From positions 1 to 64,000 of the forward strand of contig QHVT01000019.1 of assembly GCA_003223645.1 (NCBI GenBank): DNA of 64,000 bases. The letters are read 5' to 3'. The notes beneath the pieces are model-generated. The model saw only the letters and a program-made list of their open reading frames with translations. It did no database searches and was not told the DNA's origin. This document shows, piece after piece, positions 1-64,000 of the stretch. Within the stretch, counting starts at the first letter, position 1. Each line of letters starts with the position of its first letter. The position numbers were made by a program, and so were the translations under genes. The DNA comes from Acidobacteriota bacterium. Its GTDB lineage: Bacteria > Acidobacteriota > Thermoanaerobaculia > Gp7-AA8.

Positions 1-2
1 CG

Positions 3-215
3 ATCGACGTGCCGCTTGCAATCGTCTACAAGGATCGATGGAGAACACCGAGCATGAGTCTGCGACGGAAGACTGTACCGCCCACCCAGAAGCATCCGCG
101 ATCGTCCTCTTCGGGTCGGAAGGAGCTGATTGCAAAGGAAAATACGAAAAAGCAATCAGCAAAGAAGAAAACTGTCCTTGACAATCGCTTTCATAGAACT
201 CGAGCCAAAAGCTGA
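3..215 (+). CDS. Possible 3' end of a gene entering from the left edge
   Basis: An open frame runs in from the left edge and stops at TGA 213-215. The visible part is about 70 residues. The second half is very basic (runs of Lys, Arg and Ser), like a disordered nucleic-acid-binding tail. No family is recognisable from this piece. The frame may be only the tail of a longer gene or may not be coding at all. A GTG at position 9 would allow a free-standing 68-residue ORF, but no Shine-Dalgarno sequence can be checked there. Confidence 0.3.
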   Translation: MDVPLAIVYKDRWRTPSMSLRRKTVPPTQKHPRSSSSGRKELIAKENTKKQSAKKKTVLDNRFHRTRAKS

Positions 216-261
216 CAAGCGGGCGATACTCTGGCCCGGCGGCCGGGCCGCATTGGCATTG

Positions 262-517
262 ACTTAAGCGCCACTACGCGTAAATAACTCGCAGCGCAGT
301 GAGTTACGCTCTACCCAGGCTCGTGGAGACAAGATATCAAAGGAGATGTCGCATCGCTGTGCTGCGTCACGGCATGGACGCACGTGCGTCACGGTCGTGC
401 AGCGATGTGTCGCGGCATGGACCCACGTGCGACATGGTCGTGCGGCTGCCTCGCGGCATGGACGCACATGAGTAACTCACTGAACCGTCATTGACTTACG
501 CATCGTGCCGCTTAAGT
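262..517. repeat. Inverted-repeat-bounded element with internal ~42-nt tandem repeats
   Basis: Positions 262-283 and 496-517 are near-perfect inverted repeats (about 19 of 22 bases pair), beginning ACTTAAGCG. Between them the block containing GGCATGGAC recurs at 371, 414 and 455, a period of 43 then 41 nt. A small hairpin (AACTC...GAGTT) lies near 286-306. No credible protein is encoded. The bounded, gene-less structure resembles a miniature element, but no target-site duplication was identified. Confidence 0.45.
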
Positions 518-812
518 TAATTAACCGCCAATACGGCGTGGCCGTCGGCGTGACCGCGGCCGAGCCGCCTCGTCAAACTCGCTAAAATCACGGCGTCACG
601 CCGCTCGCAGACGCATCAAGGTCAACGGCGGCAAGCGGCGTGCCGCGTCGGCTTCGGCACGTAGGCCCGGCCGCGCAGGTGAAGCGACGACCGTTAGCGG
701 ACACGAAATCCGTTGGCTTCCTGTGAACGTACTAAGTTCGGTGGCGCTTCAGGCTTTCGAATGATCACGAGGCCTGCGAGCCGCTTGTCCGCATGTCTCA
801 AGCTGTTCACGT
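518..812. other. Non-coding gap with no recognised feature
   Basis: GC-rich sequence between the inverted-repeat element and the decarboxylase-like gene. No convincing ORF, RNA gene, promoter or repeat was seen here. Confidence 0.5.
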
Positions 813-818
813 AGGAGG
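813..818 (+). promoter_or_regulatory. Strong ribosome-binding site for the TTG start at 825
   Basis: AGGAGG lies 6 nt before TTG 825-827. It fixes the start of the decarboxylase-like gene at a TTG codon. It is one of the few perfect Shine-Dalgarno sequences in the window. Confidence 0.8.
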
Positions 819-824
819 TCTACA

Positions 825-1580
825 TTGACGCACTCTTTTCAAGAGTACCCCGGCGGCAACGTTGATTTGAGCGGGGACCGGCCACGAGGCTTGCCTTTCC
901 TGAAGCCGCTGTACGGGCTACCGCCATATCAATACACGGACAACGTTGTGTTGATCGTGGTTTATGAAGCCGAGGAGATGGCCATCCGCGAAGTGCTTCC
1001 CCGCCAACTCGAACCGCTGCCAGGCAATATCGTCGCAACGTGCTTCTTTCTTTGCCCGAACGTTACCGGGATCGGTGCTCACAACTTCACCATGCCCTGC
1101 ATTCCGGTTCGTTATGGTGACCTTGTAGGCCAGTTTGTTCCGTATCTTTACACCAGTACAGACGCCAGTCTTGCCTGTTATCGGGAAGGGCAAGGGTGGC
1201 CTGCAGTTTTCGGGCAGACCGAACTCACCGAAGCGCAGGGAAGAGTGCGTGCACGCGTGACTTGCAATGGTCGCGAGATCATTCGTGCCACTGCCGAGGT
1301 AGGCGGCGAGACTATCAACTCGCTCGACTTTCTTCCGATCATTCTCTACAAGGAAATTCCGAGCATCGACGGCAAGTCCTGCGACGCGGCGTACTTTCTC
1401 ACCTCGACGTCGCTCCTTACAAACCTCAATTTCAGAGGGGGAACGGGGCAGGTAATGTTTCCCGACCTTGGAAGCGATCCCGTCTCTCGTCTGGCGCCAG
1501 TGAAGGTAACCTCTGCGCTTTACGGCACCCTGGACGATTTCTATCCCGAGACAATTCATGTTCTTTCAACGTTGAAATAA
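825..1580 (+). CDS. Acetoacetate decarboxylase-like protein lacking the catalytic lysine
   Basis: A 251-residue protein close in length to acetoacetate decarboxylase (ADC, about 245). The N-terminal stretch around 41-65 (VVYEAEEM...REVLPRQLEPL) and the block TGIGAH...YTSTDASLACYRE (81-121) follow the ADC fold order. In ADC a Tyr-Pro-Lys-Lys motif holds the Schiff-base lysine and its pKa-tuning neighbour. Here the matching position reads W125-P126-A127-V128, so both lysines are absent, and the ADC glutamate before the second block is not evident. By family knowledge it cannot run the classical lysine-imine decarboxylation and may be a binding protein or a different enzyme of the superfamily. 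The start is a TTG with a perfect ribosome-binding site. It stands alone, with no operon partner. Confidence 0.72.
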   Translation: MTHSFQEYPGGNVDLSGDRPRGLPFLKPLYGLPPYQYTDNVVLIVVYEAEEMAIREVLPRQLEPLPGNIVATCFFLCPNVTGIGAHNFTMPCIPVRYGDLVGQFVPYLYTSTDASLACYREGQGWPAVFGQTELTEAQGRVRARVTCNGREIIRATAEVGGETINSLDFLPIILYKEIPSIDGKSCDAAYFLTSTSLLTNLNFRGGTGQVMFPDLGSDPVSRLAPVKVTSALYGTLDDFYPETIHVLSTLK

Positions 1581-1729
1581 CTGCTCGCCAAGCAAGCTGT
1601 CGGTCGGTCGGTTGAATCGAACGAGTTCTGCAGGTGCACATCATCCGCCGTCAGAGTGCGGGCTAACTTATTCTGTCGTTGGCACTTAACATCACTAAAA
1701 GGGTTGGAAAGATTGCTGACGAAGGAAGG

Positions 1730-1845
1730 AAGCTCGCTTGCAACGGAAGCAAACTCGCTTGCAAGTGAAGCAGACTCGCTTGCAAGTGAAGCAAACTCGC
1801 TTACGATCCAAACAAACTCACTTACAGATCTAAGCGAGCACGCTT
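1730..1845. repeat. 21-nt-period tandem array, part 1 (upstream of lspA)
   Basis: About five contiguous units share the core GAAGCAAAC-TCGCTTGCAAG and repeat every 21 nt with no spacers. The plus frame from ATG 1656 to 1847 stays open through the array and reads the heptad E-A-N-S-L-A-S (63 residues in total). The array ends in a perfect palindrome GATCTAAGCG/CGCTTAGATC at 1828-1851. Whether the ORF is expressed is unknown; there is no clear ribosome-binding site. Confidence 0.7.
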
Positions 1846-1935
1846 AGATCTTCAGCAAGTTTCCTTGGATCAGAACCGAGTCTCGCTGAAAATCTAAGCG
1901 TGCTCGCTCAGATTCCAGGCAAGATTACTGAACCT

Positions 1936-2103
1936 GGAAGCGAGCTTGCCTCCTTCGGAAGTGAACTTGCTTAGCTTGTAAGCGACGGTCCTGAGCTCGG
2001 AAGCGAATTGACTTACGGTGGAAGCGAGCTTACCCGGTTTGGAAGCGAGTTTGCCTGGCTTGCGAGTGAGTTGCCTGAGCTCGGAAGCAAATCTGCTCGA
2101 GTT
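1936..2103. repeat. 21-nt-period tandem array, part 2 (upstream of lspA)
   Basis: Eight units of exactly 21 nt start at 1936, 1957, 1978, 1999, 2020, 2041, 2062 and 2083. Most begin GGAAGCGA or a close variant and a ninth decays after 2104. Unit sequences diverge strongly while the register is kept to the base. One plus frame reads a G-S-E-L/F heptad, but the frame matching part 1 is broken by a TAA near 1979, so coding is doubtful here. Confidence 0.75.
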
Positions 2104-2238
2104 GGAACGAGTTTACTCAGGCCAGCTTGCTCGGGAAAAGCGATTCTGTTGAGACACGCAAGCTCCGCGAAGAGATGGATGAACGAGGCCGGCGACGATC
2201 CAGTGAGCCGGAATCATGGAATCGAGACCGACGGTCTC

Positions 2239-2456
2239 CGTCATCCTGAGCCGGAGCACTGCGCGAGGCAACTCGCTGAGCGTCGAGCGCCCCGTGCCCG
2301 TGCCCGCGCCCGTGCCCGGGGTGGGCGAGCGAAGCGACTGCGTCCGGCCCCCACCCCAGGCGCGGGAGCGGGAGCGGGCACGGGCGCGGGAAGGCTCGCC
2401 CGGGCGACGAGCCTGCAATTTAGAGATCCTTCGCCGTCTACGCGGCTCAGGACGAC
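2239..2456. repeat. Palindromic repeat of the CATCCTGAGCC type around a GC-rich inverted repeat
   Basis: The outer arms are GTCATCCTGAGCCGG (from 2240) and GATCCTTCGCCGTC...GCGGCTCAGGACGAC (2423-2456). The same arm sequences recur at 60886-60980 and, diverged, at 62218-62339 and near 3218. The interior is extremely GC-rich and holds a perfect 16-nt inverted repeat, CCCGCGCCCGTGCCCG at 2303-2318 and its complement at 2375-2390. It lies directly before lspA. It can form large hairpins; no protein is supported. Confidence 0.7.
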
Positions 2457-2477
2457 GGGGTACACTGGACAATTCAT

Positions 2478-2987
2478 TTGGCACTCCGAACTTCCAGAAC
2501 GTTCAAGGCCGCGCTGGTTGCGTTTCTTCTGCTGAGCACAGTGGCCTGTGATCAAGCGAGTAAGAGCTGGGCGCGGCGTTCGCTGAACCACGGTTCGATC
2601 CAGGCGGCCGGCGGGCACCTTCAACTGATCCTCACTGAGAATCGTGGCGTCTTCCTCAGTCTCGGCTCTCACATCAACGCTGAGCTGAGGGCGATTCTCT
2701 TCACCGGCGGTGTGGCGCTCGCCTTGGTCTGGGGAGTGGGTTGGCTCTTCGCGCGGGACCATACCGTGGCTCGAGCCGTGTCGGTTTCACTGATCATCGG
2801 CGGAGGCTTCGGCAACTTGATGGATCGCGTCTCGAGGTCGGGGGCAGTCACTGATTTCATCTTTGTGTGGTACGGCCCGTTGCGAACCGGTATCTTCAAT
2901 TTAGCGGATGCATTCATCACCACCGGCGTGGTTTCGCTCCTGCTTGCGGGTGCGTTCCAATCTGCACGGACACCGAAACCGACCTGA
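2478..2987 (+). CDS. lspA: Lipoprotein signal peptidase (signal peptidase II)
   Basis: A 169-residue integral membrane aspartic protease that cleaves the signal peptide of diacylglyceryl prolipoproteins in the inner membrane. The family blocks occur in order: D-Q-A-S-K (25-29), E-N-R-G-V-F (54-59), GGGFGNLMDRV (108-118, catalytic D116) and FNLADAFI (140-147, catalytic D144). About four hydrophobic segments match the family and the length is normal. The annotated start is TTG with no visible Shine-Dalgarno sequence, so the exact start is uncertain. It is isolated from its usual partner ileS and is flanked by 21-nt-period repeat arrays. Its substrates would include the several lipoproteins in this window. 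Confidence 0.93.
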   Translation: MALRTSRTFKAALVAFLLLSTVACDQASKSWARRSLNHGSIQAAGGHLQLILTENRGVFLSLGSHINAELRAILFTGGVALALVWGVGWLFARDHTVARAVSVSLIIGGGFGNLMDRVSRSGAVTDFIFVWYGPLRTGIFNLADAFITTGVVSLLLAGAFQSARTPKPT

Positions 2988-3010
2988 CGCTCGGCACGGC
3001 GCTCCCTCTG

Positions 3011-3073
3011 TTGCGGGATTGCGCGGTTGCGCAGCAACACCGCGTAACTGCGTAACCGCGTGACCGCGCAACC
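3011..3073. repeat. Hairpin built of 8-nt units (GCGCAACC family)
   Basis: Just after lspA, the left arm (TTGCGCGGTTGCGC) pairs with tandem right-arm units CGCGTAACT, GCGTAACC, GCGTGACC, GCGCAACC. The same unit builds hairpins at 48317-48386 and 49966-50020. A role as an lspA terminator is possible, though there is no U-tract. Confidence 0.65.
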
Positions 3074-3092
3074 TCACCTTTACCGCCGCTTC

Positions 3093-3151
3093 GCGTCACG
3101 ATGACGCGTGAATCTTCGCGCCGTTGATGTGCCAGCGCATTTCGCTCGGCG
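3093..3151 (-). pseudogene. Duplicated 3'-end fragment of the downstream lipoprotein gene
   Basis: These 59 nt match 3634-3692, the end of the lipoprotein gene that follows, with about six differences. Read on the minus strand both encode S-E-x-R-W-H-x-N-G-A-x-I-H-A-S and a stop. No other part of the gene is present on this side. The two copies are direct repeats 541 nt apart and bracket the 21-nt array at 3295-3588, so the fragment probably reflects a duplication or insertion event. Confidence 0.65.
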
Positions 3152-3294
3152 TAATGCGGAAATAGTGCACACCGAGTAAAGCGGCGGCGCCTGCCGCTTT
3201 CAGCGTGATTTGCCACGTCATCTTGAGCCGCGAAGCGGCGAAAGTACTCAAAATACGTAACTTGGCGCCTTTACCAGCGCTTGCCGACAGCCTG

Positions 3295-3588
3295 AAAAGC
3301 TCTATCGGCAAAGCAAAAAGCTTTATCGACAAAGTAAAAAGCTCTATCGGCAAAGCAAAAAGCTATACCGACAAAGTAAAAAGCTATACCGCCGAAGCAG
3401 AAAGCTTTATCGACGAAGCAAAAAGCTTTATCGGCGAAGCAAAAACCCTTACCGACGAAGCAAAAACCTTTATCGACAAAGCAAAAACCTTTACCGACAA
3501 AGCGAAAAGCTTTGCGGTCAGAGTAAAAAGCTTTGGCGGCGAAGCAAAATACTGCACCGCCAAAGTAAAAAGCTCTGCCGGCGGAGTG
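3295..3588. repeat. Fourteen-unit 21-nt tandem array with phased A-tracts (downstream of lspA)
   Basis: Fourteen contiguous units of exactly 21 nt begin at 3295, 3316, 3337 and so on to 3568. The consensus is AAAAGCTTTATCGACAAAGC plus one base. Rotated, it shares the core GAAGCAAA with the array at 1730-1845. Each unit carries an A-tract, and 21 bp is two helical turns, so the block should be intrinsically curved. The plus frame 3205-3615 is open across it (136 residues) and reads amphipathic heptads such as E-A-K-S-F-I-D. The N-terminus of that ORF falls in a palindromic repeat (CATCTTGAGCCGCG near 3220), so its expression is doubtful. Confidence 0.85.
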
Positions 3589-3636
3589 AGCTTTTCAGGG
3601 TGCGGTTCACGTTAGCCACACACCACCCCTGGGACG

Positions 3637-4476
3637 TCACGGTGACGCGTGAATGTTTGCGCCGTTGAGGTGCCAGCGCCTTTCGCTCGGCGGGGCGCCG
3701 TCGACCACCGTCCGTCGCAGCGTGTAGGTGCCGGTGAACGTCTGCCGTTCGCCCGACTTCTTCGTGGCGGTGATGGTGACCGGCACGTCGATGTATCTCG
3801 ATCCCGCCGCGCCTTCGACGCGCGATGGTTCGCCGGTCGTCACCGAGACCGACGCCGTGTCGGCGAATCCTTTCTCGAACTCGTCGAACGTTTGCGGCGG
3901 GCCGGATCGACCCCACAGCGCAAACGCGCGCCGGTAGTCGTGCGCGTTGATTGCGTCGTAGTACGCCTTCACCACAGCAACTGCGTCGTTGCCGTCACCG
4001 GCGGGCTGCTGCGGATCGAACGCGGTGATGAGCCACGCATCGTTTTCACGACGCAGCTTCACGCGCACCGGAATGCGCGCCGCGTCGCCGGTGCTCGTTG
4101 CCTCCACGATCGCGCCTGTCACCGATGCCGTGTCGCCGCGCTGCTCTGACACGTCGGCGATCTCGATGCGATCCGGCCACGGGCTGGAGACCGTGCGTCC
4201 CGGAGCGCGCGCGGGATCGCGGGTCCATGCGTCGAGCAGTTGCGGATCGGCGAGGCCGCCGTATGCCTTGCGGATGCTTTCCGCGGCCACGTCCGCGGGA
4301 GCGAGCAGCGAGACCTGTTTCATCCGCCGCCCGAATTTCTCGACGACGTCTCGCGGAGCGCTGCTCGCCCTCGGCTGTGCCGGTTGCGGCGCAGCGTGTT
4401 CTCGGCCGCACGAGGGCAGCAGACCGAGAATCGTCGCGAGCAGGGCCGCGGTGCATGCGCGTGTCATTACGCGCAT
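3637..4476 (-). CDS. Lipoprotein of unknown function with NTF2/SnoaL-like organisation
   Basis: A 279-residue protein beginning MRVMTRACT, with a lipobox-type signal (LLATILGLLPSCG), so an exported lipoprotein is likely. The mature part has two similar-looking halves. One is near DVVEKFGRRMKQVSLLAP. The second begins DAVAVVKAYYDAINAHDYRRAFALWG, the classic opening of a SnoaL/NTF2-like or DUF4878-type domain. No catalytic motif is visible. A second ATG lies three codons in. It sits 22 nt after the giant secreted-protein gene on the same strand and is probably co-transcribed with it. Its last codons are duplicated at 3093-3151. Confidence 0.7.
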   Translation of the reverse strand: MRVMTRACTAALLATILGLLPSCGREHAAPQPAQPRASSAPRDVVEKFGRRMKQVSLLAPADVAAESIRKAYGGLADPQLLDAWTRDPARAPGRTVSSPWPDRIEIADVSEQRGDTASVTGAIVEATSTGDAARIPVRVKLRRENDAWLITAFDPQQPAGDGNDAVAVVKAYYDAINAHDYRRAFALWGRSGPPQTFDEFEKGFADTASVSVTTGEPSRVEGAAGSRYIDVPVTITATKKSGERQTFTGTYTLRRTVVDGAPPSERRWHLNGANIHASP

Positions 4477-4498
4477 GCACTGTGCAGAACTCAGACCG

Positions 4499-7400
4499 TC
4501 AGTGCACCTGCAGATTGCCCTGCGTGACGAACTGCGGCGTCGCTCGCTCGCCGTTCCACGAGGTGGCGAACCAGAGGCCGCCGCTCTTCTTCGAGACGAA
4601 CAGCGAGAGTGAATCGCGCGTCGACGGCTCGCCGTCATCGGTGGCGATGGCGATGAACGGGGCGGCGGGATCGAGCACGACCGGGGAAGACGAGGTGACG
4701 TCGCGGAGAGTCGCGGTGCCGACGATCGCGGCGGTGCCGCCGTTGGCGGTGAGCGCGATGGCGAGGGAGTCGGCGGTCGCCGCGGTGACCTCGTACTTCC
4801 GGCCGTTCCGCTCGTACGAGAACGTGAAGCTGCCCTTCACCGCGCCGTTCTTGTCGTACTTGAGGTCGACGTTGAATTTGCCGGCGGGAATCGCGCCGCT
4901 GCCGGTGACGAACGACTGCGAGGGGGGAGCGATCGCGATCGTCACGTCGTCCGCTGCCGCGTCGCGCGTGTAGTAGTTACCCGCGCGGGCGCCGACGACG
5001 AGCGACGAGTCGCTGCTGCCGAAGGTGCGCGTGAACGTGCAGGTGGCGACGCCGGCGCGTGCGTCGTCGTCAGCGATGAGCGCGATCGGCGCGGTGCATA
5101 GGACGTTGTTCGTTGCACGGTCGACGAAGGCGAGCGTCGCGTTGCGGATGTCGCCGGCGCTCGCGTCGCCGTTTGCATCCGCGGTGGCGCTGATGTCCTT
5201 CACCGTGGCAGTCAATGTGACGTTCAGCGGTGCTCCCGGCGTAGCGGCGAGAAGCAGCGGCGAGGTGATCGCAATGCGCGCGTCTTCCGGCGTCACGGTC
5301 AGTGTGGATCCGCTGTAGGCGATGGCGTAGTTCGGCGAGGTAAGGCCGCCGATGGCGATCGGATAGATGCCCGGCGCGGACAGCGGAGTCGCGCTCGTGG
5401 TGATGGAGAGCGTGCCGGTCAGCACGGCCGGAGTCTCGCCGAGGACCAGGCCGGTGAACGTGGCGGTGAGCTGTGGCAGCGGATCGCTGTACTGCTTCGT
5501 CGCGGGATTCGCGGCGATGAGGAGCGGCGCCGGAGTCACGGTCAGCGTAGACGGCGTGATCGTCGGGTCGTAGTTGACGAGGCGGTGATTCGGATCGACG
5601 AGTGACGCGGTAATCGGATACGCGCCGGCGGGACTCTGCTGCGTCGCGGTCGTCGCGTACGACGGCGTGATGGCGTCTCCGTTCACTACGCCGGTGAGCG
5701 TACCGGTGAGGACGGGAAGTGCGGCGCCGTAGAGCTTCGACTTCGCGTCGATGACGAGCGTCAGCGGCGCGCGCGTGACGTTGATCGACACCGACGTCGT
5801 CGCCGGTTTGTAATTCGCGGTCTCCTGCGCGGTGACGGTCAGCGTGCGGCTGCCGGCGTCGAGCACGGCGCCGGCGGCGGGCGAGTAGATGAGCGTGCCG
5901 GCGGGTGCCGGTCCGCCGACGGTCACCGTTGCGTTGAGCTGCAGCGATGAAAGGGCGGTTCCGTAGACGATCGGCGCGGGCGCAGCCCACGATAGCGTCT
6001 GGGTTGCTTTCGCAACGTCGAGCGTCACGCTCGATGTCGCATCGTCGTAGTTGCGCGTGTCGTTCGGCGTGAAGTGCGCGGAGAGCGTCCGTGTGCCGGC
6101 GTCGAGGATCGTTCCCGAAGCGGGCGTGTATGCGAACGTGCCGGCGATGTTCGCGGTTGCGTTGAGCTGCGCCGATGAAAGCGCGGTGCCGTAGACGATC
6201 GGCGCGGGCGTGGCCCACGTGATGACCGGCGTCGCTTTCAACACGTTGATCTTCACGCTCGCGGCGACGGAGTTGTAGCTCGGGCTCGACGGCGTGAAGG
6301 TCACGTTCAGGGTCTGCGCGCTGCCGGCGTCGAGAATCGTGCCGGCGGCGGGGGAGTAGGTGAATGTGCCGGCTACGTCCGCGGACGCGTTGAGCTGCAC
6401 CGATGAAAGGGGGGTTCCGTAGACGATCGCCGCCGGTGCGAGCCAGGTGACCTCCGGCGTTGCCTTGCGCACGACGAGCTGCGTCGACGCGCTCGCGGCC
6501 GGGTAGTACGGCGTCGCGGCGGCGGTGACGGTCAGCGTGTGTGTTCCGGCGGGAAGGAGCGTGCCGAGGGCGGGCGAATAGGAGAGCGCGCCCGCGGGAG
6601 CGCCGCCGGACGCGGTCACGCGCGCGTTGAGCTGCACGGATGTCAGCGTTTCGCCGTACGTGATCGGTGCGGGGGTGGACCAGGTGATGGTCTGCGATCC
6701 CTGCACGACGTTGATCGTCGTCGTCGCGGTGGTCACGGTGTAGTCGTCATCGGCGGGCGTGAACGTCGCGTGCAGCGTCTGCGCGCCGAGGGACAGGACG
6801 GAGCCGGCCGGCGGATCGTAGGTGAAGTCGCCGGGAACGCTCGTGGACGCGTTGAGCTGCACCGATGAAAGGGTGGTTCCGTAGACGATCGGAGCGGGGG
6901 AGGCCCACGCGATCGGGACGGTCAACTGGTTGACCAGAAGGACGGCGTTCTTCGTCACCGGCGCGACGGCGGCATCGGACGGCGTGAAGGTGACGCTGAG
7001 GAGGTGGTAGCCGCCGCCGAGGATCATGCCGGCGGGAGGCGAGTAGACGAACGATCCCGGCATGTTCGCGGAGGCGTTGAGCTGGGCTGCACCGAGCGGC
7101 GTTCCACCGGCGATCGGGTCGGGATTGTTCCAGGTGACGACGGCCTGCCGGCCGGCGACGACGAGAGTCGCCGACGCGCTCGACGCGGCGTATTGCTCGT
7201 CGCCGTCGAAGCGGACCGCGATGGCATTGGGATAGGTGCCGGACGCGATCCCGGCGACGGATGCGCCGGAGACGGCGGAGCCGTTGGCATCGGTGATGAG
7301 CCGCGCCACTTCGTTGCCGTTCAGCGTGAAGACGAGCGTGCGCGCGGAAAGCGGCGAGCCGTTCGCGGCGAGGGTCGCGTGAATGATGGTGGCGCCGTCG

Positions 7401-10400
7401 AATTCGGCCGCATCGGCCGTCGCGCTCAGCGACGTCGCGTTGCGCGTGTCGCCGCTCGTGCCGCCGCCGTTCGTGCTTCCGCCGCCGCCTATGTTCCAGC
7501 TCGTGTCGGGCTGCTCGGTCATGGCGGTCGTCGAGTTGTGCGTGGTTCCGTTCATGAACCACGTCTCGTTCTCGCCGCTGACCGTGTTGCGCCAGACGAT
7601 GTCGGGGAAGCCGTCGTGGTCCATGTCGGCGATGTCGGCCGGCATCCAATTCGTGTCGGACTGCGTTTCCATCGGCTGGATGACGGCGCGGAGGCTGTGG
7701 CGCTTCACTTCCTGCGCCGACATGCCGTGCGCGATCATGCCGGACGGCGCGGCGTCGTTCATGCCCCAGATCGCGTTCTCGCCGGTGGCCTTGTTGTGGA
7801 AGAAGAGATCGGGCTTGCCGTCGTGCGTGAAGTCGCCGGCGCCGTGCAGTCCCCAGTTTCCGTCGGGCGTCGGCTGCAATGCGAACGTGCCGACGTGCTC
7901 GGTGCCGTTCTGGAACCAGATCTCGTTCTCGCCGGTAACGTCGTTGTGCCAGACGATGTCGTGCTGTTCGTCGCCGTCGAGATCGGCGACCGCGCCGATC
8001 GACCAGCGCGGATCGCTGCGCGTCTCGAGTGGCTTCACTTCGCCGACGCTCACGCCGTCCATCAGCCAAACCGAGTCCTGTCCGGTCGCGGTGTTGCGCA
8101 CGAGGAGATCGGGATGCTCGTCGCCGTTGAGATCGCCGAGGCTCTGGATGTTCGCGGTTGGGGCGCTCGAAGGGAGCGGGATCGCGTTCGCTTTCTGCAG
8201 CCCGTTCATCAGCCAGAGCTCGTTCTGGCCGGTGGCCTGGTTGTGCCAGGTGAAGTCCGTCGATCCGTCGTTCGTAAAGTCGTGCGTGACGGTGCGCCGC
8301 CTCGGCACGCCGGTGATTCTCACCACGGCGGTGGCGCTGATGTTGCGCCGTGGGGGCGTGCCGCACGCGTCGTCGTCATCCCAGATCTCGGCCCAGTAAT
8401 ACGAGGTCTGCTGCGGCGCGACGTGGATGACGTCCTTGTCGCTGTTGTCGATCGGACTGGAGCGGTCGCCGGTCGCGCCCTGGTACCACTGATAGTGGAA
8501 CGATTCGTCGGGGAACTGGCCCTGAGGACCTTCGGCGCCGACGCCGAGTGTGATGAACGCACCCGGTCGCGGCGAATCCTGCGACTGCGGATGGTCCCTC
8601 ACGTTCGGCACCAGGCAGGAGTCGCCGGCGGGGGTGTCGTTGGACCAGGTGACGTTGTCGCTCAACGCCGCGCCGCAGTCGTTTTGCGCGAGCACCATGA
8701 ACGAGGCCGAATGGCCCGGCTGCGGATACCACGAATGCCAGCGCGCGATGATGACCTGGCCCAGACCCGTGTCCACTTCGGCCACTCCGTTGAAGTAGAT
8801 CCTGTAACGCAGACTCGTTCCGCTGAAGATCGGACTCACGATGATGTGGGAGCCGTTCAGCACCGAGCCGCCGCGCGCCTCGATCTCGAGATGCGGCGGA
8901 ACGCACGGGCCCGGACCGTACTGGTTCACGCTGCCGGAGCCGCCCTTGTCGAAGAAGAGCTTCGCCGTGCGAGACTGCGCGTTCGGTGCGTTGTTCGCGT
9001 CGACGTGGAACTTCACGGTGCCGGGTCCGACGTGCGTGAAGTCGTCGAGATGCAGCCAATTCGCGTCCGTCGTCACCGTCCACTCGCATCCCTCGGCGGT
9101 CGAGACCTGCATGAACGTGAAGGAGCCGGGTGTCGGATCGAACGGCAGATACGCGACGGAGGGCTCGAAGCGGAACGTGCAGACCTGCGTCTGCTGCACG
9201 CTGACGCTGCGCGATCCGATGAACACATATCCGGTGCGCGAGCCGCCGGGAAGCGGAGTGGTCGCGCGATCCGCGGTGATCGTGATCGTCCGGCTGCCTT
9301 TCTGCGGCGTGTCCGGCTGCACGTGCAGCCACGACTGCGAGTCGGGACTGACGGACGGCGTGTACGGACAGCCGGCGGACGTCGAGACGACGACGTCCTG
9401 CCGCGTGTCGCGATCGGCGAGGATGTTCAACGCGGAGGGCTGAATCACGAACGCGGCGAGGTCACAGATGATGGTGAGGTTTCCGCTGCCGCTGCCGGCC
9501 TTGATCGCCGGAGTCTCGGCGAGGCTCACCTTGATTGCGCCGGGGTAGGTATCGGGCGGGAAGTCGACGGTACCGATGACGGATGCGAATCCGTTCTGGT
9601 CCGTGATGCCGCTGCCGAGGGACTTGTCGAACACTTTGAAGTTGAGCGTGGCGCCTTCGATATAGCCGCCGCTGACGACGGAAAGCCGTGCGGTGAAGCG
9701 CGCTTGTCCTCCGGCATTGATGATGACGTCATTGACCTGAATCACGGGCGTCGCTTTCCCTTGATTGGGAACGACGGTGACGGTCGCGGCGCCGAACTCG
9801 TCGCCGAGGTTTGCGCCGCTGCAGCCGGTGGTCGTCACTTCGGTGACCGAGTACGTCGTCGTCTGCTGCGGCTGCACCGTGCGCGCGTGGAAGCTCGGGC
9901 GGAACGGATTGATCGTGACGACGTCCTCTTCGAATCCGTCGGACCACTTGAGGTGCCACGATCCGATGCCGGTGAGGTAGACGGGAATGCGGAAGGTCTC
10001 GCCGGCCGGGATGGTGCCGCCGTTGCCGACCAGCGCGGATGGCTGGCGGACGTTGATGAACGCGGAGCGCCCGACGACGTCGCTGTTGCACGCCGAGTGG
10101 ACCCTGACGAACAGGATGATTGCGTTCTGCACGTCGTGTCCGTTCGCGGTACAGCCGGCGTCGAGCTCGACGCTTTCACCGGCATCGTCGAGCTCCGCGT
10201 CGCCCGTCGCCGTGTTGTAGTACAACCAATCGACGCGCGTTCCTGCCGGCTGCGGATTGATGCTGGCGTGGATGTGCTGTTTGGTCTGCACTTCGAGCGG
10301 CACATTGAGAATGACGTTCGGCCGCTCGCAGAGGTTCTGCGGAGTGAAATCGAAGTCGAAGCTCGGACGATGCGAGCGGTTGTCGCGCCAGAAATCGTAG

Positions 10401-11668
10401 GCGAAGGTGTAGTAGATCTCGTGACGTGCCGCGCCGAAGAAGCCGAGCGGATCGGTGAACAACGTGGCCCTGATGCCTGCCGGGAAGTCGTCGCCGGTGA
10501 ACTGGAAGGCCGGAGGTCCGTCGCCTTTCGGGAACCCGTTCATCTCATAGAACGTGGCCACGGGATACGTGGACAGTCGGTAATCGGGATTGTCTTTGTC
10601 CGTACAGGTGCGGTTGCGGCGCGTCGGAAGAAAGTCGCTCGCGCTGAGGTATTTTTCCGTCGATACGGGGCAGCTCGGATTGGCGAGATCGGTCGGCTCA
10701 GGGCGGTAGCATTGGTTCGCATACGCGTCGCAGCGATTCGGAGCGCTGGGATTGTTTCCTGCGGCGCGCTGTCCCTGCCGAAACAGCGCGGACATGACGG
10801 CGTCGAAGTCGGCGCGGTTGCCGAAGTCGCCGAATTGACTGCCGGCCGGCTGGCCCATGGCCTCGAGTCCGACGAACGCGGTCGCAATCGACGTGATCAG
10901 GCCGATGCCGTAGTTCGCGTTCTCCATCGTGTGGTTCAGCGGAACGACGTCGACCTTGCCGCCGGTCGCCATCGACTGCCGGAGCTGCGTGACGGACGCG
11001 TTGCAGGGACCGGTCGGTCCGCTAACGTCGCCGCTCTGGTCGTAGATGCAGATGCTGAATTCCGTGTCGAGCAGCGAGCGGCGGATGAGATCCATCGCGC
11101 TGGCGCGGTCGCCCGCCGCGCGCGTGGGACGATGCGTTTTCGAGAAGTAGGCGGCGCGCCACGCGTAGCCTTCCGCGGCGACGCTGAAGTCATCCATGCA
11201 GTTGTCGCCGGACATCCAGCGCGGCTGCCCGTCGCGAAAGCCGCTGAAGCCGCAGTCGGGCTTGAGGTAGCCGTCCCACGGCATGTCGCCGAGGAACTTG
11301 TCCATTTCGGGCGTGAGCTGATTGTTGTGGCCGAGGATCATGCCGCTGGCGTAGGCGAACGAGGTGATGCCGCCGCCGAGAAATCCCTGGAACCCTCCGA
11401 TCGCGAGCTCGTTCTCGAGCTTATTGCGATACGCCAGCCGCAGCCTCGTCGTATTGCACTCCGGAATGCGGATGTCGTGAAAGAGGATGGCCCATTCATG
11501 GAGCCCGCGGCCGACGGAGCCGCTGTCGCCGGGCTCGACGCTTTCCAGCTCTTCGAATGAAGGCGCCGCCGGTTGGTTCATGACGCACGTCTGCGCGCGC
11601 GCAACCGGAACGAACATGAGGACGAGGATGGACCAGAGAAGGCTTTTGATAAACGAGGCTCGGCGCAC
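4499..11668 (-). CDS. Giant secreted multidomain repeat protein (2389 aa)
   Basis: A GTG start preceded by AGGAGAG (6-nt spacing) and a clear signal peptide (SLLWSILVLMFVPVARA). Order of regions: a 450-residue N-terminal region of unknown fold rich in aromatic residues and cysteines; Ig-like strands; two BACON-like modules around 730-925 (WLHVQPD, WLHLDD); five FG-GAP/VCBS-type blades around 1130-1390 with calcium-type loops (DLNGDEHPDLL, DLDGDEQHDIV, DMDHDGFPDIV); about six 78-residue repeats with the signature P-I-V-Y-G-T-x-L-S-S-x-Q-L-N-A (1500-2010); two MBG-type repeats (KLYGAALPVLTGTLTG, KQYSDPLPQLTATFTG); and a final beta-rich domain. No C-terminal anchor or sorting motif was seen. The repeats point to an extracellular adhesion or binding role. 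The lipoprotein gene at 4476 follows directly. Confidence 0.85.
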   Translation of the reverse strand: MRRASFIKSLLWSILVLMFVPVARAQTCVMNQPAAPSFEELESVEPGDSGSVGRGLHEWAILFHDIRIPECNTTRLRLAYRNKLENELAIGGFQGFLGGGITSFAYASGMILGHNNQLTPEMDKFLGDMPWDGYLKPDCGFSGFRDGQPRWMSGDNCMDDFSVAAEGYAWRAAYFSKTHRPTRAAGDRASAMDLIRRSLLDTEFSICIYDQSGDVSGPTGPCNASVTQLRQSMATGGKVDVVPLNHTMENANYGIGLITSIATAFVGLEAMGQPAGSQFGDFGNRADFDAVMSALFRQGQRAAGNNPSAPNRCDAYANQCYRPEPTDLANPSCPVSTEKYLSASDFLPTRRNRTCTDKDNPDYRLSTYPVATFYEMNGFPKGDGPPAFQFTGDDFPAGIRATLFTDPLGFFGAARHEIYYTFAYDFWRDNRSHRPSFDFDFTPQNLCERPNVILNVPLEVQTKQHIHASINPQPAGTRVDWLYYNTATGDAELDDAGESVELDAGCTANGHDVQNAIILFVRVHSACNSDVVGRSAFINVRQPSALVGNGGTIPAGETFRIPVYLTGIGSWHLKWSDGFEEDVVTINPFRPSFHARTVQPQQTTTYSVTEVTTTGCSGANLGDEFGAATVTVVPNQGKATPVIQVNDVIINAGGQARFTARLSVVSGGYIEGATLNFKVFDKSLGSGITDQNGFASVIGTVDFPPDTYPGAIKVSLAETPAIKAGSGSGNLTIICDLAAFVIQPSALNILADRDTRQDVVVSTSAGCPYTPSVSPDSQSWLHVQPDTPQKGSRTITITADRATTPLPGGSRTGYVFIGSRSVSVQQTQVCTFRFEPSVAYLPFDPTPGSFTFMQVSTAEGCEWTVTTDANWLHLDDFTHVGPGTVKFHVDANNAPNAQSRTAKLFFDKGGSGSVNQYGPGPCVPPHLEIEARGGSVLNGSHIIVSPIFSGTSLRYRIYFNGVAEVDTGLGQVIIARWHSWYPQPGHSASFMVLAQNDCGAALSDNVTWSNDTPAGDSCLVPNVRDHPQSQDSPRPGAFITLGVGAEGPQGQFPDESFHYQWYQGATGDRSSPIDNSDKDVIHVAPQQTSYYWAEIWDDDDACGTPPRRNISATAVVRITGVPRRRTVTHDFTNDGSTDFTWHNQATGQNELWLMNGLQKANAIPLPSSAPTANIQSLGDLNGDEHPDLLVRNTATGQDSVWLMDGVSVGEVKPLETRSDPRWSIGAVADLDGDEQHDIVWHNDVTGENEIWFQNGTEHVGTFALQPTPDGNWGLHGAGDFTHDGKPDLFFHNKATGENAIWGMNDAAPSGMIAHGMSAQEVKRHSLRAVIQPMETQSDTNWMPADIADMDHDGFPDIVWRNTVSGENETWFMNGTTHNSTTAMTEQPDTSWNIGGGGSTNGGGTSGDTRNATSLSATADAAEFDGATIIHATLAANGSPLSARTLVFTLNGNEVARLITDANGSAVSGASVAGIASGTYPNAIAVRFDGDEQYAASSASATLVVAGRQAVVTWNNPDPIAGGTPLGAAQLNASANMPGSFVYSPPAGMILGGGYHLLSVTFTPSDAAVAPVTKNAVLLVNQLTVPIAWASPAPIVYGTTLSSVQLNASTSVPGDFTYDPPAGSVLSLGAQTLHATFTPADDDYTVTTATTTINVVQGSQTITWSTPAPITYGETLTSVQLNARVTASGGAPAGALSYSPALGTLLPAGTHTLTVTAAATPYYPAASASTQLVVRKATPEVTWLAPAAIVYGTPLSSVQLNASADVAGTFTYSPAAGTILDAGSAQTLNVTFTPSSPSYNSVAASVKINVLKATPVITWATPAPIVYGTALSSAQLNATANIAGTFAYTPASGTILDAGTRTLSAHFTPNDTRNYDDATSSVTLDVAKATQTLSWAAPAPIVYGTALSSLQLNATVTVGGPAPAGTLIYSPAAGAVLDAGSRTLTVTAQETANYKPATTSVSINVTRAPLTLVIDAKSKLYGAALPVLTGTLTGVVNGDAITPSYATTATQQSPAGAYPITASLVDPNHRLVNYDPTITPSTLTVTPAPLLIAANPATKQYSDPLPQLTATFTGLVLGETPAVLTGTLSITTSATPLSAPGIYPIAIGGLTSPNYAIAYSGSTLTVTPEDARIAITSPLLLAATPGAPLNVTLTATVKDISATADANGDASAGDIRNATLAFVDRATNNVLCTAPIALIADDDARAGVATCTFTRTFGSSDSSLVVGARAGNYYTRDAAADDVTIAIAPPSQSFVTGSGAIPAGKFNVDLKYDKNGAVKGSFTFSYERNGRKYEVTAATADSLAIALTANGGTAAIVGTATLRDVTSSSPVVLDPAAPFIAIATDDGEPSTRDSLSLFVSKKSGGLWFATSWNGERATPQFVTQGNLQVH

Positions 11669-11788
11669 GGGGCTCTCTCCTGCGAATGACCGGTCAGTTG
11701 TTTATTTGTAGAAGCGAAGCGGGTGCGCGGAGTGTAACCAGCCTAACAGGAAAAGGGAAGTGCGCAAAAATGGAGAGCGGGGGGTGGG

Positions 11789-11857
11789 CCTCCTGGCCTC
11801 CCAGCCTCCTGGCCTCCCAGGGAAGTGCTGTTCCTGGGAGGCTCGGAGGCTCGGAGG

Positions 11858-11860
<3 letters not shown>
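11789..11860. repeat. Hairpin built of 8-nt units (GCCTCCTG/GGAGGC family)
   Basis: Left arm units GCCTCCTG, GCCTCCCA, GCCTCCTG, GCCTCCCA pair with right arm CCTGGGAGGCTCGGAGGCTC. It fills the gap between the BNR gene (stop at 11858) and the giant-protein gene and touches the BNR stop codon. The related hairpin 19250-19323 uses the same unit. Confidence 0.7.
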
Positions 11861-15163
<3,303 letters not shown>

Positions 15164-15307
15164 CAGTCTCCTCGTTGAATGTGAAATAGGCGCAAAGGCG
15201 CGAGCATCCTACCCCGGTTGCGCTGGGAGGAAGCTATAACGATTTTGGAACTCCGGAGTCCCGCCGGCTGCGAAACCTTCGTCTTTCTTGATTGACGAGA
15301 AGGCCGA

Positions 15308-15484
15308 GCATCGCAGGCCGAGGGTACCTCGGATTTGGTACGGCCCCCTTCATCCGGCCCTTCGGGCCACCTTCTCCCCGCAAGCGGCGCGAAGAGCCAC
15401 AAGGGAGGGTTGTGGCGCACGTCCGGTGGCCCCTCGCCCCGCTATGCGGGGAGAGGGTGGCCCGAAGGGCCGGGTGAGGGGCGG
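15308..15484. repeat. Palindromic repeat, copy 1, beside the DUF559 gene
   Basis: 15308-15403 runs from GCATCGCAGGCCGAGGGTAC through CCTTCTCCCCGCAAGCGG to GCCACAAG. It matches 15840-15933 with three substitutions and two single-base length differences. Here it is followed by an inverted arm (15424-15484, GCGGGGAGAGGGTGGCCC and onward), giving a large hairpin. The C-terminal codons of the DUF559 gene lie in this inverted arm. A third relative occurs at 45714-45832. Confidence 0.8.
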
Positions 15485-15825
15485 TTCCTGATGCGCTGCG
15501 CGATCGCATATTCGATGATCGCTTCCGCCATCTCCGCATCTTTCGCGAGCAATTCATTCTCGATGCGCACGACCTCAATTCCTCGCGACTGGAGATATGC
15601 AGTGCGCTGATCGTCGTGCAACACGACGCCGAGCATGTCGTGCTGATGCCCATCCAATTCGATCGCCAACTTTAACGACGCGCAGTAGAAGTCGAGTACA
15701 TAACGACCGACCGGCACTTGTCGTCGAAATTTGAATCCGCTGAACGAGCGGTTGCGGAGCCAGTTCCACATGCGTCGTTCGCTGAGCGTTGCGGATTGGC
15801 GCAGTTGCCTCGCGCGATCGCGCAT
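15442..15825 (-). CDS. DUF559 endonuclease-like protein in a repeat-flanked cassette
   Basis: About 127 residues from ATG 15825 (MRDRARQLRQS). An ATG at 15843 is an alternative and lies exactly at the inner end of repeat copy 2. The protein has the DUF559 block: LSERRMWNWLRNRSF, GFKFRRQVPVGRYVLDFYC, LKLAIELDGHQH and GIEVVRIENELL. DUF559 is related to Vsr/PD-(D/E)XK nucleases, and the D-F-Y and E-L-D-G-x-x-H positions are the expected metal-site residues. The last residues (RPSPGPSGHPLPA) are encoded by the palindromic repeat. No methyltransferase or other partner is adjacent. The nuclease is bracketed by direct repeats of about 95 nt, which suggests it moves or is maintained as a unit with them. 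Confidence 0.78.
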   Translation of the reverse strand: MRDRARQLRQSATLSERRMWNWLRNRSFSGFKFRRQVPVGRYVLDFYCASLKLAIELDGHQHDMLGVVLHDDQRTAYLQSRGIEVVRIENELLAKDAEMAEAIIEYAIAQRIRNRPSPGPSGHPLPA

Positions 15826-15839
15826 GTGCTTCGAGACGG

Positions 15840-15945
15840 GCATCGCAGGCCGAGGGTACCTCGGATTTGGCACGGCCCCTCATCCGGCCCTTCGGGCCAC
15901 CTTCTCCCCGCAAGCGGGGCGAAGGGCCACAAGAAGGTTCGTTGC
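15840..15945. repeat. Palindromic repeat, copy 2, on the other side of the DUF559 gene
   Basis: A direct repeat of 15308-15403 (15840-15933), without the following inverted arm. Its first bases GCAT contain, on the minus strand, an ATG that could start the DUF559 gene. It lies about 40 nt after the stop codon of the TPR-protein gene. Confidence 0.8.
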
Positions 15946-15985
15946 GTTCGAAGGGAGCGCGTGCCGCTGCGCTCTATCGGAATGG

Positions 15986-17386
15986 TTATCGCGCCATCGC
16001 TGTGAGCTGCACGAAGTCCTCGTCCTTGCTGATCGACGAGAAGACGTAGTCGACGCGCGCTTCCCACATTTCCATCGCGCGGACGTCGTCGTAGCGTTCG
16101 TACTGGTAGAAGTGGCGGTGGAGGAGCTCCATCGCTTTGCCCTTCTGGCCGAGGAGCGAGTAGATGGCGGCGAGGTTGTAGGAGGCGGCGAGGAGGTTTT
16201 CGTGCTCGCGCGCGATCTTCAGCGCCTCTTCTTTGCGGCCGCTGTCGGCCATGTAGGTCGCGGCGAAGATGAGGTTGTACGCGTCGTCGGGATCGAGGGC
16301 GAGCGCTTTCTGCACGTACGCCTCGGCCTTGTCGCGGACGCGCTCGGAGTTCCAGTAGACGGCGAGGTTGCGGTAGGTGAGGGCGAGCGGATACACGTTG
16401 ATCGACTGCTCGAAGAGCGAGAGTCCTTTCGCGGAGTCGCCCATGTGGATCGTCATCTTGCCGAGTCCGTGCAGCGCGACCGCCTTCGAGAGCGGATCGG
16501 GCTGCATCGTGAGGAGATGCGCGAAGGTCTGCTTCGCGAGCGTCCATTCGCCGGTGTGATGGCGATACAGCTCGCCGAGGAATCGCTGCGGGACCGGATC
16601 GGCGGGATCGATCTTCGACGCGGCGATGTAGAGCGAGCGCGCTTTCGCGTAGTCCTCCGCGAGCTCCGCCTTGAACGCGCTGTTCATCGCCTCGGTCATC
16701 CGCTGGTTCATCGCCGGCGTGTCGACCGGATCGGTGAGACGCAGCTCGGCGTCGGTGACGTTCACGCCGAGGCGCGTCAGCGCCTTCTGCGCGGCGCGGC
16801 CTTTTTTCGGCGCGAGGCAGCGCTGGTCCCACACTTTCTGATAGGTCGCGACCGCGCCGTCGTGATCGGCTTTCTCTTTCGCCTTCGCGTCGTCGAGCAT
16901 CTTGTCGAGCGCGTTATCGCGGTTCTTCAGCTCCGCGCGAACGCCGTCCTCGATCTTGCCGAGGCGCAGCTTTCCGTTCTCCGATTCCCAGCGCGTGACC
17001 GGCGCACCGTCGGCGACGAGGATCGCGGCCGGAAGCTTGTCGGCGACTTCCCACTTCTTCAGCGACTCGGTGTCGCCCGGCACCACGAGCTGCATGCCGA
17101 CGCACTGCGACGACGCCATCGTCAGCGCGCGCGAGGAGAGGAGCTCGCTCCCTTTCACTTCCTCTTTCGTCGCCGGGAACCAATAGAGGATGAGCGGCGC
17201 GGAAACCGCCGGCTGATCGGGACGGAGGATCTTCCACGGCACCACGTAAGCCTCCGGCTGCGACATGCCGGAGGGCATCGTCCCGCCCATTCCGCCGCCA
17301 CCGCCGCCGCCGCACGTTGCGTATGCGGACGGAAGCGTGAGACAGACGACGACGGCGAGAGCGAAAAGACGAAACGTGTTGCGCAT
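15986..17386 (-). CDS. Secreted TPR-repeat protein
   Basis: 466 residues from ATG 17386 with an export signal (FRLFALAVVVCLTLPSAYA). A Gly-rich segment follows directly (CGGGGGGGMGG). The N-terminal domain has no clear relative. The C-terminal half has at least five TPR-like helical hairpins (DYAKARSLYIAASKIDPADP, WTLAKQTFAHLLTMQPDPLS, KAEAYVQKALALDPDDA, RKEEALKIAREHE, GQKGKAMELLHRHF). A scaffold role in the envelope is likely. It begins 10 nt after the stop of the gene at 17397 and probably belongs to the same operon as 18248 and 19123. Confidence 0.75.
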   Translation of the reverse strand: MRNTFRLFALAVVVCLTLPSAYATCGGGGGGGMGGTMPSGMSQPEAYVVPWKILRPDQPAVSAPLILYWFPATKEEVKGSELLSSRALTMASSQCVGMQLVVPGDTESLKKWEVADKLPAAILVADGAPVTRWESENGKLRLGKIEDGVRAELKNRDNALDKMLDDAKAKEKADHDGAVATYQKVWDQRCLAPKKGRAAQKALTRLGVNVTDAELRLTDPVDTPAMNQRMTEAMNSAFKAELAEDYAKARSLYIAASKIDPADPVPQRFLGELYRHHTGEWTLAKQTFAHLLTMQPDPLSKAVALHGLGKMTIHMGDSAKGLSLFEQSINVYPLALTYRNLAVYWNSERVRDKAEAYVQKALALDPDDAYNLIFAATYMADSGRKEEALKIAREHENLLAASYNLAAIYSLLGQKGKAMELLHRHFYQYERYDDVRAMEMWEARVDYVFSSISKDEDFVQLTAMAR

Positions 17387-17396
17387 GGCGGTTACT

Positions 17397-18248
17397 TTAC
17401 GGCAAAGGAACGTTCGTGAGTGAAAACGGAACGCGAACAATGTTTTTGGCGGTCTTCATGTTGACGCGCAGCTTCCAGTCCGCCTCCGGTTTCTCGCCCC
17501 ACGTCGACAGGACGGTGTAGCCGTCCTTGTCGTTGATCGACGCGCGTTTCACTTCGCCTTTTGCGTCGATGTAGGCGATGTCCTGGATGTGCTTCCCCTC
17601 GTCTTTCACGCGCAGCACGACGTCGCCTTCGTCGAACTTGAGGAGGTAATCGGTGTAGCTCGAGAGGACGCTTTTCAGCGTCTCGTCGTCGTACCCGCTC
17701 TCCTTCAACTCTTTCGTTTTCGCCTCGGTCAGTTTTTTGCGCTCCGCTTCGAGCTGCGCTTCGCTGACGAGCGAGATCTCAACGTTGTTCGCTTTGAAGG
17801 CCTTGTGCGAAAGCGTCTTGCCGCTGAAGGACGTGAACTTCGGAATCTCGGCGACGCTGTTCGAGTCCTTCGACGGCATGAACAGCTCGATCTGTCCGCT
17901 GACGGACTTGAGCGACGTCGATTTGCGCGACGGATTTTTCAGATCGACGTCGACGGTCAACGGACCGGGATTGTCGCTGTACATCCCGCGGCTGTTGGGT
18001 TGGAGCTGCGGCTCGCCGCCTTCTGTGTTCAGGAGATTGCCTCCCGCGTCGTCGACCGCATTCGAGACCAGCACGCGCGACGCGGCGACGTCGGTGCTCT
18101 TGATGTTCGGCAATTCCATCGTGATCGACAGCGACGAGAACGAGCCGTTGCTTCGGCGATCGTTGACCTGCTTGACTATGGTCTGTGCGTGTAGCGGTTG
18201 CGCAACGAGCGTCGACGCGAAGAGAAGAGCGAGAGCGAGTTTCTTCAT
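17397..18248 (-). CDS. Secreted protein of unknown function, relative of the upstream gene product
   Basis: 283 residues with a signal peptide (MKKLALALLFASTLVAQPLHA). The mature part is beta-rich at the start, then has a charged helical region (EAQLEAERKKLTEAKTKELK) and ends in beta strands. Layout and local motifs parallel the upstream protein: an early strand with S-R-V-L-V-S-N-A-V-D-D-A-G-G against A-R-V-I-V-K-E-A-K-D-D-R-G, then G-Q-I-E-L-F-M-P against G-T-I-E-L-Y-V-P. The pair therefore looks like an old tandem duplication. Its ATG overlaps the upstream stop (ATGA), so translation is coupled. I do not recognise a named family. Confidence 0.7.
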   Translation of the reverse strand: MKKLALALLFASTLVAQPLHAQTIVKQVNDRRSNGSFSSLSITMELPNIKSTDVAASRVLVSNAVDDAGGNLLNTEGGEPQLQPNSRGMYSDNPGPLTVDVDLKNPSRKSTSLKSVSGQIELFMPSKDSNSVAEIPKFTSFSGKTLSHKAFKANNVEISLVSEAQLEAERKKLTEAKTKELKESGYDDETLKSVLSSYTDYLLKFDEGDVVLRVKDEGKHIQDIAYIDAKGEVKRASINDKDGYTVLSTWGEKPEADWKLRVNMKTAKNIVRVPFSLTNVPLP

Positions 18249-19123
18249 GGCAGCGTCACCTTCAGGTCGAACGGAAAGGAGAGGCGCGATTTGTCGGTGA
18301 GGACGAAGAACTCCAGCGCGGCGTTCGCGGGCGGCGGCTTCTGCGGCTGCATGGTCATGAGCGTGGCGTCGTCGCCGCGCGTGGAGGTGCTGCGGCTGCC
18401 GACGTCGATCGGCTTGCCGTCGTCGCCGAGGATCTCGACGCGGTAGATGCGATCGAAGTCGGCCTTCGTGCCGGAGAGGATGACCATTCCTTCCTGCGGC
18501 TGTTCGTTGAGGCCTTCCATCGCTTTCGCTAGACCGATCATCTTCTCGATCTCGTCGTCCGGCACGCCGCGCTTCTTTCCTTCGGCGCGCAGCTCCGCGA
18601 TTTTCTTGTCGTCGAGCTTGTGCGAATCGAGCTGCGCGCTGTAGCCCTTGACCGAGAGCGGCGTGATCGTCAGCTTCGCCGTTTTCAGTCCGGCCGCGGT
18701 GAGCGGCGTATCGAGCTTCGACAGCGCCTTGCTCACTTTCACGATCGCGGCGGGATCGCGCGCCGGCACGTACAACTCGATCGTTCCTTTCAGTCGCACC
18801 GAGGACGCGGCGCGCGCGGGCTGCTTCACCTGGAAGTTCAGCGTGCCGTTGTTGTACTCGCGCGCGAAGAAGTCGGGCTTGTCGCTGCCGTCGGTGAGCG
18901 ACGTGCCGCGATCGTCTTTCGCTTCCTTCACGATCACGCGCGCGGCGAGCGCCTTGTCGAGGCCGGAACCCGTGAGCTTGACGCGCAGCGAGAGAAATCC
19001 GGTGAGATCGCCCATCGCCACGCGATTGTCGGTGACTTCGTCGAGCGCCAGCCCGACGTTCGTCTGCGCCCCCGCGGAGATCGCAAAGGACAGAACTACC
19101 GCGAGAAACGCGGTTCCACGCAT
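18245..19123 (-). CDS. Secreted protein of unknown function (first of a related pair)
   Basis: 292 residues from ATG 19123, chosen because GGAGGTG lies 4-5 nt upstream and a signal peptide follows (MRGTAFLAVVLSFAISAGA). The frame is open further upstream, but that part is encoded by a hairpin repeat and is rejected. The mature protein has predicted beta strands around a helical middle (LDDKKIAELRAEGKKRGVPD, EIEKMIGLAKAMEGL). It is likely periplasmic or exported. It overlaps the next gene by four bases, in an operon with 17397-18248 and the TPR protein. Confidence 0.72.
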   Translation of the reverse strand: MRGTAFLAVVLSFAISAGAQTNVGLALDEVTDNRVAMGDLTGFLSLRVKLTGSGLDKALAARVIVKEAKDDRGTSLTDGSDKPDFFAREYNNGTLNFQVKQPARAASSVRLKGTIELYVPARDPAAIVKVSKALSKLDTPLTAAGLKTAKLTITPLSVKGYSAQLDSHKLDDKKIAELRAEGKKRGVPDDEIEKMIGLAKAMEGLNEQPQEGMVILSGTKADFDRIYRVEILGDDGKPIDVGSRSTSTRGDDATLMTMQPQKPPPANAALEFFVLTDKSRLSFPFDLKVTLP

Positions 19124-19137
19124 GCATTCACCTCCGA

Positions 19138-19225
19138 TGGATGGCGGATGGCAGATGGCGGATGGCAGAAGCGGCTCGGGCCTTCCTCTGCCATCTGCCA
19201 TCCGCCATCTGCCATCTGCCATCGA
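19138..19225. repeat. Hairpin built of 7-nt units (GGCAGAT/GGCGGAT family)
   Basis: Left arm: tandem GGCGGAT and GGCAGAT units. Right arm: tandem ATCTGCC and ATCCGCC units. It lies immediately upstream of the ribosome-binding site of the 19123 gene. The same family occurs at 53181-53253. Confidence 0.75.
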
Positions 19226-19249
19226 GCGATGAGGATAACGCTACAGCCT

Positions 19250-19323
19250 CCGTGCCTCCTAGCCTCCTGGCCTCCAAGAAGCAAAGCCCCTGTGAGGCTT
19301 GGAGGCCCGGAGGCTTGGAGGCC
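19250..19323. repeat. Hairpin built of 8-nt units (GCCTCCTG/GGAGGC family), second copy
   Basis: Left arm GCCTCCTA, GCCTCCTG, GCCTCCAA. Right arm GAGGCTTG, GAGGCCCG, GAGGCTTG, GAGGCC. It sits between the stop of the DUF11 gene (19328) and the GGCAGAT hairpin, so two unrelated hairpin families are stacked in one 200-nt gap. Confidence 0.75.
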
Positions 19324-19327
19324 GGTC

Positions 19328-21421
19328 TCACCGTCTCGTGGCGAGCACTCCCATCGCGGCAATTACGATGCTGAGCAGCGCGAGCGCGAGCGGTGAGAGT
19401 GTCGGCGCGTTGCCGGTCGACGTCACTGCCGCCCCGGACGTCGCCGTCGAATTGCCGGGTGTCGGGTCGGGGGTGGACGACGTGGCGGACACGCTGTTCG
19501 TGATCGTGCCGGTGGCGTTGTTGGTGACGTGCAGCGTGAGATCGAACGCGGCGGACGCGCCGGCGTTGAGCGTCGCGATCGTGCAGGTGAGCGTCGTCGT
19601 GGTGTTCGTGCAGTTGAACGTCGGGCCGCTGGTTTGATTGACGGAGACGAACGTCGTGTTCGCGGGGAACGTGTCGGTGAGCGTCACGTTGTTCGACGGT
19701 CCGGGTCCGTTGTTCGTGATCGAAAGGTTGTAGGTGATGTTCGATCCGCGAGCGGCGGTCGCGGGACCGTTCTTCGTCACCGACAAGTCAGCCGTCGGCG
19801 CGAGCGTCACGGTCGCCGTCGTCGTCGACGAATTGTTGTTGCTGTCCGGATCGCCCGTCGACGCGCTCACGGTCGCGGTGTTGGCGATGCTGCTGCCGTT
19901 CGGCGCTGTGTTCGAGACGTGCAGGACGAGCGTGATGCTCGCCGTGGCGTTGAACGGGAAGCTCGCGAACGTACACGACACGCTCGCCGGTCCCGGAGTG
20001 CAGCTGCCGGCCGGGCCGCTCGTCGGCGTCGCAGAGCCGAACGTCGTGTTTGCCGGATACGTGTCGCTCACGACGACGTTCGCGGCATCGGTAGGACCGT
20101 TGTTGTGAACGCTGATCGTGTAGGTGATGTCGGTCCCCTGCGTGATCGACGACGGGCCGCTCTTCGTGATCGTCATGTCGGCGGACGGCGTGATGGTCGT
20201 CGTCGCGTTGGCGGTGTTGTTGTTCGTATTCGGATCGAACTCGCTCGCGCTGACGGTCGCGGTATTCGACACACTCGCCGTGTTGCCGGCGGTGATCGTG
20301 AGCGTGAATTGCGCGGAGAGTCCGCTCCCCAGCGAGTTCCAGGAGCAGGTCACGGTGCCGTTGATGTTCGGCGGAGGCGTGCTGCAGCCCGTCGCCACAG
20401 CGCCGTTGTTCTGCGTGAGGGAAGTGAAGGTGGTGTTCGGCGGCAACGGATCCGTCCACGTCGCGTTCGTCGCGGTGTCCGGTCCGTTGTTCGTGACGGT
20501 GATGGTGTAGCTGAACGGCGTGCCGGCGGTTGCAGTTCCGGGTCCGGCATTCACTTTCGTGATCGCCATGTCCGCGCTCGCCACGGTCAGAGACGTGACG
20601 GCGGAGTTGTTCTCAGGATCGGGATCGTTCGTCGCGGTGACCTTTGCGGTGTTCTGGAAGACCGTGCCGGCGGGCGTGCCGCTCGGGATGTGGCCGGTCA
20701 GCGTGAACGTCGCGCTGGTGAATGCGGGGAAGTTGCTCGCGCTGCACGTCACGGTGGTGCCGGTCGTACACGACATCACCGGACCGCTGTTCTGATTGAG
20801 CGAGACGAATGTCATCGTGCCGGGGAGCGTGTCCGTCCAACTGAACGTCGCCGACGCGTCGGGGCCGTTGTTGCTGACGGTGATGGTGTAGGGGACGTCG
20901 GAGTCGGGAGCGGCGCTCGTCGGACCATCTTTGAGAATCGAGCCGTCGCTCGATGGCGGAGGCGGCGTGGACGTCGTCGCCGAGGAGGTGTCGTTTTCTC
21001 CGTTGGGATCGGTGGGAGACGAGATGTTGGCGATATTGGTGAATCCCGTTCCCGGGGGTGTTTGCGGAGGGATGTGCAGCACGATGGTGAACGTGGTGGA
21101 GTCGTTCTCGGCGAGCGTGGCGACGGTGCAGGTGACGGTGCCGCCGTTGCCGGCGCCGGGATCGGTGCACGTGGCCGAGGGAGTGACGGAGACGAACGTC
21201 ATCCCGGCGGGGATGAGGTCCTGAAGAGTGATGCCGGTGGCCGTGCCGGGGCCGACGTTCGTGAGGGTGACGTCGTAGGAGACGTCGGTATCGGCGGCTG
21301 ATTGTGCGGGGCCGGTTTTGCTGACGGCGACGTCCGGCCCTGTGACTCCCGTGACTCGAAGCTGCCCAAATGCCGCGACTGCACAAAAAAGGAAACCAGG
21401 AAGGATGAAAAATCTACGCAA
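19328..21421 (-). CDS. Secreted DUF11-repeat protein with PTLS-type C-terminal anchor
   Basis: 697 residues: a signal peptide (MRRFFILPGFLFCAVAAFG), then five DUF11 modules of about 120 residues. Each opens with D/A-x-x-x-x-K-x-G-P, continues Y-x-I-x-V-x-N-N-G-P and L-P-x-x-T-T-F, and ends with N-T-A-T-V before a Ser/Thr-rich linker. The extreme C-terminus reads PTLSPLALALLSIVIAAMG followed by two arginines. This matches the plan of IPTL/PEP-CTERM sorting tails (short motif, membrane helix, basic end). DUF11 modules are Ig-like stalks of surface proteins. No exosortase-like gene is in this window. Confidence 0.85.
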   Translation of the reverse strand: MRRFFILPGFLFCAVAAFGQLRVTGVTGPDVAVSKTGPAQSAADTDVSYDVTLTNVGPGTATGITLQDLIPAGMTFVSVTPSATCTDPGAGNGGTVTCTVATLAENDSTTFTIVLHIPPQTPPGTGFTNIANISSPTDPNGENDTSSATTSTPPPPSSDGSILKDGPTSAAPDSDVPYTITVSNNGPDASATFSWTDTLPGTMTFVSLNQNSGPVMSCTTGTTVTCSASNFPAFTSATFTLTGHIPSGTPAGTVFQNTAKVTATNDPDPENNSAVTSLTVASADMAITKVNAGPGTATAGTPFSYTITVTNNGPDTATNATWTDPLPPNTTFTSLTQNNGAVATGCSTPPPNINGTVTCSWNSLGSGLSAQFTLTITAGNTASVSNTATVSASEFDPNTNNNTANATTTITPSADMTITKSGPSSITQGTDITYTISVHNNGPTDAANVVVSDTYPANTTFGSATPTSGPAGSCTPGPASVSCTFASFPFNATASITLVLHVSNTAPNGSSIANTATVSASTGDPDSNNNSSTTTATVTLAPTADLSVTKNGPATAARGSNITYNLSITNNGPGPSNNVTLTDTFPANTTFVSVNQTSGPTFNCTNTTTTLTCTIATLNAGASAAFDLTLHVTNNATGTITNSVSATSSTPDPTPGNSTATSGAAVTSTGNAPTLSPLALALLSIVIAAMGVLATRR

Positions 21422-21493
21422 GAACAGCCACCTCGTCAGTCACTTTTACGCGACGGGGAAGGGTTTCGCAAGGTCAAATTGGACGCTGGGATA

Positions 21494-21521
21494 TTGACAT
21501 TTGTTGCGAGGGAGTTAGGTT
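21494..21521 (+). promoter_or_regulatory. Promoter of the nucleotidyltransferase toxin-antitoxin pair
   Basis: TTGACA at 21494-21499 is a perfect -35. After 16 nt comes TAGGTT (21516-21521), a TANNNT -10. The transcript would start within a few bases of ATG 21532, so the mRNA would be leaderless or nearly so. The divergent DUF11 gene starts at 21421. Confidence 0.5.
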
Positions 21522-21531
21522 GTTGAAGGAG

Positions 21532-21684
21532 ATGGAGCAGAAGACGGCAGCAAAGCCGGGAACCGGCATCGATCGAACACAGATCCAACAGCTGCTGCAG
21601 GTTTCACCGGCCGAGCGAGTTCGGATGCTCGTCGTCGAGTCGCGCAACGTCGCTGCCCTGTTGTCGCGGATCAGACGTCGCTGA
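21532..21684 (+). CDS. Small putative antitoxin (50 aa) coupled to a nucleotidyltransferase
   Basis: A 50-residue basic protein. The second half (TQIQQLLQVSPAERVRMLV and on to RNVAALLSRIRRR) looks like two amphipathic helices of the kind found in short partners of nucleotidyltransferase toxins. Its TGA overlaps the ATG of the next gene (TGATG), so the two are translationally coupled. A TTG at 21523 with AGGGAG 8 nt upstream is an alternative start that would add three residues. Antitoxin function is inferred from size, order and coupling, not from a recognised family. Confidence 0.6.
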   Translation: MEQKTAAKPGTGIDRTQIQQLLQVSPAERVRMLVVESRNVAALLSRIRRR

Positions 21685-22178
21685 TGGGCGACTTCGATCC
21701 TCTTCGCGCCCTCAACGTGCTGACCAAGCACAGCGTTCGCTTCATCGTAGTCGGAGGCGTGGCAGCGCGCACATTGGGATCACCGTCGGTCACGAACGAT
21801 TTGGACATTTGCTACGAACGCCGGCCTGAGAACTACGAGGTGTTGGTTGGTGCGTTGCGCGAGCTCGATGCGCAATTGCGCGGAGCGCCACCCGGTCTGC
21901 CGTTTCAACTGGACGCTCGCTCGATCAAGATGGGCGATTGCTTCACGTTTACAACCCTTGCCGGCGATCTCGATTGTCTCGGCACGCCTGCGGGAACTCA
22001 CGGGTACCCGGACCTCGTGAAGAACGCGACTGAAGAAGATCTCGGCGAGGGAGTACACGTTCTCATCACGTCCATCGATGACCTGCTTCGAATGAAGCGC
22101 GCCGCTGGGCGTCCAAAAGATTTGATCGAGGTCGAGATTCTCTCCGCCGTCAAAGAAGAGCGCGAGCGCAAATCATGA
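21684..22178 (+). CDS. Nucleotidyltransferase-fold toxin (AbiEii/DUF6036-like)
   Basis: 164 residues with the minimal nucleotidyltransferase signature: VRFIVVGGVAARTLGSPSVT then NDLDICYE (18-46). This corresponds to the G-G-x-A...D-x-D motif of MNT, MenT and AbiEii toxins. A later Asp (A-G-D-L-D-C-L, about 93-99) could supply the third carboxylate. The C-terminal region (ITSIDDLLRMKRAAGRPKD) is the typical ending of these proteins (D-L-L-x-x-K-x-A-A-x-R-x-K-D). By family knowledge such proteins transfer nucleotides to tRNA or proteins, or act with a partner in phage defence. It is preceded by a coupled 50-residue gene and an almost consensus promoter, which supports a two-gene toxin-antitoxin unit. 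Confidence 0.78.
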   Translation: MGDFDPLRALNVLTKHSVRFIVVGGVAARTLGSPSVTNDLDICYERRPENYEVLVGALRELDAQLRGAPPGLPFQLDARSIKMGDCFTFTTLAGDLDCLGTPAGTHGYPDLVKNATEEDLGEGVHVLITSIDDLLRMKRAAGRPKDLIEVEILSAVKEERERKS

Positions 22179-22193
22179 TTTCATAGCGCCGCC

Positions 22194-24605
22194 TTGCTCC
22201 TCCTCCTCTACACGCTCGCTGCGCTCGCTCTCCTCTGGCTCGTGCATCGGTTCGTGTGCAGGCTCTCGTGGGGCGCGGCCGCGTTTCTCTTCCTGCTTCC
22301 GTTCCTCTTCGTCGGGCACGCGCTCGTTGCGAATCGCGTGTATGCGCCGGTCGACAAGCCGTACCTGTCGGAGCCGCTGTCGGTCGTGGCGCGCGAGCAT
22401 GGGATGACGGGGCCGCCGCACAACCCCGTCACGGCTGACATCTTCTCGCAGATGATTCCGTGGCGGCAGGTAGTGCGGGAGTCGATTCTGCGCGGGGAGT
22501 GGCCGCTCTGGAATCCGTACATTTTGTCGGGCGACGTACTCGCCGCGGCGGCGCAGCCGGCGCCGTACAGTCCGTTCACGCTGCTCGCGATTCTGTTGCC
22601 CGCGGCGATCAGTTTCACGTTCACCGCCGCGATCACGTTCTTCGTCGCCGGCGTGTGCGCGTTCGCATTCGCGCGCGAGCTCGGATGCGGCGAGGCGGCG
22701 TCGGCGATCGCCGCGGGCGGATGGGCGTATTCGGCGGCGATCGCGTTGTATGTGCTGTGGCCTCTCGGACTGGCGTGGGCGCTCTTTCCGCTCGTGCTTC
22801 TCGGCACGCGCCGCGTGATTCATGCACCGTCGGTGCGGTCGTGCGCGTTGCTGACCATCGCCTTCACGCTTCTGATCCTCGCCGGCCACGAGGAGTCGAC
22901 GCTGCACATCATCGCCCTTGCCGGCGCGTACGGTCTCTTCGAATTGCTCTGCGTCCGCCGCAACACGCTGCGCGCTGTCGGCGCGGCCTTCGCCGCCGGC
23001 GCGATCGCGCTCCTCCTCTGCGCGATCTATCTGCTCCCGCATCTCGACGCGATCCCGCAGACGGCCGAGTACAAGTTCCGCAGCAGCTGGAAGGCGAAGC
23101 CGCGCGTGGACACGCCGCAGCAGGTGCTCGCGTCGATAGGGACCGACTTCTTCCCGTTCCTGCATCTCCGCCGCTGGATCGATCCGCCGGTGCCGGGACT
23201 GAAGGCGGAGTCGCCGGCGGTGGGCAGCATCATCGTCGCGCTGGCAGTCTTCGCGGTCTGGCGCGTTCGCTCGAAGACCACGTGGTTCTTCGCGGGCGCC
23301 ACGCTGTTCTGCCTCGCCGCGCACGCGGCGTGGAAGCCGGTCGCGGTGCTGTTGCACGCGCTGCCGCTGTTCGATCTTGCGCTCAACGAGCGTCTTGGAT
23401 TTGGCGCGGCGTTTTTCCTGATCATTCTTGCGGCGATTGGGGCGGAGCATGGAGTGGTGCGCGCCTCCGGTGCGCATTTGGGGGACGGGAGGAGCGCCGG
23501 AGGCGCGCACCACTCCATGCGCGCGCCACTCGACCTCGCGATCACGTTTGCCATCGTGTGGGTCGTGCTGGCGATCGGCACCTGGTGGATCACGAGCACG
23601 TTCAAGCTCGACGCGGGTCCGCGCGATTGGGGCGCGCACGCGATTCTCGCGGAGCTCGCGTTACTCGGTGCGGCCGCGCTCATCGTCGCGACGCGCCTGC
23701 CGATGAAGATGCTCGTCGTCGTCGCATTGCTGCTCGCGCAGCGAGCGATCACGATGGGCGGCGTGCACAAATCATTTCCCGCGAAAGACGCGTATCCATC
23801 GATGCCGATCTTCGATGCGATGAAAAACGTGTCCGAGCCGTTCCGCGTCGCCGGACAGGGATTCGCGTTGATGCCCGGCACGAACGCTCTGTACGGATTC
23901 GAAGACGTGCGCGGCTACGAGGCGATGACGTTCGCGCGGTACGTCGACACGTATCGGATCTGGTGCGTGCCGCAGCCGGTGTTCTTCAACCGTGTCGACG
24001 ATTTGTCGAAGCCGATGTTGTCGATGCTGAACGTCCGCTTCGCCTTCGCGCACGAGTCGGTCGCGACACCGCCCGGCTGGCGCATCGCCGCGAAGCAGGG
24101 CGAAGCGGTGCTGTTCGAAAACACGAATGCGATCGCGCGCGCGTTCGTGCCGCACAGCGTGAAGCCCGGCGCGTCGAACGTCATCGACGAGATGGCGAAC
24201 GCGACGGATTTTCGTGAGCGCGCATGGATCGATGCGGCGGGAAGCGAGCGTGCAAACGGTCCGGGCTTCGTCACGACGCGCCGCATCCGCTACGGCTACG
24301 AGCTCGACGCCACGATGGACGGCGATGGCTGGATCGTCGTCTCGATCTGCGACTGGAAAGGATGGCGCGCGTACATCGACGGCCATCGCGTGAACACGCA
24401 CCGCGCGAACGCCGCATTCATCGGAATTCACGCGCCCGCGGGGCGGCATCGCGTGCGCCTCGTCTACTGGCCGGTGTCGTTCGTGACGGGGCGGGGGATC
24501 ACGCTGGCCACGCTTCTCGGGCTTCTCACGTTTGCTGTGATCAGGCGAAAGGCTCAAAGGCTCACAGGCTCATGGGCTCATAGAAAAACCGCTGTGAGCC
24601 TATGA
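22194..24605 (+). CDS. YfhO-like multispanning membrane protein
   Basis: 803 residues with many hydrophobic segments and the N-terminal periplasmic motif ADIFSQMIPWRQVVRESILRG...PLWNPYILSG typical of YfhO/DUF6044-type proteins. These belong to the GT-C-like group implicated in glycosylation of envelope polymers. The C-terminal soluble part (from about 560) follows the YfhO pattern and a last membrane helix lies at about 760-780. Two oddities: a perfect palindrome is inserted in frame (23447-23520, read GVVRASGAHL...GGAHHSM), and the last residues are encoded by the 8-nt-unit hairpin at 24549-24625. The start is TTG with no ribosome-binding site, so it is uncertain. Confidence 0.72.
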   Translation: MLLLLYTLAALALLWLVHRFVCRLSWGAAAFLFLLPFLFVGHALVANRVYAPVDKPYLSEPLSVVAREHGMTGPPHNPVTADIFSQMIPWRQVVRESILRGEWPLWNPYILSGDVLAAAAQPAPYSPFTLLAILLPAAISFTFTAAITFFVAGVCAFAFARELGCGEAASAIAAGGWAYSAAIALYVLWPLGLAWALFPLVLLGTRRVIHAPSVRSCALLTIAFTLLILAGHEESTLHIIALAGAYGLFELLCVRRNTLRAVGAAFAAGAIALLLCAIYLLPHLDAIPQTAEYKFRSSWKAKPRVDTPQQVLASIGTDFFPFLHLRRWIDPPVPGLKAESPAVGSIIVALAVFAVWRVRSKTTWFFAGATLFCLAAHAAWKPVAVLLHALPLFDLALNERLGFGAAFFLIILAAIGAEHGVVRASGAHLGDGRSAGGAHHSMRAPLDLAITFAIVWVVLAIGTWWITSTFKLDAGPRDWGAHAILAELALLGAAALIVATRLPMKMLVVVALLLAQRAITMGGVHKSFPAKDAYPSMPIFDAMKNVSEPFRVAGQGFALMPGTNALYGFEDVRGYEAMTFARYVDTYRIWCVPQPVFFNRVDDLSKPMLSMLNVRFAFAHESVATPPGWRIAAKQGEAVLFENTNAIARAFVPHSVKPGASNVIDEMANATDFRERAWIDAAGSERANGPGFVTTRRIRYGYELDATMDGDGWIVVSICDWKGWRAYIDGHRVNTHRANAAFIGIHAPAGRHRVRLVYWPVSFVTGRGITLATLLGLLTFAVIRRKAQRLTGSWAHRKTAVSL
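23447..23520. repeat. Perfect palindrome inserted in frame in the YfhO-like gene
   Basis: Arms of 24 nt (23447-23470 and 23497-23520) are perfectly complementary around a 26-nt loop. The core GGAGTGGTGCGCGCCTCCGG is identical to the arm at 28973-28992. The element adds about 25 residues and does not disturb the reading frame. Both sense-strand occurrences read G-V-V-R-A-S-G. Confidence 0.9.
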
Positions 24606-24625
24606 GCCTATGAGCCTCTGCGCCT
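24549..24625. repeat. Hairpin built of 8-nt units (GGCTCATA family)
   Basis: Left arm units AGGCTCAA, AGGCTCAC, AGGCTCAT, GGGCTCAT; right arm GTGAGCCT, ATGAGCCT, ATGAGCCT. It encodes the last codons of the YfhO-like protein and ends about 14 nt before the BNR gene. TATGAT at its edge (24625 region) could be a -10 element. Relatives: 28397-28500, 47080-47197, 59389-59526. Confidence 0.75.
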
Positions 24626-24638
24626 ATGATTCCGCGCC

Positions 24639-27600
24639 ATGAAGCGCAGAACTCTCCTCCTCGCTTTCATTTTCGCAGCAGCCGCGAACGCGGCGACGAC
24701 GTTCGATCCCGCACAGTTCAAGTCTCTTCAGTGGCGTGAAGTCGGTCCGTTTCGCGGCGGGCGCGTTGCCGCGGTCGAAGGGATCGTGGCGCAGCCGAAG
24801 ACGTACTACTTCGGCGGCACGGGCGGCGGCGTGTGGAAGACGCTCGACGGCGGCGAGACGTGGAAGAACGTCTCCGACGGTTTCTTCGGCGGCTCGATCG
24901 GCGCGGTCGCGGTGTCGGAGTGGGACCCGAACGTCGTGTACGCCGGCGGCGGCGAGGTGACGGTGCGCGGCAACGTGTCGCACGGCGACGGGATATGGAA
25001 GTCGACCGATGCCGGCAAGACGTGGTCGTTCATCGGACTGAAAGAAGCGCGGCAGATTCCGCGCATCCGCATCCATCCGAAAAATCCCGATCTCGTCTAC
25101 GCCGCGGTCCTCGGCCATCTATTCGCGCCGAATCCCGATCGCGGCGTGTATCGCTCGAAGGACGGCGGCAAGACGTGGGAGCGCGTGCTCTTCGCGAATG
25201 AAAACGCCGGCGCCGTCGATCTGGCGATGGATCCGACGAATCCGCGCATCCTCTTCGCGTCGACGTGGCGCGTGCGCCGCACTCCGTACAGTCTCGAGAG
25301 CGGCGGCGAAGGCTCCGCGCTCTGGAAGTCGACCGACGGCGGCGACACCTGGAAAAACATCAGCACGAACAAAGGGATGCCGAAGGGAACGCTCGGCATC
25401 ATCGGCGTCTCGATCTCGCCGTCAAATCCGCAGAACGTCTACGCGATCATCGAGGCCGAGCAGGGCGGCGTGTACCGCTCGAAGGACGGCGGCGAGACGT
25501 GGGAGAAGACCAACGAGAGCCGCGAGCTGCGGCAGCGCGCGTGGTACTACTCGCGCATCTACGCCGATCCGAAGGACGAGGACACGTGCTACGTCGTCAA
25601 CGTCCGCTTCCACAAATCGAAGGACGGCGGCAAGACGTTCAGCACCATCCCCACGCCGCACGGCGACAATCACGATCTCTGGATCGCGCCGAACGATCCG
25701 CTGCGCATGATCGAGTCGAACGACGGCGGCGCGAACGTCACGACCGACGGCGGACGGAGTTGGACGACCGAGGATAATCAGCCGACCGCGCAGTTCTATC
25801 GCGTCTCGACGGACAACTCGTTCCCCTACCGCCTCCTCGGCGCGCAGCAGGACAACAGCGCGCTTCGCATCAAGCATCGCACCATCGGCGGCGGCATCGG
25901 TCCCAGTGACTGGGAAGTGACGGCCGGCGGTGAGAGCGGCTACATCGTCGCCAAGCCCGACAATCCCGACCTCGTCTACGGCGGCTCGTACGGCGGCTAT
26001 CTGACGATGGTCAATCACGCGACCGAAGAATTTCGCGACGTGAATCCGTGGCCCGACAATCCGATGGGCTACGGCGCGGAAGGCGCGGCCGAGCGCTTCC
26101 AGTGGAACTTCCCGATCCTCTTCTCGCCGCACGACGCGAACACGCTCTACGCCGGATCGCAGCATCTTTTCCGCTCGACGGACGGCGGCTCGAGCTGGGA
26201 GCGCATCAGCGACGATCTCACGCGCAACGACAAGTCGAAGATGGGCTCCTCCGGCGGTCCGATCACGAAAGACAACACGTCGGTCGAGTACTACTGCACG
26301 ATCTTCGCGATCGCCGAGTCGGCGCTCGAGCGCGGCGTGATCTGGACCGGCTCTGACGACGGACTGGTGCACGTGACCCGCGACAACGGAAAAACGTGGA
26401 CGAACGTGACGCCGAAGGACGCGCCTCAGTGGATCATGTGGAACGCGATCGATCCCTCGCCGTTCGACAAAGGCACGGTCTACATCGCCGGCACGAGCTA
26501 CAAGTCCGACGACTTCCGTCCGTATCTCTTCAAGTCGACCGACTACGGCGCCACGTGGACGAAGATCGTGAACGGCATCGCCAACGATCACTTCACGCGC
26601 GTCGTCCGCTCCGACAAAAAACGCAAAGGCCTCCTCTTCGCCGCCACGGAGCGCGGGATGTACGTGTCGTTCGACGACGGCGCGAACTGGCAGACGCTGC
26701 AGCTCAATCTGCCGATCGTGCCGGTCACCGATCTCACCGTGCGCGACAACGATCTCATAGCTGCGACGCAGGGCCGTGCGTTCTGGATGATCGACGATCT
26801 CTCGCCGCTGCAACAGTGGACCAACGACGTCGCGAATCAGCGCGCGCATCTCTTTACGCCGCGCGCGACGTGGCGCATGGCCGGCGCGCAATCCGATCGC
26901 CTTCCGAACGGCTACGGCAAAAACGCGCCCGCGGGCGTGATCGTCGACTACTGGCTCGGCAAGGACGTGAAACCGGGCACGAAAGTGAAGATCGCATTCC
27001 TGAATCCCGATAAGTCCGTCATTCGCGAGTACGAAGGCGAAGTGCAGTCAACCGCGGCGATCGAAGAGGCGAAGAAAAAAGAGGCGGAGGCGAACGAAAA
27101 GGAAGCCGCGGGCAAGCAGCCGCTCGAAGACGCGTCGAAGAAGGTCGGCGTGAAGAGCGAGGGCGGAGGAAAAGAAGCGCAGACCGCGGAGCCGGAGGAG
27201 AAGGATCCGGCGACGGAGCGCGAGAAGGAGCAGAACAAGATCAAGGAAGTGAAGCCGGGCTTCAATCGCTTCAACTGGAACCTGCGCTACGCCGCCGCGA
27301 AAAAGTTCGAAGGCTTGATCATGTGGGCCGGCGACGGCGACGGTGCGCGCGTGCTGCCCGGCAACTACAACGTCCGACTCACCGTCGGCGACGACGCACC
27401 CCAGACGGCGAGCTTCGATCTGAAACAGGACCCGCGCACGACTGCGTCAGCCGCCGATCTCAAGGCGCAGTTCGATTTCCTGCAGACGGCGAACAAGAAG
27501 CTCTCCGACATCAACGAGCAGATTGAAAAAATCCGCAACACGCGCAAGCAGCTCGATGAGCTGAAGAAGCACGCGAAAGACAACAAGGCCATCGTCGATG

Positions 27601-27896
27601 CCGCGAAAGCGCTCGACAAGAAAATGACGACGGTCGAAGAGGCGCTGTACCAGACCAAGAACAAGAGCCCGCAGGATCCGCTCAACTATCCGATCCGCCT
27701 CAACGACAAGATCGCGGGCGTCGCATCGTCGGCGGATTCCGGCGACTTCGCGCCGACCGCGCAACAGAAAGCCGTCTACGCGCAGCTCGCCGAGAAAGCG
27801 GACGCGGAGCTGGCGAAGCTGAAGGAAGTGTGGGAGAAGGACGTCCCCGCGCTGAACAAGATGGTGAAGGAGTCGGACGTTCCGGCGATCAAGTAG
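24639..27896 (+). CDS. Secreted VPS10/BNR-repeat protein, second copy
   Basis: 1085 residues with a signal peptide (MKRRTLLLAFIFAAAANAA). At least ten Asp-box motifs (TLDGGETW, STDAGKTW, SKDGGKTW, STDGGDTW, SKDGGETW, STDGGSSW, TRDNGKTW, STDYGATW) form a propeller domain to about residue 730. A Lys/Glu-rich, probably coiled or disordered linker follows (EEAKKKEAEANEKEAAGK), then the Ig-like module (GFNRFNWNLRY...GNYNVRL) and a helical C-terminus (SDINEQIEKIRNTRKQLDEL). The layout matches the 11858-15163 product, so they are paralogs. There is no Shine-Dalgarno sequence; TATGAT lies 8 nt before the ATG. No sialidase active site is visible. Confidence 0.83.
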   Translation: MKRRTLLLAFIFAAAANAATTFDPAQFKSLQWREVGPFRGGRVAAVEGIVAQPKTYYFGGTGGGVWKTLDGGETWKNVSDGFFGGSIGAVAVSEWDPNVVYAGGGEVTVRGNVSHGDGIWKSTDAGKTWSFIGLKEARQIPRIRIHPKNPDLVYAAVLGHLFAPNPDRGVYRSKDGGKTWERVLFANENAGAVDLAMDPTNPRILFASTWRVRRTPYSLESGGEGSALWKSTDGGDTWKNISTNKGMPKGTLGIIGVSISPSNPQNVYAIIEAEQGGVYRSKDGGETWEKTNESRELRQRAWYYSRIYADPKDEDTCYVVNVRFHKSKDGGKTFSTIPTPHGDNHDLWIAPNDPLRMIESNDGGANVTTDGGRSWTTEDNQPTAQFYRVSTDNSFPYRLLGAQQDNSALRIKHRTIGGGIGPSDWEVTAGGESGYIVAKPDNPDLVYGGSYGGYLTMVNHATEEFRDVNPWPDNPMGYGAEGAAERFQWNFPILFSPHDANTLYAGSQHLFRSTDGGSSWERISDDLTRNDKSKMGSSGGPITKDNTSVEYYCTIFAIAESALERGVIWTGSDDGLVHVTRDNGKTWTNVTPKDAPQWIMWNAIDPSPFDKGTVYIAGTSYKSDDFRPYLFKSTDYGATWTKIVNGIANDHFTRVVRSDKKRKGLLFAATERGMYVSFDDGANWQTLQLNLPIVPVTDLTVRDNDLIAATQGRAFWMIDDLSPLQQWTNDVANQRAHLFTPRATWRMAGAQSDRLPNGYGKNAPAGVIVDYWLGKDVKPGTKVKIAFLNPDKSVIREYEGEVQSTAAIEEAKKKEAEANEKEAAGKQPLEDASKKVGVKSEGGGKEAQTAEPEEKDPATEREKEQNKIKEVKPGFNRFNWNLRYAAAKKFEGLIMWAGDGDGARVLPGNYNVRLTVGDDAPQTASFDLKQDPRTTASAADLKAQFDFLQTANKKLSDINEQIEKIRNTRKQLDELKKHAKDNKAIVDAAKALDKKMTTVEEALYQTKNKSPQDPLNYPIRLNDKIAGVASSADSGDFAPTAQQKAVYAQLAEKADAELAKLKEVWEKDVPALNKMVKESDVPAIK

Positions 27897-27898
27897 AT

Positions 27899-28405
27899 AT
27901 GTTCACGGCCAAACGCATTCTCAAGGAGCTCGCTGATCCCGATCAGCGCCGCGCGATTCTCGCGGCGTTCTGGAAGCATGGCGACACGCACGCGAAGGCG
28001 ATGGCGCAGATGCAGCTTGCAAAGGCGATGCATTTCCGAGATGAGACGATTCGCAAGATGTCTCCGGAGAAGAAAGCGGATCTGCTCGCGTCGCGGATCG
28101 GCTCGCACGAGTTCGATCAGGTGCTCGAGATCGCGCTGATGCAGTACCACACGCACGAGAAGAGCGCGCTCCTCGGCGCGTTCCTCGATCGCTGGGGCAT
28201 CAAGCACGAGAACGGATCGATCGAAGGCGACGACTACACCCCGCCGACCGTCGACCAGGTACGCGAAGCGGTGAAGGACGTCGGCGATCAATTCGATCGC
28301 CGCGACGTCGCGCTCTATCTCGCCACCGCCGGCCTGCTGATGGCCGGCGAGTGGCGCGACGGGACGTGGCCGGTCGCGGAAGAGCTGGCGGGCAAAGGCT
28401 CATAG
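27899..28405 (+). CDS. Hypothetical protein in operon with the BNR gene
   Basis: 168 residues, cytoplasmic-looking, mostly alpha-helical. It begins two bases after the BNR stop, so co-transcription is nearly certain. Recognisable stretches include ILKELADPDQRRAILAAFW, MSPEKKADLLASRIG and QFDRRDVALYLATAGLLMAG. I do not recognise a family. Its last residues (GKGS) and its TAG stop fall in the GGCTCATA-unit hairpin that follows, so the repeat provides the stop codon. Confidence 0.6.
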   Translation: MFTAKRILKELADPDQRRAILAAFWKHGDTHAKAMAQMQLAKAMHFRDETIRKMSPEKKADLLASRIGSHEFDQVLEIALMQYHTHEKSALLGAFLDRWGIKHENGSIEGDDYTPPTVDQVREAVKDVGDQFDRRDVALYLATAGLLMAGEWRDGTWPVAEELAGKGS

Positions 28406-28500
28406 GCTCATAGGCTCACAGGCTCACAGGCACATAGATGTGTTCCTGTGCGCCTCTGAGCCTCTGAGCCTCTGAGCCTCTGAGCCTCTGAGCCTATGAT
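28397..28500. repeat. Hairpin built of 8-nt units (GGCTCATA family) between convergent genes
   Basis: Left arm: AGGCTCAT x2, AGGCTCAC x2, AGGCACAT. Right arm: about five tandem GAGCCTCT units then GAGCCTAT. It fills the gap between two convergent genes and could end transcription from both sides. Confidence 0.75.
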
Positions 28501-28509
28501 CCGATGCGC

Positions 28510-29091
28510 CTACCGTGCCGTGATCTTCAGCACCTTCCACTCGCCGTTTTCGACGAGCAGCGTGGCCGTCGCGTTGTGCGTTCCTTGGTATTGATTGCGC
28601 AGGAACGCGTCGCCGACTTCGTTCGCGATCCAGCGCCACGTGAAATCGGCGGACGCGGTGCCGTCCGGATTCGCGCGCACTTCCTGCACTTCGCCCATTT
28701 CCTTTTTCGCGAGCGGCACGATGTCGAGGATGCCGTTCGGCCGCAGCAGGAATCGCTTGTCCGTCCGCGCTTTGTCGCTGAGCATCACGTCGCCCGCTTC
28801 GTCGAGCGTGATCCATCCGGCGCTCGCGAGATCGCGCGCAGCCGCGCGCTGCGGATCGTTCATCGTGGAATGCGAGACCGGCAGCGAATACGCGGCGTCG
28901 GTGAATTGAAACTCGCCGAACTCCATCGATGACTGGATGATGTTTTTCGCGTCGTGGACTGCCGGTGGTGGTGGAGTGGTGCGCGCCTCCGGCGCGCCCC
29001 CGCCCGAAGGCGCGCCGGAGGCGCGCACCACTCCCGGCTCCTTCTTCGCGCAAGCAATGAACAGCAGTGCAATTACGAACAAACGCTTCAT
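28510..29091 (-). CDS. Lipoprotein of unknown function carrying an in-frame palindrome
   Basis: 193 residues; MKRLFVIALLFIAC is a short lipoprotein signal with the lipid-modified cysteine at about 14. Directly after KKEP the protein reads GVVRASGAPSGGGAPEARTT, encoded by the perfect palindrome 28973-29034, then a Pro-rich linker. The rest (from DAKNIIQSSMEFG) is a small mixed alpha/beta domain of unknown family ending GEWKVLKITAR, reminiscent of NTF2-like ends. The insertion falls in the flexible tether, where it should be tolerated. Its ATG overlaps the stop of the pseudouridine synthase gene by four bases (ATGA). Confidence 0.68.
   Translation of the reverse strand: MKRLFVIALLFIACAKKEPGVVRASGAPSGGGAPEARTTPPPPAVHDAKNIIQSSMEFGEFQFTDAAYSLPVSHSTMNDPQRAAARDLASAGWITLDEAGDVMLSDKARTDKRFLLRPNGILDIVPLAKKEMGEVQEVRANPDGTASADFTWRWIANEVGDAFLRNQYQGTHNATATLLVENGEWKVLKITAR
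28973..29034. repeat. Perfect palindrome inserted in frame in a lipoprotein gene
   Basis: Arms of 26 nt (28973-28998 and 29009-29034) pair perfectly around a 10-nt loop. They share the 20-nt core with 23447-23520. On the coding (minus) strand the arms read G-V-V-R-A-S-G-A and G-A-P-E-A-R-T-T, the same frame as in the YfhO-like gene. Confidence 0.9.
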
Positions 29092-29825
29092 GTTTTCGAT
29101 CCTCGCAACTTTCGGACCTCTTCCGCCGTCAGCTCGCGCGTCGCGCCGATCTGCAGGTCGCCGATCGTCATGGACCCGATCGCAATCCGCACGAGCTTCA
29201 GCACTTTCGCGCCCAGCGCCTCCACCATCCGCCGCACCTGCCGGTTCCGTCCCTCGGTGATCGTCATCTCGAATTTGTTTCCGCTCACGCGCGTCACGAT
29301 CGCCGGCCGCGTCATGCCGTCGCGCAGCTCGATGCCCGCACGCAAGTGGTCGAGATCCTCATCCGACAGCACGCGCGACGCCTTGACGAGGTACGTCTTC
29401 GGCACCTTGTACTCCGGGTTCGTGAGCCGCTCCGCGAAGGCGGTGTCGTTCGTGAGGATGAGCAGGCCGCTCGTGTCGAGATCGAGCCGCCCGACCGGGA
29501 AGAGATAGCGGTCGCGATCCGGGAGGAGATCGTAGATCGTCTTCCGTCCCTGCGGGTCCCGATACGTCGTCAGATATCCCGCCGGCTTGTACAGCAGCAG
29601 ATACGTCAGTGCCGTCTGTTCGAGCGGCTTGTCGTCGACGGTGATGCGATCGCGCTCGAGGTCGACCCAGTGATCGGGGTCGCCGGCCACGCGTCCGTTC
29701 ACCTTCACGCGTCCTTCGCCGACCCATCGCCGCGCTTCGCTGCGCGAGCCGAGCCCGGCCTTCGACAGCGCGCGCTCCAGCGTTTTCAGTGGACGGTCGC
29801 CCGGTGGGCGAGCTTTGACGGCCAT
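29088..29825 (-). CDS. 23S/16S rRNA pseudouridine synthase, RsuA/RluB family
   Basis: 245 residues from ATG 29825 (an upstream TTG at 29831 is possible). An N-terminal S4 RNA-binding domain (TLERALSKAGLGSRSEARRWV) is followed by the catalytic domain with LLLYKPAGYLTTYRD and the motif GRLDLDTSGLLILTND. D115 in this motif is the nucleophilic aspartate that isomerises uridine. The C-terminal motif EGRNRQVRRMVEALG also fits. The family modifies one site in rRNA (RluB: 23S helix 89; RsuA: 16S); which one applies cannot be decided from sequence alone. It is the first gene of a two-gene unit with the lipoprotein at 29091, and it diverges from the transglycosylase. Confidence 0.9.
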   Translation of the reverse strand: MAVKARPPGDRPLKTLERALSKAGLGSRSEARRWVGEGRVKVNGRVAGDPDHWVDLERDRITVDDKPLEQTALTYLLLYKPAGYLTTYRDPQGRKTIYDLLPDRDRYLFPVGRLDLDTSGLLILTNDTAFAERLTNPEYKVPKTYLVKASRVLSDEDLDHLRAGIELRDGMTRPAIVTRVSGNKFEMTITEGRNRQVRRMVEALGAKVLKLVRIAIGSMTIGDLQIGATRELTAEEVRKLRGSKT

Positions 29826-29899
29826 TTGCAAAAACGTTGACGAGAAACGGAAGTGCGAATGCTACTCTGATCGTTGTCCTGATTCGGTCGGAGATCGGT

Positions 29900-31144
29900 A
29901 TGCGGAAAAACTCGGCGTGGTGGTGGGTCAGCATCGGACTTGCGCTCGGCACGTTCGCTTTCGGTGTCTCGCGCATTCCCTCGCAACAGTACGAGATCGC
30001 GAGAGCGGCAACCCTTCCCGCACCGCACCTTCCCGCCAGGCCGATCGTTTTCACTCCCGAAGATCCCGAGAGTCTGATCGCCGCCGAGCCGTCCGCGGAA
30101 GTGCCGACGCTGGTCGAGGCCAGCGACGAGCAGATTGAGATCCGCGTGAAAGCGCTCGCACATGAGCTGACGCACATGTGGACTCGCAATCCCGAGGAGC
30201 TCGTCGTGGTCATCGACGACGCCGCGCGCTCGATGCCCTCCGCACCGTCGGTCACTCTGCTCCTCGCCATCGCGCACGCGGAGACGAACGGAAAGATCCT
30301 CGATGTCTCCGAGGCCGGCGCGGTCGGACTCGCGCAGGCGACGCCGGTCGCATATCGGCAGGAAAAATTCGACGGGAAGCTGTTCGTCACCAAAGACTAT
30401 CTCGTCGGCTCGCGCGCCTACATCATGAAGAAGCCGCTCGGCGACGCCGACACGATCGCCACGCTGATCGTCGATCACGACAGTCCCGCGACGCGGGCGA
30501 AAGCGCGGCGCCTGCTCGCTGCCGCGAAGAGCCTGCGGCGCGAAGGCATCGACGAGCTCGATCTTCTCGATCCGTACGCGTCGAAGGGTTACTTCGACGA
30601 GATCAAGCGCGAAGACGCGCACAACAAGTCCGTGCTGAAGAAGCTCGACAAGTTGATCGACAACGGCTCGCGCGCGGAACTGCGCACGTTCCGCAACGAC
30701 GTGCGCAAGGAGTACCGCGCGCTGAAGGCGACGCAGCTTGCGACGTGGGCGCGCTATCAGAAGGATTTGATCGCGAAGCGCGATCGCGTGCTCGAGAAAC
30801 ACTTCCAGATGAAAGCGGCCAAGGTGAAGAAGGAAATGGCCTACGAGGCCAGCGAGTACCTCGGCGAGCATCTCGACGATCGTTTCTCCGCGAAGAGCAT
30901 GGCGAAGTTTCTCGTCCGCCATCTCGACCGCAAGACTGCGGAAGCGCGCAAGCTCGCGGAGTCGGAAGACGATGTGGAAGCAATGACCGCCGCGCTTTAC
31001 AACGGCGGCTCGCACAACGTGAAGCGCATGCTCGCGGGCCTCATCCGCTCGCTGCCGGAGACGGAGAAGTACATGCGCAAAGTGCCGGCGACGCGGCGCA
31101 GACTCGACGGCGTCATCGCCGGCGAGATGCGGACGTTGCGGTAA
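29900..31144 (+). CDS. Lytic transglycosylase-like protein with a large internal insertion
   Basis: 414 residues from ATG 29900, chosen because GGAGA lies 5 nt upstream and a membrane anchor follows (WWWVSIGLALGTFAFGV). The SLT motif 1 is AHAETN (catalytic E128) and motif 2 is GAVGLAQATP (140-149). The usual third motif appears far downstream as ALYNGG (365-370). Between them lie about 215 residues that are highly charged and helical (SVLKKLDKLIDNGSRAELR, RVLEKHFQMKAAKVKKEM), compared with a few dozen in typical enzymes. The insert probably forms an alpha-helical arm. It would act on peptidoglycan in the periplasm. It is convergent with NDH-2. Confidence 0.75.
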   Translation: MRKNSAWWWVSIGLALGTFAFGVSRIPSQQYEIARAATLPAPHLPARPIVFTPEDPESLIAAEPSAEVPTLVEASDEQIEIRVKALAHELTHMWTRNPEELVVVIDDAARSMPSAPSVTLLLAIAHAETNGKILDVSEAGAVGLAQATPVAYRQEKFDGKLFVTKDYLVGSRAYIMKKPLGDADTIATLIVDHDSPATRAKARRLLAAAKSLRREGIDELDLLDPYASKGYFDEIKREDAHNKSVLKKLDKLIDNGSRAELRTFRNDVRKEYRALKATQLATWARYQKDLIAKRDRVLEKHFQMKAAKVKKEMAYEASEYLGEHLDDRFSAKSMAKFLVRHLDRKTAEARKLAESEDDVEAMTAALYNGGSHNVKRMLAGLIRSLPETEKYMRKVPATRRRLDGVIAGEMRTLR

Positions 31145-31152
31145 CGCCGGCT

Positions 31153-31254
31153 TGTCATCCCGAGCGTGAGCGAGGGACCTGGGCGGGAGGTGACGCAAGT
31201 CACGTTCCTCGTGGCGCCACCCGCCCAGGTCCCTCGCTCACGCTCGGGATGACA
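31153..31254. repeat. Perfect 35-bp stem palindrome between convergent genes
   Basis: Arms 31153-31187 and 31220-31254 are perfectly complementary (TGTCATCCCGAGCGTGAGCG...), with a loop that contains TGACGCAAGTCA. It starts 8 nt after the transglycosylase stop and contains the last codons of ndh. It probably works as a bidirectional terminator. It belongs to the CATCC(C/T)GAG family seen near 2240, 60886 and 62218. Confidence 0.88.
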
Positions 31255-32497
31255 TCTTGTCGTCGCGGGTGATGAGCCGCGCGCCGCGCTGATACGTCAG
31301 ATACGCCCACGCCCACTGCGTGATGACGAGGAAGCGGTTTCTGAATCCGATGAGGAAGAAGATGTGGATCGCGAGCCAGGCGATCCACGCCAGGAATCCG
31401 CTCAGCTTGATCTTGCCGAGGTCCGCGACAGCGGCCGCTCGACCGATGGTCGCGAGCGAGCCTTTGTCCCGATAGCGGAACGCGCGCAGCGGCTGTCCCT
31501 CGAGCGCGCGGTCGAGGTTGTACGCGGTGTGTTGTCCTTCCTGAATTGCGGCGGGCGCGACGCCGGGAACGAACGTGCCGTCGCGTTGCTTTACCGCGGC
31601 GAGGTCGCCAATTACGAACACTTCTTTGTGTCCCGGAATCGTGAGATCGGGCTCGACGAGCACGCGTCCGGCGCGATCGAGCGGAACGCCGAGGGATTTC
31701 GCGAGCGGCGACGCTTGTACGCCGGCGGCCCAGAGCACGGTGCGCGTCGGAATGACGCGATCGCCGGCGAGACGAACTTCGCGATCATTGACGTCGGAGG
31801 CGAATGCGCCGGTGATCACTTCGACGCCGAGGGACTCGAGCTGCTTTTTTGCGCTCGCGGAGAGACCGGGCGGATAGGGCGGCAGCACGCGATTCATTCC
31901 TTCGAGGAGGATCACGCGCGCGCTCTCCGGTTTGATGTGGCGGAAGTCGCGCACCATCGTCTGCCGCGCGATCTCGGAGAGCGCGCCGGCGAGCTCCACG
32001 CCGGTCGGTCCCGCGCCGATGATGACGAACGTGAGCCACTCCGCCTGCTTCGCCGGATCGCTCTCGCGTTCCGCGGCTTCGTACGCGGTGAGCACGCGGC
32101 GGCGGATCTCCAGCGCGTCGTCGATCGTCTTGAGGCCGGGAGCGTCGCGCTCCCACTCCGGATGCGCGAAGTACGAATGCGTCGCGCCGGCGGCGACGAC
32201 GAGGAAGTCGTAGTCGAGCATGCCGTCGGCGAGCTGCACGCGTTTCGCGTCGACGTCGATGCCGATCGCGTCGCCGAGGACGACGGAGATGTTTACCTGA
32301 TGACGAACGATCGAGCGGATCGGCGCGGCGATGTCGCTCGGATTCAACGCCGCCGTCGCGACCTGATAGAGCAGCGGCTGGAAGAGGTGATAGTTGTGGC
32401 GATCGACGAGCGTGATGTCCGCCTCGGCGTGACGCAGCCCGCGCGCGGTGTAGAGACCGCCGAATCCGCCGCCGATGATGACGATGCGAGGAGGCAT
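31238..32497 (-). CDS. ndh: Type II NADH dehydrogenase (NDH-2)
   Basis: 419 residues from ATG 32497. The FAD-binding Rossmann motif IIGGGFGGLYTARGL lies near the N-terminus, the NADH-binding motif IIGAGPTGVELAGALSE at about 170, and the C-terminal FAD motif FVIGDLAAVKQ at about 300. The C-terminal hydrophobic/amphipathic segment (FLAWIAWLAIHIFFLIGF) is the usual membrane-attachment part. It transfers electrons from NADH to quinone without pumping protons. The last residues (MSSRA) and stop lie in the palindrome 31153-31254. An upstream in-frame extension is repeat-derived and rejected. No Shine-Dalgarno sequence is seen. Confidence 0.93.
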   Translation of the reverse strand: MPPRIVIIGGGFGGLYTARGLRHAEADITLVDRHNYHLFQPLLYQVATAALNPSDIAAPIRSIVRHQVNISVVLGDAIGIDVDAKRVQLADGMLDYDFLVVAAGATHSYFAHPEWERDAPGLKTIDDALEIRRRVLTAYEAAERESDPAKQAEWLTFVIIGAGPTGVELAGALSEIARQTMVRDFRHIKPESARVILLEGMNRVLPPYPPGLSASAKKQLESLGVEVITGAFASDVNDREVRLAGDRVIPTRTVLWAAGVQASPLAKSLGVPLDRAGRVLVEPDLTIPGHKEVFVIGDLAAVKQRDGTFVPGVAPAAIQEGQHTAYNLDRALEGQPLRAFRYRDKGSLATIGRAAAVADLGKIKLSGFLAWIAWLAIHIFFLIGFRNRFLVITQWAWAYLTYQRGARLITRDDKMSSRA

Positions 32498-32502
32498 GTT
32501 TG

Positions 32503-32556
32503 GTGGAGGACAGGCAATCCTGCCTGTCCGGACCGACAAGATTGTCTGTCCTCCCA
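32503..32556. repeat. Palindromic repeat upstream of ndh
   Basis: A nested structure: GGACAGGCA-ATCC-TGCCTGTCC at 32507-32528, then GACAAGATTGTC, with outer GGAGGACAG and CTGTCCTCC. It lies between ndh and the small gene at 32566-32868, directly before the ndh start. Confidence 0.65.
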
Positions 32557-32565
32557 CGCAGTGTA

Positions 32566-32868
32566 TTACGTGGCGAGGTTGCCGAAGCGCTCCGAGAATT
32601 CAGTCATGATGCTGCGCATGTCGGCGAGGAAGTGCGGGTCTTTGGCGATACGCTGCTTGATCGCGACGAGGAACGGCACGTCGGATTCATCGCCGGTGTT
32701 GCCCCAGCGGACGATCGCGTCCAGCCACTTGTCCGGATCGCCGTCGAAGACAGTCATCAGGATCTGCAACCGCGCGAAATTCGCGCTGGCCCCGGAGAAG
32801 CCCCAGCGCGGAGTCCACTCGATCACTTCGACTGCATCGGCGATCGGCTTTGGGGACGCAAAAGCCAC
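32566..32868 (-). CDS. Small hypothetical protein (100 aa)
   Basis: A GTG start with AAGGAG 6 nt upstream, one of the better ribosome-binding sites here. The protein (VIEWTPRWGFSGASANFARL, MTVFDGDPDKWLDAIVRWG, ADMRSIMTEFSERFGNL) is acidic, has no signal peptide and belongs to no family I recognise. It has its own promoter (TATAAT at 32894-32899). A frame read across the ribosome-binding site would be a shadow. Confidence 0.65.
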   Translation of the reverse strand: MAFASPKPIADAVEVIEWTPRWGFSGASANFARLQILMTVFDGDPDKWLDAIVRWGNTGDESDVPFLVAIKQRIAKDPHFLADMRSIMTEFSERFGNLAT

Positions 32869-32893
32869 ACTTCACTCCTTCAGAACAACACTC

Positions 32894-32899
32894 ATTATA
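32894..32899 (-). promoter_or_regulatory. Consensus -10 element for the 32868 gene
   Basis: TATAAT on the minus strand, 25 nt before the GTG start, with the ribosome-binding site between. No good -35 is seen at 17 nt spacing. Confidence 0.45.
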
Positions 32900-33008
32900 A
32901 GGAGTGACGGAGAGAGGTAATTCCCTACCCGGCAAATTTTACGCGAGAGCGGAGAGGGGTTTTGGCGGGGACGCGTTCATCGCCTGTGGTGGGTGTGTTC
33001 GAGCACTA

Positions 33009-33140
33009 CACAGGAAGGCAGAAGGCAGAAGGCAGAAGGCAGAAGGCAGAAGGCAGAAGTAAGAAGCCCGCCCGGCCGGCACGCTAATCGTCGGGCGTGC
33101 TTCTCAATTCTGCCTTCTGCCTTCTGCCTTCTGCCTTCCC
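33009..33140. repeat. Hairpin built of 7-nt units (GGCAGAA family)
   Basis: Left arm: about six tandem GGCAGAA units (33012-33058). Right arm: about four tandem TTCTGCC units (33109-33137). The loop is about 50 nt. Relatives: 44058-44165 and 57558-57692. It lies between the 32868 gene and the 33198-33599 gene. Confidence 0.8.
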
Positions 33141-33197
33141 GGGCCGTGCGCGCGAATCACGCCACTTGCGACACTCGCCAACAGCCGACGCTCGTGC

Positions 33198-33599
33198 CTA
33201 ATCCTTCCCAATCTTCGCCAGCTCCGGCTTCCCCACCCACCGCCCCCACGAAAAACAGCGGATGCAGGTGAAGGTGTAGTCGGTGATTCCGGTCTCGCGG
33301 TTTTCTTTCGCGTCGACCTCGATTTTCGACTGGCAGCGGTAGCAGAGGATGGCGTCGCCGCGCTGCATGTTCTCGACGAATCCCTCGACCTGCTGGTCGT
33401 AGAACTCCATCTGTTTCGGGCGCTGCGGGATGGTGATCGTTTCTTTTCCGCGCGGGCAGTTGAGGAAGATGTGATCGGCGAAGGTGGTCTGCACGAAGCT
33501 GCCGGTCATCATCACGGCGGGGTGCTTCGGACAGGGAATCGGTTTGCCTTCCCAGAAGGCGCGTGCGAGCTCGCGGAGTTGTTCGACTTCGGTCGGCAT
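33198..33599 (-). CDS. Hypothetical protein with four Cys-type metal-binding pairs
   Basis: 133 residues. Cysteine motifs occur in order: C-P-K-H-P (about 23-27), C-P-R-G (48-51), C-Y-R-C (86-89) and C-I-R-C (111-114). The spacing suggests one or two zinc ribbons. The aromatic region MEFYDQQVEGFVENMQRG lies between them. No family is recognised; a nucleic-acid- or protein-binding role is possible. Transcription probably starts at the shared -10 at 33607-33613, which would make the mRNA leaderless. Confidence 0.65.
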   Translation of the reverse strand: MPTEVEQLRELARAFWEGKPIPCPKHPAVMMTGSFVQTTFADHIFLNCPRGKETITIPQRPKQMEFYDQQVEGFVENMQRGDAILCYRCQSKIEVDAKENRETGITDYTFTCIRCFSWGRWVGKPELAKIGKD

Positions 33600-33606
33600 G
33601 CGCCGC

Positions 33607-33613
33607 TATTGTA
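33607..33613. promoter_or_regulatory. Symmetrical -10 element shared by two divergent genes
   Basis: The heptamer TATTGTA contains TATTGT on the plus strand (7 nt before GTG 33620) and TACAAT on the minus strand (8 nt before ATG 33599). Both are TANNNT boxes at the spacing expected for leaderless starts. The two start codons are only 20 nt apart, so there is room for no other promoter between them. Confidence 0.55.
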
Positions 33614-33619
33614 GCGGGC

Positions 33620-34249
33620 GTGACCCTGACCACCTGGCTGCTCTTCGTGTTGATGGAGACGCCGCTCTGCCTGACGCCCGGTCCGGCCGTGCTGTTCGTC
33701 TTCGCGCACGGCCTGCGCTACGGCGGCGCGAAGTCGGTCTGGGCGAGCCTCGGCATCCTCAGCGCGAACGCTTTTTACTTCGCGCTCTCCGCGACGGGAC
33801 TCGGCGTGCTCGTGAAGACGTCGCATAACGCGTTTCTCATCGTGAAGTACGCCGGCGCCGCGTATCTGATTTACCTCGGCGCGAAGATGATCTTCGGCAA
33901 GTCGAGCGCGCTCACCGCGACGTCGGACACGCAGACGCCTGACGTCCGTGGTTCGCAGATCCTCGGACGCGGCATCCTGCTGCAGATGGCGAATCCGAAG
34001 GCTCTGATGTTCTTCACCGCGTTTCTCCCGCAATTCGTGTCGCCGAATGCGCCGATCGGGAAGCAGATGCTGATCCTCGGCGTGACGTCGACGGTGCTCG
34101 AGTTCTTCATCCTCGCCGGCTACGGCTGGTTCGCGGGACGCCTCGCCGAGCTGACGAAGAGCGTGCGCATCGCGCGCCGGCTCAACGTCACCGCGGGACT
34201 GATGCTCGTCACGTGCGGCACCGCGCTCGCGCTCACTTCGCAGAAGTGA
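33620..34249 (+). CDS. LysE/RhtB-family amino-acid exporter
   Basis: 209 residues from GTG 33620 with about six hydrophobic segments. The family signature TPGPAVLFVFAHGLRYGG lies near residue 18, followed by KYAGAAYLIYLGAKMI and GILLQMANPKALMFFTAF, all typical of LysE/RhtB exporters for amino acids or related metabolites. Substrate cannot be predicted. It ends 17 nt inside the convergent ankyrin gene. It diverges from the zinc-ribbon gene and appears to share its promoter. Confidence 0.88.
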   Translation: MTLTTWLLFVLMETPLCLTPGPAVLFVFAHGLRYGGAKSVWASLGILSANAFYFALSATGLGVLVKTSHNAFLIVKYAGAAYLIYLGAKMIFGKSSALTATSDTQTPDVRGSQILGRGILLQMANPKALMFFTAFLPQFVSPNAPIGKQMLILGVTSTVLEFFILAGYGWFAGRLAELTKSVRIARRLNVTAGLMLVTCGTALALTSQK

Positions 34250-36149
34250 GGCTCTGCGCGACGAGAGCCTGCAGCTCTTCGTTCTTGCTCTCCTTCGCGG
34301 CGTCGAGGACGATCTGCTTCTTCTTTGCGGACGCTTTCGCTCCGCCGTTGAGCAGCAGTTTCACGACCTCGATGTTGCCGCTTTTCACGCCGTCGTAGAG
34401 CACGGGCGTGCCGGCCGAATCGCTTGCATTCACATTCCATTTCGCTTCGATGAGGAGCTTCACCATCTCCGTTTTCCCGTAAAACGCCGCCATCATCAGC
34501 GCGTTCATGCCGTACATGTTCTTGATATCGGGTTTCGCGCCGGCGGCGATGAGCGCGGCGAGAATTTGCGGCGACTCTTCGTCGATGGCCCGCAATGTGA
34601 GCGGGTCACCCGACTCGAACATCTTGTTGACGTGTTTGCCCGGATCGTTCGGGTCCGCTCCGGCTGCGAGGAGCTCCTTCACCTTCTTCAGATCATGTTT
34701 TTCGATCGCGTTCCAGAGCGGCGTGCGGCCGTACACGTCGCGCGTGTTCGGACCGCTCGGCGTCTCGGCGAGGACGGTTCCTGTGCGGCGCGCGAGGTCT
34801 TTGCGGATCTTCTCGAAATTGGCTCGCTCGATGAACGGACCGATGCGGACATTCGTACCGAGGCGATCGAGCTCGCGCTGTGCGGCCGGGTACTCGCCGC
34901 ATTTATAGAGCAGGGACGCGTATCCGCTGCGCTCGTAGTTCGCGTCGGGATACATCTTCAGGTACGGCTCGAACACCGCGTGAACGTCGCGGCACGCGGC
35001 GGCGTCCTTGTAATAGTCGTCGTCGTAGTTCGCGAGCGTGAAGTGGGCGAAGATGAGCACGAAGGGAGTGCGTTGCGCCCACTTCTTCGTCGCGAGTGCT
35101 TCGTGTCCGAACGCGAGCATCTCTTCCGCGCTGCCGTTCCAGCGCGGCTCGAGACCGTGCAGGCGATCGAACCAGAGCCCGAGGTCGCCGGGATCGACGG
35201 CGATGCCATAGCGGAACCACGCTTCCGACTGATTTTCGCAACAGATTCCGAGCTGGATGGCGAGCATCAGCGGCGCGATCGCCGGCGACGCCGGATCGAT
35301 GTCGATCGCCTTCTTCACTTCGCCTTCGGCTGCATGAAGATTCGACTCGAACGTCTCCACCGCCTTGCTCGAAGTCTTATCGGCAGTCTTGCTGCCGCGA
35401 GCGTCCCATCCCGTGTCGATGAGCAGGCGCGCGCGCAGCAGCGGCACGATCAGGCCTTTCTTCGTGCTCTTCTCGTACGCGGCGATGAGCGCGTTCCCGT
35501 CCGCCTTGCGATCGCCTTTTGCGTTGTGCCGCGCCTCGCTGTAGGTTTGAAACGCGTCCAGCACCAACTCCGGCGGCGTGTCGAGCGACGCGACGACTTT
35601 CGGCCACGCCGCTTTCGCCGCATCGAGCTCGGTGAGCGTATCGGGTGATGTCGGGACGTAGCCGATCTGGAGGTTCGTATCGCCGACCAGCGCCTCCGCG
35701 GCGCGCGCGTGCGCGTAAAACTTGAAGATCGATGCGTAGCTTGACCGATCCATCGCCGCCGCCGCGGCCTTCATCAGCCGCGCGGATTCGTCCTCGGTTT
35801 CCTGGGCGGCGAGCGCGTACATCCGCGCGTGAACGTATTGCACGAGCGCGTCGTGGCATCCGGCTTTCATCGCGCGCTCCGACGCCTGCCACGCGCGTTC
35901 ATGCTCGTTGCCCGGACGATTCGGATCGTTGCTCCAGAGTTGCGCGACAGCGGTGAGCGCGTCCATCACGTCGGCATCCCACTTGGCGTTTTTCACGCCC
36001 GCTTTCTCGTAAGCGGCGGGAAGGTTCGTCCGGAACCACTGAATGTCGCGCGCAATCCGCTGCTCGATCTTCGTCTGCGGAGGCAATTTGGGCGGAAGAG
36101 CAGCGGACAGCGGAAGCGCCGTGAGGAGCAACAGCCAGGTTTTCAGCAT
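34233..36149 (-). CDS. Secreted protein with helical repeats and C-terminal ankyrin repeats
   Basis: 638 residues with a signal peptide (MLKTWLLLLTALPLSAA). The first 470 residues are helical, TPR-like, and include tandem Cys (LGICCENQSEAWFRYGIAVDP) and a peptide with repeated Tyr/Asp (LANYDDDYYKDAAAC). The end carries ankyrin repeats: RDVYGRTPLWNAIEKHDLKK, PLTLRAIDEESPQILAALIA, NMYGMNALMMAAFYGKTEMV and GTPVLYDGVKSGNIEVVKLL. It is likely an exported protein-binding scaffold. Its 3' end overlaps the LysE gene by 17 nt on the opposite strand. There is no ribosome-binding site; an AT-rich ATATTTT lies 5-10 nt before the ATG. Confidence 0.78.
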   Translation of the reverse strand: MLKTWLLLLTALPLSAALPPKLPPQTKIEQRIARDIQWFRTNLPAAYEKAGVKNAKWDADVMDALTAVAQLWSNDPNRPGNEHERAWQASERAMKAGCHDALVQYVHARMYALAAQETEDESARLMKAAAAAMDRSSYASIFKFYAHARAAEALVGDTNLQIGYVPTSPDTLTELDAAKAAWPKVVASLDTPPELVLDAFQTYSEARHNAKGDRKADGNALIAAYEKSTKKGLIVPLLRARLLIDTGWDARGSKTADKTSSKAVETFESNLHAAEGEVKKAIDIDPASPAIAPLMLAIQLGICCENQSEAWFRYGIAVDPGDLGLWFDRLHGLEPRWNGSAEEMLAFGHEALATKKWAQRTPFVLIFAHFTLANYDDDYYKDAAACRDVHAVFEPYLKMYPDANYERSGYASLLYKCGEYPAAQRELDRLGTNVRIGPFIERANFEKIRKDLARRTGTVLAETPSGPNTRDVYGRTPLWNAIEKHDLKKVKELLAAGADPNDPGKHVNKMFESGDPLTLRAIDEESPQILAALIAAGAKPDIKNMYGMNALMMAAFYGKTEMVKLLIEAKWNVNASDSAGTPVLYDGVKSGNIEVVKLLLNGGAKASAKKKQIVLDAAKESKNEELQALVAQSLTSAK

Positions 36150-36167
36150 GGACGAAAATATTCGTCG

Positions 36168-37301
36168 CTATGGCAGGCGCGGCTGTGATGCACGTTCCAC
36201 TTCCTCGAACACGCGCATGAAATTTCCGCCGAGAACTTTCTCGGCGTCGCCTTCGCTCATGCCGCGCTCGAGGAGCCGCGCCGTCAACGACGGCAGCATC
36301 GACGCGTCGGTGAGTCCGGCCGGCAATGCGGGAACGCCGTCGAAGTCGCTGCCGATGCCGACGTGGTCGATGCCCGCGACTTCGGCGGCATGGAAGATGT
36401 GATCCGCGACCTGGTCGAGCGTCGCCTCGGGTGAGCCGAGGCTGCGGAACCATTGGAGAAAGAGATCCCAGTCGACGCGGTCGTTCGGCATCTCCTCGGT
36501 GCCGCCGTCCGCCGGCGGTTTTTCCATCCGGTCGCGTTTGCCCGCGCGCATCGTCACCTCGGCGACGGCATCGCTGATGAACGCGGAGAAGAAGTTGATC
36601 ATGCAGACGCCGCCGTTTTTCGCGAGTGCGCGCAGCATGTCGTCCGTCATGTTCCGCGGATGACGGCAGAGCGCGCGGCAGGACGAATGCGTGGCGACGA
36701 CCGGCGCGCGCGAGGTTTCGATGACGTGCGCGAACGCTTTGTCGGAGATATGCGAGACATCGACGATCATGCCGAGGTCGTTCATCGTGCGGACGACGGT
36801 GCGGCCGAAGTCGGTGAGACCGTCGTGACGTTCCGCGTCGCCCGACGAGTCGCACCAATTGTTCGTGTTGACGTGCGTGAGCGTCATGTAGCGCGAGCCG
36901 CGGTCGTACAGCTCGCGGAGGATGTCGAGCGAGTCCTCGATCGCATGTCCGCCTTCGACGCCGATCATCAGCGCGAGTTTTCCGTCGCGTTTCGCCGCGC
37001 GGATGCCCGCGCTGTCGGTGACGAACGAGACGGCGTCGGCGCGTCGCTCGGCTTCGCCTTTGATGAGATTGCACAGCTTGCGCGCGAAATTCGCGGCGCC
37101 GCGATTCGCGTACGCCGGCGGCACGTATGACGCGAAGAACGACGCGGTGATGCCGCTCTGCTGCAGCGATTTCAGATCCGCCTGCGCCTCGGGATCGTGC
37201 TCGTCGAGGTGCACGTTGTGGCGGAACATCCGGTAAGGCGTATCGCAGTGGCCGTCGACGATGATCGCGCGGCGGTGAACGTCAGGTACGGAAATACTCA
37301 T
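36168..37301 (-). CDS. Membrane-dipeptidase family protein (peptidase M19)
   Basis: 377 residues. The metal ligands begin with VDGHCDTPYRMF (H18, D20). The middle block GVEGGHAIEDSLDILREL carries the bridging glutamate, and VDVSHISDKAF and VATHSSCRALCRHPRNMTDDMLRAL carry the two further histidines. DHVGIGSDFDG supplies the final Asp. The family hydrolyses dipeptides, including D-amino-acid-containing ones, with a binuclear zinc site. No signal peptide is seen, so it is probably cytoplasmic. Its start overlaps the end of the HAD gene by 20 nt, in a tightly packed four-gene operon. Confidence 0.9.
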   Translation of the reverse strand: MSISVPDVHRRAIIVDGHCDTPYRMFRHNVHLDEHDPEAQADLKSLQQSGITASFFASYVPPAYANRGAANFARKLCNLIKGEAERRADAVSFVTDSAGIRAAKRDGKLALMIGVEGGHAIEDSLDILRELYDRGSRYMTLTHVNTNNWCDSSGDAERHDGLTDFGRTVVRTMNDLGMIVDVSHISDKAFAHVIETSRAPVVATHSSCRALCRHPRNMTDDMLRALAKNGGVCMINFFSAFISDAVAEVTMRAGKRDRMEKPPADGGTEEMPNDRVDWDLFLQWFRSLGSPEATLDQVADHIFHAAEVAGIDHVGIGSDFDGVPALPAGLTDASMLPSLTARLLERGMSEGDAEKVLGGNFMRVFEEVERASQPRLP

Positions 37302-37947
37302 CGATGCGGTCGAGCTCCTTCGTCATCGCGCCGATGTCGGCGAAGAGATATTCGGCCTTGGCGAGCAGCTCGCGCGCGAACCCGCCGCTGAGCACCGCGA
37401 TGACCGGCAGCGGGATCCGATGCGCGGAGAGGACGTCGTACGGCGTGTCGCCGACCGCGAACGTGCGCTCGGGATCGGCGCCGGTCTGCTCCAGCGCGGC
37501 CTGGAAAATCTCCGGCGATGGTTTGGAGAACTGCGCATCCTTTTTCGACGTCGATCCTGCGAGCAGCGCGCGTGCGCCGAGAAGCTCGACATAGTACTCG
37601 ACCTCATCGGGATTCGACGATGATGCGAACGCGAGCTTGATGCCGCGATCGTGCAGCGCGAGGATCGATTCGCGCGCGTGCGGGAACGGCTGGACCGTTT
37701 CCATGTAGCGGCGCTTCCACAGCTCGCCGCGATAGCTCTTCACCGCTTCGCCGAACGCGCGCATCTCTTTCGCGTCGAGCGTGTCCGGCACGAGCAGATC
37801 GCCCCCTTTTCCGATCTGTACGCGCACGTCGTTCCATTCGACGTGTTTGCCGAAATGCGCGAACGCCTCGACCCAGCAGTCCGCGTGTTTGTCGTTCGAG
37901 TCGATGAGCGTTCCGTCGATGTCGAGGAGCATGGCCTCGGTGCGCAT
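37282..37947 (-). CDS. HAD-superfamily phosphatase (phosphoglycolate phosphatase-like)
   Basis: 221 residues from ATG 37947; a GTG at 37971 is possible. HAD motif I is LLDIDGTLIDSND (nucleophile D9, general acid D11). Motif II is AFASSSNPDEV, motif III the Lys in SKPSPEIFQ, and motif IV GDTPYDVLSAHRI. The cap region between motif I and II is helical, as in subclass IA enzymes (phosphoglycolate phosphatase, beta-phosphoglucomutase). The substrate is unknown. It starts 10 nt after (or 14 nt inside) the methyltransferase gene and overlaps the M19 gene. Confidence 0.85.
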   Translation of the reverse strand: MRTEAMLLDIDGTLIDSNDKHADCWVEAFAHFGKHVEWNDVRVQIGKGGDLLVPDTLDAKEMRAFGEAVKSYRGELWKRRYMETVQPFPHARESILALHDRGIKLAFASSSNPDEVEYYVELLGARALLAGSTSKKDAQFSKPSPEIFQAALEQTGADPERTFAVGDTPYDVLSAHRIPLPVIAVLSGGFARELLAKAEYLFADIGAMTKELDRIDEYFRT

Positions 37948-37957
37948 GCCGTTCGGA

Positions 37958-38638
37958 TTAGCAAGCACCACGCCGCGCGACGTAGACCGTGTGACCGCGC
38001 GGCAACCGCCGCGTTCCGTACGATTGCCGTGTGCGCGTCTCGAATCCCGCGCCGCGCAGCATCCGCATCACATCCTCGCGTTCGTACAGCTCCATCACGT
38101 GCACTTCCTCGGAGCGCCGAATCTCGCCGTCGATCCTGCGGAACGTCAGCACGCGCCGCGTCAATCGCTCGCCGTCGCTGTCCTTGATCGCGATCACCGA
38201 CCAGTCGTCGCCGCCGGTGCGCCTCTCGTCATGCGGTGGATACGAGCCGCGCTCGGCGACGTCGAAGATGAACGTGCCGGCACGAACGCGTGAGATGAAC
38301 GACGCGAAGTCATCGCGATGCCCGTAGTTGAACACCTCGCCGACGGCGATGACGGCACTGCATGGCGGGAGGGTGATGTCCGCGAACGCGCCGACTTCGA
38401 AGCGTGCTTTCGGCGCGGTTTTGCGTGCGAGCGCGACCATCGACGGCGACGCATCGATGCCGAGGACGTCGAAACCGGCTCGAGTCAACTCGCGGGCGAG
38501 GACACCGCTACCGCAGCCGACGTCGACGATGAGGCCGCGCGGCAGATTGCGAATGAGCCACGGCGCGGCCGACTCGGCGAACTCGGAGAAGCCGGCGTGA
38601 TGGATCCACGCGAGATCATCGCCGTACCAGTTACTCAA
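37958..38638 (-). CDS. Class I SAM-dependent methyltransferase
   Basis: 226 residues. Motif I LIVDVGCGSGVLARELTRAG binds SAM, GIDASPSMVALARK is motif II, and VIAVGEVFNYG follows as motif IV. The acceptor is unknown; the pattern fits small-molecule methyltransferases. The start is TTG (38638) and overlaps the previous stop by eight bases. It is the second gene of the operon SRPBCC-like, methyltransferase, HAD, M19. Confidence 0.83.
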   Translation of the reverse strand: MSNWYGDDLAWIHHAGFSEFAESAAPWLIRNLPRGLIVDVGCGSGVLARELTRAGFDVLGIDASPSMVALARKTAPKARFEVGAFADITLPPCSAVIAVGEVFNYGHRDDFASFISRVRAGTFIFDVAERGSYPPHDERRTGGDDWSVIAIKDSDGERLTRRVLTFRRIDGEIRRSEEVHVMELYEREDVMRMLRGAGFETRTRQSYGTRRLPRGHTVYVARRGAC

Positions 38639-39152
38639 ACCGCTCCGCTTCTTTCCGGATCGCGCGCAGCATCATGCGCCGGATCAAGCCGCTGAACGGA
38701 CGAATGGTCGTCCAATACAACCGGAATTTCATCCGCGCGTCGTCGGCGCAGAGGATGCGCGTCTCCGTCGTTACGCGACCGTGGGAGTCGATCGCGAAGT
38801 TCCACGCCGCGCGCGCGACGCCTTCCGGCACGTTCGTCCTGAATGCCTCCGCATCGACGACGTGCAGCTTGCAGGTCGGCTTCCAAAACGGTCCCTGGAT
38901 GCCGAGGACGATCTCGTTCGGCGGATCTTCGGCGAGCAGTCCGAAGCCTGCGCCGAGAAATGCGTCGAGGTTGAATTTCTTCGGCGGACGTCCGAGGCCT
39001 CGCAGTTTCAAAAGCGCGCGGACGATCGGGTGCTGCGTGAGCTCGCCGCGGCGGATGACTTCGTAGATGCGCTCGGGCGATGCGCGAACGACGATCGAGT
39101 GCCGCTCGACGAAGTCGCAGTGGGGGAGAAAGTGATCGATCAAACGTGTCAT
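38631..39152 (-). CDS. SRPBCC-like (START/Bet v 1-type) protein
   Basis: 173 residues. The opening IVVRASPERIYEVIRRGEL and the ending WTTIRPFSGLIRRMMLRAIRKEAERF are the usual start and terminal helix of SRPBCC ligand-binding folds. Middle strands (EIVLGIQGPFW, VTTETRILCADD) match the beta sheet. No enzyme motif is seen; binding of a hydrophobic ligand is plausible. It is the first gene of the four-gene overlapping operon. Confidence 0.65.
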   Translation of the reverse strand: MTRLIDHFLPHCDFVERHSIVVRASPERIYEVIRRGELTQHPIVRALLKLRGLGRPPKKFNLDAFLGAGFGLLAEDPPNEIVLGIQGPFWKPTCKLHVVDAEAFRTNVPEGVARAAWNFAIDSHGRVTTETRILCADDARMKFRLYWTTIRPFSGLIRRMMLRAIRKEAERFE

Positions 39153-39204
39153 CGATTCATTTGCCGCCTCGCCTCAGAGATTGTGAAAAATTTCCAAGAG
39201 CTTT

Positions 39205-39299
39205 GTGGCGACCGCTGCCCTCAGCGGTCGCGGCGGCGCTACGCGCCGCTGGCGCCGCCGTGAGGCGGCGCTGTGACCGCTGAGGGCAACGGGCACCAC
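39205..39299. repeat. GC-rich palindromic repeat after the radical SAM gene
   Basis: Outer arms contain GTGGCGACCGCTG and CCGCTGAGGGCAACGGGCACCAC, with inner arms CGGCGGCGC and GCGCCGCCG. It lies between the radical SAM stop (39304) and the SRPBCC-like gene. It could terminate the former. Confidence 0.65.
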
Positions 39300-39303
39300 A
39301 TTT

Positions 39304-40728
39304 TCAGGATGACGCCGAATCGTGCGCGCGGAGGAACGTCTGCGGTTTGGTGAACGTGCGCGCCATGCCGAGGCCGCGGTTCAGTTCCTTCAGTGAGACT
39401 TTGCCGGCGAGGACGGCGGCGCCGAGCTGCACGTACGTCCGCATTTTCCCGCGATTGCGATAGCGCACGTCGAGCGAGTGCTGCCAGAGGCGCGAGTACT
39501 CTTCATAGAACTCGTCGAGCGGCAATTTCGTCGGCAGCACGGCGTGGACGATGTCGTACATCTCCCAGCGCCGCGTCGTGACGCGCTTCTTGTCGTGGTC
39601 CCACAGATCGGTGCCGGGGAGCGGTGTGAGAATCGAGAAGCCGCTGTTGTACGCGCCCATCTTTTCGATCCAGTCGCGGAGGCGCGTGAAGTCGTCGCGG
39701 TCCCACGCCGGATCGACGATGAAGTTCGGCGTGAAGCCGACGCCGAGGTCTTTGAGGATGTTGATCGCGCGGACGTTGTTATCGGCGGTGTTCTTCTTGT
39801 TGACTGCCTTCAGCCCTTCGTCGGTCACGGACTCGAGTCCGAGGAAGATCGCCAGGTTCCCGCAGTCCTTCCACATCTCGATGAGATGCGGGAACTTGCA
39901 GATGATGTCGGTGCGGGTTTGCACCGTAAAGTACTTCTTGATTCCCGCGGCCTTGATCTCCTTCGCCATCGCCTCGCCGCGCTTGACGTTCATCCAGAAG
40001 ATATCGTCGGTGATGAAGATGTTCGGCGCGGTGATGTCGCGCAGCTCTTCGACGACGCGCGCGGGTGACTTCTCGCGGAACGTCGACTCATGAAACTTCC
40101 AGACCGAGCAGAAGTTGCATTTGAACGGACAGCCGCGCGCCGTTTCCATCAGCGCGAGCGGCTTGCGGAAGTTGATGTAGTAGTGGTCGGCGTACTGCGC
40201 GATGAGATGGCGCGCCGGTTTCGGGTACATGTCGAGGTGCGGGCGGGCGGGCGCGTGGCCGGTGAAGAGCCATCCGCTTCCGTCACGCACTTCGAGGCCC
40301 GGAATCTTGCGAATGTCTCCGCCGTCCGCGAGCGCGTTGACGAGCGGCGGCATCACTTCCTCGCCGTCGCCCATGGCGATGAAATCGATCGCATCATCGC
40401 GGAACCAATCGGGATCGCGCGACGCATCGTGCCCGCCGATCACGACGAGCGCCTTCGGCATCTCGCGCTTGATCCGCTGCGCGAGCCGGATCGTGCGGTT
40501 GCGCTCCGTCGTGAAGTTGCACTGCAGACCGACGACATCGGGATCGAACGCCACGCAGTCAGCGATGCCCTTCTCCTCGCCGTCGATGCGCAGGTCGATC
40601 ACCTTGCAGACGTGACCATCCTGTTCGAGACAAGCGGCCACGCAAATCGGACCGAGCGGCTCGACGAACGTGAGCATCTCCAGGCCGAGAATCCCGCCAA
40701 CCGGCGGCTTGAGAAACGCGACTTTCAT
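39304..40728 (-). CDS. B12-binding-domain radical SAM protein, resembling hopanoid C-3 methylase type
   Basis: 474 residues. The N-terminal cobalamin-type domain (VAFLKPPVGGILGLEML, EPLGPICVAACLEQDGH, ALVVIGGHDASRDP) is followed by the radical SAM cluster motif C-P-F-K-C-N-F-C (about residue 199). Then come IFITDDIFWMN, GLESVTDEGLKAVNKKN and PLPGTDLWD. The E-P-L-G start, the G-G-H-x-A-S motif and the I-T-D-D motif resemble HpnR-like proteins that methylate hopanoids at C-3. No hopanoid biosynthesis gene is present here, so the substrate is open. The reaction would be radical methylation or another B12/SAM rearrangement in the cytoplasm. Confidence 0.75.
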   Translation of the reverse strand: MKVAFLKPPVGGILGLEMLTFVEPLGPICVAACLEQDGHVCKVIDLRIDGEEKGIADCVAFDPDVVGLQCNFTTERNRTIRLAQRIKREMPKALVVIGGHDASRDPDWFRDDAIDFIAMGDGEEVMPPLVNALADGGDIRKIPGLEVRDGSGWLFTGHAPARPHLDMYPKPARHLIAQYADHYYINFRKPLALMETARGCPFKCNFCSVWKFHESTFREKSPARVVEELRDITAPNIFITDDIFWMNVKRGEAMAKEIKAAGIKKYFTVQTRTDIICKFPHLIEMWKDCGNLAIFLGLESVTDEGLKAVNKKNTADNNVRAINILKDLGVGFTPNFIVDPAWDRDDFTRLRDWIEKMGAYNSGFSILTPLPGTDLWDHDKKRVTTRRWEMYDIVHAVLPTKLPLDEFYEEYSRLWQHSLDVRYRNRGKMRTYVQLGAAVLAGKVSLKELNRGLGMARTFTKPQTFLRAHDSASS

Positions 40729-40773
40729 TCGGTCTCGCGGAACATTAGCAGAGAAGGGGTTTATGCCGCGCCT

Positions 40774-41232
40774 TTAGAACAGTCGCAGATCGAATCTGTA
40801 CGTTCGCGGCTCGTCGATCTCGATCAAATGAAAGTCTTTGTGTGCGGGGTTGAGCAGGTAGTTGAACTCGATTTTCGTGACTGCTGCAGGAACTTTGAGG
40901 ACGGCCGAGCGCCGGCTTTGCGTCCAGAGGTCGCCGATTTTCTGTAACTCGGGCGGCGCCGGACTCTCGAACCAGGTTTCGGGCAGTTGCGAGACGTCGA
41001 CCGCTTCGATGAGCCTTTCAGGAATCGAACATCGAATGATCGCGTAGCTGGGCAGGAGCCGGCGCTTTCGCATATGTACGAACATTTCGAGCGTCGCCAG
41101 CGCGACGTATTCGGAGACGTACACGACGCGAGTTCCTGCCGAGTGCCAGCGCCCTGCGTTCTCCGCCGCGCCTTCGCCGCTGAACGCGTCTGCCGCGTAC
41201 TCGGGCCTTACGATGCGCCACGCCTTGATCAC
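40774..41232 (-). CDS. RES-domain toxin
   Basis: 152 residues from GTG 41232. The RES fold motifs are present: AWRIVRPEYAADAFSGEGAA, the core NAGRWHSAGTRVVYVSEYVA and ALATLEMFVH. RES toxins are NAD-degrading or ADP-ribosylating enzymes, and the conserved Arg, Tyr and Glu positions of the fold are present in these blocks. Its GTG overlaps the last base of the antitoxin stop (TAGTG), so translation is coupled. It is a toxin-antitoxin operon with the Xre-like gene just upstream. Confidence 0.9.
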   Translation of the reverse strand: MIKAWRIVRPEYAADAFSGEGAAENAGRWHSAGTRVVYVSEYVALATLEMFVHMRKRRLLPSYAIIRCSIPERLIEAVDVSQLPETWFESPAPPELQKIGDLWTQSRRSAVLKVPAAVTKIEFNYLLNPAHKDFHLIEIDEPRTYRFDLRLF

Positions 41233-41714
41233 TACAGAAAGACGCCGTGTTCGAGTGCGCCGAGGACTCTCTCGACTTCGCGTGCGCCGACGTCGGTTTG
41301 AACGAGATCCAACGGGGCGGCGTTCAGCGCGATCTCGAGCGTCGTCAGCCACTCCGTCGCGGCTTCACGATCGCCATCGAACAACTTCAGTGTTCTGGCG
41401 AACACGCGCGCTGCGCGAAGCAGCCGATCGGACTCATCAGGCGAAAAGCGCCTCTCAACCTTGCGGCGAGCGAGCGTTCGTTTCGGGATGCCGACCATTG
41501 CGCCGACCTGGTCCGCTGGAAGGCCGAGATTGTCTGTGAAGCGTTCGAATGATTTCCACGGGAAACCTTGCTCGACCGCTTTCAAAACGCTAGGCATGTC
41601 GAAATACTTCAGGCCCAGCAACACCGTATACGCGTGAGGACCGGGCGATCCTGTCGTCAGGAACTTGCGATAACGTTCGACGTCGATCGGAACGGCATTC
41701 TCGGTGCTTTCCAT
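41232..41714 (-). CDS. Xre/MbcA/ParS-type antitoxin of the RES toxin
   Basis: 160 residues. The N-terminal half carries a helix-turn-helix-like region (LGLPADQVGAMVGIPKRTLARRK). The C-terminal half has the toxin-binding DUF2384 domain (FSPDESDRLLRAARVFARTL, LFDGDREAATEWLTT, LEIALNAAPLDLVQTDVGAR). The family binds the RES toxin and represses its own promoter. The promoter and a perfect palindrome lie directly upstream (41716-41752), and the mRNA would begin within a few bases of the ATG. Confidence 0.92.
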   Translation of the reverse strand: MESTENAVPIDVERYRKFLTTGSPGPHAYTVLLGLKYFDMPSVLKAVEQGFPWKSFERFTDNLGLPADQVGAMVGIPKRTLARRKVERRFSPDESDRLLRAARVFARTLKLFDGDREAATEWLTTLEIALNAAPLDLVQTDVGAREVERVLGALEHGVFL

Positions 41715-41715
41715 C

Positions 41716-41752
41716 TGGCATTCAATTTAATGCCAAATGGCCGCGTCGTCAA
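41716..41752 (-). promoter_or_regulatory. Promoter and palindromic operator of the RES/Xre operon
   Basis: Minus strand: -35 TTGACG (41752-41747), 17-nt spacer, -10 TAAATT (41729-41724). The -10 lies inside a palindrome TGGCATT-6 nt-AATGCCA (41735-41716), which ends one base before the ATG. This is the expected position for autorepression by the Xre-like antitoxin. The -35 overlaps the stop codon of the M14 peptidase gene. Confidence 0.78.
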
Positions 41753-44043
41753 GGACCCGATACGCTCCACCACAACGCATTGAACACCAGCGGAAACGTC
41801 GCATGCGTCTGTCCGCGGTGCTGCGGACGAAAGCCGAACAGCACGATCTTTCCCTTACCATACGTCGTCGCGACCGCCGCCGCTTTGCGTGCGAGACGGC
41901 TGGCGCCTTCGATCCAGCCGGAGAGGAGCACGTCTTTCTCGTCGTCGGGATAGGTCGCGAGGACCCAGCGCTGGATGTCGGTGGCGGGCGCGGTGGTTTC
42001 GAAGGCGATCGCTTCGTCCTGGAAGGCGGCTACTTCGCTCGGCATGCCGGCAGTTACGGGATGGTCGGTGCGGATTTTGAGTCGCACGAGTGATCCCGGA
42101 TTCGAATACTCCTCGGCGCGCACGCCCGCGAGGGCGTTGCGGACGGGGATGTTGAACTCGTCGATCACGTAGTCGCAGGCGTTGCCGAAGGCGATGAGCG
42201 TTCCGCCGCCGTCGACAAATTTGCGTAGCGCGTCGGCACCGGCGTGCTCTAAGCCACCGCGGTATTCGGGCGGCATTTCTTCCTCGTACTTCATCCGCGT
42301 GTCGCCCGGTCGTTGTTTGCCGGTCGCGATGACGTCCTTCGGCTGATCGGCGAGGATGAGCGCATCGATGTCGGTGATGCCTTTCTGAATGTCTTGCGCG
42401 GTGAGCTGTTTCACCTGCACGCCATAGGTCTCGAGCACCCAGCGCGTCCATCCTTCATCCATCGACGCCTGCCACGACTTGTAGGTCGCGACGCGCGGTT
42501 TCTTCGCGAGCTTCTCGCCGCGCGCGATCACTTCTTTCATCGCCGGCTTGATCTCCGTCACGCGGGTCGTGCCCTGCGGCATCGCCGCCCGCTCGACGCG
42601 CACTCCCATCTGCAGCGGCAACGTCCACGTCGCAATGTCGTACGGGCGCAGGATGTCTTTACCGGGCTGCAGGCGGACTTCGGGATAGCGCTGCGGCTCC
42701 ATCATCTCTTCGACGAACTTCGAGTACGGCTGCGCGAGCGGGATCCAGTAGTCGCCGTTCGTCGCCTGCCGCACTTCGACGTTGTGCTCGTTCATCAGCC
42801 AGGCGAGATACTGCGCGGTTGGCCAGTCGCGCTGATCGTGCGGAATGCGATATGCCTCATCGCCGCCGTGCGCGATCGCGGCGCGCGCGCGTGCGAGCAG
42901 GTTGCGCTGCAGATCCACGGCGCGATCGGCGGCGGTTTCGAGCAGGGCGTCCGAGGCGATGCGCTCGTAGTCCATGACATCGCGGAGACGCCACCAGCCG
43001 CCTTTCCACGGATTCGGATGATTGATCGTCGCCTTGTAGTCGATGAGGCCCTTCGTGCCGCCGCGCAATTCACTCGGCTCGATGTACGTCGGCGTCGCGA
43101 CGCGCGGCGACGCGGTCTCGAGCAGCAGTCCCGTGACGTTCTTCCACCAGCCGGTGTTGCGTGTGCCGCCGAGCCAGTAGGCGTCGAAGGAATAGCCGTA
43201 AATCAACCCGCTCTTTTCCGCCTGCTCGAGACGGAACGCCATGTTCGATCCGATGAGATTCGCCTCGCGCCAGATCAGCGGATGGACGTCGGGATCGACG
43301 GGATCCGCGAACGGCGGGATGAACATGCGCGGACCTTCGGAGCCCATCTGATGCTCGTCGACGAACACCTGCGGGTTCCACTCCTTGTAAAGCGCGCGGT
43401 TCACGTTGCGCGTCTCGACCTGCGTGAGCATGTACCAGTCGCGGTTGTTGTCGTGGCCCGTGTAGTGGTGATAGATCCAGGGCAATCGTCCGCCCTCGTA
43501 CTTCGTGCCGACGTATTTGCGGTACCACTCCGTGACCATGATCTGCCCGTCGGGATTGAGCGACGGCACGAGCAGCAGCACGACGTTCTTCAAACGCCGC
43601 TTCGTCTCCGCGTCGTTCGCGGCCGCGAGATCGTGCGCCCACTCCATCGCCATCTGACTCGACGCGATCTCGGTCGCGTGGATGTTGCACGTGACGATGA
43701 CGATCGTTTTTCCTTCGTCGATGAGCTTCGCCGCGTCGACGTCCGACAACCCGCGCGGATCGGCGAGCCGCTTCGCGATCTCCTGCAATCGCGTTTTGTT
43801 GCGTAGATTCGCCTCGTCGGAGATGACGGCCATGAACATCTCTTCGCCGAGCGTCGTCTTGCCGAGGACCTCGTAGTCGACGCGCGGGGAGGCTTGGTCG
43901 AGCGCGCGGAAGTAATCGCGGATCTGGCGGTAGTCGGCGAGCACGCGATCCTTGCCGATGTCGAGTTTGAGGAAGGAGCTGGGTGCGGGGATCTGTGCGG
44001 ACAGCGGAAGCGTGAACGCGAGAGCGAGAAGCAGGCGTTTCAT
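41749..44043 (-). CDS. Secreted M14-family zinc carboxypeptidase-like protein
   Basis: 764 residues from ATG 44043 with a signal peptide (MKRLLLALAFTLPLSA). The zinc-binding motif of M14 is present as CNIHATEIASSQ (H122, E125), with the third ligand probably in YHHYTGHDNNRDWY or VDEHQMGSEG. The catalytic domain covers about 30-420. A long C-terminal part follows, including a glutamine-amidotransferase-like beta region (LRKFVDGGGTLIAFG) near 640 of the kind seen in large bacterial M14 proteins. Further upstream in-frame codons are encoded by the GGCAGAA hairpin and are rejected. It is divergent from the 5'-nucleotidase-like lipoprotein. Confidence 0.85.
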   Translation of the reverse strand: MKRLLLALAFTLPLSAQIPAPSSFLKLDIGKDRVLADYRQIRDYFRALDQASPRVDYEVLGKTTLGEEMFMAVISDEANLRNKTRLQEIAKRLADPRGLSDVDAAKLIDEGKTIVIVTCNIHATEIASSQMAMEWAHDLAAANDAETKRRLKNVVLLLVPSLNPDGQIMVTEWYRKYVGTKYEGGRLPWIYHHYTGHDNNRDWYMLTQVETRNVNRALYKEWNPQVFVDEHQMGSEGPRMFIPPFADPVDPDVHPLIWREANLIGSNMAFRLEQAEKSGLIYGYSFDAYWLGGTRNTGWWKNVTGLLLETASPRVATPTYIEPSELRGGTKGLIDYKATINHPNPWKGGWWRLRDVMDYERIASDALLETAADRAVDLQRNLLARARAAIAHGGDEAYRIPHDQRDWPTAQYLAWLMNEHNVEVRQATNGDYWIPLAQPYSKFVEEMMEPQRYPEVRLQPGKDILRPYDIATWTLPLQMGVRVERAAMPQGTTRVTEIKPAMKEVIARGEKLAKKPRVATYKSWQASMDEGWTRWVLETYGVQVKQLTAQDIQKGITDIDALILADQPKDVIATGKQRPGDTRMKYEEEMPPEYRGGLEHAGADALRKFVDGGGTLIAFGNACDYVIDEFNIPVRNALAGVRAEEYSNPGSLVRLKIRTDHPVTAGMPSEVAAFQDEAIAFETTAPATDIQRWVLATYPDDEKDVLLSGWIEGASRLARKAAAVATTYGKGKIVLFGFRPQHRGQTHATFPLVFNALWWSVSGP

Positions 44044-44057
44044 GGCGCGCGGGATTA

Positions 44058-44165
44058 TGAAGGCAGAAGGCAGAAGGCAGAAGGCAGAACGTAGAATGGT
44101 GGCGATGAGAATGCGCCGACCGTTTCTCACTTCTGCCTTCTGCCTTCTGCCTTCTGCCTTGATCT
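44058..44165. repeat. Hairpin built of 7-nt units (GGCAGAA family), overlapping a signal-peptide coding region
   Basis: Left arm: tandem GGCAGAA units at 44062-44088. Right arm: four tandem TTCTGCC units at 44131-44159. The right arm is read in frame by the nucleotidase-like gene and encodes its signal-peptide core (S-A-F-C-L-L-P-S-A-L). The left arm lies in the gap between the divergent genes. Confidence 0.85.
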
Positions 44166-45658
44166 TCCTGACTGCCTGCGCGACCGTTCCCCCCGCCCCC
44201 GCCCATTTCAAAATTCTCCAGCTCAACGACGTCTACAAAATCGAAGGCCTCGAAGGCGGACAAAGCGGCGGACTGGCGCGCGTGCGTACGCTGCGCAAGC
44301 ATCTCGAGTCGGACGGCTCGCCGGTGCTCGTACTGCACGCGGGCGACGCGTTGTATCCGTCGTTGATGAGCAAGTATCTCGAAGCGAAGCCGATGGTCGA
44401 CGTGATGAATCTGCTGGACGGCGACTCGACGGCGAACGATCACAACTTCATCATCGTGTTCGGCAATCACGAGTTCGACAAGAGCGATCCGACGATTCTC
44501 CTCGACCGCGTCAAGGAGTCGCAGTTTCAGTGGATCTCGACGAACTCCGTCTACTGCAATCCCAACTGCGATCAGAAGTTTCCCGGCGTTCCCGAGCTCT
44601 ACGTCGAAGACGTCGGCGGCGTGAAGGTCGGCTTCATGGGACTGCTGTATCCGCTGCAGAACAAATACGCGCGCACGACCGACGTGATCGACGCGGCGAG
44701 GGACGCCGCGAATGTGCTGCGCGAGCAGATGGGCGCGCGCGTAGTCATCGCCATCACGCACGAGGACATGCCGGACGACGTGAAGCTCGTGCAGGCGCTG
44801 CCGGGAATCAACATCGTCATCGGCGGCCACGATCATCTCTTCATGCAGCAGCGAGTCGAGAACACGTGGATCGCGAAGGCGGACGCCGACGCGAAAAGTG
44901 TGATCGTATGGGACGTGATCGTGCCGCCGCACGGCCCGGTGCAAACGACGCCGCTGCGCGTCGTGCTCGATTCAACCGTGCCGAAAGACCCGGCAGTCGA
45001 TGCCGTGGTGCAGAAGTGGATGGGCGCGCTGTCGGACAAGCTCGGCGGCAATGACACGCTCGGCTACACGAAGAACCTGCTCGAAGGCGTCGAGCCCGCG
45101 GTGCGCGGACGCGAGACCGCCCTCGGCAATCTCCTCGCCGACGTCATGAGCGCGCAGATGCAGACCGACGTCGCGGTCATCAACGGCGGCTCGATCCGCA
45201 TCAACGACAACATCCCGCCCGGTCCGATCACGAAGTACGACATGGAAGGGATTTTTTATTACACGAACAAACTCGTGGCCTGCAACGTCACGGGACAACA
45301 GCTCCTCGACATGCTGCGCAATTCCGTCTCGCGCGTCGACGCCGGCGACGGCCGCTTCCTGCAAGTCTCCGGAATCAAATTCAAATACCACCCGCAAAAC
45401 GGCGCGTTCGTCGTGAATGCGAACGACGTCGAAGTCGGCGGCAAGCCGCTTGACGTCAACGCCACCTACACCCTCGGCATCATCGACTTCATGTACACAC
45501 GCGGCACCGAAGACGGCTACATGCTTTTCTCCGACGCCAATCGTCCGCCGAAAGTGAACACCGATCGCGAGGCGGATTTACGCGCGATGGTCGAGTCGTA
45601 CATTCGCAGGGTGGGGACGGTCGACACGGACATCGAAGGCAGAATCGTGCGGCAATAG
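44105..45658 (+). CDS. 5'-nucleotidase/metallophosphatase-like lipoprotein
   Basis: 517 residues from ATG 44105 (another ATG two codons later). The signal is MRMRRPFLTSAFCLLPSALI followed by FLTAC, a lipobox with Cys25. The metallophosphatase domain has LQLNDVYKIEG, LHAGDALYPS, VFGNHEFDKSD, ITHEDMP and GGHDHLFMQ. The C-terminal 5'-nucleotidase domain contains GNLLADVM, NGGSIRIND and the ending YMLFSDANRPP. In the first metal motif the usual His of N-D-x-H is Tyr (N-D-V-Y), a variant seen in some family members that may alter metal binding. It would act in the periplasm on nucleotides or UDP-sugars. The hydrophobic core of the signal is encoded by a hairpin repeat. Confidence 0.87.
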   Translation: MRMRRPFLTSAFCLLPSALIFLTACATVPPAPAHFKILQLNDVYKIEGLEGGQSGGLARVRTLRKHLESDGSPVLVLHAGDALYPSLMSKYLEAKPMVDVMNLLDGDSTANDHNFIIVFGNHEFDKSDPTILLDRVKESQFQWISTNSVYCNPNCDQKFPGVPELYVEDVGGVKVGFMGLLYPLQNKYARTTDVIDAARDAANVLREQMGARVVIAITHEDMPDDVKLVQALPGINIVIGGHDHLFMQQRVENTWIAKADADAKSVIVWDVIVPPHGPVQTTPLRVVLDSTVPKDPAVDAVVQKWMGALSDKLGGNDTLGYTKNLLEGVEPAVRGRETALGNLLADVMSAQMQTDVAVINGGSIRINDNIPPGPITKYDMEGIFYYTNKLVACNVTGQQLLDMLRNSVSRVDAGDGRFLQVSGIKFKYHPQNGAFVVNANDVEVGGKPLDVNATYTLGIIDFMYTRGTEDGYMLFSDANRPPKVNTDREADLRAMVESYIRRVGTVDTDIEGRIVRQ

Positions 45659-45713
45659 TCGCCTCGTGCTTTTCAAGATTGAATCTATACGTTGCAATGA
45701 CAAGCCCCTCATC

Positions 45714-45832
45714 CGTCGCTTCGCGACACCTTCTCCCCGCACGCGGGGAGAAGGGCCACTTGGCAGCAGTCTCGTTTGTTGCCCCTCGCCCCGCGACGCG
45801 GGGAGAGGGTGGCCGAAGGCCGGGTGAGGGGG
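45714..45832. repeat. Palindromic repeat of the CCCTCATCCG/CTTCTCCCCGC type
   Basis: Left arm CCCCTCATCCG...ACCTTCTCCCCGC, right arm GCGGGGAGAGGGTGGCCG...GGGTGAGGGG. It has the same family and two-arm form as 15308-15484, but contains no gene. It lies between the nucleotidase-like gene and the LolC/E-type permease. Confidence 0.8.
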
Positions 45833-45854
45833 TGTGCCCGATCGGAGACTATGA

Positions 45855-47078
45855 ATGAACCTCTCCCGCGCCATCGCCTGGCGCTATCTCCGACGTCCGA
45901 CCGATGCGCTGATCTCCGCCGTCGGCGTCGTCTCCATTCTCGGCCTTGTGATCGGCGTGATGGCGCTCGTCATCTCGATGGCGCTGATGACCGGCTATCG
46001 CGACGATCTTCAGAAAAAACTTCTCGGCGGCAACGCGGAGATCTTCGTTTACTCCGTCGGTGCGCCGATGACCGATCCCGCGCCGGTGATCAAGGTCGTG
46101 AAGAGTGTGCCCGGTGTCGCCGAAGCGTCGCCGGTGCTTTTTCAACACGCTGTCGTGACGACGGAGTCGAACACGACCGGCTCGGAAGTGATGATGAAGG
46201 GCATCGAGCCGACGCGCTGGCGCGACTCGCCGATGCTTTCGAAGATCGTCGGGCCGTCGCATCGCTTCGAAACGCGCGAAGGAGAGCAGGGCGTCGCGCT
46301 CGGAAAATATCTGGCGACGAAGCTTGGCGTGAAAGCGGGCGAGGCGATCAGCGTCACCGTTCCTTCAGTCGAGCAGGATCACCTTATGCCGCGCACATCG
46401 ACGTTCGTCGTCACGAACATCTTCGCGACCGGCTTCTACGAGTTCGACGCACGATGGATGTTCGTCGATCTCGCCGAGTCGCGGGAACTGTTCGGAATGC
46501 GCAGCGCGGCGAATTTGCTCGAGGTGAAGCTCGCGCCGCGCGCCGATCTCGATCGCGTGATGCATGACATCGAACAGGTCACCGATCGGCGGTACGCGGT
46601 CAGCGACTGGCGCGAGATGAACAAGCAGCTCTTCTCGATGCTGCGCTTCCAGCAGCTCGTGCTGTTCATCGTCATCGGACTGATCGTGTTCGTGTCGACG
46701 TTCAACATCGTCTCGACGCTGATCATGACGGTGCATGAGAAGCGCCGCGAGATCGGCATCCTCACGTCGATGGGCGCGCAAGGCTCGATGGTGCGGCGCG
46801 TGTTCATCTGGTACGGCACGATGGTCGGCATCGCCGGCACCGCCACCGGCGTGATCCTCGGCTCGCTGGTGTGCTGGATCATCACGCGCTACGAGCTCGT
46901 GTCGTTCCCGCCGGAGATCGCCGAGGTGTACTTCGTGTCGTCGATCCCGTTCATCATCGACGCGCGCTGGCTCGCGATCATCGCCGGCTTCTCGATCATC
47001 GTCTCGTTTCTCGCGACGATCATCCCCAGCATGCGCGCGGCGCGACTGAATCCGGTCGAAGCGTTGCGATACGAGTAG
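45855..47078 (+). CDS. Lipoprotein-releasing ABC transporter permease (LolC/LolE family)
   Basis: 407 residues: an N-terminal membrane helix (GVVSILGLVIGVMALVISMAL), a large periplasmic MacB-like domain (GNAEIFVYSVG to about 270), then three helices (LVLFIVIGLIVFVSTFNIVS, MVGIAGTATGVILGSLVCWI, WLAIIAGFSIIVSFLATII) and the ending AARLNPVEALRYE typical of FtsX-like permeases. The coupling motif HEKRREIGILTSMGAQ is present. It would extract mature lipoproteins from the inner membrane. No ATPase (LolD) is adjacent. CGGAGA about 7 nt upstream is the ribosome-binding site. Confidence 0.88.
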   Translation: MNLSRAIAWRYLRRPTDALISAVGVVSILGLVIGVMALVISMALMTGYRDDLQKKLLGGNAEIFVYSVGAPMTDPAPVIKVVKSVPGVAEASPVLFQHAVVTTESNTTGSEVMMKGIEPTRWRDSPMLSKIVGPSHRFETREGEQGVALGKYLATKLGVKAGEAISVTVPSVEQDHLMPRTSTFVVTNIFATGFYEFDARWMFVDLAESRELFGMRSAANLLEVKLAPRADLDRVMHDIEQVTDRRYAVSDWREMNKQLFSMLRFQQLVLFIVIGLIVFVSTFNIVSTLIMTVHEKRREIGILTSMGAQGSMVRRVFIWYGTMVGIAGTATGVILGSLVCWIITRYELVSFPPEIAEVYFVSSIPFIIDARWLAIIAGFSIIVSFLATIIPSMRAARLNPVEALRYE

Positions 47079-47079
47079 A

Positions 47080-47197
47080 GGCGCAGAGGCTCAAAGGCGC
47101 AGAGGCTCAAAGGCGCAGAGGCTCAAAGGCGCAGAGGCTCATAGTGAAAACCTATGAGCCCATGAGCCCATGAGCCTGTGAGCCCATGAGCCTCTGA
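47080..47197. repeat. Hairpin built of 8-nt units (GGCTCATA/GGCGCAGA family)
   Basis: Left arm: about seven units alternating AGGCGCAG and AGGCTCAA, ending AGGCTCAT. Right arm: units ATGAGCCC, ATGAGCCC, ATGAGCCT, GTGAGCCC, ATGAGCCT. It occupies the gap between the LolC/E-type gene and carA. Confidence 0.75.
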
Positions 47198-47218
47198 TGG
47201 TAGGATCGCATCGGGTTC

Positions 47219-48316
47219 ATGACTGCCGCCAAACTGGTGCTCGAAGACGGTACGGTGTACGCGGGGGAGTCGTTCGGCTCGACCGCGGACGCGATCGGCG
47301 AAGTGGTTTTCAACACGTCGCTCACGGGCTATCAGGAAATCGCCACCGATCCGTCGTATCGGTTTCAGATCGTGGTGATGACGTACCCGCACATCGGCAA
47401 CTACGGCGTCGAATCCGCCGTCGAGCAGAGCGAGGAGCCGCAGGTCGCTGGCTTCGTCGTGCGCGACGCGATCGCGGAGCCGTCGAGCGCGCACGCGGAG
47501 ATGTCCCTCGGTGACTATTTCGAGCGCAGCAGGATCTCCGCGATCTCCGGCGTTGACACGCGCGCGCTGACGCGGAAGATTCGCACCGAGGGTGCGATGC
47601 GCGGGATGATCACCAGCGACGAGGCGCGGTCGGTCGACTCGATCGTTGCCGAGCTGCGGAACGCGCCGTCGATGTCGGGACTCGATCTCGTGCAGCGTGT
47701 GACCGCGCTGCGCCCCTATCCGTTCGACGAGCGTCCGTCGGAACTGCGGCGACGCGTCGCCGTGTACGACTTCGGCGTGAAGCGTGACATTCTCCGCCAG
47801 CTGACGCGGCAGGGCTGCGACGTGACGATCTATCCCGCGACGACGCACGCCGACGAGATCATCAATCGCCAGTACGACGGCGTGCTGCTGTCGAACGGTC
47901 CCGGCGATCCCGAGCCCGTCACGTACGCGCAGGAAAACATCCGCCATCTCGTCGGGAAGCTCCCGATCTTCGGCATCTGCCTCGGCCACCAGCTCCTCGG
48001 ACTCGCGCTAGGTGGCCGCACCTACAAACTGAAGTTCGGACATCGCGGCGGCAATCATCCCGTCAAGGATCTGCGCAATGGACGCGTCGAGATCACGGCG
48101 CAGAATCACGGCTTCTCCGTCGATCCCGACTCGCTCAGCGAAAACGACGTCGAGTTCACGCACATTAATCTCAATGACCAGACGCTCGAAGGCTTCCGTC
48201 ATCGGCGCGAGCCGGTCGTCGCCGTCCAATATCACCCCGAGGCTGCGCCGGGACCGCATGACTCGTTCTATCTGTTCAACGACTTCATGCAGATGATGGA
48301 CGATTGGAAGAAGTAG
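47219..48316 (+). CDS. carA: Carbamoyl-phosphate synthase small subunit (glutamine amidotransferase)
   Basis: 365 residues. The N-terminal CPSase small-chain domain (LVLEDGTVYAGESFG, FNTSLTGYQEIATDPSY, SGVDTRALTRKIRTEGAM) is followed by a class I glutaminase. The nucleophile is C254 in FGICLGHQLL, and the catalytic pair is H339 and E341 in VQYHPEAAPGP. It supplies ammonia to CarB for carbamoyl phosphate, used for pyrimidines and arginine. The large subunit (carB) does not follow: the next gene is convergent and ends 71 nt away. The family length (about 380) is normal. Confidence 0.96.
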   Translation: MTAAKLVLEDGTVYAGESFGSTADAIGEVVFNTSLTGYQEIATDPSYRFQIVVMTYPHIGNYGVESAVEQSEEPQVAGFVVRDAIAEPSSAHAEMSLGDYFERSRISAISGVDTRALTRKIRTEGAMRGMITSDEARSVDSIVAELRNAPSMSGLDLVQRVTALRPYPFDERPSELRRRVAVYDFGVKRDILRQLTRQGCDVTIYPATTHADEIINRQYDGVLLSNGPGDPEPVTYAQENIRHLVGKLPIFGICLGHQLLGLALGGRTYKLKFGHRGGNHPVKDLRNGRVEITAQNHGFSVDPDSLSENDVEFTHINLNDQTLEGFRHRREPVVAVQYHPEAAPGPHDSFYLFNDFMQMMDDWKK

Positions 48317-48386
48317 TTGCGCGGTTGCGCAGTCTCGCGGTTACGCAGCGCCGCGCAACCGAGCGACCGAGTCACTGCGCAACCGA
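48317..48386. repeat. Hairpin built of 8-nt units (GCGCAACC family) filling a convergent gap
   Basis: Left arm TTGCGCGGTTGCGC...GCGGTTACGC; right arm CGCGCAACC, GAGCGACC, GAGTCACT, GCGCAACC. It starts at the carA stop and ends at the mutase stop, so it is the entire intergenic region of two convergent genes. It is a likely bidirectional terminator. Confidence 0.75.
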
Positions 48387-48387
48387 A

Positions 48388-49950
48388 TCAAATCGCCTGC
48401 TCCGTGTGCTCGCCGAACGTGCGCTTGAGCGTCGACACGATCTCGCCGACCGTGCATTCGTTGCGCACTGCGTCGACGATGAAAGGCATCAGGTTCGCTC
48501 CGTCGCGCGCGGCGGCGTCGAGCGATGCGAGCGTGCGCTGCCAGTCGTTCGTGCGAGTCTCGCGGAACGATAGCAGCCGCGCGACCTGATCGCGTTCGAC
48601 GCTCTCGTCGATCATGAGAATCGGCAGCGTGGCGCTCTCGTTTTCCACGAAATCATTGACGCCGACGACGATCGCGTTCTTCGACTCCAGCGCACGCTGC
48701 GCTGCGTACGCGGAGTCGCCGATCTCGTGCTGCATGAAGCCCGACTCGATTGAAGCCATCGCGCCGCCCATCTTGTCGATCTTCTCGATCAGCGCTCGCG
48801 CGTCGCGCTCGATGTCCAGCGTCATCGCCTCGATCGCGTACGAGCCCGCGAGCGGATCGGCCGTCGACGGAACTCCCGTCTCGTGCGCGAGGATCTGCTG
48901 CGTGCGCAGCGCGATCTTCACCGACTCTTCCGTCGGCAGCGCCAGCGCTTCGTCGCGCGAGTTTGTGTGCAGCGATTGGCAGCCGCCGAGGACCGCGGCC
49001 AGTGCTTGATAGGCTACGCGGATCACGTTGTTCTCCGGCTGCTGCGCGGTGAGCGTCGAGCCGGCGGTCTGCGCGTGGAATCGCAGCGCCAGCGAGCGCG
49101 CGTTCTTCGGCGCGTAGCGTTCCTTCATCAGCGTCGCCCACAATTTGCGCGCGGCGCGGAACTTCGCGACTTCTTCCAGAAAATCGTTGTGCGCGTTGAA
49201 GAAGAACGAGATGCGGGGCGCGAACGTGTCGACGTCGAGGCCGCGCTCGACCGCCGCCTGCACGTACTGCAAACCGTTCGCGAGCGTGAACGCGACTTCC
49301 TGCACCGCCGTCGATCCCGCCTCGCGGATGTGATAGCCGGAAACGGAGATCGTGTTCCAGCGCGGCACGTGCTGCGCGCAGAACTCGAAGATGTCGGTGA
49401 CGATGCGCAGCGACGGCGCGGGCGGGAAGATGTACGTTCCGCGCGCCGCGTACTCCTTGAGGATGTCGTTCTGAATCGTGCCGCCCAGCTTCGACCAGTC
49501 GGTGCCGCGCCGCTCTGCGACGACGAGCAGCAGCGCGAGCAGGATCGACGCCGGCGCGTTGATCGTCATCGAGATCGACACCTTGTCGAGCGGAATCGCG
49601 TCGAGCAGCATCTCCATGTCGGCGATCGAGTCGATCGCCACGCCGACTTTTCCGACCTCGCCACGCGCGCGCACATCATCCGAGTCCATCCCGATCTGCG
49701 TCGGTAGATCGAATGCGACCGAGAGTCCCGTCGTCCCGCGCTCGAGGAGGTATCGATAGCGGCGGTTCGACTCCGCCGCCGTCGAGAATCCGGCGTACTG
49801 CCGCATCGTCCAGAGCTTTCCGCGATACATCGAGGCCTGGGGCCCGCGCGTGAACGGGAACTTGCCTGGATCAGTCAGGTCGCGCGTTTCATCGAAGTTC
49901 CGTTCAGCGAGATCGCGCGCGGAGTAGAAGACGGGACGGTCGCTGGTCAT
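48388..49950 (-). CDS. Acyl-CoA mutase large subunit (methylmalonyl-CoA mutase family)
   Basis: 520 residues from ATG 49950. TIM-barrel N-terminal domain: [68 protein letters not shown] and [17 protein letters not shown]. The C-terminal B12-binding domain is absent, so it needs a separate small subunit, which is not in this window. Methylmalonyl-CoA mutases usually have A-T-H-R-G-Y-D-S-D after AFDL, and the Arg there contacts the carboxylate. Here P-T-Q-I-G-M-D-S-D replaces it, so the substrate may be isobutyryl-, ethylmalonyl- or 2-hydroxyisobutyryl-CoA. TAAACT lies 7 nt before the ATG, so the mRNA is probably leaderless. Confidence 0.85.
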
Positions 49951-49965
49951 CGGTGGGAGTTTACT

Positions 49966-50027
49966 GGTTGCGCGGTCGCGCAGTGCCGCGCAACCGCGCA
50001 ACCGCGTAACTGCGCAACCGCTATAAT
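49966..50027 (+). promoter_or_regulatory. 8-nt-unit hairpin (GCGCAACC family) abutting a TATAAT box
   Basis: Hairpin 49966-50020 (GGTTGCGCGGTCGCGC against tandem GCGCAACC units) is followed at once by TATAAT at 50022-50027, 13 nt before the ATG of the DUF4388 gene. The hairpin occupies the position of a -35 element, and no TTGACA-like sequence is seen. It lies between the divergent mutase and DUF4388 genes. Confidence 0.55.
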
Positions 50028-50040
50028 CCGTCACCCTTCG

Positions 50041-51195
50041 ATGGCCCTTTCCGGCAACCTCAAAACGATGCTCCCCGGGGACTTGCTGCAGTGGCTCAGC
50101 CTCGGGCAGAAGAGCGGAACGCTCGTGATCTCCAACAAGCGCGTCGAGAAGAAGATCTTCTTCCGCCACGGCCGCGTGATCTCCTCCGCGTCGAACGATC
50201 CGCGCGAGTACCTCGGGCAGTTCCTCATGAGCCACGGCTACCTTACCGAGCCGGAGCTGAAAAAGGCGATGGAAGTGCAGATGCACTCCGGCATCCTGCT
50301 GGGGAAAATCCTGGTGATGATCGATGTCATCAGCGAAGAAGATCTGCAGCGCCTGATGCGCCGCAAAGCGGAGGAGGAGATCTACGACATCTTTCTCTGG
50401 ACCGACGGCGACTTCTATTTCGTCGACGACGAGCTGCCGCAGATGGAGATGATCCCGCTGCAGGTCGACGTCACCGGCATCATCATGGAAGGCACGCGGC
50501 GCGTCGACGAATGGCAGCGCATCCGCGAGCTCGTGCCGAACCAGGGCGTGATCCCGGTGCCGGTGAAGGAAGTCGACTACACCGATCTCGAAGAAGTGGA
50601 AGAGCCGATCGTCCGCGCGATCGACGGCAAGCGCACCATCGCCGACATCGTGCTCGAGAGCCGCTCGTCCGAGTTCGTCGTGTCGTCGACGGTCTACACG
50701 CTCGTGCGCCACGGCTTTGCCAATCTCGTCGATCCGGACACGCAGAAGATGGCCAGGATCACCGAGGAGATGGTCGTGGCAGCGGCGGTGGTGCCGGCGG
50801 AGTTCAGCGAAGTGGACGAGATCCAGTCGCTGCTCAATGCCGCGCAAGCCGCGCTGAAAATCCGCGACTACGAAAAGACGCAGCGCCTTTTGCGCGCCGC
50901 GCAAAACCTCGACCCCAACCACGCGCGCGTCCGCTCCGCGATCAAAGGCGCCGAGACGGTCATCCTCGGCGAGCTCCGTACTCAGGGTGTGATGGACGCG
51001 AAAGTGCCGAAAGTCGCGAAGTCACTCGACGAAATCACGGAGATGAATTTCTCCCCGAACGAAGGCTTCATCCTCTCGCGCATCAACGGCACGTGGGACA
51101 TCGGGTCGTTGATCAAGATCAGTCCCATTCGCGAGACCGACGCGATGCTGATCTTTCACAAGTTGTGGCGGGACGGGATCATTGCTTTGGAGTGA
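50041..51195 (+). CDS. DUF4388 (PATAN-like) protein with TPR-like C-terminus
   Basis: 384 residues. The N-terminal DUF4388 domain ([56 protein letters not shown]) is followed by a GSPE_N-like helical part ([21 protein letters not shown]). Then come a winged-helix-like block ([19 protein letters not shown]), a single TPR-like hairpin ([20 protein letters not shown]) and a second helical domain near the end ([18 protein letters not shown]). Such proteins occur with gliding motility and signalling systems, and PATAN domains bind response regulators. A second DUF4388 protein is at 57761. Confidence 0.78.
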
Positions 51196-51203
51196 GGCCG
51201 CCG

Positions 51204-51668
51204 CTATCGCAATCCGACTTTCGCACGCATCTTCATCTCCAACGCATTCATCTCGCCATCATCCGTCTCGTGATCGAACCCGAGCGCGTGCAGAATCCCG
51301 TGCAAAATCAAGTACCGCACTTCCGTCGCCAGTGAATGCCGTTCGTCGCGCGCCTGGCGGCGCGCTTGATCGAGCGAGATCACGATGTCGCCGAGGAACG
51401 GGGCTTCTCCCGGAAAGGTGAGGACGTCCGTCGTTTTGTTTTTGCCGCGGAACTTTTTGTTCAGCGATCGCATCGACGCATCGTCGACGAACGCGATGGA
51501 GACTTCGTCTACTTGTGGAGCGGCGGCCGCTTCGGCCGCCGACCTCTTGCGAGAAACCGGCGGCCGGGAGCGGCCGCCGCTCCACTGGAGGACCGCGCGC
51601 ACGAAGTCCCCGATCTCGCGGCGCGGAAAGCGTGGCACCGCGGGACCGGTCACTTCGACGTTGATCAT
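51204..51668 (-). CDS. ybeY: Endoribonuclease YbeY with an in-frame palindrome insertion
   Basis: 154 residues. The zinc motif H-G-I-L-H-A-L-G-F-D-H (H123, H127, H133) matches YbeY, an RNase of 16S rRNA 3' maturation and ribosome quality control. Upstream blocks DEVSIAFVDDASMRSLNKKFRGKNK and TDVLTFP are also canonical. Between residues 29 and about 51 lies a Ser/Arg/Ala-rich stretch (SGGRSRPPVSRKRSAAEAAA) encoded by a palindrome with perfect 17-nt arms (51515-51585). In other YbeY proteins this position is a short loop. The ATG of ybeY overlaps the phoH stop by four bases; phoH-ybeY is a common gene order. Confidence 0.92.
   Translation of the reverse strand: MINVEVTGPAVPRFPRREIGDFVRAVLQWSGGRSRPPVSRKRSAAEAAAAPQVDEVSIAFVDDASMRSLNKKFRGKNKTTDVLTFPGEAPFLGDIVISLDQARRQARDERHSLATEVRYLILHGILHALGFDHETDDGEMNALEMKMRAKVGLR
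51515..51585. repeat. Perfect palindrome inserted in frame in ybeY
   Basis: Arms 51515-51531 (GTGGAGCGGCGGCCGCT) and 51569-51585 are perfect reverse complements, with an interior inverted repeat (GGCGGCC...GGCCGCC). The reading frame of ybeY runs straight through and gains about 23 residues. A partial relative (CCGCCGCTCCACTTT) occurs at 63618-63632. Confidence 0.88.
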
Positions 51669-52636
51669 GACGCCTTATCTTTGTCGGCGCGGTCGTAGGC
51701 GGCGACGATCTTGCCCACGAGAGGATGACGGACGACGTCACGGTCGCTGAAGTCGAAGAAGCGCAGCCCGGGGACGCCGTCGAGAATCCTTCGCACTTCG
51801 CGCAGTCCCGATTTTTTCCCCTCGGGCAAGTCGACCTGCGTGATGTCGCCTGTCACGACCGCCTTCGAGCCGAAGCCGAGGCGGGTGAGGAACATCTTCA
51901 TCTGCTCGGGCGTCGTGTTCTGCGCTTCGTCGAGAATGATGAACGAGTCGTTGAGCGTGCGTCCGCGCATGAACGCGAGCGGCGCGATCTCGATGATGCT
52001 GCGCTCCATCAGCTTCTCGACTTTCTCGAAGCCGATGATGTCGTACAGCGAGTCGTAGAGCGGGCGCAGATACGGATTCACTTTCTCCGCGATGTCTCCG
52101 GGAAGAAATCCGAGGCGCTCGCCGGCTTCGACGGCGGGACGGCAGAGGATGATGCGCTTCATCTGCTTTTCCTGCAGCGCGGCCGCGGCGGCGGCGACGG
52201 CGAGATAGGTTTTGCCCGTGCCGGCCGGTCCGACGCCGAAGACGATGTCTTCGTCCTGAATGGCCTGGAGGTAGCCCTTCTGCGCGACGTTGCGCGGCGT
52301 GACGATGCGGCGGATCGACGACGGCACGGCCGCGTCGGTGAAGAAGTCGATCAGGTTCGTGTCCGGCTTGTCGCGCGCGACGCGCACGGCCGTCTGAACG
52401 TCCGACTTCTTCATCGGATAGCCCTGCTCGACCATCTGCTGCAACTCGCCGAGGAGCTTCTGCACGGCGGCGATGCCGGCGGACGCGCCGCTGACGAACA
52501 TCTCGTTGCCGCGCGAGGAGATCTTCACGCCGAACGCGTCTTCGATCGTGCGCAGGTTTTCGTCGTGATGGCCGAAGAGGGTGTGGGTCTGTTGCTCGTC
52601 GAGAGTCAGCTCAATGCTCGTTTTTTGTTCTGCCAT
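51665..52636 (-). CDS. phoH: PhoH-family P-loop ATPase
   Basis: 323 residues. An N-terminal KH-like domain (LFGHHDENLRTIEDAFGVKI, GNEMFVSGASAG) is followed by the PhoH ATPase: Walker A G-P-A-G-T-G-K-T (136-143), GERLGFLPGDIAEKVNPYLRP, Walker B IILDEAQNTTPEQMKMFLTR, sensor VVTGDITQVDLP and the final VRHPLVGKIV. PhoH proteins are RNA-linked ATPases/helicases. phoH and ybeY are co-expressed in many bacteria, as their 4-nt overlap suggests here. Confidence 0.95.
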   Translation of the reverse strand: MAEQKTSIELTLDEQQTHTLFGHHDENLRTIEDAFGVKISSRGNEMFVSGASAGIAAVQKLLGELQQMVEQGYPMKKSDVQTAVRVARDKPDTNLIDFFTDAAVPSSIRRIVTPRNVAQKGYLQAIQDEDIVFGVGPAGTGKTYLAVAAAAAALQEKQMKRIILCRPAVEAGERLGFLPGDIAEKVNPYLRPLYDSLYDIIGFEKVEKLMERSIIEIAPLAFMRGRTLNDSFIILDEAQNTTPEQMKMFLTRLGFGSKAVVTGDITQVDLPEGKKSGLREVRRILDGVPGLRFFDFSDRDVVRHPLVGKIVAAYDRADKDKAS

Positions 52637-52642
52637 GCATCC

Positions 52643-53179
52643 TCAAGTCATGAAAAAACTGATCCACACCTCGCCGTATTCGGCGCGGCGCGAGAAATTC
52701 AGGCGGTTCGTCGTGACGGTGAACGGCTCGCTGTGCCGCCGGTGCTCGATTGCGACGATCGCGTCGTCGGCGAGCGGGAGCGCATCGATCGACATCAGGA
52801 GATCATCGTAATGCGGATAGGCATAGGGCGGATCGGCGTAGACGACGTCGAAAACCTCCGTGCCGAGGCGCTTAATCCCTGCAAGGACGTCGGCGGTGAG
52901 CGTGCGGACGCGCACGTCGAGCTCCTTTGCCGCGCGATCGATCGCCGCCATGTGCGCGCGCGATTTGTCGATCGCAACTGACTCCGACGCGCCGCGCGAG
53001 ATCGCCTCGAACGAAAAGATTCCGCTTCCGGCGAAGAGATCCAGAAAGCGAGCGTCCTGAATCCGCGCGCCGGCGATGTTGAAAAACGCCTGCCGCGCGC
53101 GCTCGGACGTCGGACGGACGTCGTTTTTCGGAACGGGAATTCGGCGGCCGCGAAGCGTGCCGGCGGTGATGCGCAACAT
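52643..53179 (-). CDS. rsmD: 16S rRNA (guanine-966-N2)-methyltransferase RsmD
   Basis: 178 residues from ATG 53179; the open frame further upstream is hairpin repeat and is excluded. SAM motif FLDLFAGSGIFSFEAISRGA and the catalytic motif Y-A-D-P-P-Y (114-119) are typical of N2-guanine methyltransferases of the RsmD family. The start RITAGTLRGRRI and VRPTSERARQAFFNI complete the signature. It methylates G966 of 16S rRNA in the 30S subunit. It is 6 nt upstream of phoH and co-directional with it. Confidence 0.95.
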   Translation of the reverse strand: MLRITAGTLRGRRIPVPKNDVRPTSERARQAFFNIAGARIQDARFLDLFAGSGIFSFEAISRGASESVAIDKSRAHMAAIDRAAKELDVRVRTLTADVLAGIKRLGTEVFDVVYADPPYAYPHYDDLLMSIDALPLADDAIVAIEHRRHSEPFTVTTNRLNFSRRAEYGEVWISFFMT

Positions 53180-53180
53180 C

Positions 53181-53253
53181 AGATGGCGGATGGCGGACGG
53201 CGGATGGCAGAAACGCCGAAGGAACGCCGTCTGCCATCTGCCATCCGTCATCT
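53181..53253. repeat. Hairpin built of 7-nt units (GGCAGAT/GGCGGAT family)
   Basis: Left arm: GATGGCG, GATGGCG, GACGGCG, GATGGCA. Right arm: TGCCATC, TGCCATC, CGTCATC. It lies between the start of rsmD and the 3' end of the secreted-protein gene, and touches the stop codon at 53252. Same family as 19138-19225. Confidence 0.75.
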
Positions 53254-54094
53254 ACTCCTGCGGCGCGTGCTTCCCGATGAAAAACTGGCTGAGGTCTTTT
53301 TTGTCGATGTAGATCGTCGTCGGCGCGGTCAGGCACTTCAGCTGGACGACGGTGTCGTTCATGACGCGCGCGACGCGGTAGACGTTGTGATCGTCCGCGA
53401 CCAGTTCGTCGCCCTCCTGCGGCTCATACCCCGCGAGGCTCGTCGTCACCTGCCGGTCCTCGGAGATCGCGCGCACGAGATCGCGCAGCGGCGCAATCGC
53501 ATCGACGAGCGCCTTCGGCAGCACGCGGCCCGGATGAAACACGCGCTCGACGTACTTGCCGCCGCCGCCGTCTTCGTACACGCGCAACTGCGAGCGGCGA
53601 TCCGCTTCTGGCGGCGCGAGCATGCTCTGGTCGACGCTGCGCAGCGATGCGGCGCTCGCGGCTTTCGCGTACGCGGCCAGCGCGTCCGGCGGAATGATCA
53701 CGCGCTTGAAGATCGTCCCGGCGCCGGTCATGTTGATGACGACGAGTCCGCCTTCGAAGAGCGACACGCGCTGTTCGATGCCGCCGTCGCGCGTGATGAA
53801 ATCGATCTTGGGACGCGGAAGATGTCCGTCGATCAGTTGCGAGCCGAGGGCCTGCTGCGCGCCGGCGAGATCGGGGATGTCGTACTTTCTCAGCATCCGC
53901 CGCTGCTCTTCCGGCAGCGGCGTCGCGATCACCGAGTTCGGCGGCGCAGGATCGACCTTCGATATGTCGTGCTGCGCGAAGATTGGCAAGGCGCAGAAGA
54001 AAAGAAGTGCTGCGTGCTGCGTGCTGCGTGCTCGGTGACTCTGCGCAATACGCAGCACCCGGCACCCGGCACGCAGCACCAACAACGGTCGCAC
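53252..54094 (-). CDS. Secreted hypothetical protein with repeat-derived signal region
   Basis: About 280 residues if started at GTG 54094, 19 nt after the CCA-enzyme gene. The mature-looking part begins QHDISKVDPAPPNSVIATPL. It contains beta-rich segments (VSLFEGGLVVINMTGAGTIF), an acidic middle and the end TTIYIDKKDLSQFFIGKHAP. No known family. The export signal (HAALLFFCALPIFAQ) is preceded by about 25 residues encoded by the GTGCTGC-unit hairpin 54005-54083. The start is therefore unusual and uncertain: either translation begins upstream of the hairpin, or the hairpin has disrupted an older start. Confidence 0.6.
   Translation of the reverse strand: MRPLLVLRAGCRVLRIAQSHRARSTQHAALLFFCALPIFAQHDISKVDPAPPNSVIATPLPEEQRRMLRKYDIPDLAGAQQALGSQLIDGHLPRPKIDFITRDGGIEQRVSLFEGGLVVINMTGAGTIFKRVIIPPDALAAYAKAASAASLRSVDQSMLAPPEADRRSQLRVYEDGGGGKYVERVFHPGRVLPKALVDAIAPLRDLVRAISEDRQVTTSLAGYEPQEGDELVADDHNVYRVARVMNDTVVQLKCLTAPTTIYIDKKDLSQFFIGKHAPQE
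54005..54083. repeat. Hairpin built of 7-nt units (GTGCTGC family)
   Basis: Left arm: three tandem GTGCTGC units then GTGCTCG. Right arm: GCAGCAC, CCGGCAC, CCGGCAC, GCAGCAC. It lies inside the 5' part of the secreted-protein gene at 53252-54094. It is the only member of this unit family in the window. Confidence 0.8.
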
Positions 54095-54113
54095 GAGACG
54101 ATGATACGCGCGG

Positions 54114-55340
54114 TCAGGCTTTTTCTTCGCGCGCGAGGTACTTCTTCGCCATCTCGCGTGCATACGTGCGCGCCTGATCGGGCTCGATCTCGCCGTTGAA
54201 CACGGCCTCGCGCGTGCGCTCTAGCGCCTTCGCGATGTGCGGTCCGGTCGGCACTTCGAGGTCGTTGCCGCGAAGTTGGATGGTGAACTGCTTGTACTCG
54301 CGCCAGCGGTCGATGCGCGGCCGTTCGTCGGGACGCTCGACCGCGACGACGGTCAGCATCTCCGGCGACACGCCGCGATACAAACGAAAACGCTGCCGCT
54401 CGTTTTTCACGTGTTCGAGCGCCTCATGGAAGCGCGGCAGCTCATTCGCGATCTCGACCACCGCGCGCGCGCGTTTTTGCGAGAAGCCGGAGCCTTCGAA
54501 GTCGACGGGCGACGCGTCGCCGCGCAAGAGAAGGCCGGTGTAGATGACGTAGCGATCGAGCGACGGATCTTTTTCGATGCGCGCGCGCACGCCGTCGAGC
54601 TGCGCACGCAGCTCGGGATTGTGTCTACATCCGAACAATACGTCGAGTGCGCACTGCTCGTGCAGCGCGGCGAGCACCGCCGGCGCTTCGTGCTCGTCCA
54701 TTGCCAGAAACACCTCGCGCCAGATGCGCTCGCGCGACACGGTCTCCAGCGCGCGCGACTCGATCGCCTCCTTCATCAGCGACGCGGTGTGCGGCTCGAT
54801 CGTGAAGCCGAGGCGCGTGGCGAGGCGGACGGCGCGAAAGATGCGCGTCGGATCGTCGCGGAAACTCTGATCGTGGAGGACGCGGATCAGGCGATCGCGG
54901 ATGTCCTGCTCGCCGTTGGTCGGGTCGTGCGTTTTCTCGTCGAGCAGTCCGAGAGCGATCGCGTTCACGGAAAAATCGCGGCGGATCAGGTCGTCCTTCA
55001 GCGAGCCTTCGGACACGATCGGGAGCGCGCCGGGCACGCGATACCGCTCTTTCCTCGCCGTCGTGATGTCGATCTCCGGAAATCCCTCGGCCGTCACTTT
55101 GTACGTGAGGAACTGCGGGAACGAGCGCACGCGGCCTTCGATGCGCTTCGCCAGCGCGCGCGCGAGCTCCGGCGCGCCTTCTTCGAGCGTGACGTCGACG
55201 TCGATCGTGCGCGAGCCGTGGAGCAGATCGCGCACGGGGCCGCCGACGAGATACGGACGCAGGTTTTTCTCCGCGGCGATTTCACGGATGGCTTCGACCG
55301 CGCGCCGCTGCGGAGTAGAGAGTTCGGATAAACGAGTCAT
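54114..55340 (-). CDS. tRNA nucleotidyltransferase / poly(A) polymerase family protein
   Basis: 408 residues. The class II nucleotidyltransferase head (YLVGGPVRDLLHGSRTIDVDV; G33-G34 and D47/D49), the RRDFSVNAIA motif, the ERIWREV and PTRIFRAVRLATRLGF blocks and a helical tail match CCA-adding enzyme or poly(A) polymerase. It would add CCA (or A) to tRNA 3' ends. The two activities cannot be separated reliably from this view. It overlaps the glycosyltransferase gene by four bases. Confidence 0.9.
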   Translation of the reverse strand: MTRLSELSTPQRRAVEAIREIAAEKNLRPYLVGGPVRDLLHGSRTIDVDVTLEEGAPELARALAKRIEGRVRSFPQFLTYKVTAEGFPEIDITTARKERYRVPGALPIVSEGSLKDDLIRRDFSVNAIALGLLDEKTHDPTNGEQDIRDRLIRVLHDQSFRDDPTRIFRAVRLATRLGFTIEPHTASLMKEAIESRALETVSRERIWREVFLAMDEHEAPAVLAALHEQCALDVLFGCRHNPELRAQLDGVRARIEKDPSLDRYVIYTGLLLRGDASPVDFEGSGFSQKRARAVVEIANELPRFHEALEHVKNERQRFRLYRGVSPEMLTVVAVERPDERPRIDRWREYKQFTIQLRGNDLEVPTGPHIAKALERTREAVFNGEIEPDQARTYAREMAKKYLAREEKA

Positions 55341-56158
55341 GTGGCGATGGTTTCGTACATATGAACGAGCACGCGCAGCCGTTGTCTGGAGCGGAATTTC
55401 GACGCGGTCTGCTGCGCCGCGCTCAACTTCATGCTCGCCACCTCTGGCTTGAACAGGGCGGCTAGTATCGCATGAGCGAGCTCGTTCGGATCGCGCGGCG
55501 GAACGAGAAATCCCGTGCGTCCCTGTTCCAGCCGCAGCGAGTTGATCTTCGTGCGCGACGCGACGACCGGCAATCCGCTGACAATCGCCTCCGCCACGAA
55601 TCCGTCGAAGTCGTTTTCATCGCTCGCAGGATCGACCCACAGCGCAACGCTCGCGAGATCCTCCGGCGCCGGATCGCGATCGAACAAATGCCACGTGACG
55701 TCGTCACGAAACCTCGCGATGCGCGCGAGCGTCAATTCCACCATCGACTGAACCCCTTTGCGCCGAAACGACCCGATCACCTTCTGCCCTCCGCCCTCCG
55801 CGTTCCGCGCTCCGAAAAAAACATCCTCCACCGCCTCCGGCAGCGGCTGATACCGACTCTGCTCCACTCTCTCGATGACAGGAGACACGACATAGTCCGG
55901 TTCTGTGGCGCGGCGGAACGGCCAGCGCGAACGGCGCACGTCGGCCGAGGAGAGGTAGGGGATGGGAAATCGGACGAACGGCGCGACCGGAAGCTCGCCG
56001 GATGCGTAGACGTGCGCGACGTCGGCGCCGCTCGCGCGCACGTCGTCCGGACTGACGAGCACAACATCGTGTGCACCCGCCAGAGAGACGCGGTCGGCGC
56101 GCTGCGATTTCCGCTCGTACGCCGACGCGTTCGGAAGAATGACCTGCGCGATTCGCAT
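55337..56158 (-). CDS. Glycosyltransferase family 1/4-like protein
   Basis: 273 residues, shorter than usual GT4 enzymes (about 370), with a reduced N-terminal domain. The nucleotide-sugar end is recognisable: SVALWVDPASDENDFDGFVA, EAIVSGLPVVASRTKINSL and GRTGFLVPPRDPNELAHAI. The E-A-x-x-x-G-x-P motif is the family hallmark. Donor and acceptor are unknown. Its ATG lies 7 nt after TATTGT (56171-56166), so the mRNA is probably leaderless. It diverges from the GGDEF gene and overlaps the next gene by four bases. Confidence 0.75.
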   Translation of the reverse strand: MRIAQVILPNASAYERKSQRADRVSLAGAHDVVLVSPDDVRASGADVAHVYASGELPVAPFVRFPIPYLSSADVRRSRWPFRRATEPDYVVSPVIERVEQSRYQPLPEAVEDVFFGARNAEGGGQKVIGSFRRKGVQSMVELTLARIARFRDDVTWHLFDRDPAPEDLASVALWVDPASDENDFDGFVAEAIVSGLPVVASRTKINSLRLEQGRTGFLVPPRDPNELAHAILAALFKPEVASMKLSAAQQTASKFRSRQRLRVLVHMYETIAT

Positions 56159-56164
56159 CGCACA

Positions 56165-56171
56165 TACAATA
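56165..56171. promoter_or_regulatory. Symmetrical -10 element between the divergent glycosyltransferase and GGDEF genes
   Basis: TACAATA contains TACAAT on the plus strand (19 nt before ATG 56190, with a weak GGCAGG ribosome-binding site) and TATTGT on the minus strand (7 nt before ATG 56158). It is the same heptamer, reverse-complemented, as at 33607-33613. Confidence 0.5.
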
Positions 56172-56189
56172 GGGCACGGCAGGCAGACG

Positions 56190-57488
56190 ATGAGTCTGGA
56201 CAGTGCGGGGATTTACAGCGACCGGGCCGACCTTGCGAGCCGGCTCGCCGCTGCATGTCCGACGTGGACCTTTCACACTGACGGTCCGCCGCGCGACGTG
56301 TCGCGGCTCGCGATCGTCGACTCGGGAGTCGAGCGTCCGACGACGGGAAAGAGTCTCGTTCGGATCGTGCTCTACGACGGCGTCGTATCGACGGAACGCC
56401 GGCCCGGCGAGTTGCGCGTCCATCGCGATGAATTTCTCGGCGCACCCTGCGAGCTCCTCGCGTTCGCCGCCGATCTCGCCGAAGCCGCGCTGCACGCATC
56501 GCGGCTCGAACACGAGAGCGTCTACCTGCGCCGGATCCACGAACTGATGACGATGGTGGATGCCGAGGCGGTGTCGGAGCGCATCACGACGACAGTCCTC
56601 GGATTGCTCGAGCTGCCGTACGGAACGCTCTTCCTGCACGACCCGCGGCTCGAGCGCTACGTCGTCAGCTACAGCAACGACCCGAACTATCGCGAGACCG
56701 GCGAGTTCCTCCCCGGCATCCCTCCCGATTTGCTCCAAAAAGCGCTCGCGTCGCCGCAGCTGTTCGCGACGGCGCGCGGACGCGATGGCAGCGGATTGAT
56801 CGCCATGCCGCTGCAAGTCCGCGAAGACCTCCTCGGCGTCATCCGCGTACCGATCTCCGCGCACGAGTCGATCGACGGCGAAGCCGGACAGAACGTCACG
56901 CGCTATCTGTCCGCGGTCGCGCAAGTCCTCAGCAACATCTACCAGCTCACGCGCAGCCGCGACCTCGCCATGCGCGACGACCTGACGAAGGCCTACAACC
57001 GAAGGTTCTTCGAGACCTACCTCGACGAAGAGATCGAGCGCTCGCGAAGATACGGAACCCTCTTCAGCATCATCTTCCTCGATCTCGACGACTTGAAGAT
57101 GGTGAACAACCTCTACGGACACTTGAGCGGCTCACGCACGCTGCAGGAAGTCGCGAAGCGCATCCTCGGCGCCGTGAGAGGCATCGACAAGGTGGTGCGC
57201 TTCGGCGGCGACGAATTCTGCGTCATCCTCCCGCAAACCGATCAGGACCAGGCCATTGCCGTCGCCCACCGCATCGCACGCGCTCTCAGCGCCAGCCCCC
57301 TGCGCATCGACCCCGAGATCGAAGTCTCCATCACCGCCAGCTTCGGCATCGCCACATACCCCACGCACGCCATGAGCAAAGAAAATTTGATCCGACAGGC
57401 GGATGCGGCGATGTACAGAGTGAAGTCGACGACGAAGAATTCGGTAGGGATTGCGCGGGTGGAAGACGCGACGCGGCCGGTTTTTTAG
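56190..57488 (+). CDS. Diguanylate cyclase with GAF-like sensor
   Basis: 432 residues. The central part (RITTTVLGLLELPYGTLFLH to VLSNIYQLTRSRDLAM) has the shape of a GAF domain. A GGDEF domain follows (DLTKAYNRRFFETYLDEE, FLDLDDLKMVNN). The active-site motif is intact: V-V-R-F-G-G-D-E-F (GGDEF at 339-343). The inhibitory I-site R-x-x-D (RGID, 330-333) is also present, so product feedback is expected. It would make c-di-GMP. It has no receiver or membrane segment. DUF4388 proteins are encoded on both sides (50041 and 57761). Confidence 0.92.
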   Translation: MSLDSAGIYSDRADLASRLAAACPTWTFHTDGPPRDVSRLAIVDSGVERPTTGKSLVRIVLYDGVVSTERRPGELRVHRDEFLGAPCELLAFAADLAEAALHASRLEHESVYLRRIHELMTMVDAEAVSERITTTVLGLLELPYGTLFLHDPRLERYVVSYSNDPNYRETGEFLPGIPPDLLQKALASPQLFATARGRDGSGLIAMPLQVREDLLGVIRVPISAHESIDGEAGQNVTRYLSAVAQVLSNIYQLTRSRDLAMRDDLTKAYNRRFFETYLDEEIERSRRYGTLFSIIFLDLDDLKMVNNLYGHLSGSRTLQEVAKRILGAVRGIDKVVRFGGDEFCVILPQTDQDQAIAVAHRIARALSASPLRIDPEIEVSITASFGIATYPTHAMSKENLIRQADAAMYRVKSTTKNSVGIARVEDATRPVF

Positions 57489-57557
57489 CGGGAGGGACGA
57501 GCGCGTGTTGGATGATGCGCGCGTTGCGCATGTGGCGAGTTCGTGCGCGCACCGGCC

Positions 57558-57692
57558 AAGAACGCAGAAGGCAGAGCGCAGAAGGCAGAAGTGAGAAGTA
57601 CCGCCGCGCGCGTGGCAAAGTTCGTCATGATCCGGGGGGTGGGGTTTCTAACTTCTGCCTTCTGCGCTCTGCCTTCTGCGTTTCAGGGACGT
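57558..57692. repeat. Hairpin built of 7-nt units (GGCAGAA/GCGCAGA family)
   Basis: Left arm: GCAGAAG, GCAGAGC, GCAGAAG, GCAGAAG. Right arm: TTCTGCC, TTCTGCG, CTCTGCC, TTCTGCG. The GC-to-AG substitutions in one arm are matched in the other. It lies between the GGDEF gene and the DUF4388 gene at 57761. Confidence 0.78.
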
Positions 57693-57760
57693 GCGCGAAC
57701 GATCACGCCACAAGCGACACGCGCGCCTCATCCGCAATTGTGCTGAAATATCCCCCGCCC

Positions 57761-58870
57761 ATGTCCGACGACCTCTCCATCCACGGCTCGCTCTCCGAGA
57801 CCACGGTCCCGGATCTCATCCGCTCCATCGTCCGCAGTGGTGAGACCGCCGTTCTCTCCCTCGACGCGAGCGGCCGCAACGACACCATCTACTTTCACGA
57901 AGGAAAGATCGTCTCTGCCTCGAGCACCGATCCGGACATGGGGCTCGCGGAAACGCTGCTGCGCATGGGGGAGTTGGACATTCACCAATACAACCACGCG
58001 TTGGAGCGGCTGGTGGTCGCGCGACGGATGGGCGGGTTGTTGGTGGAGCTCGGGTACCTCAAGCCTGATGAGTTGACGCGCGCGGCGGAGCGGCAGGCGA
58101 GTGCGATCGTGCTCGATGCGATGGCGGTGCGCAGCGGGTCGTATACGATCGATTTCACCCCGGAGTTTCCGGACAACATCATCCAGCTGCCGCTGTCGAC
58201 GGAGCGGCTGATCCTCGACGGGATGCGGCATATCGAGTTCTGGTCGCTCATCACGCGCGGGATCGGTCGGCTGGATCGCATGCTCGAGCAGGTTCCCGGC
58301 GCGGACACGCGCACGTTTCAACTCGAATTGACCGACGACGAGACTCACGTGCTCGCGCTGCTCTCCGATCCGATGACGATCGAGGAGCTTTGCTCGCGCA
58401 CGTACCTCTCGCACTTTCAAACCTGCCGCACGATCTGGGGATTGCTCGCCGTCAATCTCATTCAGGACACGGAGATCAGTGCGGTCGATGAGAAGCGCGC
58501 GACGATCGAGAATGAGTACGAGCTGGAAGGGATCGTCGAGAAATACAACAACGTCTACCAGGATATCTTCGGCGTCGTGTTCCAGCGCATCGGCGATCAC
58601 ATTTACGACTTCACCGATCGCGTGGTGCTGCATCTCTCGCCGGAGACGCTGCCGTATCTGTCGGGAATGAATTTCGTCAACGAGGGCCGGCTCGATTTCG
58701 ATCAGCTGCTCAACAACCTCTACGCCTCCGGCTCGCGCGATCACGGCGCGGCGGTGCAGAGCATCTGCGACGAGCTGCTGACGAGCTGGATGTACGAGAT
58801 CAAGACCGAGTTCGGCACGTCGCTCGACGCGAAGATCGCGCCGATCACCGGATCGCTGAAGCGGCCGTGA
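57761..58870 (+). CDS. DUF4388 protein, second copy
   Basis: 369 residues. The N-terminal domain (SIHGSLSETTVPDLIRSIV, TIYFHEGKIVSASSTDP) matches DUF4388/PATAN. A helical block (LLRMGELDIHQYNHALERL) and a further domain (QLELTDDETHVLALLSDPM, TYLSHFQTCRTIWGLLAVN) follow, the latter like a winged helix. The C-terminal region is helical. Its partner is unknown; by family knowledge it may transmit signals from a regulator. Its stop codon overlaps the start of the GNAT gene by four bases. Confidence 0.78.
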   Translation: MSDDLSIHGSLSETTVPDLIRSIVRSGETAVLSLDASGRNDTIYFHEGKIVSASSTDPDMGLAETLLRMGELDIHQYNHALERLVVARRMGGLLVELGYLKPDELTRAAERQASAIVLDAMAVRSGSYTIDFTPEFPDNIIQLPLSTERLILDGMRHIEFWSLITRGIGRLDRMLEQVPGADTRTFQLELTDDETHVLALLSDPMTIEELCSRTYLSHFQTCRTIWGLLAVNLIQDTEISAVDEKRATIENEYELEGIVEKYNNVYQDIFGVVFQRIGDHIYDFTDRVVLHLSPETLPYLSGMNFVNEGRLDFDQLLNNLYASGSRDHGAAVQSICDELLTSWMYEIKTEFGTSLDAKIAPITGSLKRP

Positions 58871-59394
58871 TCCGCAAGGCCACGATCGACGACCTTCCCG
58901 CGATCGAGCGCGTGATGCGCGCGTCGATGTCCTCCCTCGGCGCGAACTTTTATGACGCTGAAAAAGTCCCGAGCGCCGTCCAGTTCATCGCCATCCCCGA
59001 TCGTCAACTGATTGACGATGGCACGTACTACGTCGTCGTCGAAGACGATGCGATCGTCGCCTGCGGCGGGTGGAGCTGGCGCAGGAAGCTCTTCACCGGG
59101 ACGTCCGATCAGGATGCGGCGATCGGGGACATCGATCCGGCGCACGATCCTGCACGCATCCGAGCGATGTTCGTCCATCCCGACTACGCACGCCGCGGAC
59201 TCGGCCGGCTCATCCTCGCAACTTCGGAAGAACAGGCGCTGCAGCTGGGATTCACACGCTTCGAGCTGATGGCGACGCTGCCCGGCGTTCCGCTGTACGA
59301 GGCCTGCGGCTACGATCGCGTCGAGAACGTCACGCTCGATCTTCCCGACGGCACCAGGCTCGACTGCGTGAGGATGGAGAAAGCAGGCGCATAG
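58867..59394 (+). CDS. GNAT-family N-acetyltransferase
   Basis: 175 residues from GTG 58867, overlapping the DUF4388 stop by four bases. Motif A (RAMFVHPDYARRGLGRLILA) contains the acetyl-CoA pyrophosphate loop R/Q-x-x-G-x-G/A, and MATLPGVPLYEACGYDRVE is the usual end. The substrate is unknown. The pairing with a DUF4388 protein suggests a signalling-linked modification, but this is inference. Confidence 0.85.
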   Translation: MIRKATIDDLPAIERVMRASMSSLGANFYDAEKVPSAVQFIAIPDRQLIDDGTYYVVVEDDAIVACGGWSWRRKLFTGTSDQDAAIGDIDPAHDPARIRAMFVHPDYARRGLGRLILATSEEQALQLGFTRFELMATLPGVPLYEACGYDRVENVTLDLPDGTRLDCVRMEKAGA

Positions 59395-59526
59395 GCGCAT
59401 GGGCGCATGGGCTCACAGCCAGAACTTCCATGAGCCCATGAGCCTATGAGCCATGAGCCTATGAGCCATGAGCCCATGAGCCCATGAGCCCATGAGCCAT
59501 GAGCCTATGAGCCCATGAGCCTCCGA
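59389..59526. repeat. Tandem 8-nt-unit repeat (GGCTCATA family)
   Basis: Short left arm (AGGCGCAT, AGGCGCAT, GGGCGCAT, GGGCTCAC) and a long right arm of about twelve ATGAGCC(C/T) units. Some units have lost one base, giving the 7-nt ATGAGCC. It lies between the GNAT gene and the following lipoprotein gene. It is the longest member of the family here. Confidence 0.75.
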
Positions 59527-59545
59527 AGTAAAATAATCCCGTCTG

Positions 59546-60214
59546 ATGCGGAAATCCCTGGCCCTCCTCTTCCTCTTCGTCCTCTCTGCCTGCGCTCCCG
59601 CCGGTCCCGCAACCCAGCCGAACGATCGCGAGTGGACGCTGCTCAGCGCCGACTATCAGTGGATCCAGACGCTGCGCGCGGCGCAGAAGCCGATCCCTCC
59701 TGGCGCGCCGCGCAAGCAGCAGATCGAGATCGTGCTCGAGAATCGCCAGAAGCTCGCGCCGACGTACGACGCGTTTCTCGCGAAGGTCGAGGAGTATCAC
59801 GACCGCACGAACGATCCTCGCGCCGCCACGCTCCTCGCGAACGAGAAGATCCTCCTCGGCGATGACTACATGAACGTCCTCTCGCGCTACGAAAAAGCGC
59901 TGGAGATGTATCGTCGCGCGCTCGAGTTCGATCCCACGAACGCCACGGCACAGGCGCGCATCGATCTCGTGCAGAAGAAGCGCTACGTCGACATGAGCGC
60001 GTTTGCCGGGGTGAAGGCGGGGATGAAAGAGGACGACGTCCGCAGGATCGTCGGCTTCCCGCGCGAGGATTGGATCAAGCAGGTCGTGCAGAACGGCCGC
60101 GTCTATGCGGTCTGGATTTATCCGAAAGCCGACGGCGGCGCTTCGGCGATCTACTTTGACAACGGCGTCGTGTATCACACAAACTGGAACGCGGCAGCCC
60201 CGCCTGTCAAATGA
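59546..60214 (+). CDS. Lipoprotein with a BamE/SmpA-like C-terminal domain
   Basis: 222 residues. MRKSLALLFLFVLSAC is a lipoprotein signal with Cys16. The middle is helical (YEKALEMYRRALEFDPTNAT, one TPR-like repeat). The C-terminal part (VKAGMKEDDVRRIVGFPRED...VYAVWIYPKA...AIYFDNGVVYHT) follows the SmpA/OmlA pattern: G-M-x-x-x-x-V-x-x-x-x-G-x-P, then a strand, then a Y-x-x-x-x-x-x-F/Y motif. BamE-type folds bind outer-membrane assembly components. It precedes the SPOR-domain gene by 28 nt. Confidence 0.75.
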   Translation: MRKSLALLFLFVLSACAPAGPATQPNDREWTLLSADYQWIQTLRAAQKPIPPGAPRKQQIEIVLENRQKLAPTYDAFLAKVEEYHDRTNDPRAATLLANEKILLGDDYMNVLSRYEKALEMYRRALEFDPTNATAQARIDLVQKKRYVDMSAFAGVKAGMKEDDVRRIVGFPREDWIKQVVQNGRVYAVWIYPKADGGASAIYFDNGVVYHTNWNAAAPPVK

Positions 60215-60242
60215 TGATGTGTGTTCCGGGAGGGTGGACGTG

Positions 60243-60878
60243 ATGGAAGAACAGCACCACACTGACGATCAGTCGCATTACGAGATTTCTCTGACCGCGG
60301 GGCAGGCCTTCATCGCCTTCGTCCTGCTCCTGCTGTCGCTCGCCGCATCGTTCGCCTTCGGCCTCATGATCGGCAAGGGACAGGCCGACGAACGGCTCGT
60401 CGTCCGGAAGGAAACGCCCGTCATCACCGAGGGCGCGATGATCCCGGCGAAGAAAGAGTCCGACTCGAAAATCGTCGAGCTGCCGCAGGCGGACGACGAA
60501 ACGCCGGCGACGGAGACGGCCGCGAAGACCGACACCAGCGCGACGAGCGCATCGGTGATCGAAGAACATACGACGACGCCGCCGGCCGAAACGACGACGA
60601 CCGTCGCCGCGACGACGGAAACGACCGCACCGCCGCTCGCCGCGCCCGCCGTTCCGATGTTCGCGCAGCTGCTCTCGACGCTCGATCAGAAGACCGCGGA
60701 GGTGCTGGCCGCGCGCGTGATCGAGCGCGGCTTCACCTCGGCATACGTCGAGCGCGGCTCGAGCGGCAAGGGTCCGGTGTACCGGGTGCGTGTAAAGTTC
60801 CCATCCGAGGTGGAGGCGAGGGCGGCGGAACCAAAATTGCGTGAGTTTGCCAAAGAAGTGTGGATCACCTCGAAGTGA
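60243..60878 (+). CDS. Single-pass membrane protein with SPOR-like domain
   Basis: 211 residues from ATG 60243; GGGAGGG lies 8 nt upstream. A cytoplasmic tail, one transmembrane helix (AFIAFVLLLLSLAASFAFGL) and a Thr/Ala/Pro-rich linker lead to a C-terminal domain of about 65 residues (VPMFAQLLSTLDQKTAEVLA...GFTSAYVERG...VYRVRVKFPSEVEARA...KEVWITSK). This fits the SPOR fold, which binds denuded peptidoglycan at division septa. It may act in cell division or envelope maintenance. The TGA is inside a small hairpin (TGACGCGAAGCGTCA). Confidence 0.75.
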   Translation: MEEQHHTDDQSHYEISLTAGQAFIAFVLLLLSLAASFAFGLMIGKGQADERLVVRKETPVITEGAMIPAKKESDSKIVELPQADDETPATETAAKTDTSATSASVIEEHTTTPPAETTTTVAATTETTAPPLAAPAVPMFAQLLSTLDQKTAEVLAARVIERGFTSAYVERGSSGKGPVYRVRVKFPSEVEARAAEPKLREFAKEVWITSK

Positions 60879-60885
60879 CGCGAAG

Positions 60886-60980
60886 CGTCATCCTGAGCCG
60901 CGCAGACGGCGAAGGATCTCTGAATGCGAAACGTTTGCGTAACCTGAGATCCTTCGGCGTCTCCGCGCCTCAGGATGACG
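60886..60980. repeat. Palindromic repeat of the CATCCTGAGCC type
   Basis: Left arm (60886-60920) CGTCATCCTGAGCCGCGCAG...GGATCTC and right arm (60946-60980) GAGATCCTTCGGCG...CAGGATGACG are nearly complementary over 35 nt. It lies between the SPOR gene and mrp. Same family as 2239-2456. Confidence 0.8.
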
Positions 60981-61002
60981 ATCACGTCGTAGGAGTTGCT
61001 GA

Positions 61003-62124
61003 ATGCCGACACAGGAGCAGGTGCTCGAAGCACTCAAGAAGGTCAAGTTTCCCGGTCTGTCGCGCGACATCGTGTCGTTCGGATTCGTGCGCGATCTCGC
61101 TGTCGAGGGCGCCAACGTCGACTTCACGATTCACTTTCAGACCGAGAACCCGAGCATCGGCGAGCAGATCGCGCGCGACGCGTACGCCGCGGTCAAAGCG
61201 CTCGACGGCGTGAACGAAGTCCGGCTGAAGCTCGACATCGGCGGACGCGCGGGCGCATCGTCAAGTAGTGGACAAATGGCGCCGGCCGCGCTCGACGGCG
61301 TGAAGTACCGCATCGCCGTCGCGTCGGGAAAGGGCGGCGTCGGCAAGTCGACGGTCTCGACGAATCTTGCGCTTTCGCTGCGCGCGCTCGGCTATTCGGT
61401 CGGCCTCCTCGACGCCGACATCTACGGACCGTCGCAGCAGATGATGCTCGGCATCCAGGGAAAACCGCAGATCGACGAGCGCGACGAGAAGATCGTTCCG
61501 ATGGAGCGCCACGGCATCAAGACGATGTCGCTCGGCCTCATCACCGATCCCGACACGCCGGTGATCTGGCGCGGACCGATGGTGATGAAGGCGATCGATC
61601 AGTTCCTCACCGACGTGAAGTGGGGCACGCTCGACTTCATGGTCATCGACCTTCCGCCCGGCACCGGCGACGCGCAACTCACGCTCACGCAGAAAGCGGG
61701 ACTCACCGGTGCGGTCGTCGTCACGACGCCGCAGGACGTCGCGCTCATCGATGCGCGCAAAGGGCTGGCGATGTTCCGCAAAGTGAACGTCCCGGTCCTC
61801 GGCATCATCGAGAACATGAGCTACTTCATCTGCCGCCACTGTGGCGAGCGCGAAGAAATCTTCGGACACGGCGGCGGCAAGAAAACCGCCGACATGCTCG
61901 GCGTTCCCTTTCTCGGGGAGGTTCCGATCGATCCGAAAGTCGTCGTCGGCGGCGATACCGGACAGCCGATCGTCGTCAGCGACCCGACTTCGCCGGCGGC
62001 GCAGGCGTTCCGCGAGCTCGCGCGCCAGGTCGTGCAGCAGGTCGAGTCAGGCACGGCCGGACACACGCACGGCCACGAAGCGCACGACCATGACCACGAT
62101 CACGAGCACGCGCACACGCATTGA
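61003..62124 (+). CDS. Mrp/ApbC-family iron-sulfur cluster carrier with histidine-rich tail
   Basis: 373 residues: an N-terminal MIP18/DUF59 domain (residues 1-85), then the deviant Walker A G-K-G-G-V-G-K-S-T (109-117). LLDADIYGPS (switch I), VIDLPPGTGDAQL and the Fe-S-binding C-R-H-C (C277, C280) follow. By family knowledge it carries [4Fe-4S] clusters to target proteins. The C-terminal 20 residues hold about eleven histidines alternating with Asp, Glu and Ala, a possible metal-binding extension. AGGAG is the ribosome-binding site. Confidence 0.93.
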   Translation: MPTQEQVLEALKKVKFPGLSRDIVSFGFVRDLAVEGANVDFTIHFQTENPSIGEQIARDAYAAVKALDGVNEVRLKLDIGGRAGASSSSGQMAPAALDGVKYRIAVASGKGGVGKSTVSTNLALSLRALGYSVGLLDADIYGPSQQMMLGIQGKPQIDERDEKIVPMERHGIKTMSLGLITDPDTPVIWRGPMVMKAIDQFLTDVKWGTLDFMVIDLPPGTGDAQLTLTQKAGLTGAVVVTTPQDVALIDARKGLAMFRKVNVPVLGIIENMSYFICRHCGEREEIFGHGGGKKTADMLGVPFLGEVPIDPKVVVGGDTGQPIVVSDPTSPAAQAFRELARQVVQQVESGTAGHTHGHEAHDHDHDHEHAHTH

Positions 62125-62217
62125 GTGGATGTCGCGGAAGCGCGAGCCGTTCACTAAAGAGCGCGTGAAGCAACTTGACGCGCATCGACGGCGCGGATTG
62201 ACCCGGATGATTCACGA

Positions 62218-62339
62218 GTGTCATCCCGAGCCGCGTAGACGGTGAGGGATCCCCCGCCGACTTGGACTGCTCGTGCAAGATGTGGGGGGGATTCCGCTAC
62301 CGTCGTCCGCTTCGCGGCTTCGTCGGCTCGGAATGACAC
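62218..62339. repeat. Diverged palindromic repeat of the CATCC(C/T)GAGCC type
   Basis: Left arm TGTCATCCCGAGCCGCGTAG...GGTGAGGGATCCCCC and right arm GGGGGGATTCCG...GGCTCGGAATGACAC pair with mismatches. It lies between mrp and the metallo-beta-lactamase-fold gene in a 350-nt gap that holds no other feature. Confidence 0.7.
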
Positions 62340-62474
62340 TCTGCCACGCGTGAATAATCCGAATTAGCCGCTCGTGTTGGGAGGCGCGCGCCCGACGTCC
62401 CAGATCTGCAACAGACACTGGAGATCGCAACGATATGACAGCGGCCCAGCTTCGTTGTATCCATTCTGGTAGCG

Positions 62475-63572
62475 ATGACTACAAAGAGCATTCGGATCGC
62501 GCTTTTCCTTCTGGTAATTCTGCAAGCAGGCTTAACGACAACCGCGTCGGCCAATCCCTTCGAGTACGTTTGGCAGGAGCTGGCGCCAGGCGTTTGGGCT
62601 GGTATCCGGCAAGATCCATTCGAGCTTCCCCAGGAAGGCAATTCGGTCTTCGTAATTACGGAGCAGGGAGTCGTGGTCTTCGATGCCGGTGGATCGCCGC
62701 TCATGGGAGAATCGATCGTCGCCAAAGTGCGGTCTTTGACGGATAAGCCGATCACCCATGTGATCATCAGCCACTGGCATGGCGATCACATGCGAGGTCT
62801 TCAGGCCATTCAAGCCGCGTATCCGAACGTCGCGATCTTCGCGCACCCTTACTCGCGCGACTTCATTGCAGCGACACAAGAAAGATGGCTCAAGCGCCGC
62901 GTCGGCATGGTGCCTAATATTCGCAAGGCTCTCGACACGGCGCTCGCTACAGATCGCGATCTGAAAGGACGGGCCTTGATTCCGGAGGAAAAGGACTGGT
63001 TACTGAAAGGCCGGAGCATCATCGATCAATTGGACCGCGAAAACCATCGCACGACCTACGTCGTGCCGAATGCCACGTTCGCCGATCGAATGGTGCTGTA
63101 CCTCGGTGGGCGAGAACTGCGGTTTCTGCATCTCGGAAATGCCCATACTGCAGGAGACGTGATCATGTGGCTGCCGCAGGAAAGAATCGTTGCGACCGGC
63201 GATATCGTTACGGCTCCGATTCCGCTGATGACGAACCCATACAGTAGGGACTATGCCGGCGTGCTGCAGGAGATCAAGGCACTCGGTTTCAAGACTCTCG
63301 TTCCGGGTCACGGCGCCGTCCAGCACGATACCGCTTATGTTGACTTGCTGAGCGACACGTTCCGCTCAGTGTCAGCGCAAATGAAGTCATTGATTGCGCG
63401 ATCCATCCAGAAAGATGACGCGATCGCCAGGATCGACTACTCGAGCGTTGAAAGCCGTTTCACGCACGGCGACGCGTTTTTAGCGAACCGCTTTCATGAT
63501 TACGTCAGCGCCGCACTCGCAGAGGCAACCTACCTGATCGAGAGCGGCGCTGGAATCACGGAAGAGTTTTGA
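62475..63572 (+). CDS. Secreted metallo-beta-lactamase-fold hydrolase
   Basis: 365 residues with a signal peptide ending TTTASA. The metal ligands are complete: H-W-H-G-D-H (H100, H102, D104, H105), GNAHTAGD (H224), ATGD (D243) and PGHG (H279). This is the quinoprotein-relay (SoxH/PqqB-type) or cyclase-like subgroup rather than a true beta-lactamase, judging from the long stretch between the first two motifs. The substrate is unknown. Codon choice looks less GC-biased than its neighbours, a possible sign of transfer. Confidence 0.87.
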
Positions 63573-63646
63573 TAGGTGGTTCGCGCTGCCCCCGGGAGAA
63601 GGCCGAACGCGGACCGCCGCCGCTCCACTTTGATATCTTCCGCGGC

Positions 63647-64000
63647 ATGATCAACAAGGTGGTCGCTTCGGCGGAAGAAGCGGTGCGCGACGTGGCGGAC
63701 AATTCCACGCTCGTCGTCGGCGGGTTCGGCCTCTGCGGGATTCCGGAGAACCTGATCAACGCGCTGGTGACGAAGGGTGTCAACGGTTTGACATGCGTTT
63801 CCAACAACGCCGGTGTCGATGACTGGGGGCTCGGGCTGCTGCTGCAAACGAAGCAGATCCGCAAGATGGTGTCGTCGTACGTCGGCGAGAACGCGGAGTT
63901 CGAGCGGCAGTTTCTTTCCGGCGAATTGGAAGTGGAGTTCGTGCCGCAGGGAACGCTCGCGGAGCGGATGCGGGCGGGCGGGGCGGGGATCCCGGCGTTT
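63647..64000 (+). CDS. scoA: 3-oxoacid CoA-transferase subunit A (partial, runs off the right edge)
   Basis: 118 visible residues of about 230. The opening [20 protein letters not shown] and the motif [18 protein letters not shown] are diagnostic of the A subunit of succinyl-CoA:3-ketoacid CoA-transferase. [20 protein letters not shown] and [20 protein letters not shown] also match. It activates acetoacetate as acetoacetyl-CoA using succinyl-CoA; the catalytic Glu is in the B subunit, which would lie beyond the window. TATCTT ends 7 nt before the ATG, so the start may be leaderless. Confidence 0.92.

Follow-up and report, generated by a model that had tools for sequence, protein, structure and literature searches.

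In REPtrons (tnpA-REP / RAYT) and REPINs, a single nuclease gene lies between inverted palindromes, and solitary pairs of such palindromes are found genome-wide; the nuclease is an HuH Y1 transposase and the palindromes are GTAG-tagged REPs. I-Bth0305I (PDB 3r3p), a Vsr-related nuclease of a mobile intron, is intron-encoded and has a long specific target, and no triplex ends are described for it. In the antiparallel purine-motif code of the triple helix, the third strand places G on G and either A or T on A. E. coli has been known since the 1990s to carry triplex-forming repeats, the boxC/PIT/triplex-motif (TM) class, and in 2015 a survey reported them from more than 260 genomes; its consensus form, TM_ECO, has a 3-nt loop separating the second and third strands (PMC4666352). 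In the cited sections of this survey (Holder et al. 2015), no mobility activities were found around the TM_ECO sites, and earlier work is described as having seen no promoter or terminator activity for PIT elements; the words 'nuclease' and 'ycjD' are absent from its main text. Caulobacter VsrA (CCNA_02930), which shares the fold family of Vsr, carries DUF559 and triggers the SOS response, at a cost to Caulobacter, when a methyltransferase is absent; its authors regard it as a mismatch-repair enzyme, and no repeat partner is described in the passages cited (PMC12907096).

The window, that is, the whole 64,000-nt stretch of DNA analyzed here, contains one stand-alone DUF559 gene, which is the sole DUF559 gene of the 6.38-Mb genome (Table 1). 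Its reading frame is open up to a GTG at 15873 (15442-15873, minus strand), and the right repeat has an in-frame ATG (MPVSKH..., 15843) at its edge. The initial annotation had placed this nuclease ORF, with its C-terminus encoded within the left repeat and with the alternative ATG, between two direct repeats of ~95 nt, and had noted that the repeat family also occurs without the gene. These points stand: the palindrome has 67 matches in the genome, mostly as pairs in opposite orientation, one of them (45705-45759) the gene-less member of Table 1, and the direct copies (15308-15403 and about 15837-15933) are 94% identical. The bracket that defines the unit is, however, inverted and not direct, with the tails of the palindromes at 15426-15481 and 15876-15933 facing the gene from both sides. 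The layout is thus a pair, the DUF559 gene and a half pair. The left direct copy repeats the upstream end of the element itself, 38 nt with a palindrome, and the 38-nt stretch occurs just twice (15308.. and 15838..) among the 67 palindrome matches. We therefore rejected the 95-nt direct repeat as the defining feature, since such direct repeats are rare and the inverted TM bracket defines the unit. In the window, the 95-nt repeat may have arisen as a tandem or incomplete copy of the element end and not as a target duplication.

Table 1. Features of the DUF559 locus and of a related solitary repeat in the window.
Feature	Coordinates	Strand	Remarks
DUF559 (Vsr-like, PD-(D/E)XK) nuclease gene	15442..15843	-	start taken at the ATG of MPVSKH; PF04480 E 2e-32
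Triplex-motif element left of the DUF559 gene	15426..15481	+	Y arm, R arm GGGGAGAGGG, linker hairpin, tail GGGTGAGGGG towards the gene
Second, degenerate element left of the gene	15346..15403	-	pairs with 15426..15481, tails outward
Triplex-motif element on the 5' side of the gene	15876..15933	-	R arm GGGGAGAAGG, tail GGATGAGGGG towards the gene
38-nt region upstream of the DUF559 gene	15838..15875	-	holds palindrome CCGAGGTACCCTCGG at 15850-15865
38-nt upstream region, copy 2	15308..15345	-	palindrome at 15318-15333; together with 15346-15403, the left repeat of the initial annotation
Solitary repeat-family member without gene	45705..45762	.	same family as the gene-flanking palindromes

The CCGAGGTACCCTCGG motif was considered as a site of the nuclease and rejected; since it also stands upstream of other genes in the window's genome, an operator is more likely. 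Several DUF559 genes of the family are preceded by the palindrome CCGAGGTA(C/T)CCTCGG (in the window at 15318-15333 and 15850-15865). In genome G000 it is found at C21:390456 and 391130, C36:72574 and C46:44074; two copies, spaced by 674 bp, adjoin a gene for a PIN-like toxin and further copies adjoin other genes, and the palindrome is perhaps the operator of a stress regulator. The window holds other repeats as well: a second family, whose GAAGGCAGAAGGCAG / CATCTGCCATCCGCC units form large inverted repeats (19133-19237, 33000-33152, 44045-44189, 53175-53212 and 57510-57733), a further dispersed inverted repeat of long palindromes GTCATCCTGAGC...GAAGGATCT (31153-31254, 60886-60980 and 2418-2457), and tandem arrays with a 21-bp period (3253-3628 and 1704-1829).

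In each repeat, a pyrimidine arm and a purine arm are followed by a linker and then by a purine-rich tail; the linker is either 3 nt long or a second, freely varying hairpin. Read in reverse, the tail equals the purine arm with some A replaced by T, as seen in the pairs GGGGAGAAGG/GGATGAGGGG, AAGGAGGGG/GGGGTGGTT and GGGAGAGGGG/GGGGTGAGGG. The tails of 106 of 200 asymmetric-arm hairpins near DUF559 genes follow the triplex code with at most one mismatch. On the same hairpins, the parallel reading gave 35 matches, shuffled arms a median of 23 and a maximum of 34 (200 rounds), and tails swapped between loci a median of 30 and a maximum of 40. Since 106 of 200 exceeds the parallel, shuffled and swapped controls, arm and tail co-vary, over 60 arm-tail combinations.

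Judged by their sequence, the repeats belong to the boxC/PIT/TM class and are not ordinary REPs. Both window elements (GGGGAGAGGG/GGGTGAGGGG and GGGGAGAAGG/GGATGAGGGG) have the Y arm, the R arm and the antiparallel purine-rich third strand of the TM definition; they depart from the E. coli TM_ECO consensus form in having a 14-nt hairpin linker instead of the 3-nt loop, and 3-nt linkers are present at other DUF559 loci (L062, L065). The GTAG/CGTC class of REPs was rejected because the tails are unlike those tags as given in the cited part of PMC3733652. A blastn search with the window repeat found repeats in Sinorhizobium, Rhizobium and Azospirillum plasmids (206 records), which we tentatively set beside the RIME repeats of rhizobia as a candidate identity. 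On one side of some DUF559 genes the TM is amplified in tandem (L091:1859-2063 with 70-bp units, L090 and L276), and the 225-bp tandem units of L090 include DUF559 3' end fragments as well.

The initial annotation likened the locus to a nuclease gene accompanied by partner repeats, in the manner of REP/RAYT or homing systems. Inverted palindromes shared with dispersed copies flank the DUF559 gene on both sides. This arrangement is that of REPtrons, whereas the gene is a DUF559 gene and not an HuH Y1 transposase gene. The enzyme is a PD-(D/E)XK nuclease of Vsr fold, the ends follow the triplex code instead of carrying a GTAG tag, and a long target duplication is seen at one site. Unlike the TM_ECO sites as covered by the cited sections of PMC4666352, the repeats are here tied to a DUF559 nuclease gene.

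The association was examined in DUF559 genes collected from 60 relatives, from 396 genomes of the phylum, from the remaining places and from a one-genome-per-species scan, of which the best 80 of 573 confirmed stretches were used. Loci were picked by protein match and not by their flanks. The titles in the species scan included Proteobacteria, Nitrospirae, Nitrospinae, Chloroflexi, Verrucomicrobia, Parcubacteria and other Patescibacteria, Bacillota, Myxococcales and Thermodesulfobacteriota. The count leaves out 18 of the 70 loci from Acidobacteriota, in which the domain is fused, partial or split, and 3 of the 80 from the species scan, one of the latter being L101, a duplicate identical to L050 over the match; in one analysis of the 80 species-scan loci, one with a short flank was left out.

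Of the resulting 129 stand-alone genes from many phyla, which draw in part on the best 80 of 573 species-scan stretches, 118 have a TM at a distance of up to 230 nt (on both sides in 79, on one side in 39 and on neither by scan in 11), the nearest TM points its tail towards the gene on 153 of 197 sides, and the median distance from the domain edge is 53 nt. The density of TMs is 4.4 to 5.2 per kb adjoining the DUF559 gene versus ~0.2 per kb further out. In the same Acidobacteriota genomes, no TM was found at 60 control genes, namely 30 PIN genes (from more than 150 matches) and, as 30 of the 57 matches listed, 13 small GIY-YIG genes and 17 UvrC genes; for the other phyla, the same-locus flank served as the control. 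DUF559 domains fused into large proteins showed no TM either (0/10). The initial annotation had named, as a finding that would speak against it, DUF559 genes no more often repeat-flanked than other genes. With 118 of 129 (the best 80 of 573 included) against 0 of 60, the result went the other way, and the observation holds more generally than first thought. Plain inverted flanks (SW 30 or more) were present at 34 of 50 and 52 of 76 DUF559 loci; this score was set aside as proof, and the triplex scan and control genes were used instead. Inverted flanking repeats at the same threshold, other than triplex motifs, also occur at 4 of 12 small GIY-YIG genes (L214-L222, L225, L226, L230, L235). The literature listings searched, which covered papers open to read without subscription, showed no paper joining DUF559 with palindromic repeats, REP or triplexes, and do not settle priority.

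Two strict TM patterns, positive in 25 and 18 genomes, were counted in the same 396 genomes as DUF559; the reversed control pattern gave zero among the matches listed. Both TM and DUF559 were present in 28 genomes, DUF559 only in 8, TM only in 15 and neither in 345, with an odds ratio of 80 that is inflated by kinship. In other words, a TM pattern occurs in 28 of 36 DUF559-positive versus 15 of 360 DUF559-negative genomes. The corresponding counts were 14/6/11/179 by genus (p 5e-11) and 9/4/9/65 by family (p 4e-5). DUF559 is absent from 15 of the 43 TM-positive genomes. One of these 15, G032, 96% complete, carries 92 strict TM copies and no DUF559 match at E 0.001, which argues against a strict need of the TM for the DUF559 gene.

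The window protein matches PF04480 (DUF559) at E 2e-32. A profile of 16 relatives matched PDB 3hrl, a Neisseria endonuclease-like protein, at E 1e-31 and 3r3p at E 5e-5, and a Foldseek search with the predicted structure (model pLDDT 92.9) gave 3hrl and 3r3p (E 1e-4) as the best matches, followed by Vsr (1vsr) at E 0.02. The protein is thus assigned to the DUF559 / Vsr-like nuclease class from the PF04480 match and the predicted Vsr-type fold. Acidic and histidine residues are invariant (D51, E62, D64 and H68 of A3). DUF559 was found in 2 of 50,697 phage records at coverage of at least 80%, and defence-system models gave weak matches only, to DpdF and to a homing endonuclease model; matches to toxin chains in the PDB, at E 0.03 or more, were treated as chance. 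Since VsrA causes an SOS response when a methyltransferase is absent, a member of the DUF559 family has genotoxic activity, as far as the cited passages of PMC12907096 go. Because a nicking enzyme could be tamed for repair, the mobility and the mismatch-repair readings are both tenable.

Joint presence and absence of gene and repeats was seen at the 3' end of a gene that we take, from its protein, to be pntB. In 41 genomes of one genus, 28 loci had enough sequence for comparison, 2 of 30 having been left out at contig ends. DUF559 is held by 10 of them (in one case split by a stop), all with scanned TMs, which stand on both sides in 9; the other 18 have neither DUF559 nor a scanned TM. By eye, a decayed TM pair, perhaps a leftover, can be made out in one of the gene-less loci, L267. 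Several filled loci (e.g. L264, L265, L266, L272 and L279) carry a second copy of the last 55-60 bp of pntB beyond the unit, and most empty loci carry a single copy. A second partial copy was also seen in L275 and L277, which lack DUF559, and this speaks against a simple account at this site. In the pntB gene tree, filled and empty loci are intermixed with 6 changes, at least 5 of them forced by well-supported branches; both repeated insertion and repeated loss are possible. A tRNA as the target was rejected, none being found in 11 loci.

A cleaner case is L091, where a 679-bp piece made up of a TM, DUF559 and three tandem TMs lies behind the stop codon of a gene whose last 53 bp recur beyond the unit, the copies being 98% identical. 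When the piece and one 53-bp copy were removed by script, L091 aligned to L297 in one stretch of 2406 columns at 74%. The comparison of L091 with L297 shows that a TM-DUF559-TM piece was inserted with a 53-bp target duplication. None of the 17 gene-less loci at this site holds the unit or a scanned TM (L308 ends at the site; L310 and L313-L315, with partial or short matches, were left out).

Long direct repeats bracket 17 of 125 DUF559 loci versus 3 of 59 control loci (p 0.13; 4 of 129 left out), and since the control genes are also bracketed, this statistic is weak alone and not decisive. Several of the 17 loci (L039, L050 and L127) may be tandem repeats or TM leftovers. At L072, L077, L090, L091 and L178, the direct repeats start beyond the outermost TM, at a distance of 3 to 20 nt on one side or both. 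At the 23 solitary TM sites of the window's genome, no flanking duplication reached the score. The mobile cassette suggested by the initial annotation thus finds support for the family, in the joint presence and absence at pntB and in the clean empty site with duplication of L091. For the window's own unit it does not: in 17 genomes of the family there was no syntenic empty site, and the two neighbours were never side by side.

In E. coli K-12, ycjD is a DUF559 gene, and it was found in 3365 of 5426 complete genomes. TM_ECO no. 9 (1,351,204-1,351,239), one of the 23 TMs of K-12, lies 168 nt from its 3' end; we estimate the chance of a TM within such a distance at ~0.3% (18 sites in 4.64 Mb). 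A strict TM is present on one side of ycjD only, and in KE47 a TM lies closer behind the gene. Strains without ycjD were rejected as empty sites and give no clean comparison, because an efflux operon, eef according to the cited part of PMC12817139, occupies the place.

The best reading of these data is a REPtron-like mobile unit made of a Vsr-fold nuclease and triplex ends. The gene and its repeats, as far as their arrangement tells, are probably the minimal mobile unit of a widespread family, in which a DUF559/Vsr-fold nuclease gene, the putative mover, stands between two inverted TM ends with the third strands towards the gene. We infer that the nuclease catalyzes the movement. Against this reading weigh the 11 of 129 genes without a scanned TM and the 39 with a TM on one side, the 15 TM-positive genomes that lack DUF559, the direct-repeat statistic, the 23 solitary TM sites with no duplication, the single strict TM of ycjD, and the mismatch-repair role ascribed to VsrA, the one DUF559 protein studied. 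In the scheme that we envisage, the TM ends, when single-stranded, would extrude as hairpin/triplex structures, and the DUF559 nuclease would recognize the extruded ends and nick both the target and the ends or their vicinity. With the opposite strands nicked at positions separated by ~50 bp or more, fill-in would give the long target duplication, which would allow the unit to settle at a gene end with the target gene unbroken. Solitary TM pairs would then be non-autonomous or leftover ends.

There are other possible interpretations. The repeats might be targets and not ends, the nuclease gene cutting pre-existing TM pairs and being copied in by repair, as in homing. DUF559 is indeed a relative of the I-Bth0305I catalytic domain in sequence and fold, solitary TM pairs with tails outward are common, and the window gene adjoins a complete pair. 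At two sites, however, no pre-existing TM target was present, since all 35 gene-less loci (18 at pntB and 17 at the L091 site, where L308 ends at the site) lack a scanned TM. The duplicated sequence at the insertion sites is moreover that of the host gene and not of the TM, and we consider homing unlikely. The host target is duplicated there and not interrupted. Another enzyme, for example a Y1/RAYT transposase acting on hairpin ends, might move the unit with the nuclease as a passenger. REP-like ends are tied to Y1 transposases in other bacteria, in the cited part of PMC8266576; yet it is DUF559 alone that stands constantly between the ends in many phyla, and the 679-bp unit of L091 has no room for another long gene, which makes a passenger improbable.

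The TMs could also be terminators or attenuators beside a toxic nuclease gene, fixed in place and occasionally lost. Their close and oriented placement (a median of 53 nt from the domain edge, with the best 80 of 573 stretches included) would suit such a role, as would the cost of DUF559 protein activity in Caulobacter (cited passages of PMC12907096). We nevertheless regard this account as improbable: the other toxin and nuclease genes have no TM (0/60), tens of copies of the same repeats lie elsewhere in the genome, the duplicated target at L091 favours insertion, and PIT elements lacked promoter or terminator activity in the earlier work mentioned in the cited sections of PMC4666352.

Returning to the mobile unit with triplex ends, the joint insertion of gene and repeats points to a minimal mobile element of a new kind, from which the TM repeats may derive. 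It is conceivable, at a confidence somewhat below even, that a cross-phylum class of transposable elements with a Vsr-fold nuclease, triple-helix ends, wide nicks and duplications of ~50 bp or more that leave the target gene whole is the source of the bacterial boxC/PIT/TM repeats, with ycjD as the resident copy of K-12. A nuclease gene tied to TMs across phyla is a candidate agent for these long-puzzling triplex-forming repeats, and because of this tie the question of mobility can be tested in E. coli K-12 through ycjD. The finding also suggests what DUF559, a large family of 'unknown function', may do, and it suggests that Vsr-like nucleases are linked with homing nucleases and with genome instability.

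Follow-up and report, generated by a model that had tools for sequence, protein, structure and literature searches.

How does a dispersed hairpin repeat come to provide the signal peptide of a bacterial lipoprotein? The question is raised by a predicted 5′-nucleotidase gene in a 64,000-nt stretch of Acidobacteriota DNA (the window), where the repeat and the N-terminal coding sequence overlap. We argue from the sequence comparisons below that a dispersed heptamer palindrome was quite probably inserted into an existing signal peptide, and that its product now serves as the n- and h-region.

Hairpin element and predicted lipoprotein gene

The element is a near-perfect hairpin of the form ATGAA(GGCAGAA)n-loop-(TTCTGCC)4TTgAT (Table 1). 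Its arms are 45 nt each, 87% complementary and spaced by 27 nt, with the inner arms reaching 93–94%, and its predicted RNA fold has an energy of −86.6 kcal/mol (z = −13.8). The original prediction had described four TTCTGCC units encoding the hydrophobic stretch before a lipobox. The sequence confirmed this: in the frame of ATG 44105 the right arm and what follows read TCT GCC TTC TGC CTT CTG CCT TCT GCC TTG ATC TTC CTG ACT GCC TGC, that is, SAFCLLPSAL-IFLTAC. The repeat arm was thus real, although the interval first assigned to the feature, 44105–44180, was too small for the full element. The contribution ascribed to the element, the h-region, also stood and could be extended, as the left tip and the loop additionally give start codons and a basic n-region. 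In-frame ATGs occur at 44057 (left tip), 44096, 44105 and 44111 (loop).

Table 1. Features at the hairpin locus (positions in the window)
Feature	Position	Strand	Basis or reading
Hairpin element, class A of the family	44057..44163	+	Two heptamer arms around a loop, with an ATG tip on the left and the tip TTgAT on the right (TTCAT in the family consensus)
Left arm, (GAAGGCA)4	44059..44086	+	From ATG 44057 reads MKAEGRRQKAE, basic
Collars and loop	44087..44130	+	TTCTCAC collar at 44124-44130; reads (M)RMRRPFLT, basic n-region
Right arm, (TTCTGCC)4	44131..44158	+	Reads SAFCLLPSA, the predicted signal-peptide h-region
Native c-region beyond the element	44164..44179	+	Last part of the Ile codon, followed by the lipobox F-L-T-A-C with its Cys codon at 44177-44179
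Predicted 5′-nucleotidase / metallophosphatase lipoprotein	44111..45658	+	PF02872 1.9e-31, PF00149 7.4e-13; codon usage
Divergent M14-type carboxypeptidase gene	41749..44043	-	Own signal peptide MKRLLLALAFTLPLSAQ; family assigned by eye

Membership of the 5′-nucleotidase family was indicated by the presence of both PF00149 and PF02872 domains, and codon usage clearly favours the annotated reading frame. ATG 44111 is presumed to be the most likely start, with 44105, 44096 or 44057 possible; a GGTGG 8 nt upstream of ATG 44111 may act as its Shine-Dalgarno sequence. Signal peptides were assessed by n/h/c anatomy and lipobox pattern. By that anatomy MRRPFLTSAFCLLPSALIFLTAC, read from ATG 44111, is a textbook predicted lipoprotein signal peptide: MRRP (or MRMRRP) immediately precedes the core as a basic n-region, FLTSAFCLLPSALIFL forms a hydrophobic core of the usual length (about 10–15 residues), and LTAC matches the lipobox pattern [LVI][ASTVI][GAS]C. 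The claim that there would be no signal sequence without the repeat also held, since every start beyond the arm yields a protein lacking one. The in-frame starts 3′ of the arm are TTG 44159 (MIFLTAC..., no core) and then a GTG within the conserved domain, and the next ATG after the arm comes at +207 nt, with none before the conserved domain. The sequence supports the assignment of the repeat arm as the h-region of this predicted signal peptide. We infer that the protein starts inside the element and is exported and lipidated, and that the element was made by insertion rather than by growth in situ.

On the other side, the divergent peptidase start codon lies just 13 nt from the element tip (44041–44059), and because of this short gap the promoters of the peptidase and 5′-nucleotidase genes must be in the element or in neighbouring genes. 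Where the element is read toward the carboxypeptidase gene, the tip ATG is mutated to ATC.

Coding properties of the heptamer palindrome

Because 7 is not a multiple of 3, each arm encodes one 7-residue repeat in every frame. The TTCTGCC strand gives the heptapeptide SAFCLLP (mean Kyte-Doolittle hydropathy 1.76) and the GAAGGCA strand gives EGRRQKA (net charge +2), each in all three frames and without stops. The earlier statement that a 7-nt unit yields a hydrophobic 7-residue repeat is therefore correct, but its restriction to a single frame was too narrow, as it applies to all three frames of the TTCTGCC strand. Since EGRRQKA is basic and its complement SAFCLLP hydrophobic, the palindrome reads basic-then-hydrophobic from both ends, and an ATG at each tip opens this reading. 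Of the 88 tip readings, 68 were open in the ATG frame and 55 in the +2 frame; the +1 frame was never open (0/88) because the collar, GTAAGAA or GTGAGAA, contains a stop.

Some properties weigh against the signal-peptide reading. A signal peptide would ideally have neither the glutamates of the left-arm peptide nor the proline of the right-arm one, and an mRNA hairpin of the stability given above would bury the tip start codon. The latter difficulty would be relieved if transcription began inside the element or if the stem melted; for the 5′-nucleotidase gene it would be eased by translation from a loop ATG or by transcription from within the element.

Element family and genes reading through it

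The string TTCTGCCTTCTGCC had 16 matches in the window at ≤1 mismatch, against 0 in 100 shuffles, and 198 + 197 copies in the 6.4-Mb genome. In 774 kb fetched around repeat matches, a survey base enriched for elements by design, we found 105 elements, 72 of which had exactly one converging arm pair. ATGAA/TTCAT stood at one or both tips in 62 of these 72 with one mismatch allowed. Loops varied from copy to copy, leaving heptamer arms, collars and tips as the sole common parts. Elements of a second class end in GGAA..TTCC, and these ends lie inside outer arms rich in G+C. The class B elements at 33010–33140 and 57555–57685 of the window consist of a hairpin of heptamers enclosed by outer inverted repeats rich in G+C, and in the latter the variant units (AACGC, AGCGC) match between arms, as if the arms were kept complementary. 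The exact three-unit string occurred in 14 of 396 genomes of the phylum with a patchy distribution, and repeat-free sites in relatives were highly diverged at the DNA level. A RAYT/REP origin of the element was set aside, its support being one Y1_Tnp (PF01797) match in the genome, about 53 kb into contig 4.

With frames ranked by codon usage, 82 genes followed immediately on an arm read in the hydrophobic direction; these gene calls come from a home-made codon-usage score and are approximate. The majority had their own ATG soon after the element, often within 3–30 nt. Many genes of this kind were recognised by eye as housekeeping genes (CTP synthase, trigger factor, DnaE, SdhA), and the elements found at housekeeping genes sit upstream of the native ATG and are untranslated there. 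About 15 genes, including the 5′-nucleotidase, were best read from the element ATG (one from a GTG), because nothing 3′ of the arm could be start plus signal. The element supplies start, n-region and h-region in about 14 genes besides the 5′-nucleotidase, with N-termini such as MKAEGRRQKAEIRKRRGTRLAVFLTSAFCLLPSAFIALPVHA-Q, MKAEGRRQKAEVRKNTRRKLTSYFCLLPSAFCLLLFSA-C and MKAEGRRQKAESRMKRVLTSALCLLPSAFMFLA-C. By Pfam the fused genes mostly encode extracytoplasmic proteins: 5′-nucleotidase, sulfatase, phosphodiesterase, PQQ dehydrogenase, SBP_bac_1, SBP_bac_3, BatD, a DUF5777 beta-barrel, CrtC/lipocalin_9 and the membrane protein YfhO. Others, with TPR, DUF547, DsbH and rhodanese matches, are compatible with export and not diagnostic, and one gene had no Pfam match.

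This group of about 15 was partly hand-picked; a lipobox test was free of hand selection. Where the element had an in-frame ATG, 7/23 genes showed a lipobox ≤14 residues after the arm, against 0/59 where it had none (Fisher 6e-5), and against a coding background of 1.0% the binomial value for at least 7 of 23 was 2.6e-9. For the notion that such elements can make export signals, support is broader than claimed, with about 15 cases predicted by sequence.

Some in-frame fusions are due to chance. Those to an MglA-like gene (L208) and to L203, L182 and L155:9045 were discarded, as each has its own ATG further downstream, from which the MglA-like gene is better read. A transketolase gene (L146:1515-4412) was also removed from the fused set, its Pfam domain beginning only at residue 295, and antisense ORFs that open at an ATG tip and score highly (e.g. 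L178+, L210-) failed comparison with other frames and the other strand.

Shared sites and apparent heptamer turnover in relatives

Repeat-made signal peptides were also found in orthologues from the relatives G001, G007, G008, G014 and G015, genera other than that of the window among them, often with another heptamer. In G001, of the same genus as the genome of the window (G000), TTCTGCG is abundant and the arms are dominated by TTCTGCG and TTCTTCA. An element occupied the same 5′ position in both genomes in 13 orthologous gene pairs, nine of which came from a G001 sample not chosen for signal peptides. The chance expectation is about 0.5, a rough figure that takes 36 genes sampled and a share of 82 out of roughly 5,500 genes bearing an element, the total itself being estimated from genome size. 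BatD, SBP_bac_3, YfhO, CrtC and sulfatase have a repeat-made N-terminal segment in both genomes, and the heptamers differ. The same gene starts can be compared in L143–L220 and the window (G000, TTCTGCC) and in L281–L292 and L321–L360 (G001, TTCTGCG/TTCTTCA). Between G000 and G001 the repeat unit thus seems to have turned over throughout the genome while its sites stayed fixed: because shared sites carry different heptamers, the sites would stay and the heptamers would be renewed while the encoded signal survives. Independent re-insertion at the same sites, instead of heptamer renewal in place, could also account for this pattern.

In the SBP_bac_3 gene of G007 (L305, about 380–520, minus strand), the signal peptide is made of TTCTCCG heptamers and the complementary arm falls in the mature N-terminus (GERRTENGE), i.e. 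the arms are in reverse order.

These data also bear on whether the element is kept for a nucleic-acid role, as an RNA hairpin, terminator, promoter or nucleoid site, with coding as a tolerated side effect. We consider this explanation possible but rather unlikely; it leaves room for the signal peptide to be used as well. The hairpin is very strong, most copies are not read as coding, and at sites common to G000 and G001 the heptamer changes and the hairpin stays, all of which would be expected of such a role. A nucleic-acid role alone, however, leaves the lipobox bias unexplained.

Homologues without the repeat

The syntenic gene in G010, which the carboxypeptidase neighbour also adjoins, is repeat-free and encodes an ordinary signal peptide, MRFAVAVLLFLSTSFAAFAEG..., and the repeat-free homologues of G011 and G042 have ordinary signal peptides that are different again. 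Among 45 homologues with readable N-termini from a scan of named genomes, 44 were hydrophobic there and 23 had a lipobox, and the repeat peptide was present in 0/45. Repeat-free homologues therefore possess signal peptides, but not the same one. A lipobox at the c-region position of the 5′-nucleotidase was common in these repeat-free homologues. The stretch that follows the arm in other element-borne genes could be aligned to the c-region or the lipobox found in orthologues lacking the repeat. The cleavage-site region of the 5′-nucleotidase lipoprotein looks inherited by this comparison. Because repeat-free homologues carry ordinary signal peptides, the element appears to have replaced the n/h region of an existing one.

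Alternatively, the element could be a 5′-untranslated or intergenic repeat whose in-frame reading is accidental, with translation starting at TTG 44159 or further and no signal peptide being made. The position of many elements shortly before housekeeping ATGs, where they are untranslated, would agree with this, as would stop-free arms that let many open frames pass by default. In the 5′-nucleotidase gene, however, no ATG lies between the arm and the conserved domain, homologues almost always have a hydrophobic N-terminus, and the lipobox Cys would have no core without the arm. Together with the lipobox bias, these points make an untranslated element improbable. The proposal that a formerly cytoplasmic protein gained its export signal de novo from the element could appeal to a hydrophobic core that is nearly all repeat-derived, but the ordinary hydrophobic N-termini of G010, G011, G042 and 44/45 readable homologues, and the cleavage-site alignments of the other element-borne genes, make it very hard to credit for this gene.

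Insertion into an existing signal peptide can be followed in the DUF5777 gene. Its native start, ATGA, is common to G000, G014, G008, G007 and G017, with GTGA in G001. A hairpin lies a few codons past this start in G000, G014 and G008, and none is present in G017 and G001, which have ordinary signal peptides after the native start. The heptamers are a GGTTGTC run in G007 (L311, without a partner arm), a GAATGCA hairpin in G008 and GAAGGCA/GAAAGCA hairpins in G014 and G000, and the G000 gene keeps a native-like ...VFFLTTTSALAQ tail. From this series we conclude that the elements probably entered signal-peptide sequence between start and cleavage site. In the rhodanese orthologue of G011 (L319), the signal peptide is on a CTGCTGCC-type hairpin.

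We propose that a tandem-heptamer palindrome would insert into a signal-peptide sequence, past the start region and ahead of the cleavage-site region, and that the product of the palindrome would then act as n- and h-region. Such an insertion would be tolerated, and could be kept, in genes of exported proteins. A wider proposal is that palindromic tandem-heptamer elements are portable signal-peptide cassettes, usable in either orientation and with a hydrophobic arm in any frame, which have repeatedly overwritten the signal peptides of orthologues across one Acidobacteriota family, with the heptamer renewed per lineage genome-wide at conserved sites and the signal surviving. For this wider proposal we regard the case as evenly balanced.

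Relation to known repeats

The RU-2 / Yersinia palindromic sequence in YPO1552 is a mobile palindrome that contributes to a signal peptide (Delihas 2007, PMC2759123; PMC2229807), and there too the signal peptides of homologues are unrelated to the element. RU-2, however, is a fixed 168-bp sequence at few loci with one main case, whereas the heptamer element is read into about 15 genes in one genome, and its tandem heptamers give a reading that does not depend on orientation, with one arm hydrophobic whatever the frame. Rickettsia palindromic elements (RPEs), in the portions of two sources cited here (PMC10969869, PMC2229807), are 105–146 bp family sequences in unrelated metabolic genes, palindromic repeats that are inserted in frame in protein genes and translated. 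An open frame likewise passes through the heptamer element into conserved genes. These portions describe no signal-peptide link and no tandem-heptamer arms, and the heptamer element has no conserved 105–146 bp sequence, which sets it apart from RPEs as described.

Dispersed, mostly intergenic tandem heptamers are known from Xanthomonas (GGGAATC) and Nostoc (GGGGA(C/T)T), with 70–75 convergent (inverted) heptamer pairs per Xanthomonas genome (PMC4692102). Tandem 7-nt units in inverted pairs are shared with 72/105 elements here. The Xanthomonas/Nostoc unit is G-rich and of quadruplex type, whereas GAAGGCA has no G-tract of three; those repeats average 160 nt from the downstream ORF, and the paper does not mention signal peptides (PMC4692102). 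REP elements are dispersed short palindromes of 20–40 bp with GTAG/CGTC-tagged ends (PMC3733652). The heptamer element is also a dispersed palindrome, but it ends in ATGAA/TTCAT, bears neither tag, and has heptamer arrays as arms. Its repeat or peptide strings were found nowhere in the PMC library searched, outside which most subscription journals lie, and a PMC literature search on de novo signal peptides returned nothing relevant. What is new compared with known systems is the orientation-independent coding logic, in which one arm is hydrophobic whatever the frame, together with the scale.

The evolution of signal peptides is rapid, and their replacement is seldom visible; the heptamer element offers a concrete route for repeat DNA to pass into coding sequence and be retained there. 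It illustrates how non-coding repeat DNA can be taken up into a protein, and it makes signal-peptide turnover directly testable. For annotation, N-termini of this kind resemble translations of junk repeats but, judged by their sequence context, are probably real.

A hairpin family of similar style with 8-nt units (AGGCTCAT / ATGAGCCT) occurs in the window at 24545–24632, 28392–28512, 47075–47200 and 59380–59525. A GTGCTGC-unit hairpin at 54003–54083 (minus strand) lies directly 5′ of ...STQHAALLFFCALPIFAQ-HDIS, which has the appearance of a further signal peptide derived from a repeat, in this case of another heptamer.
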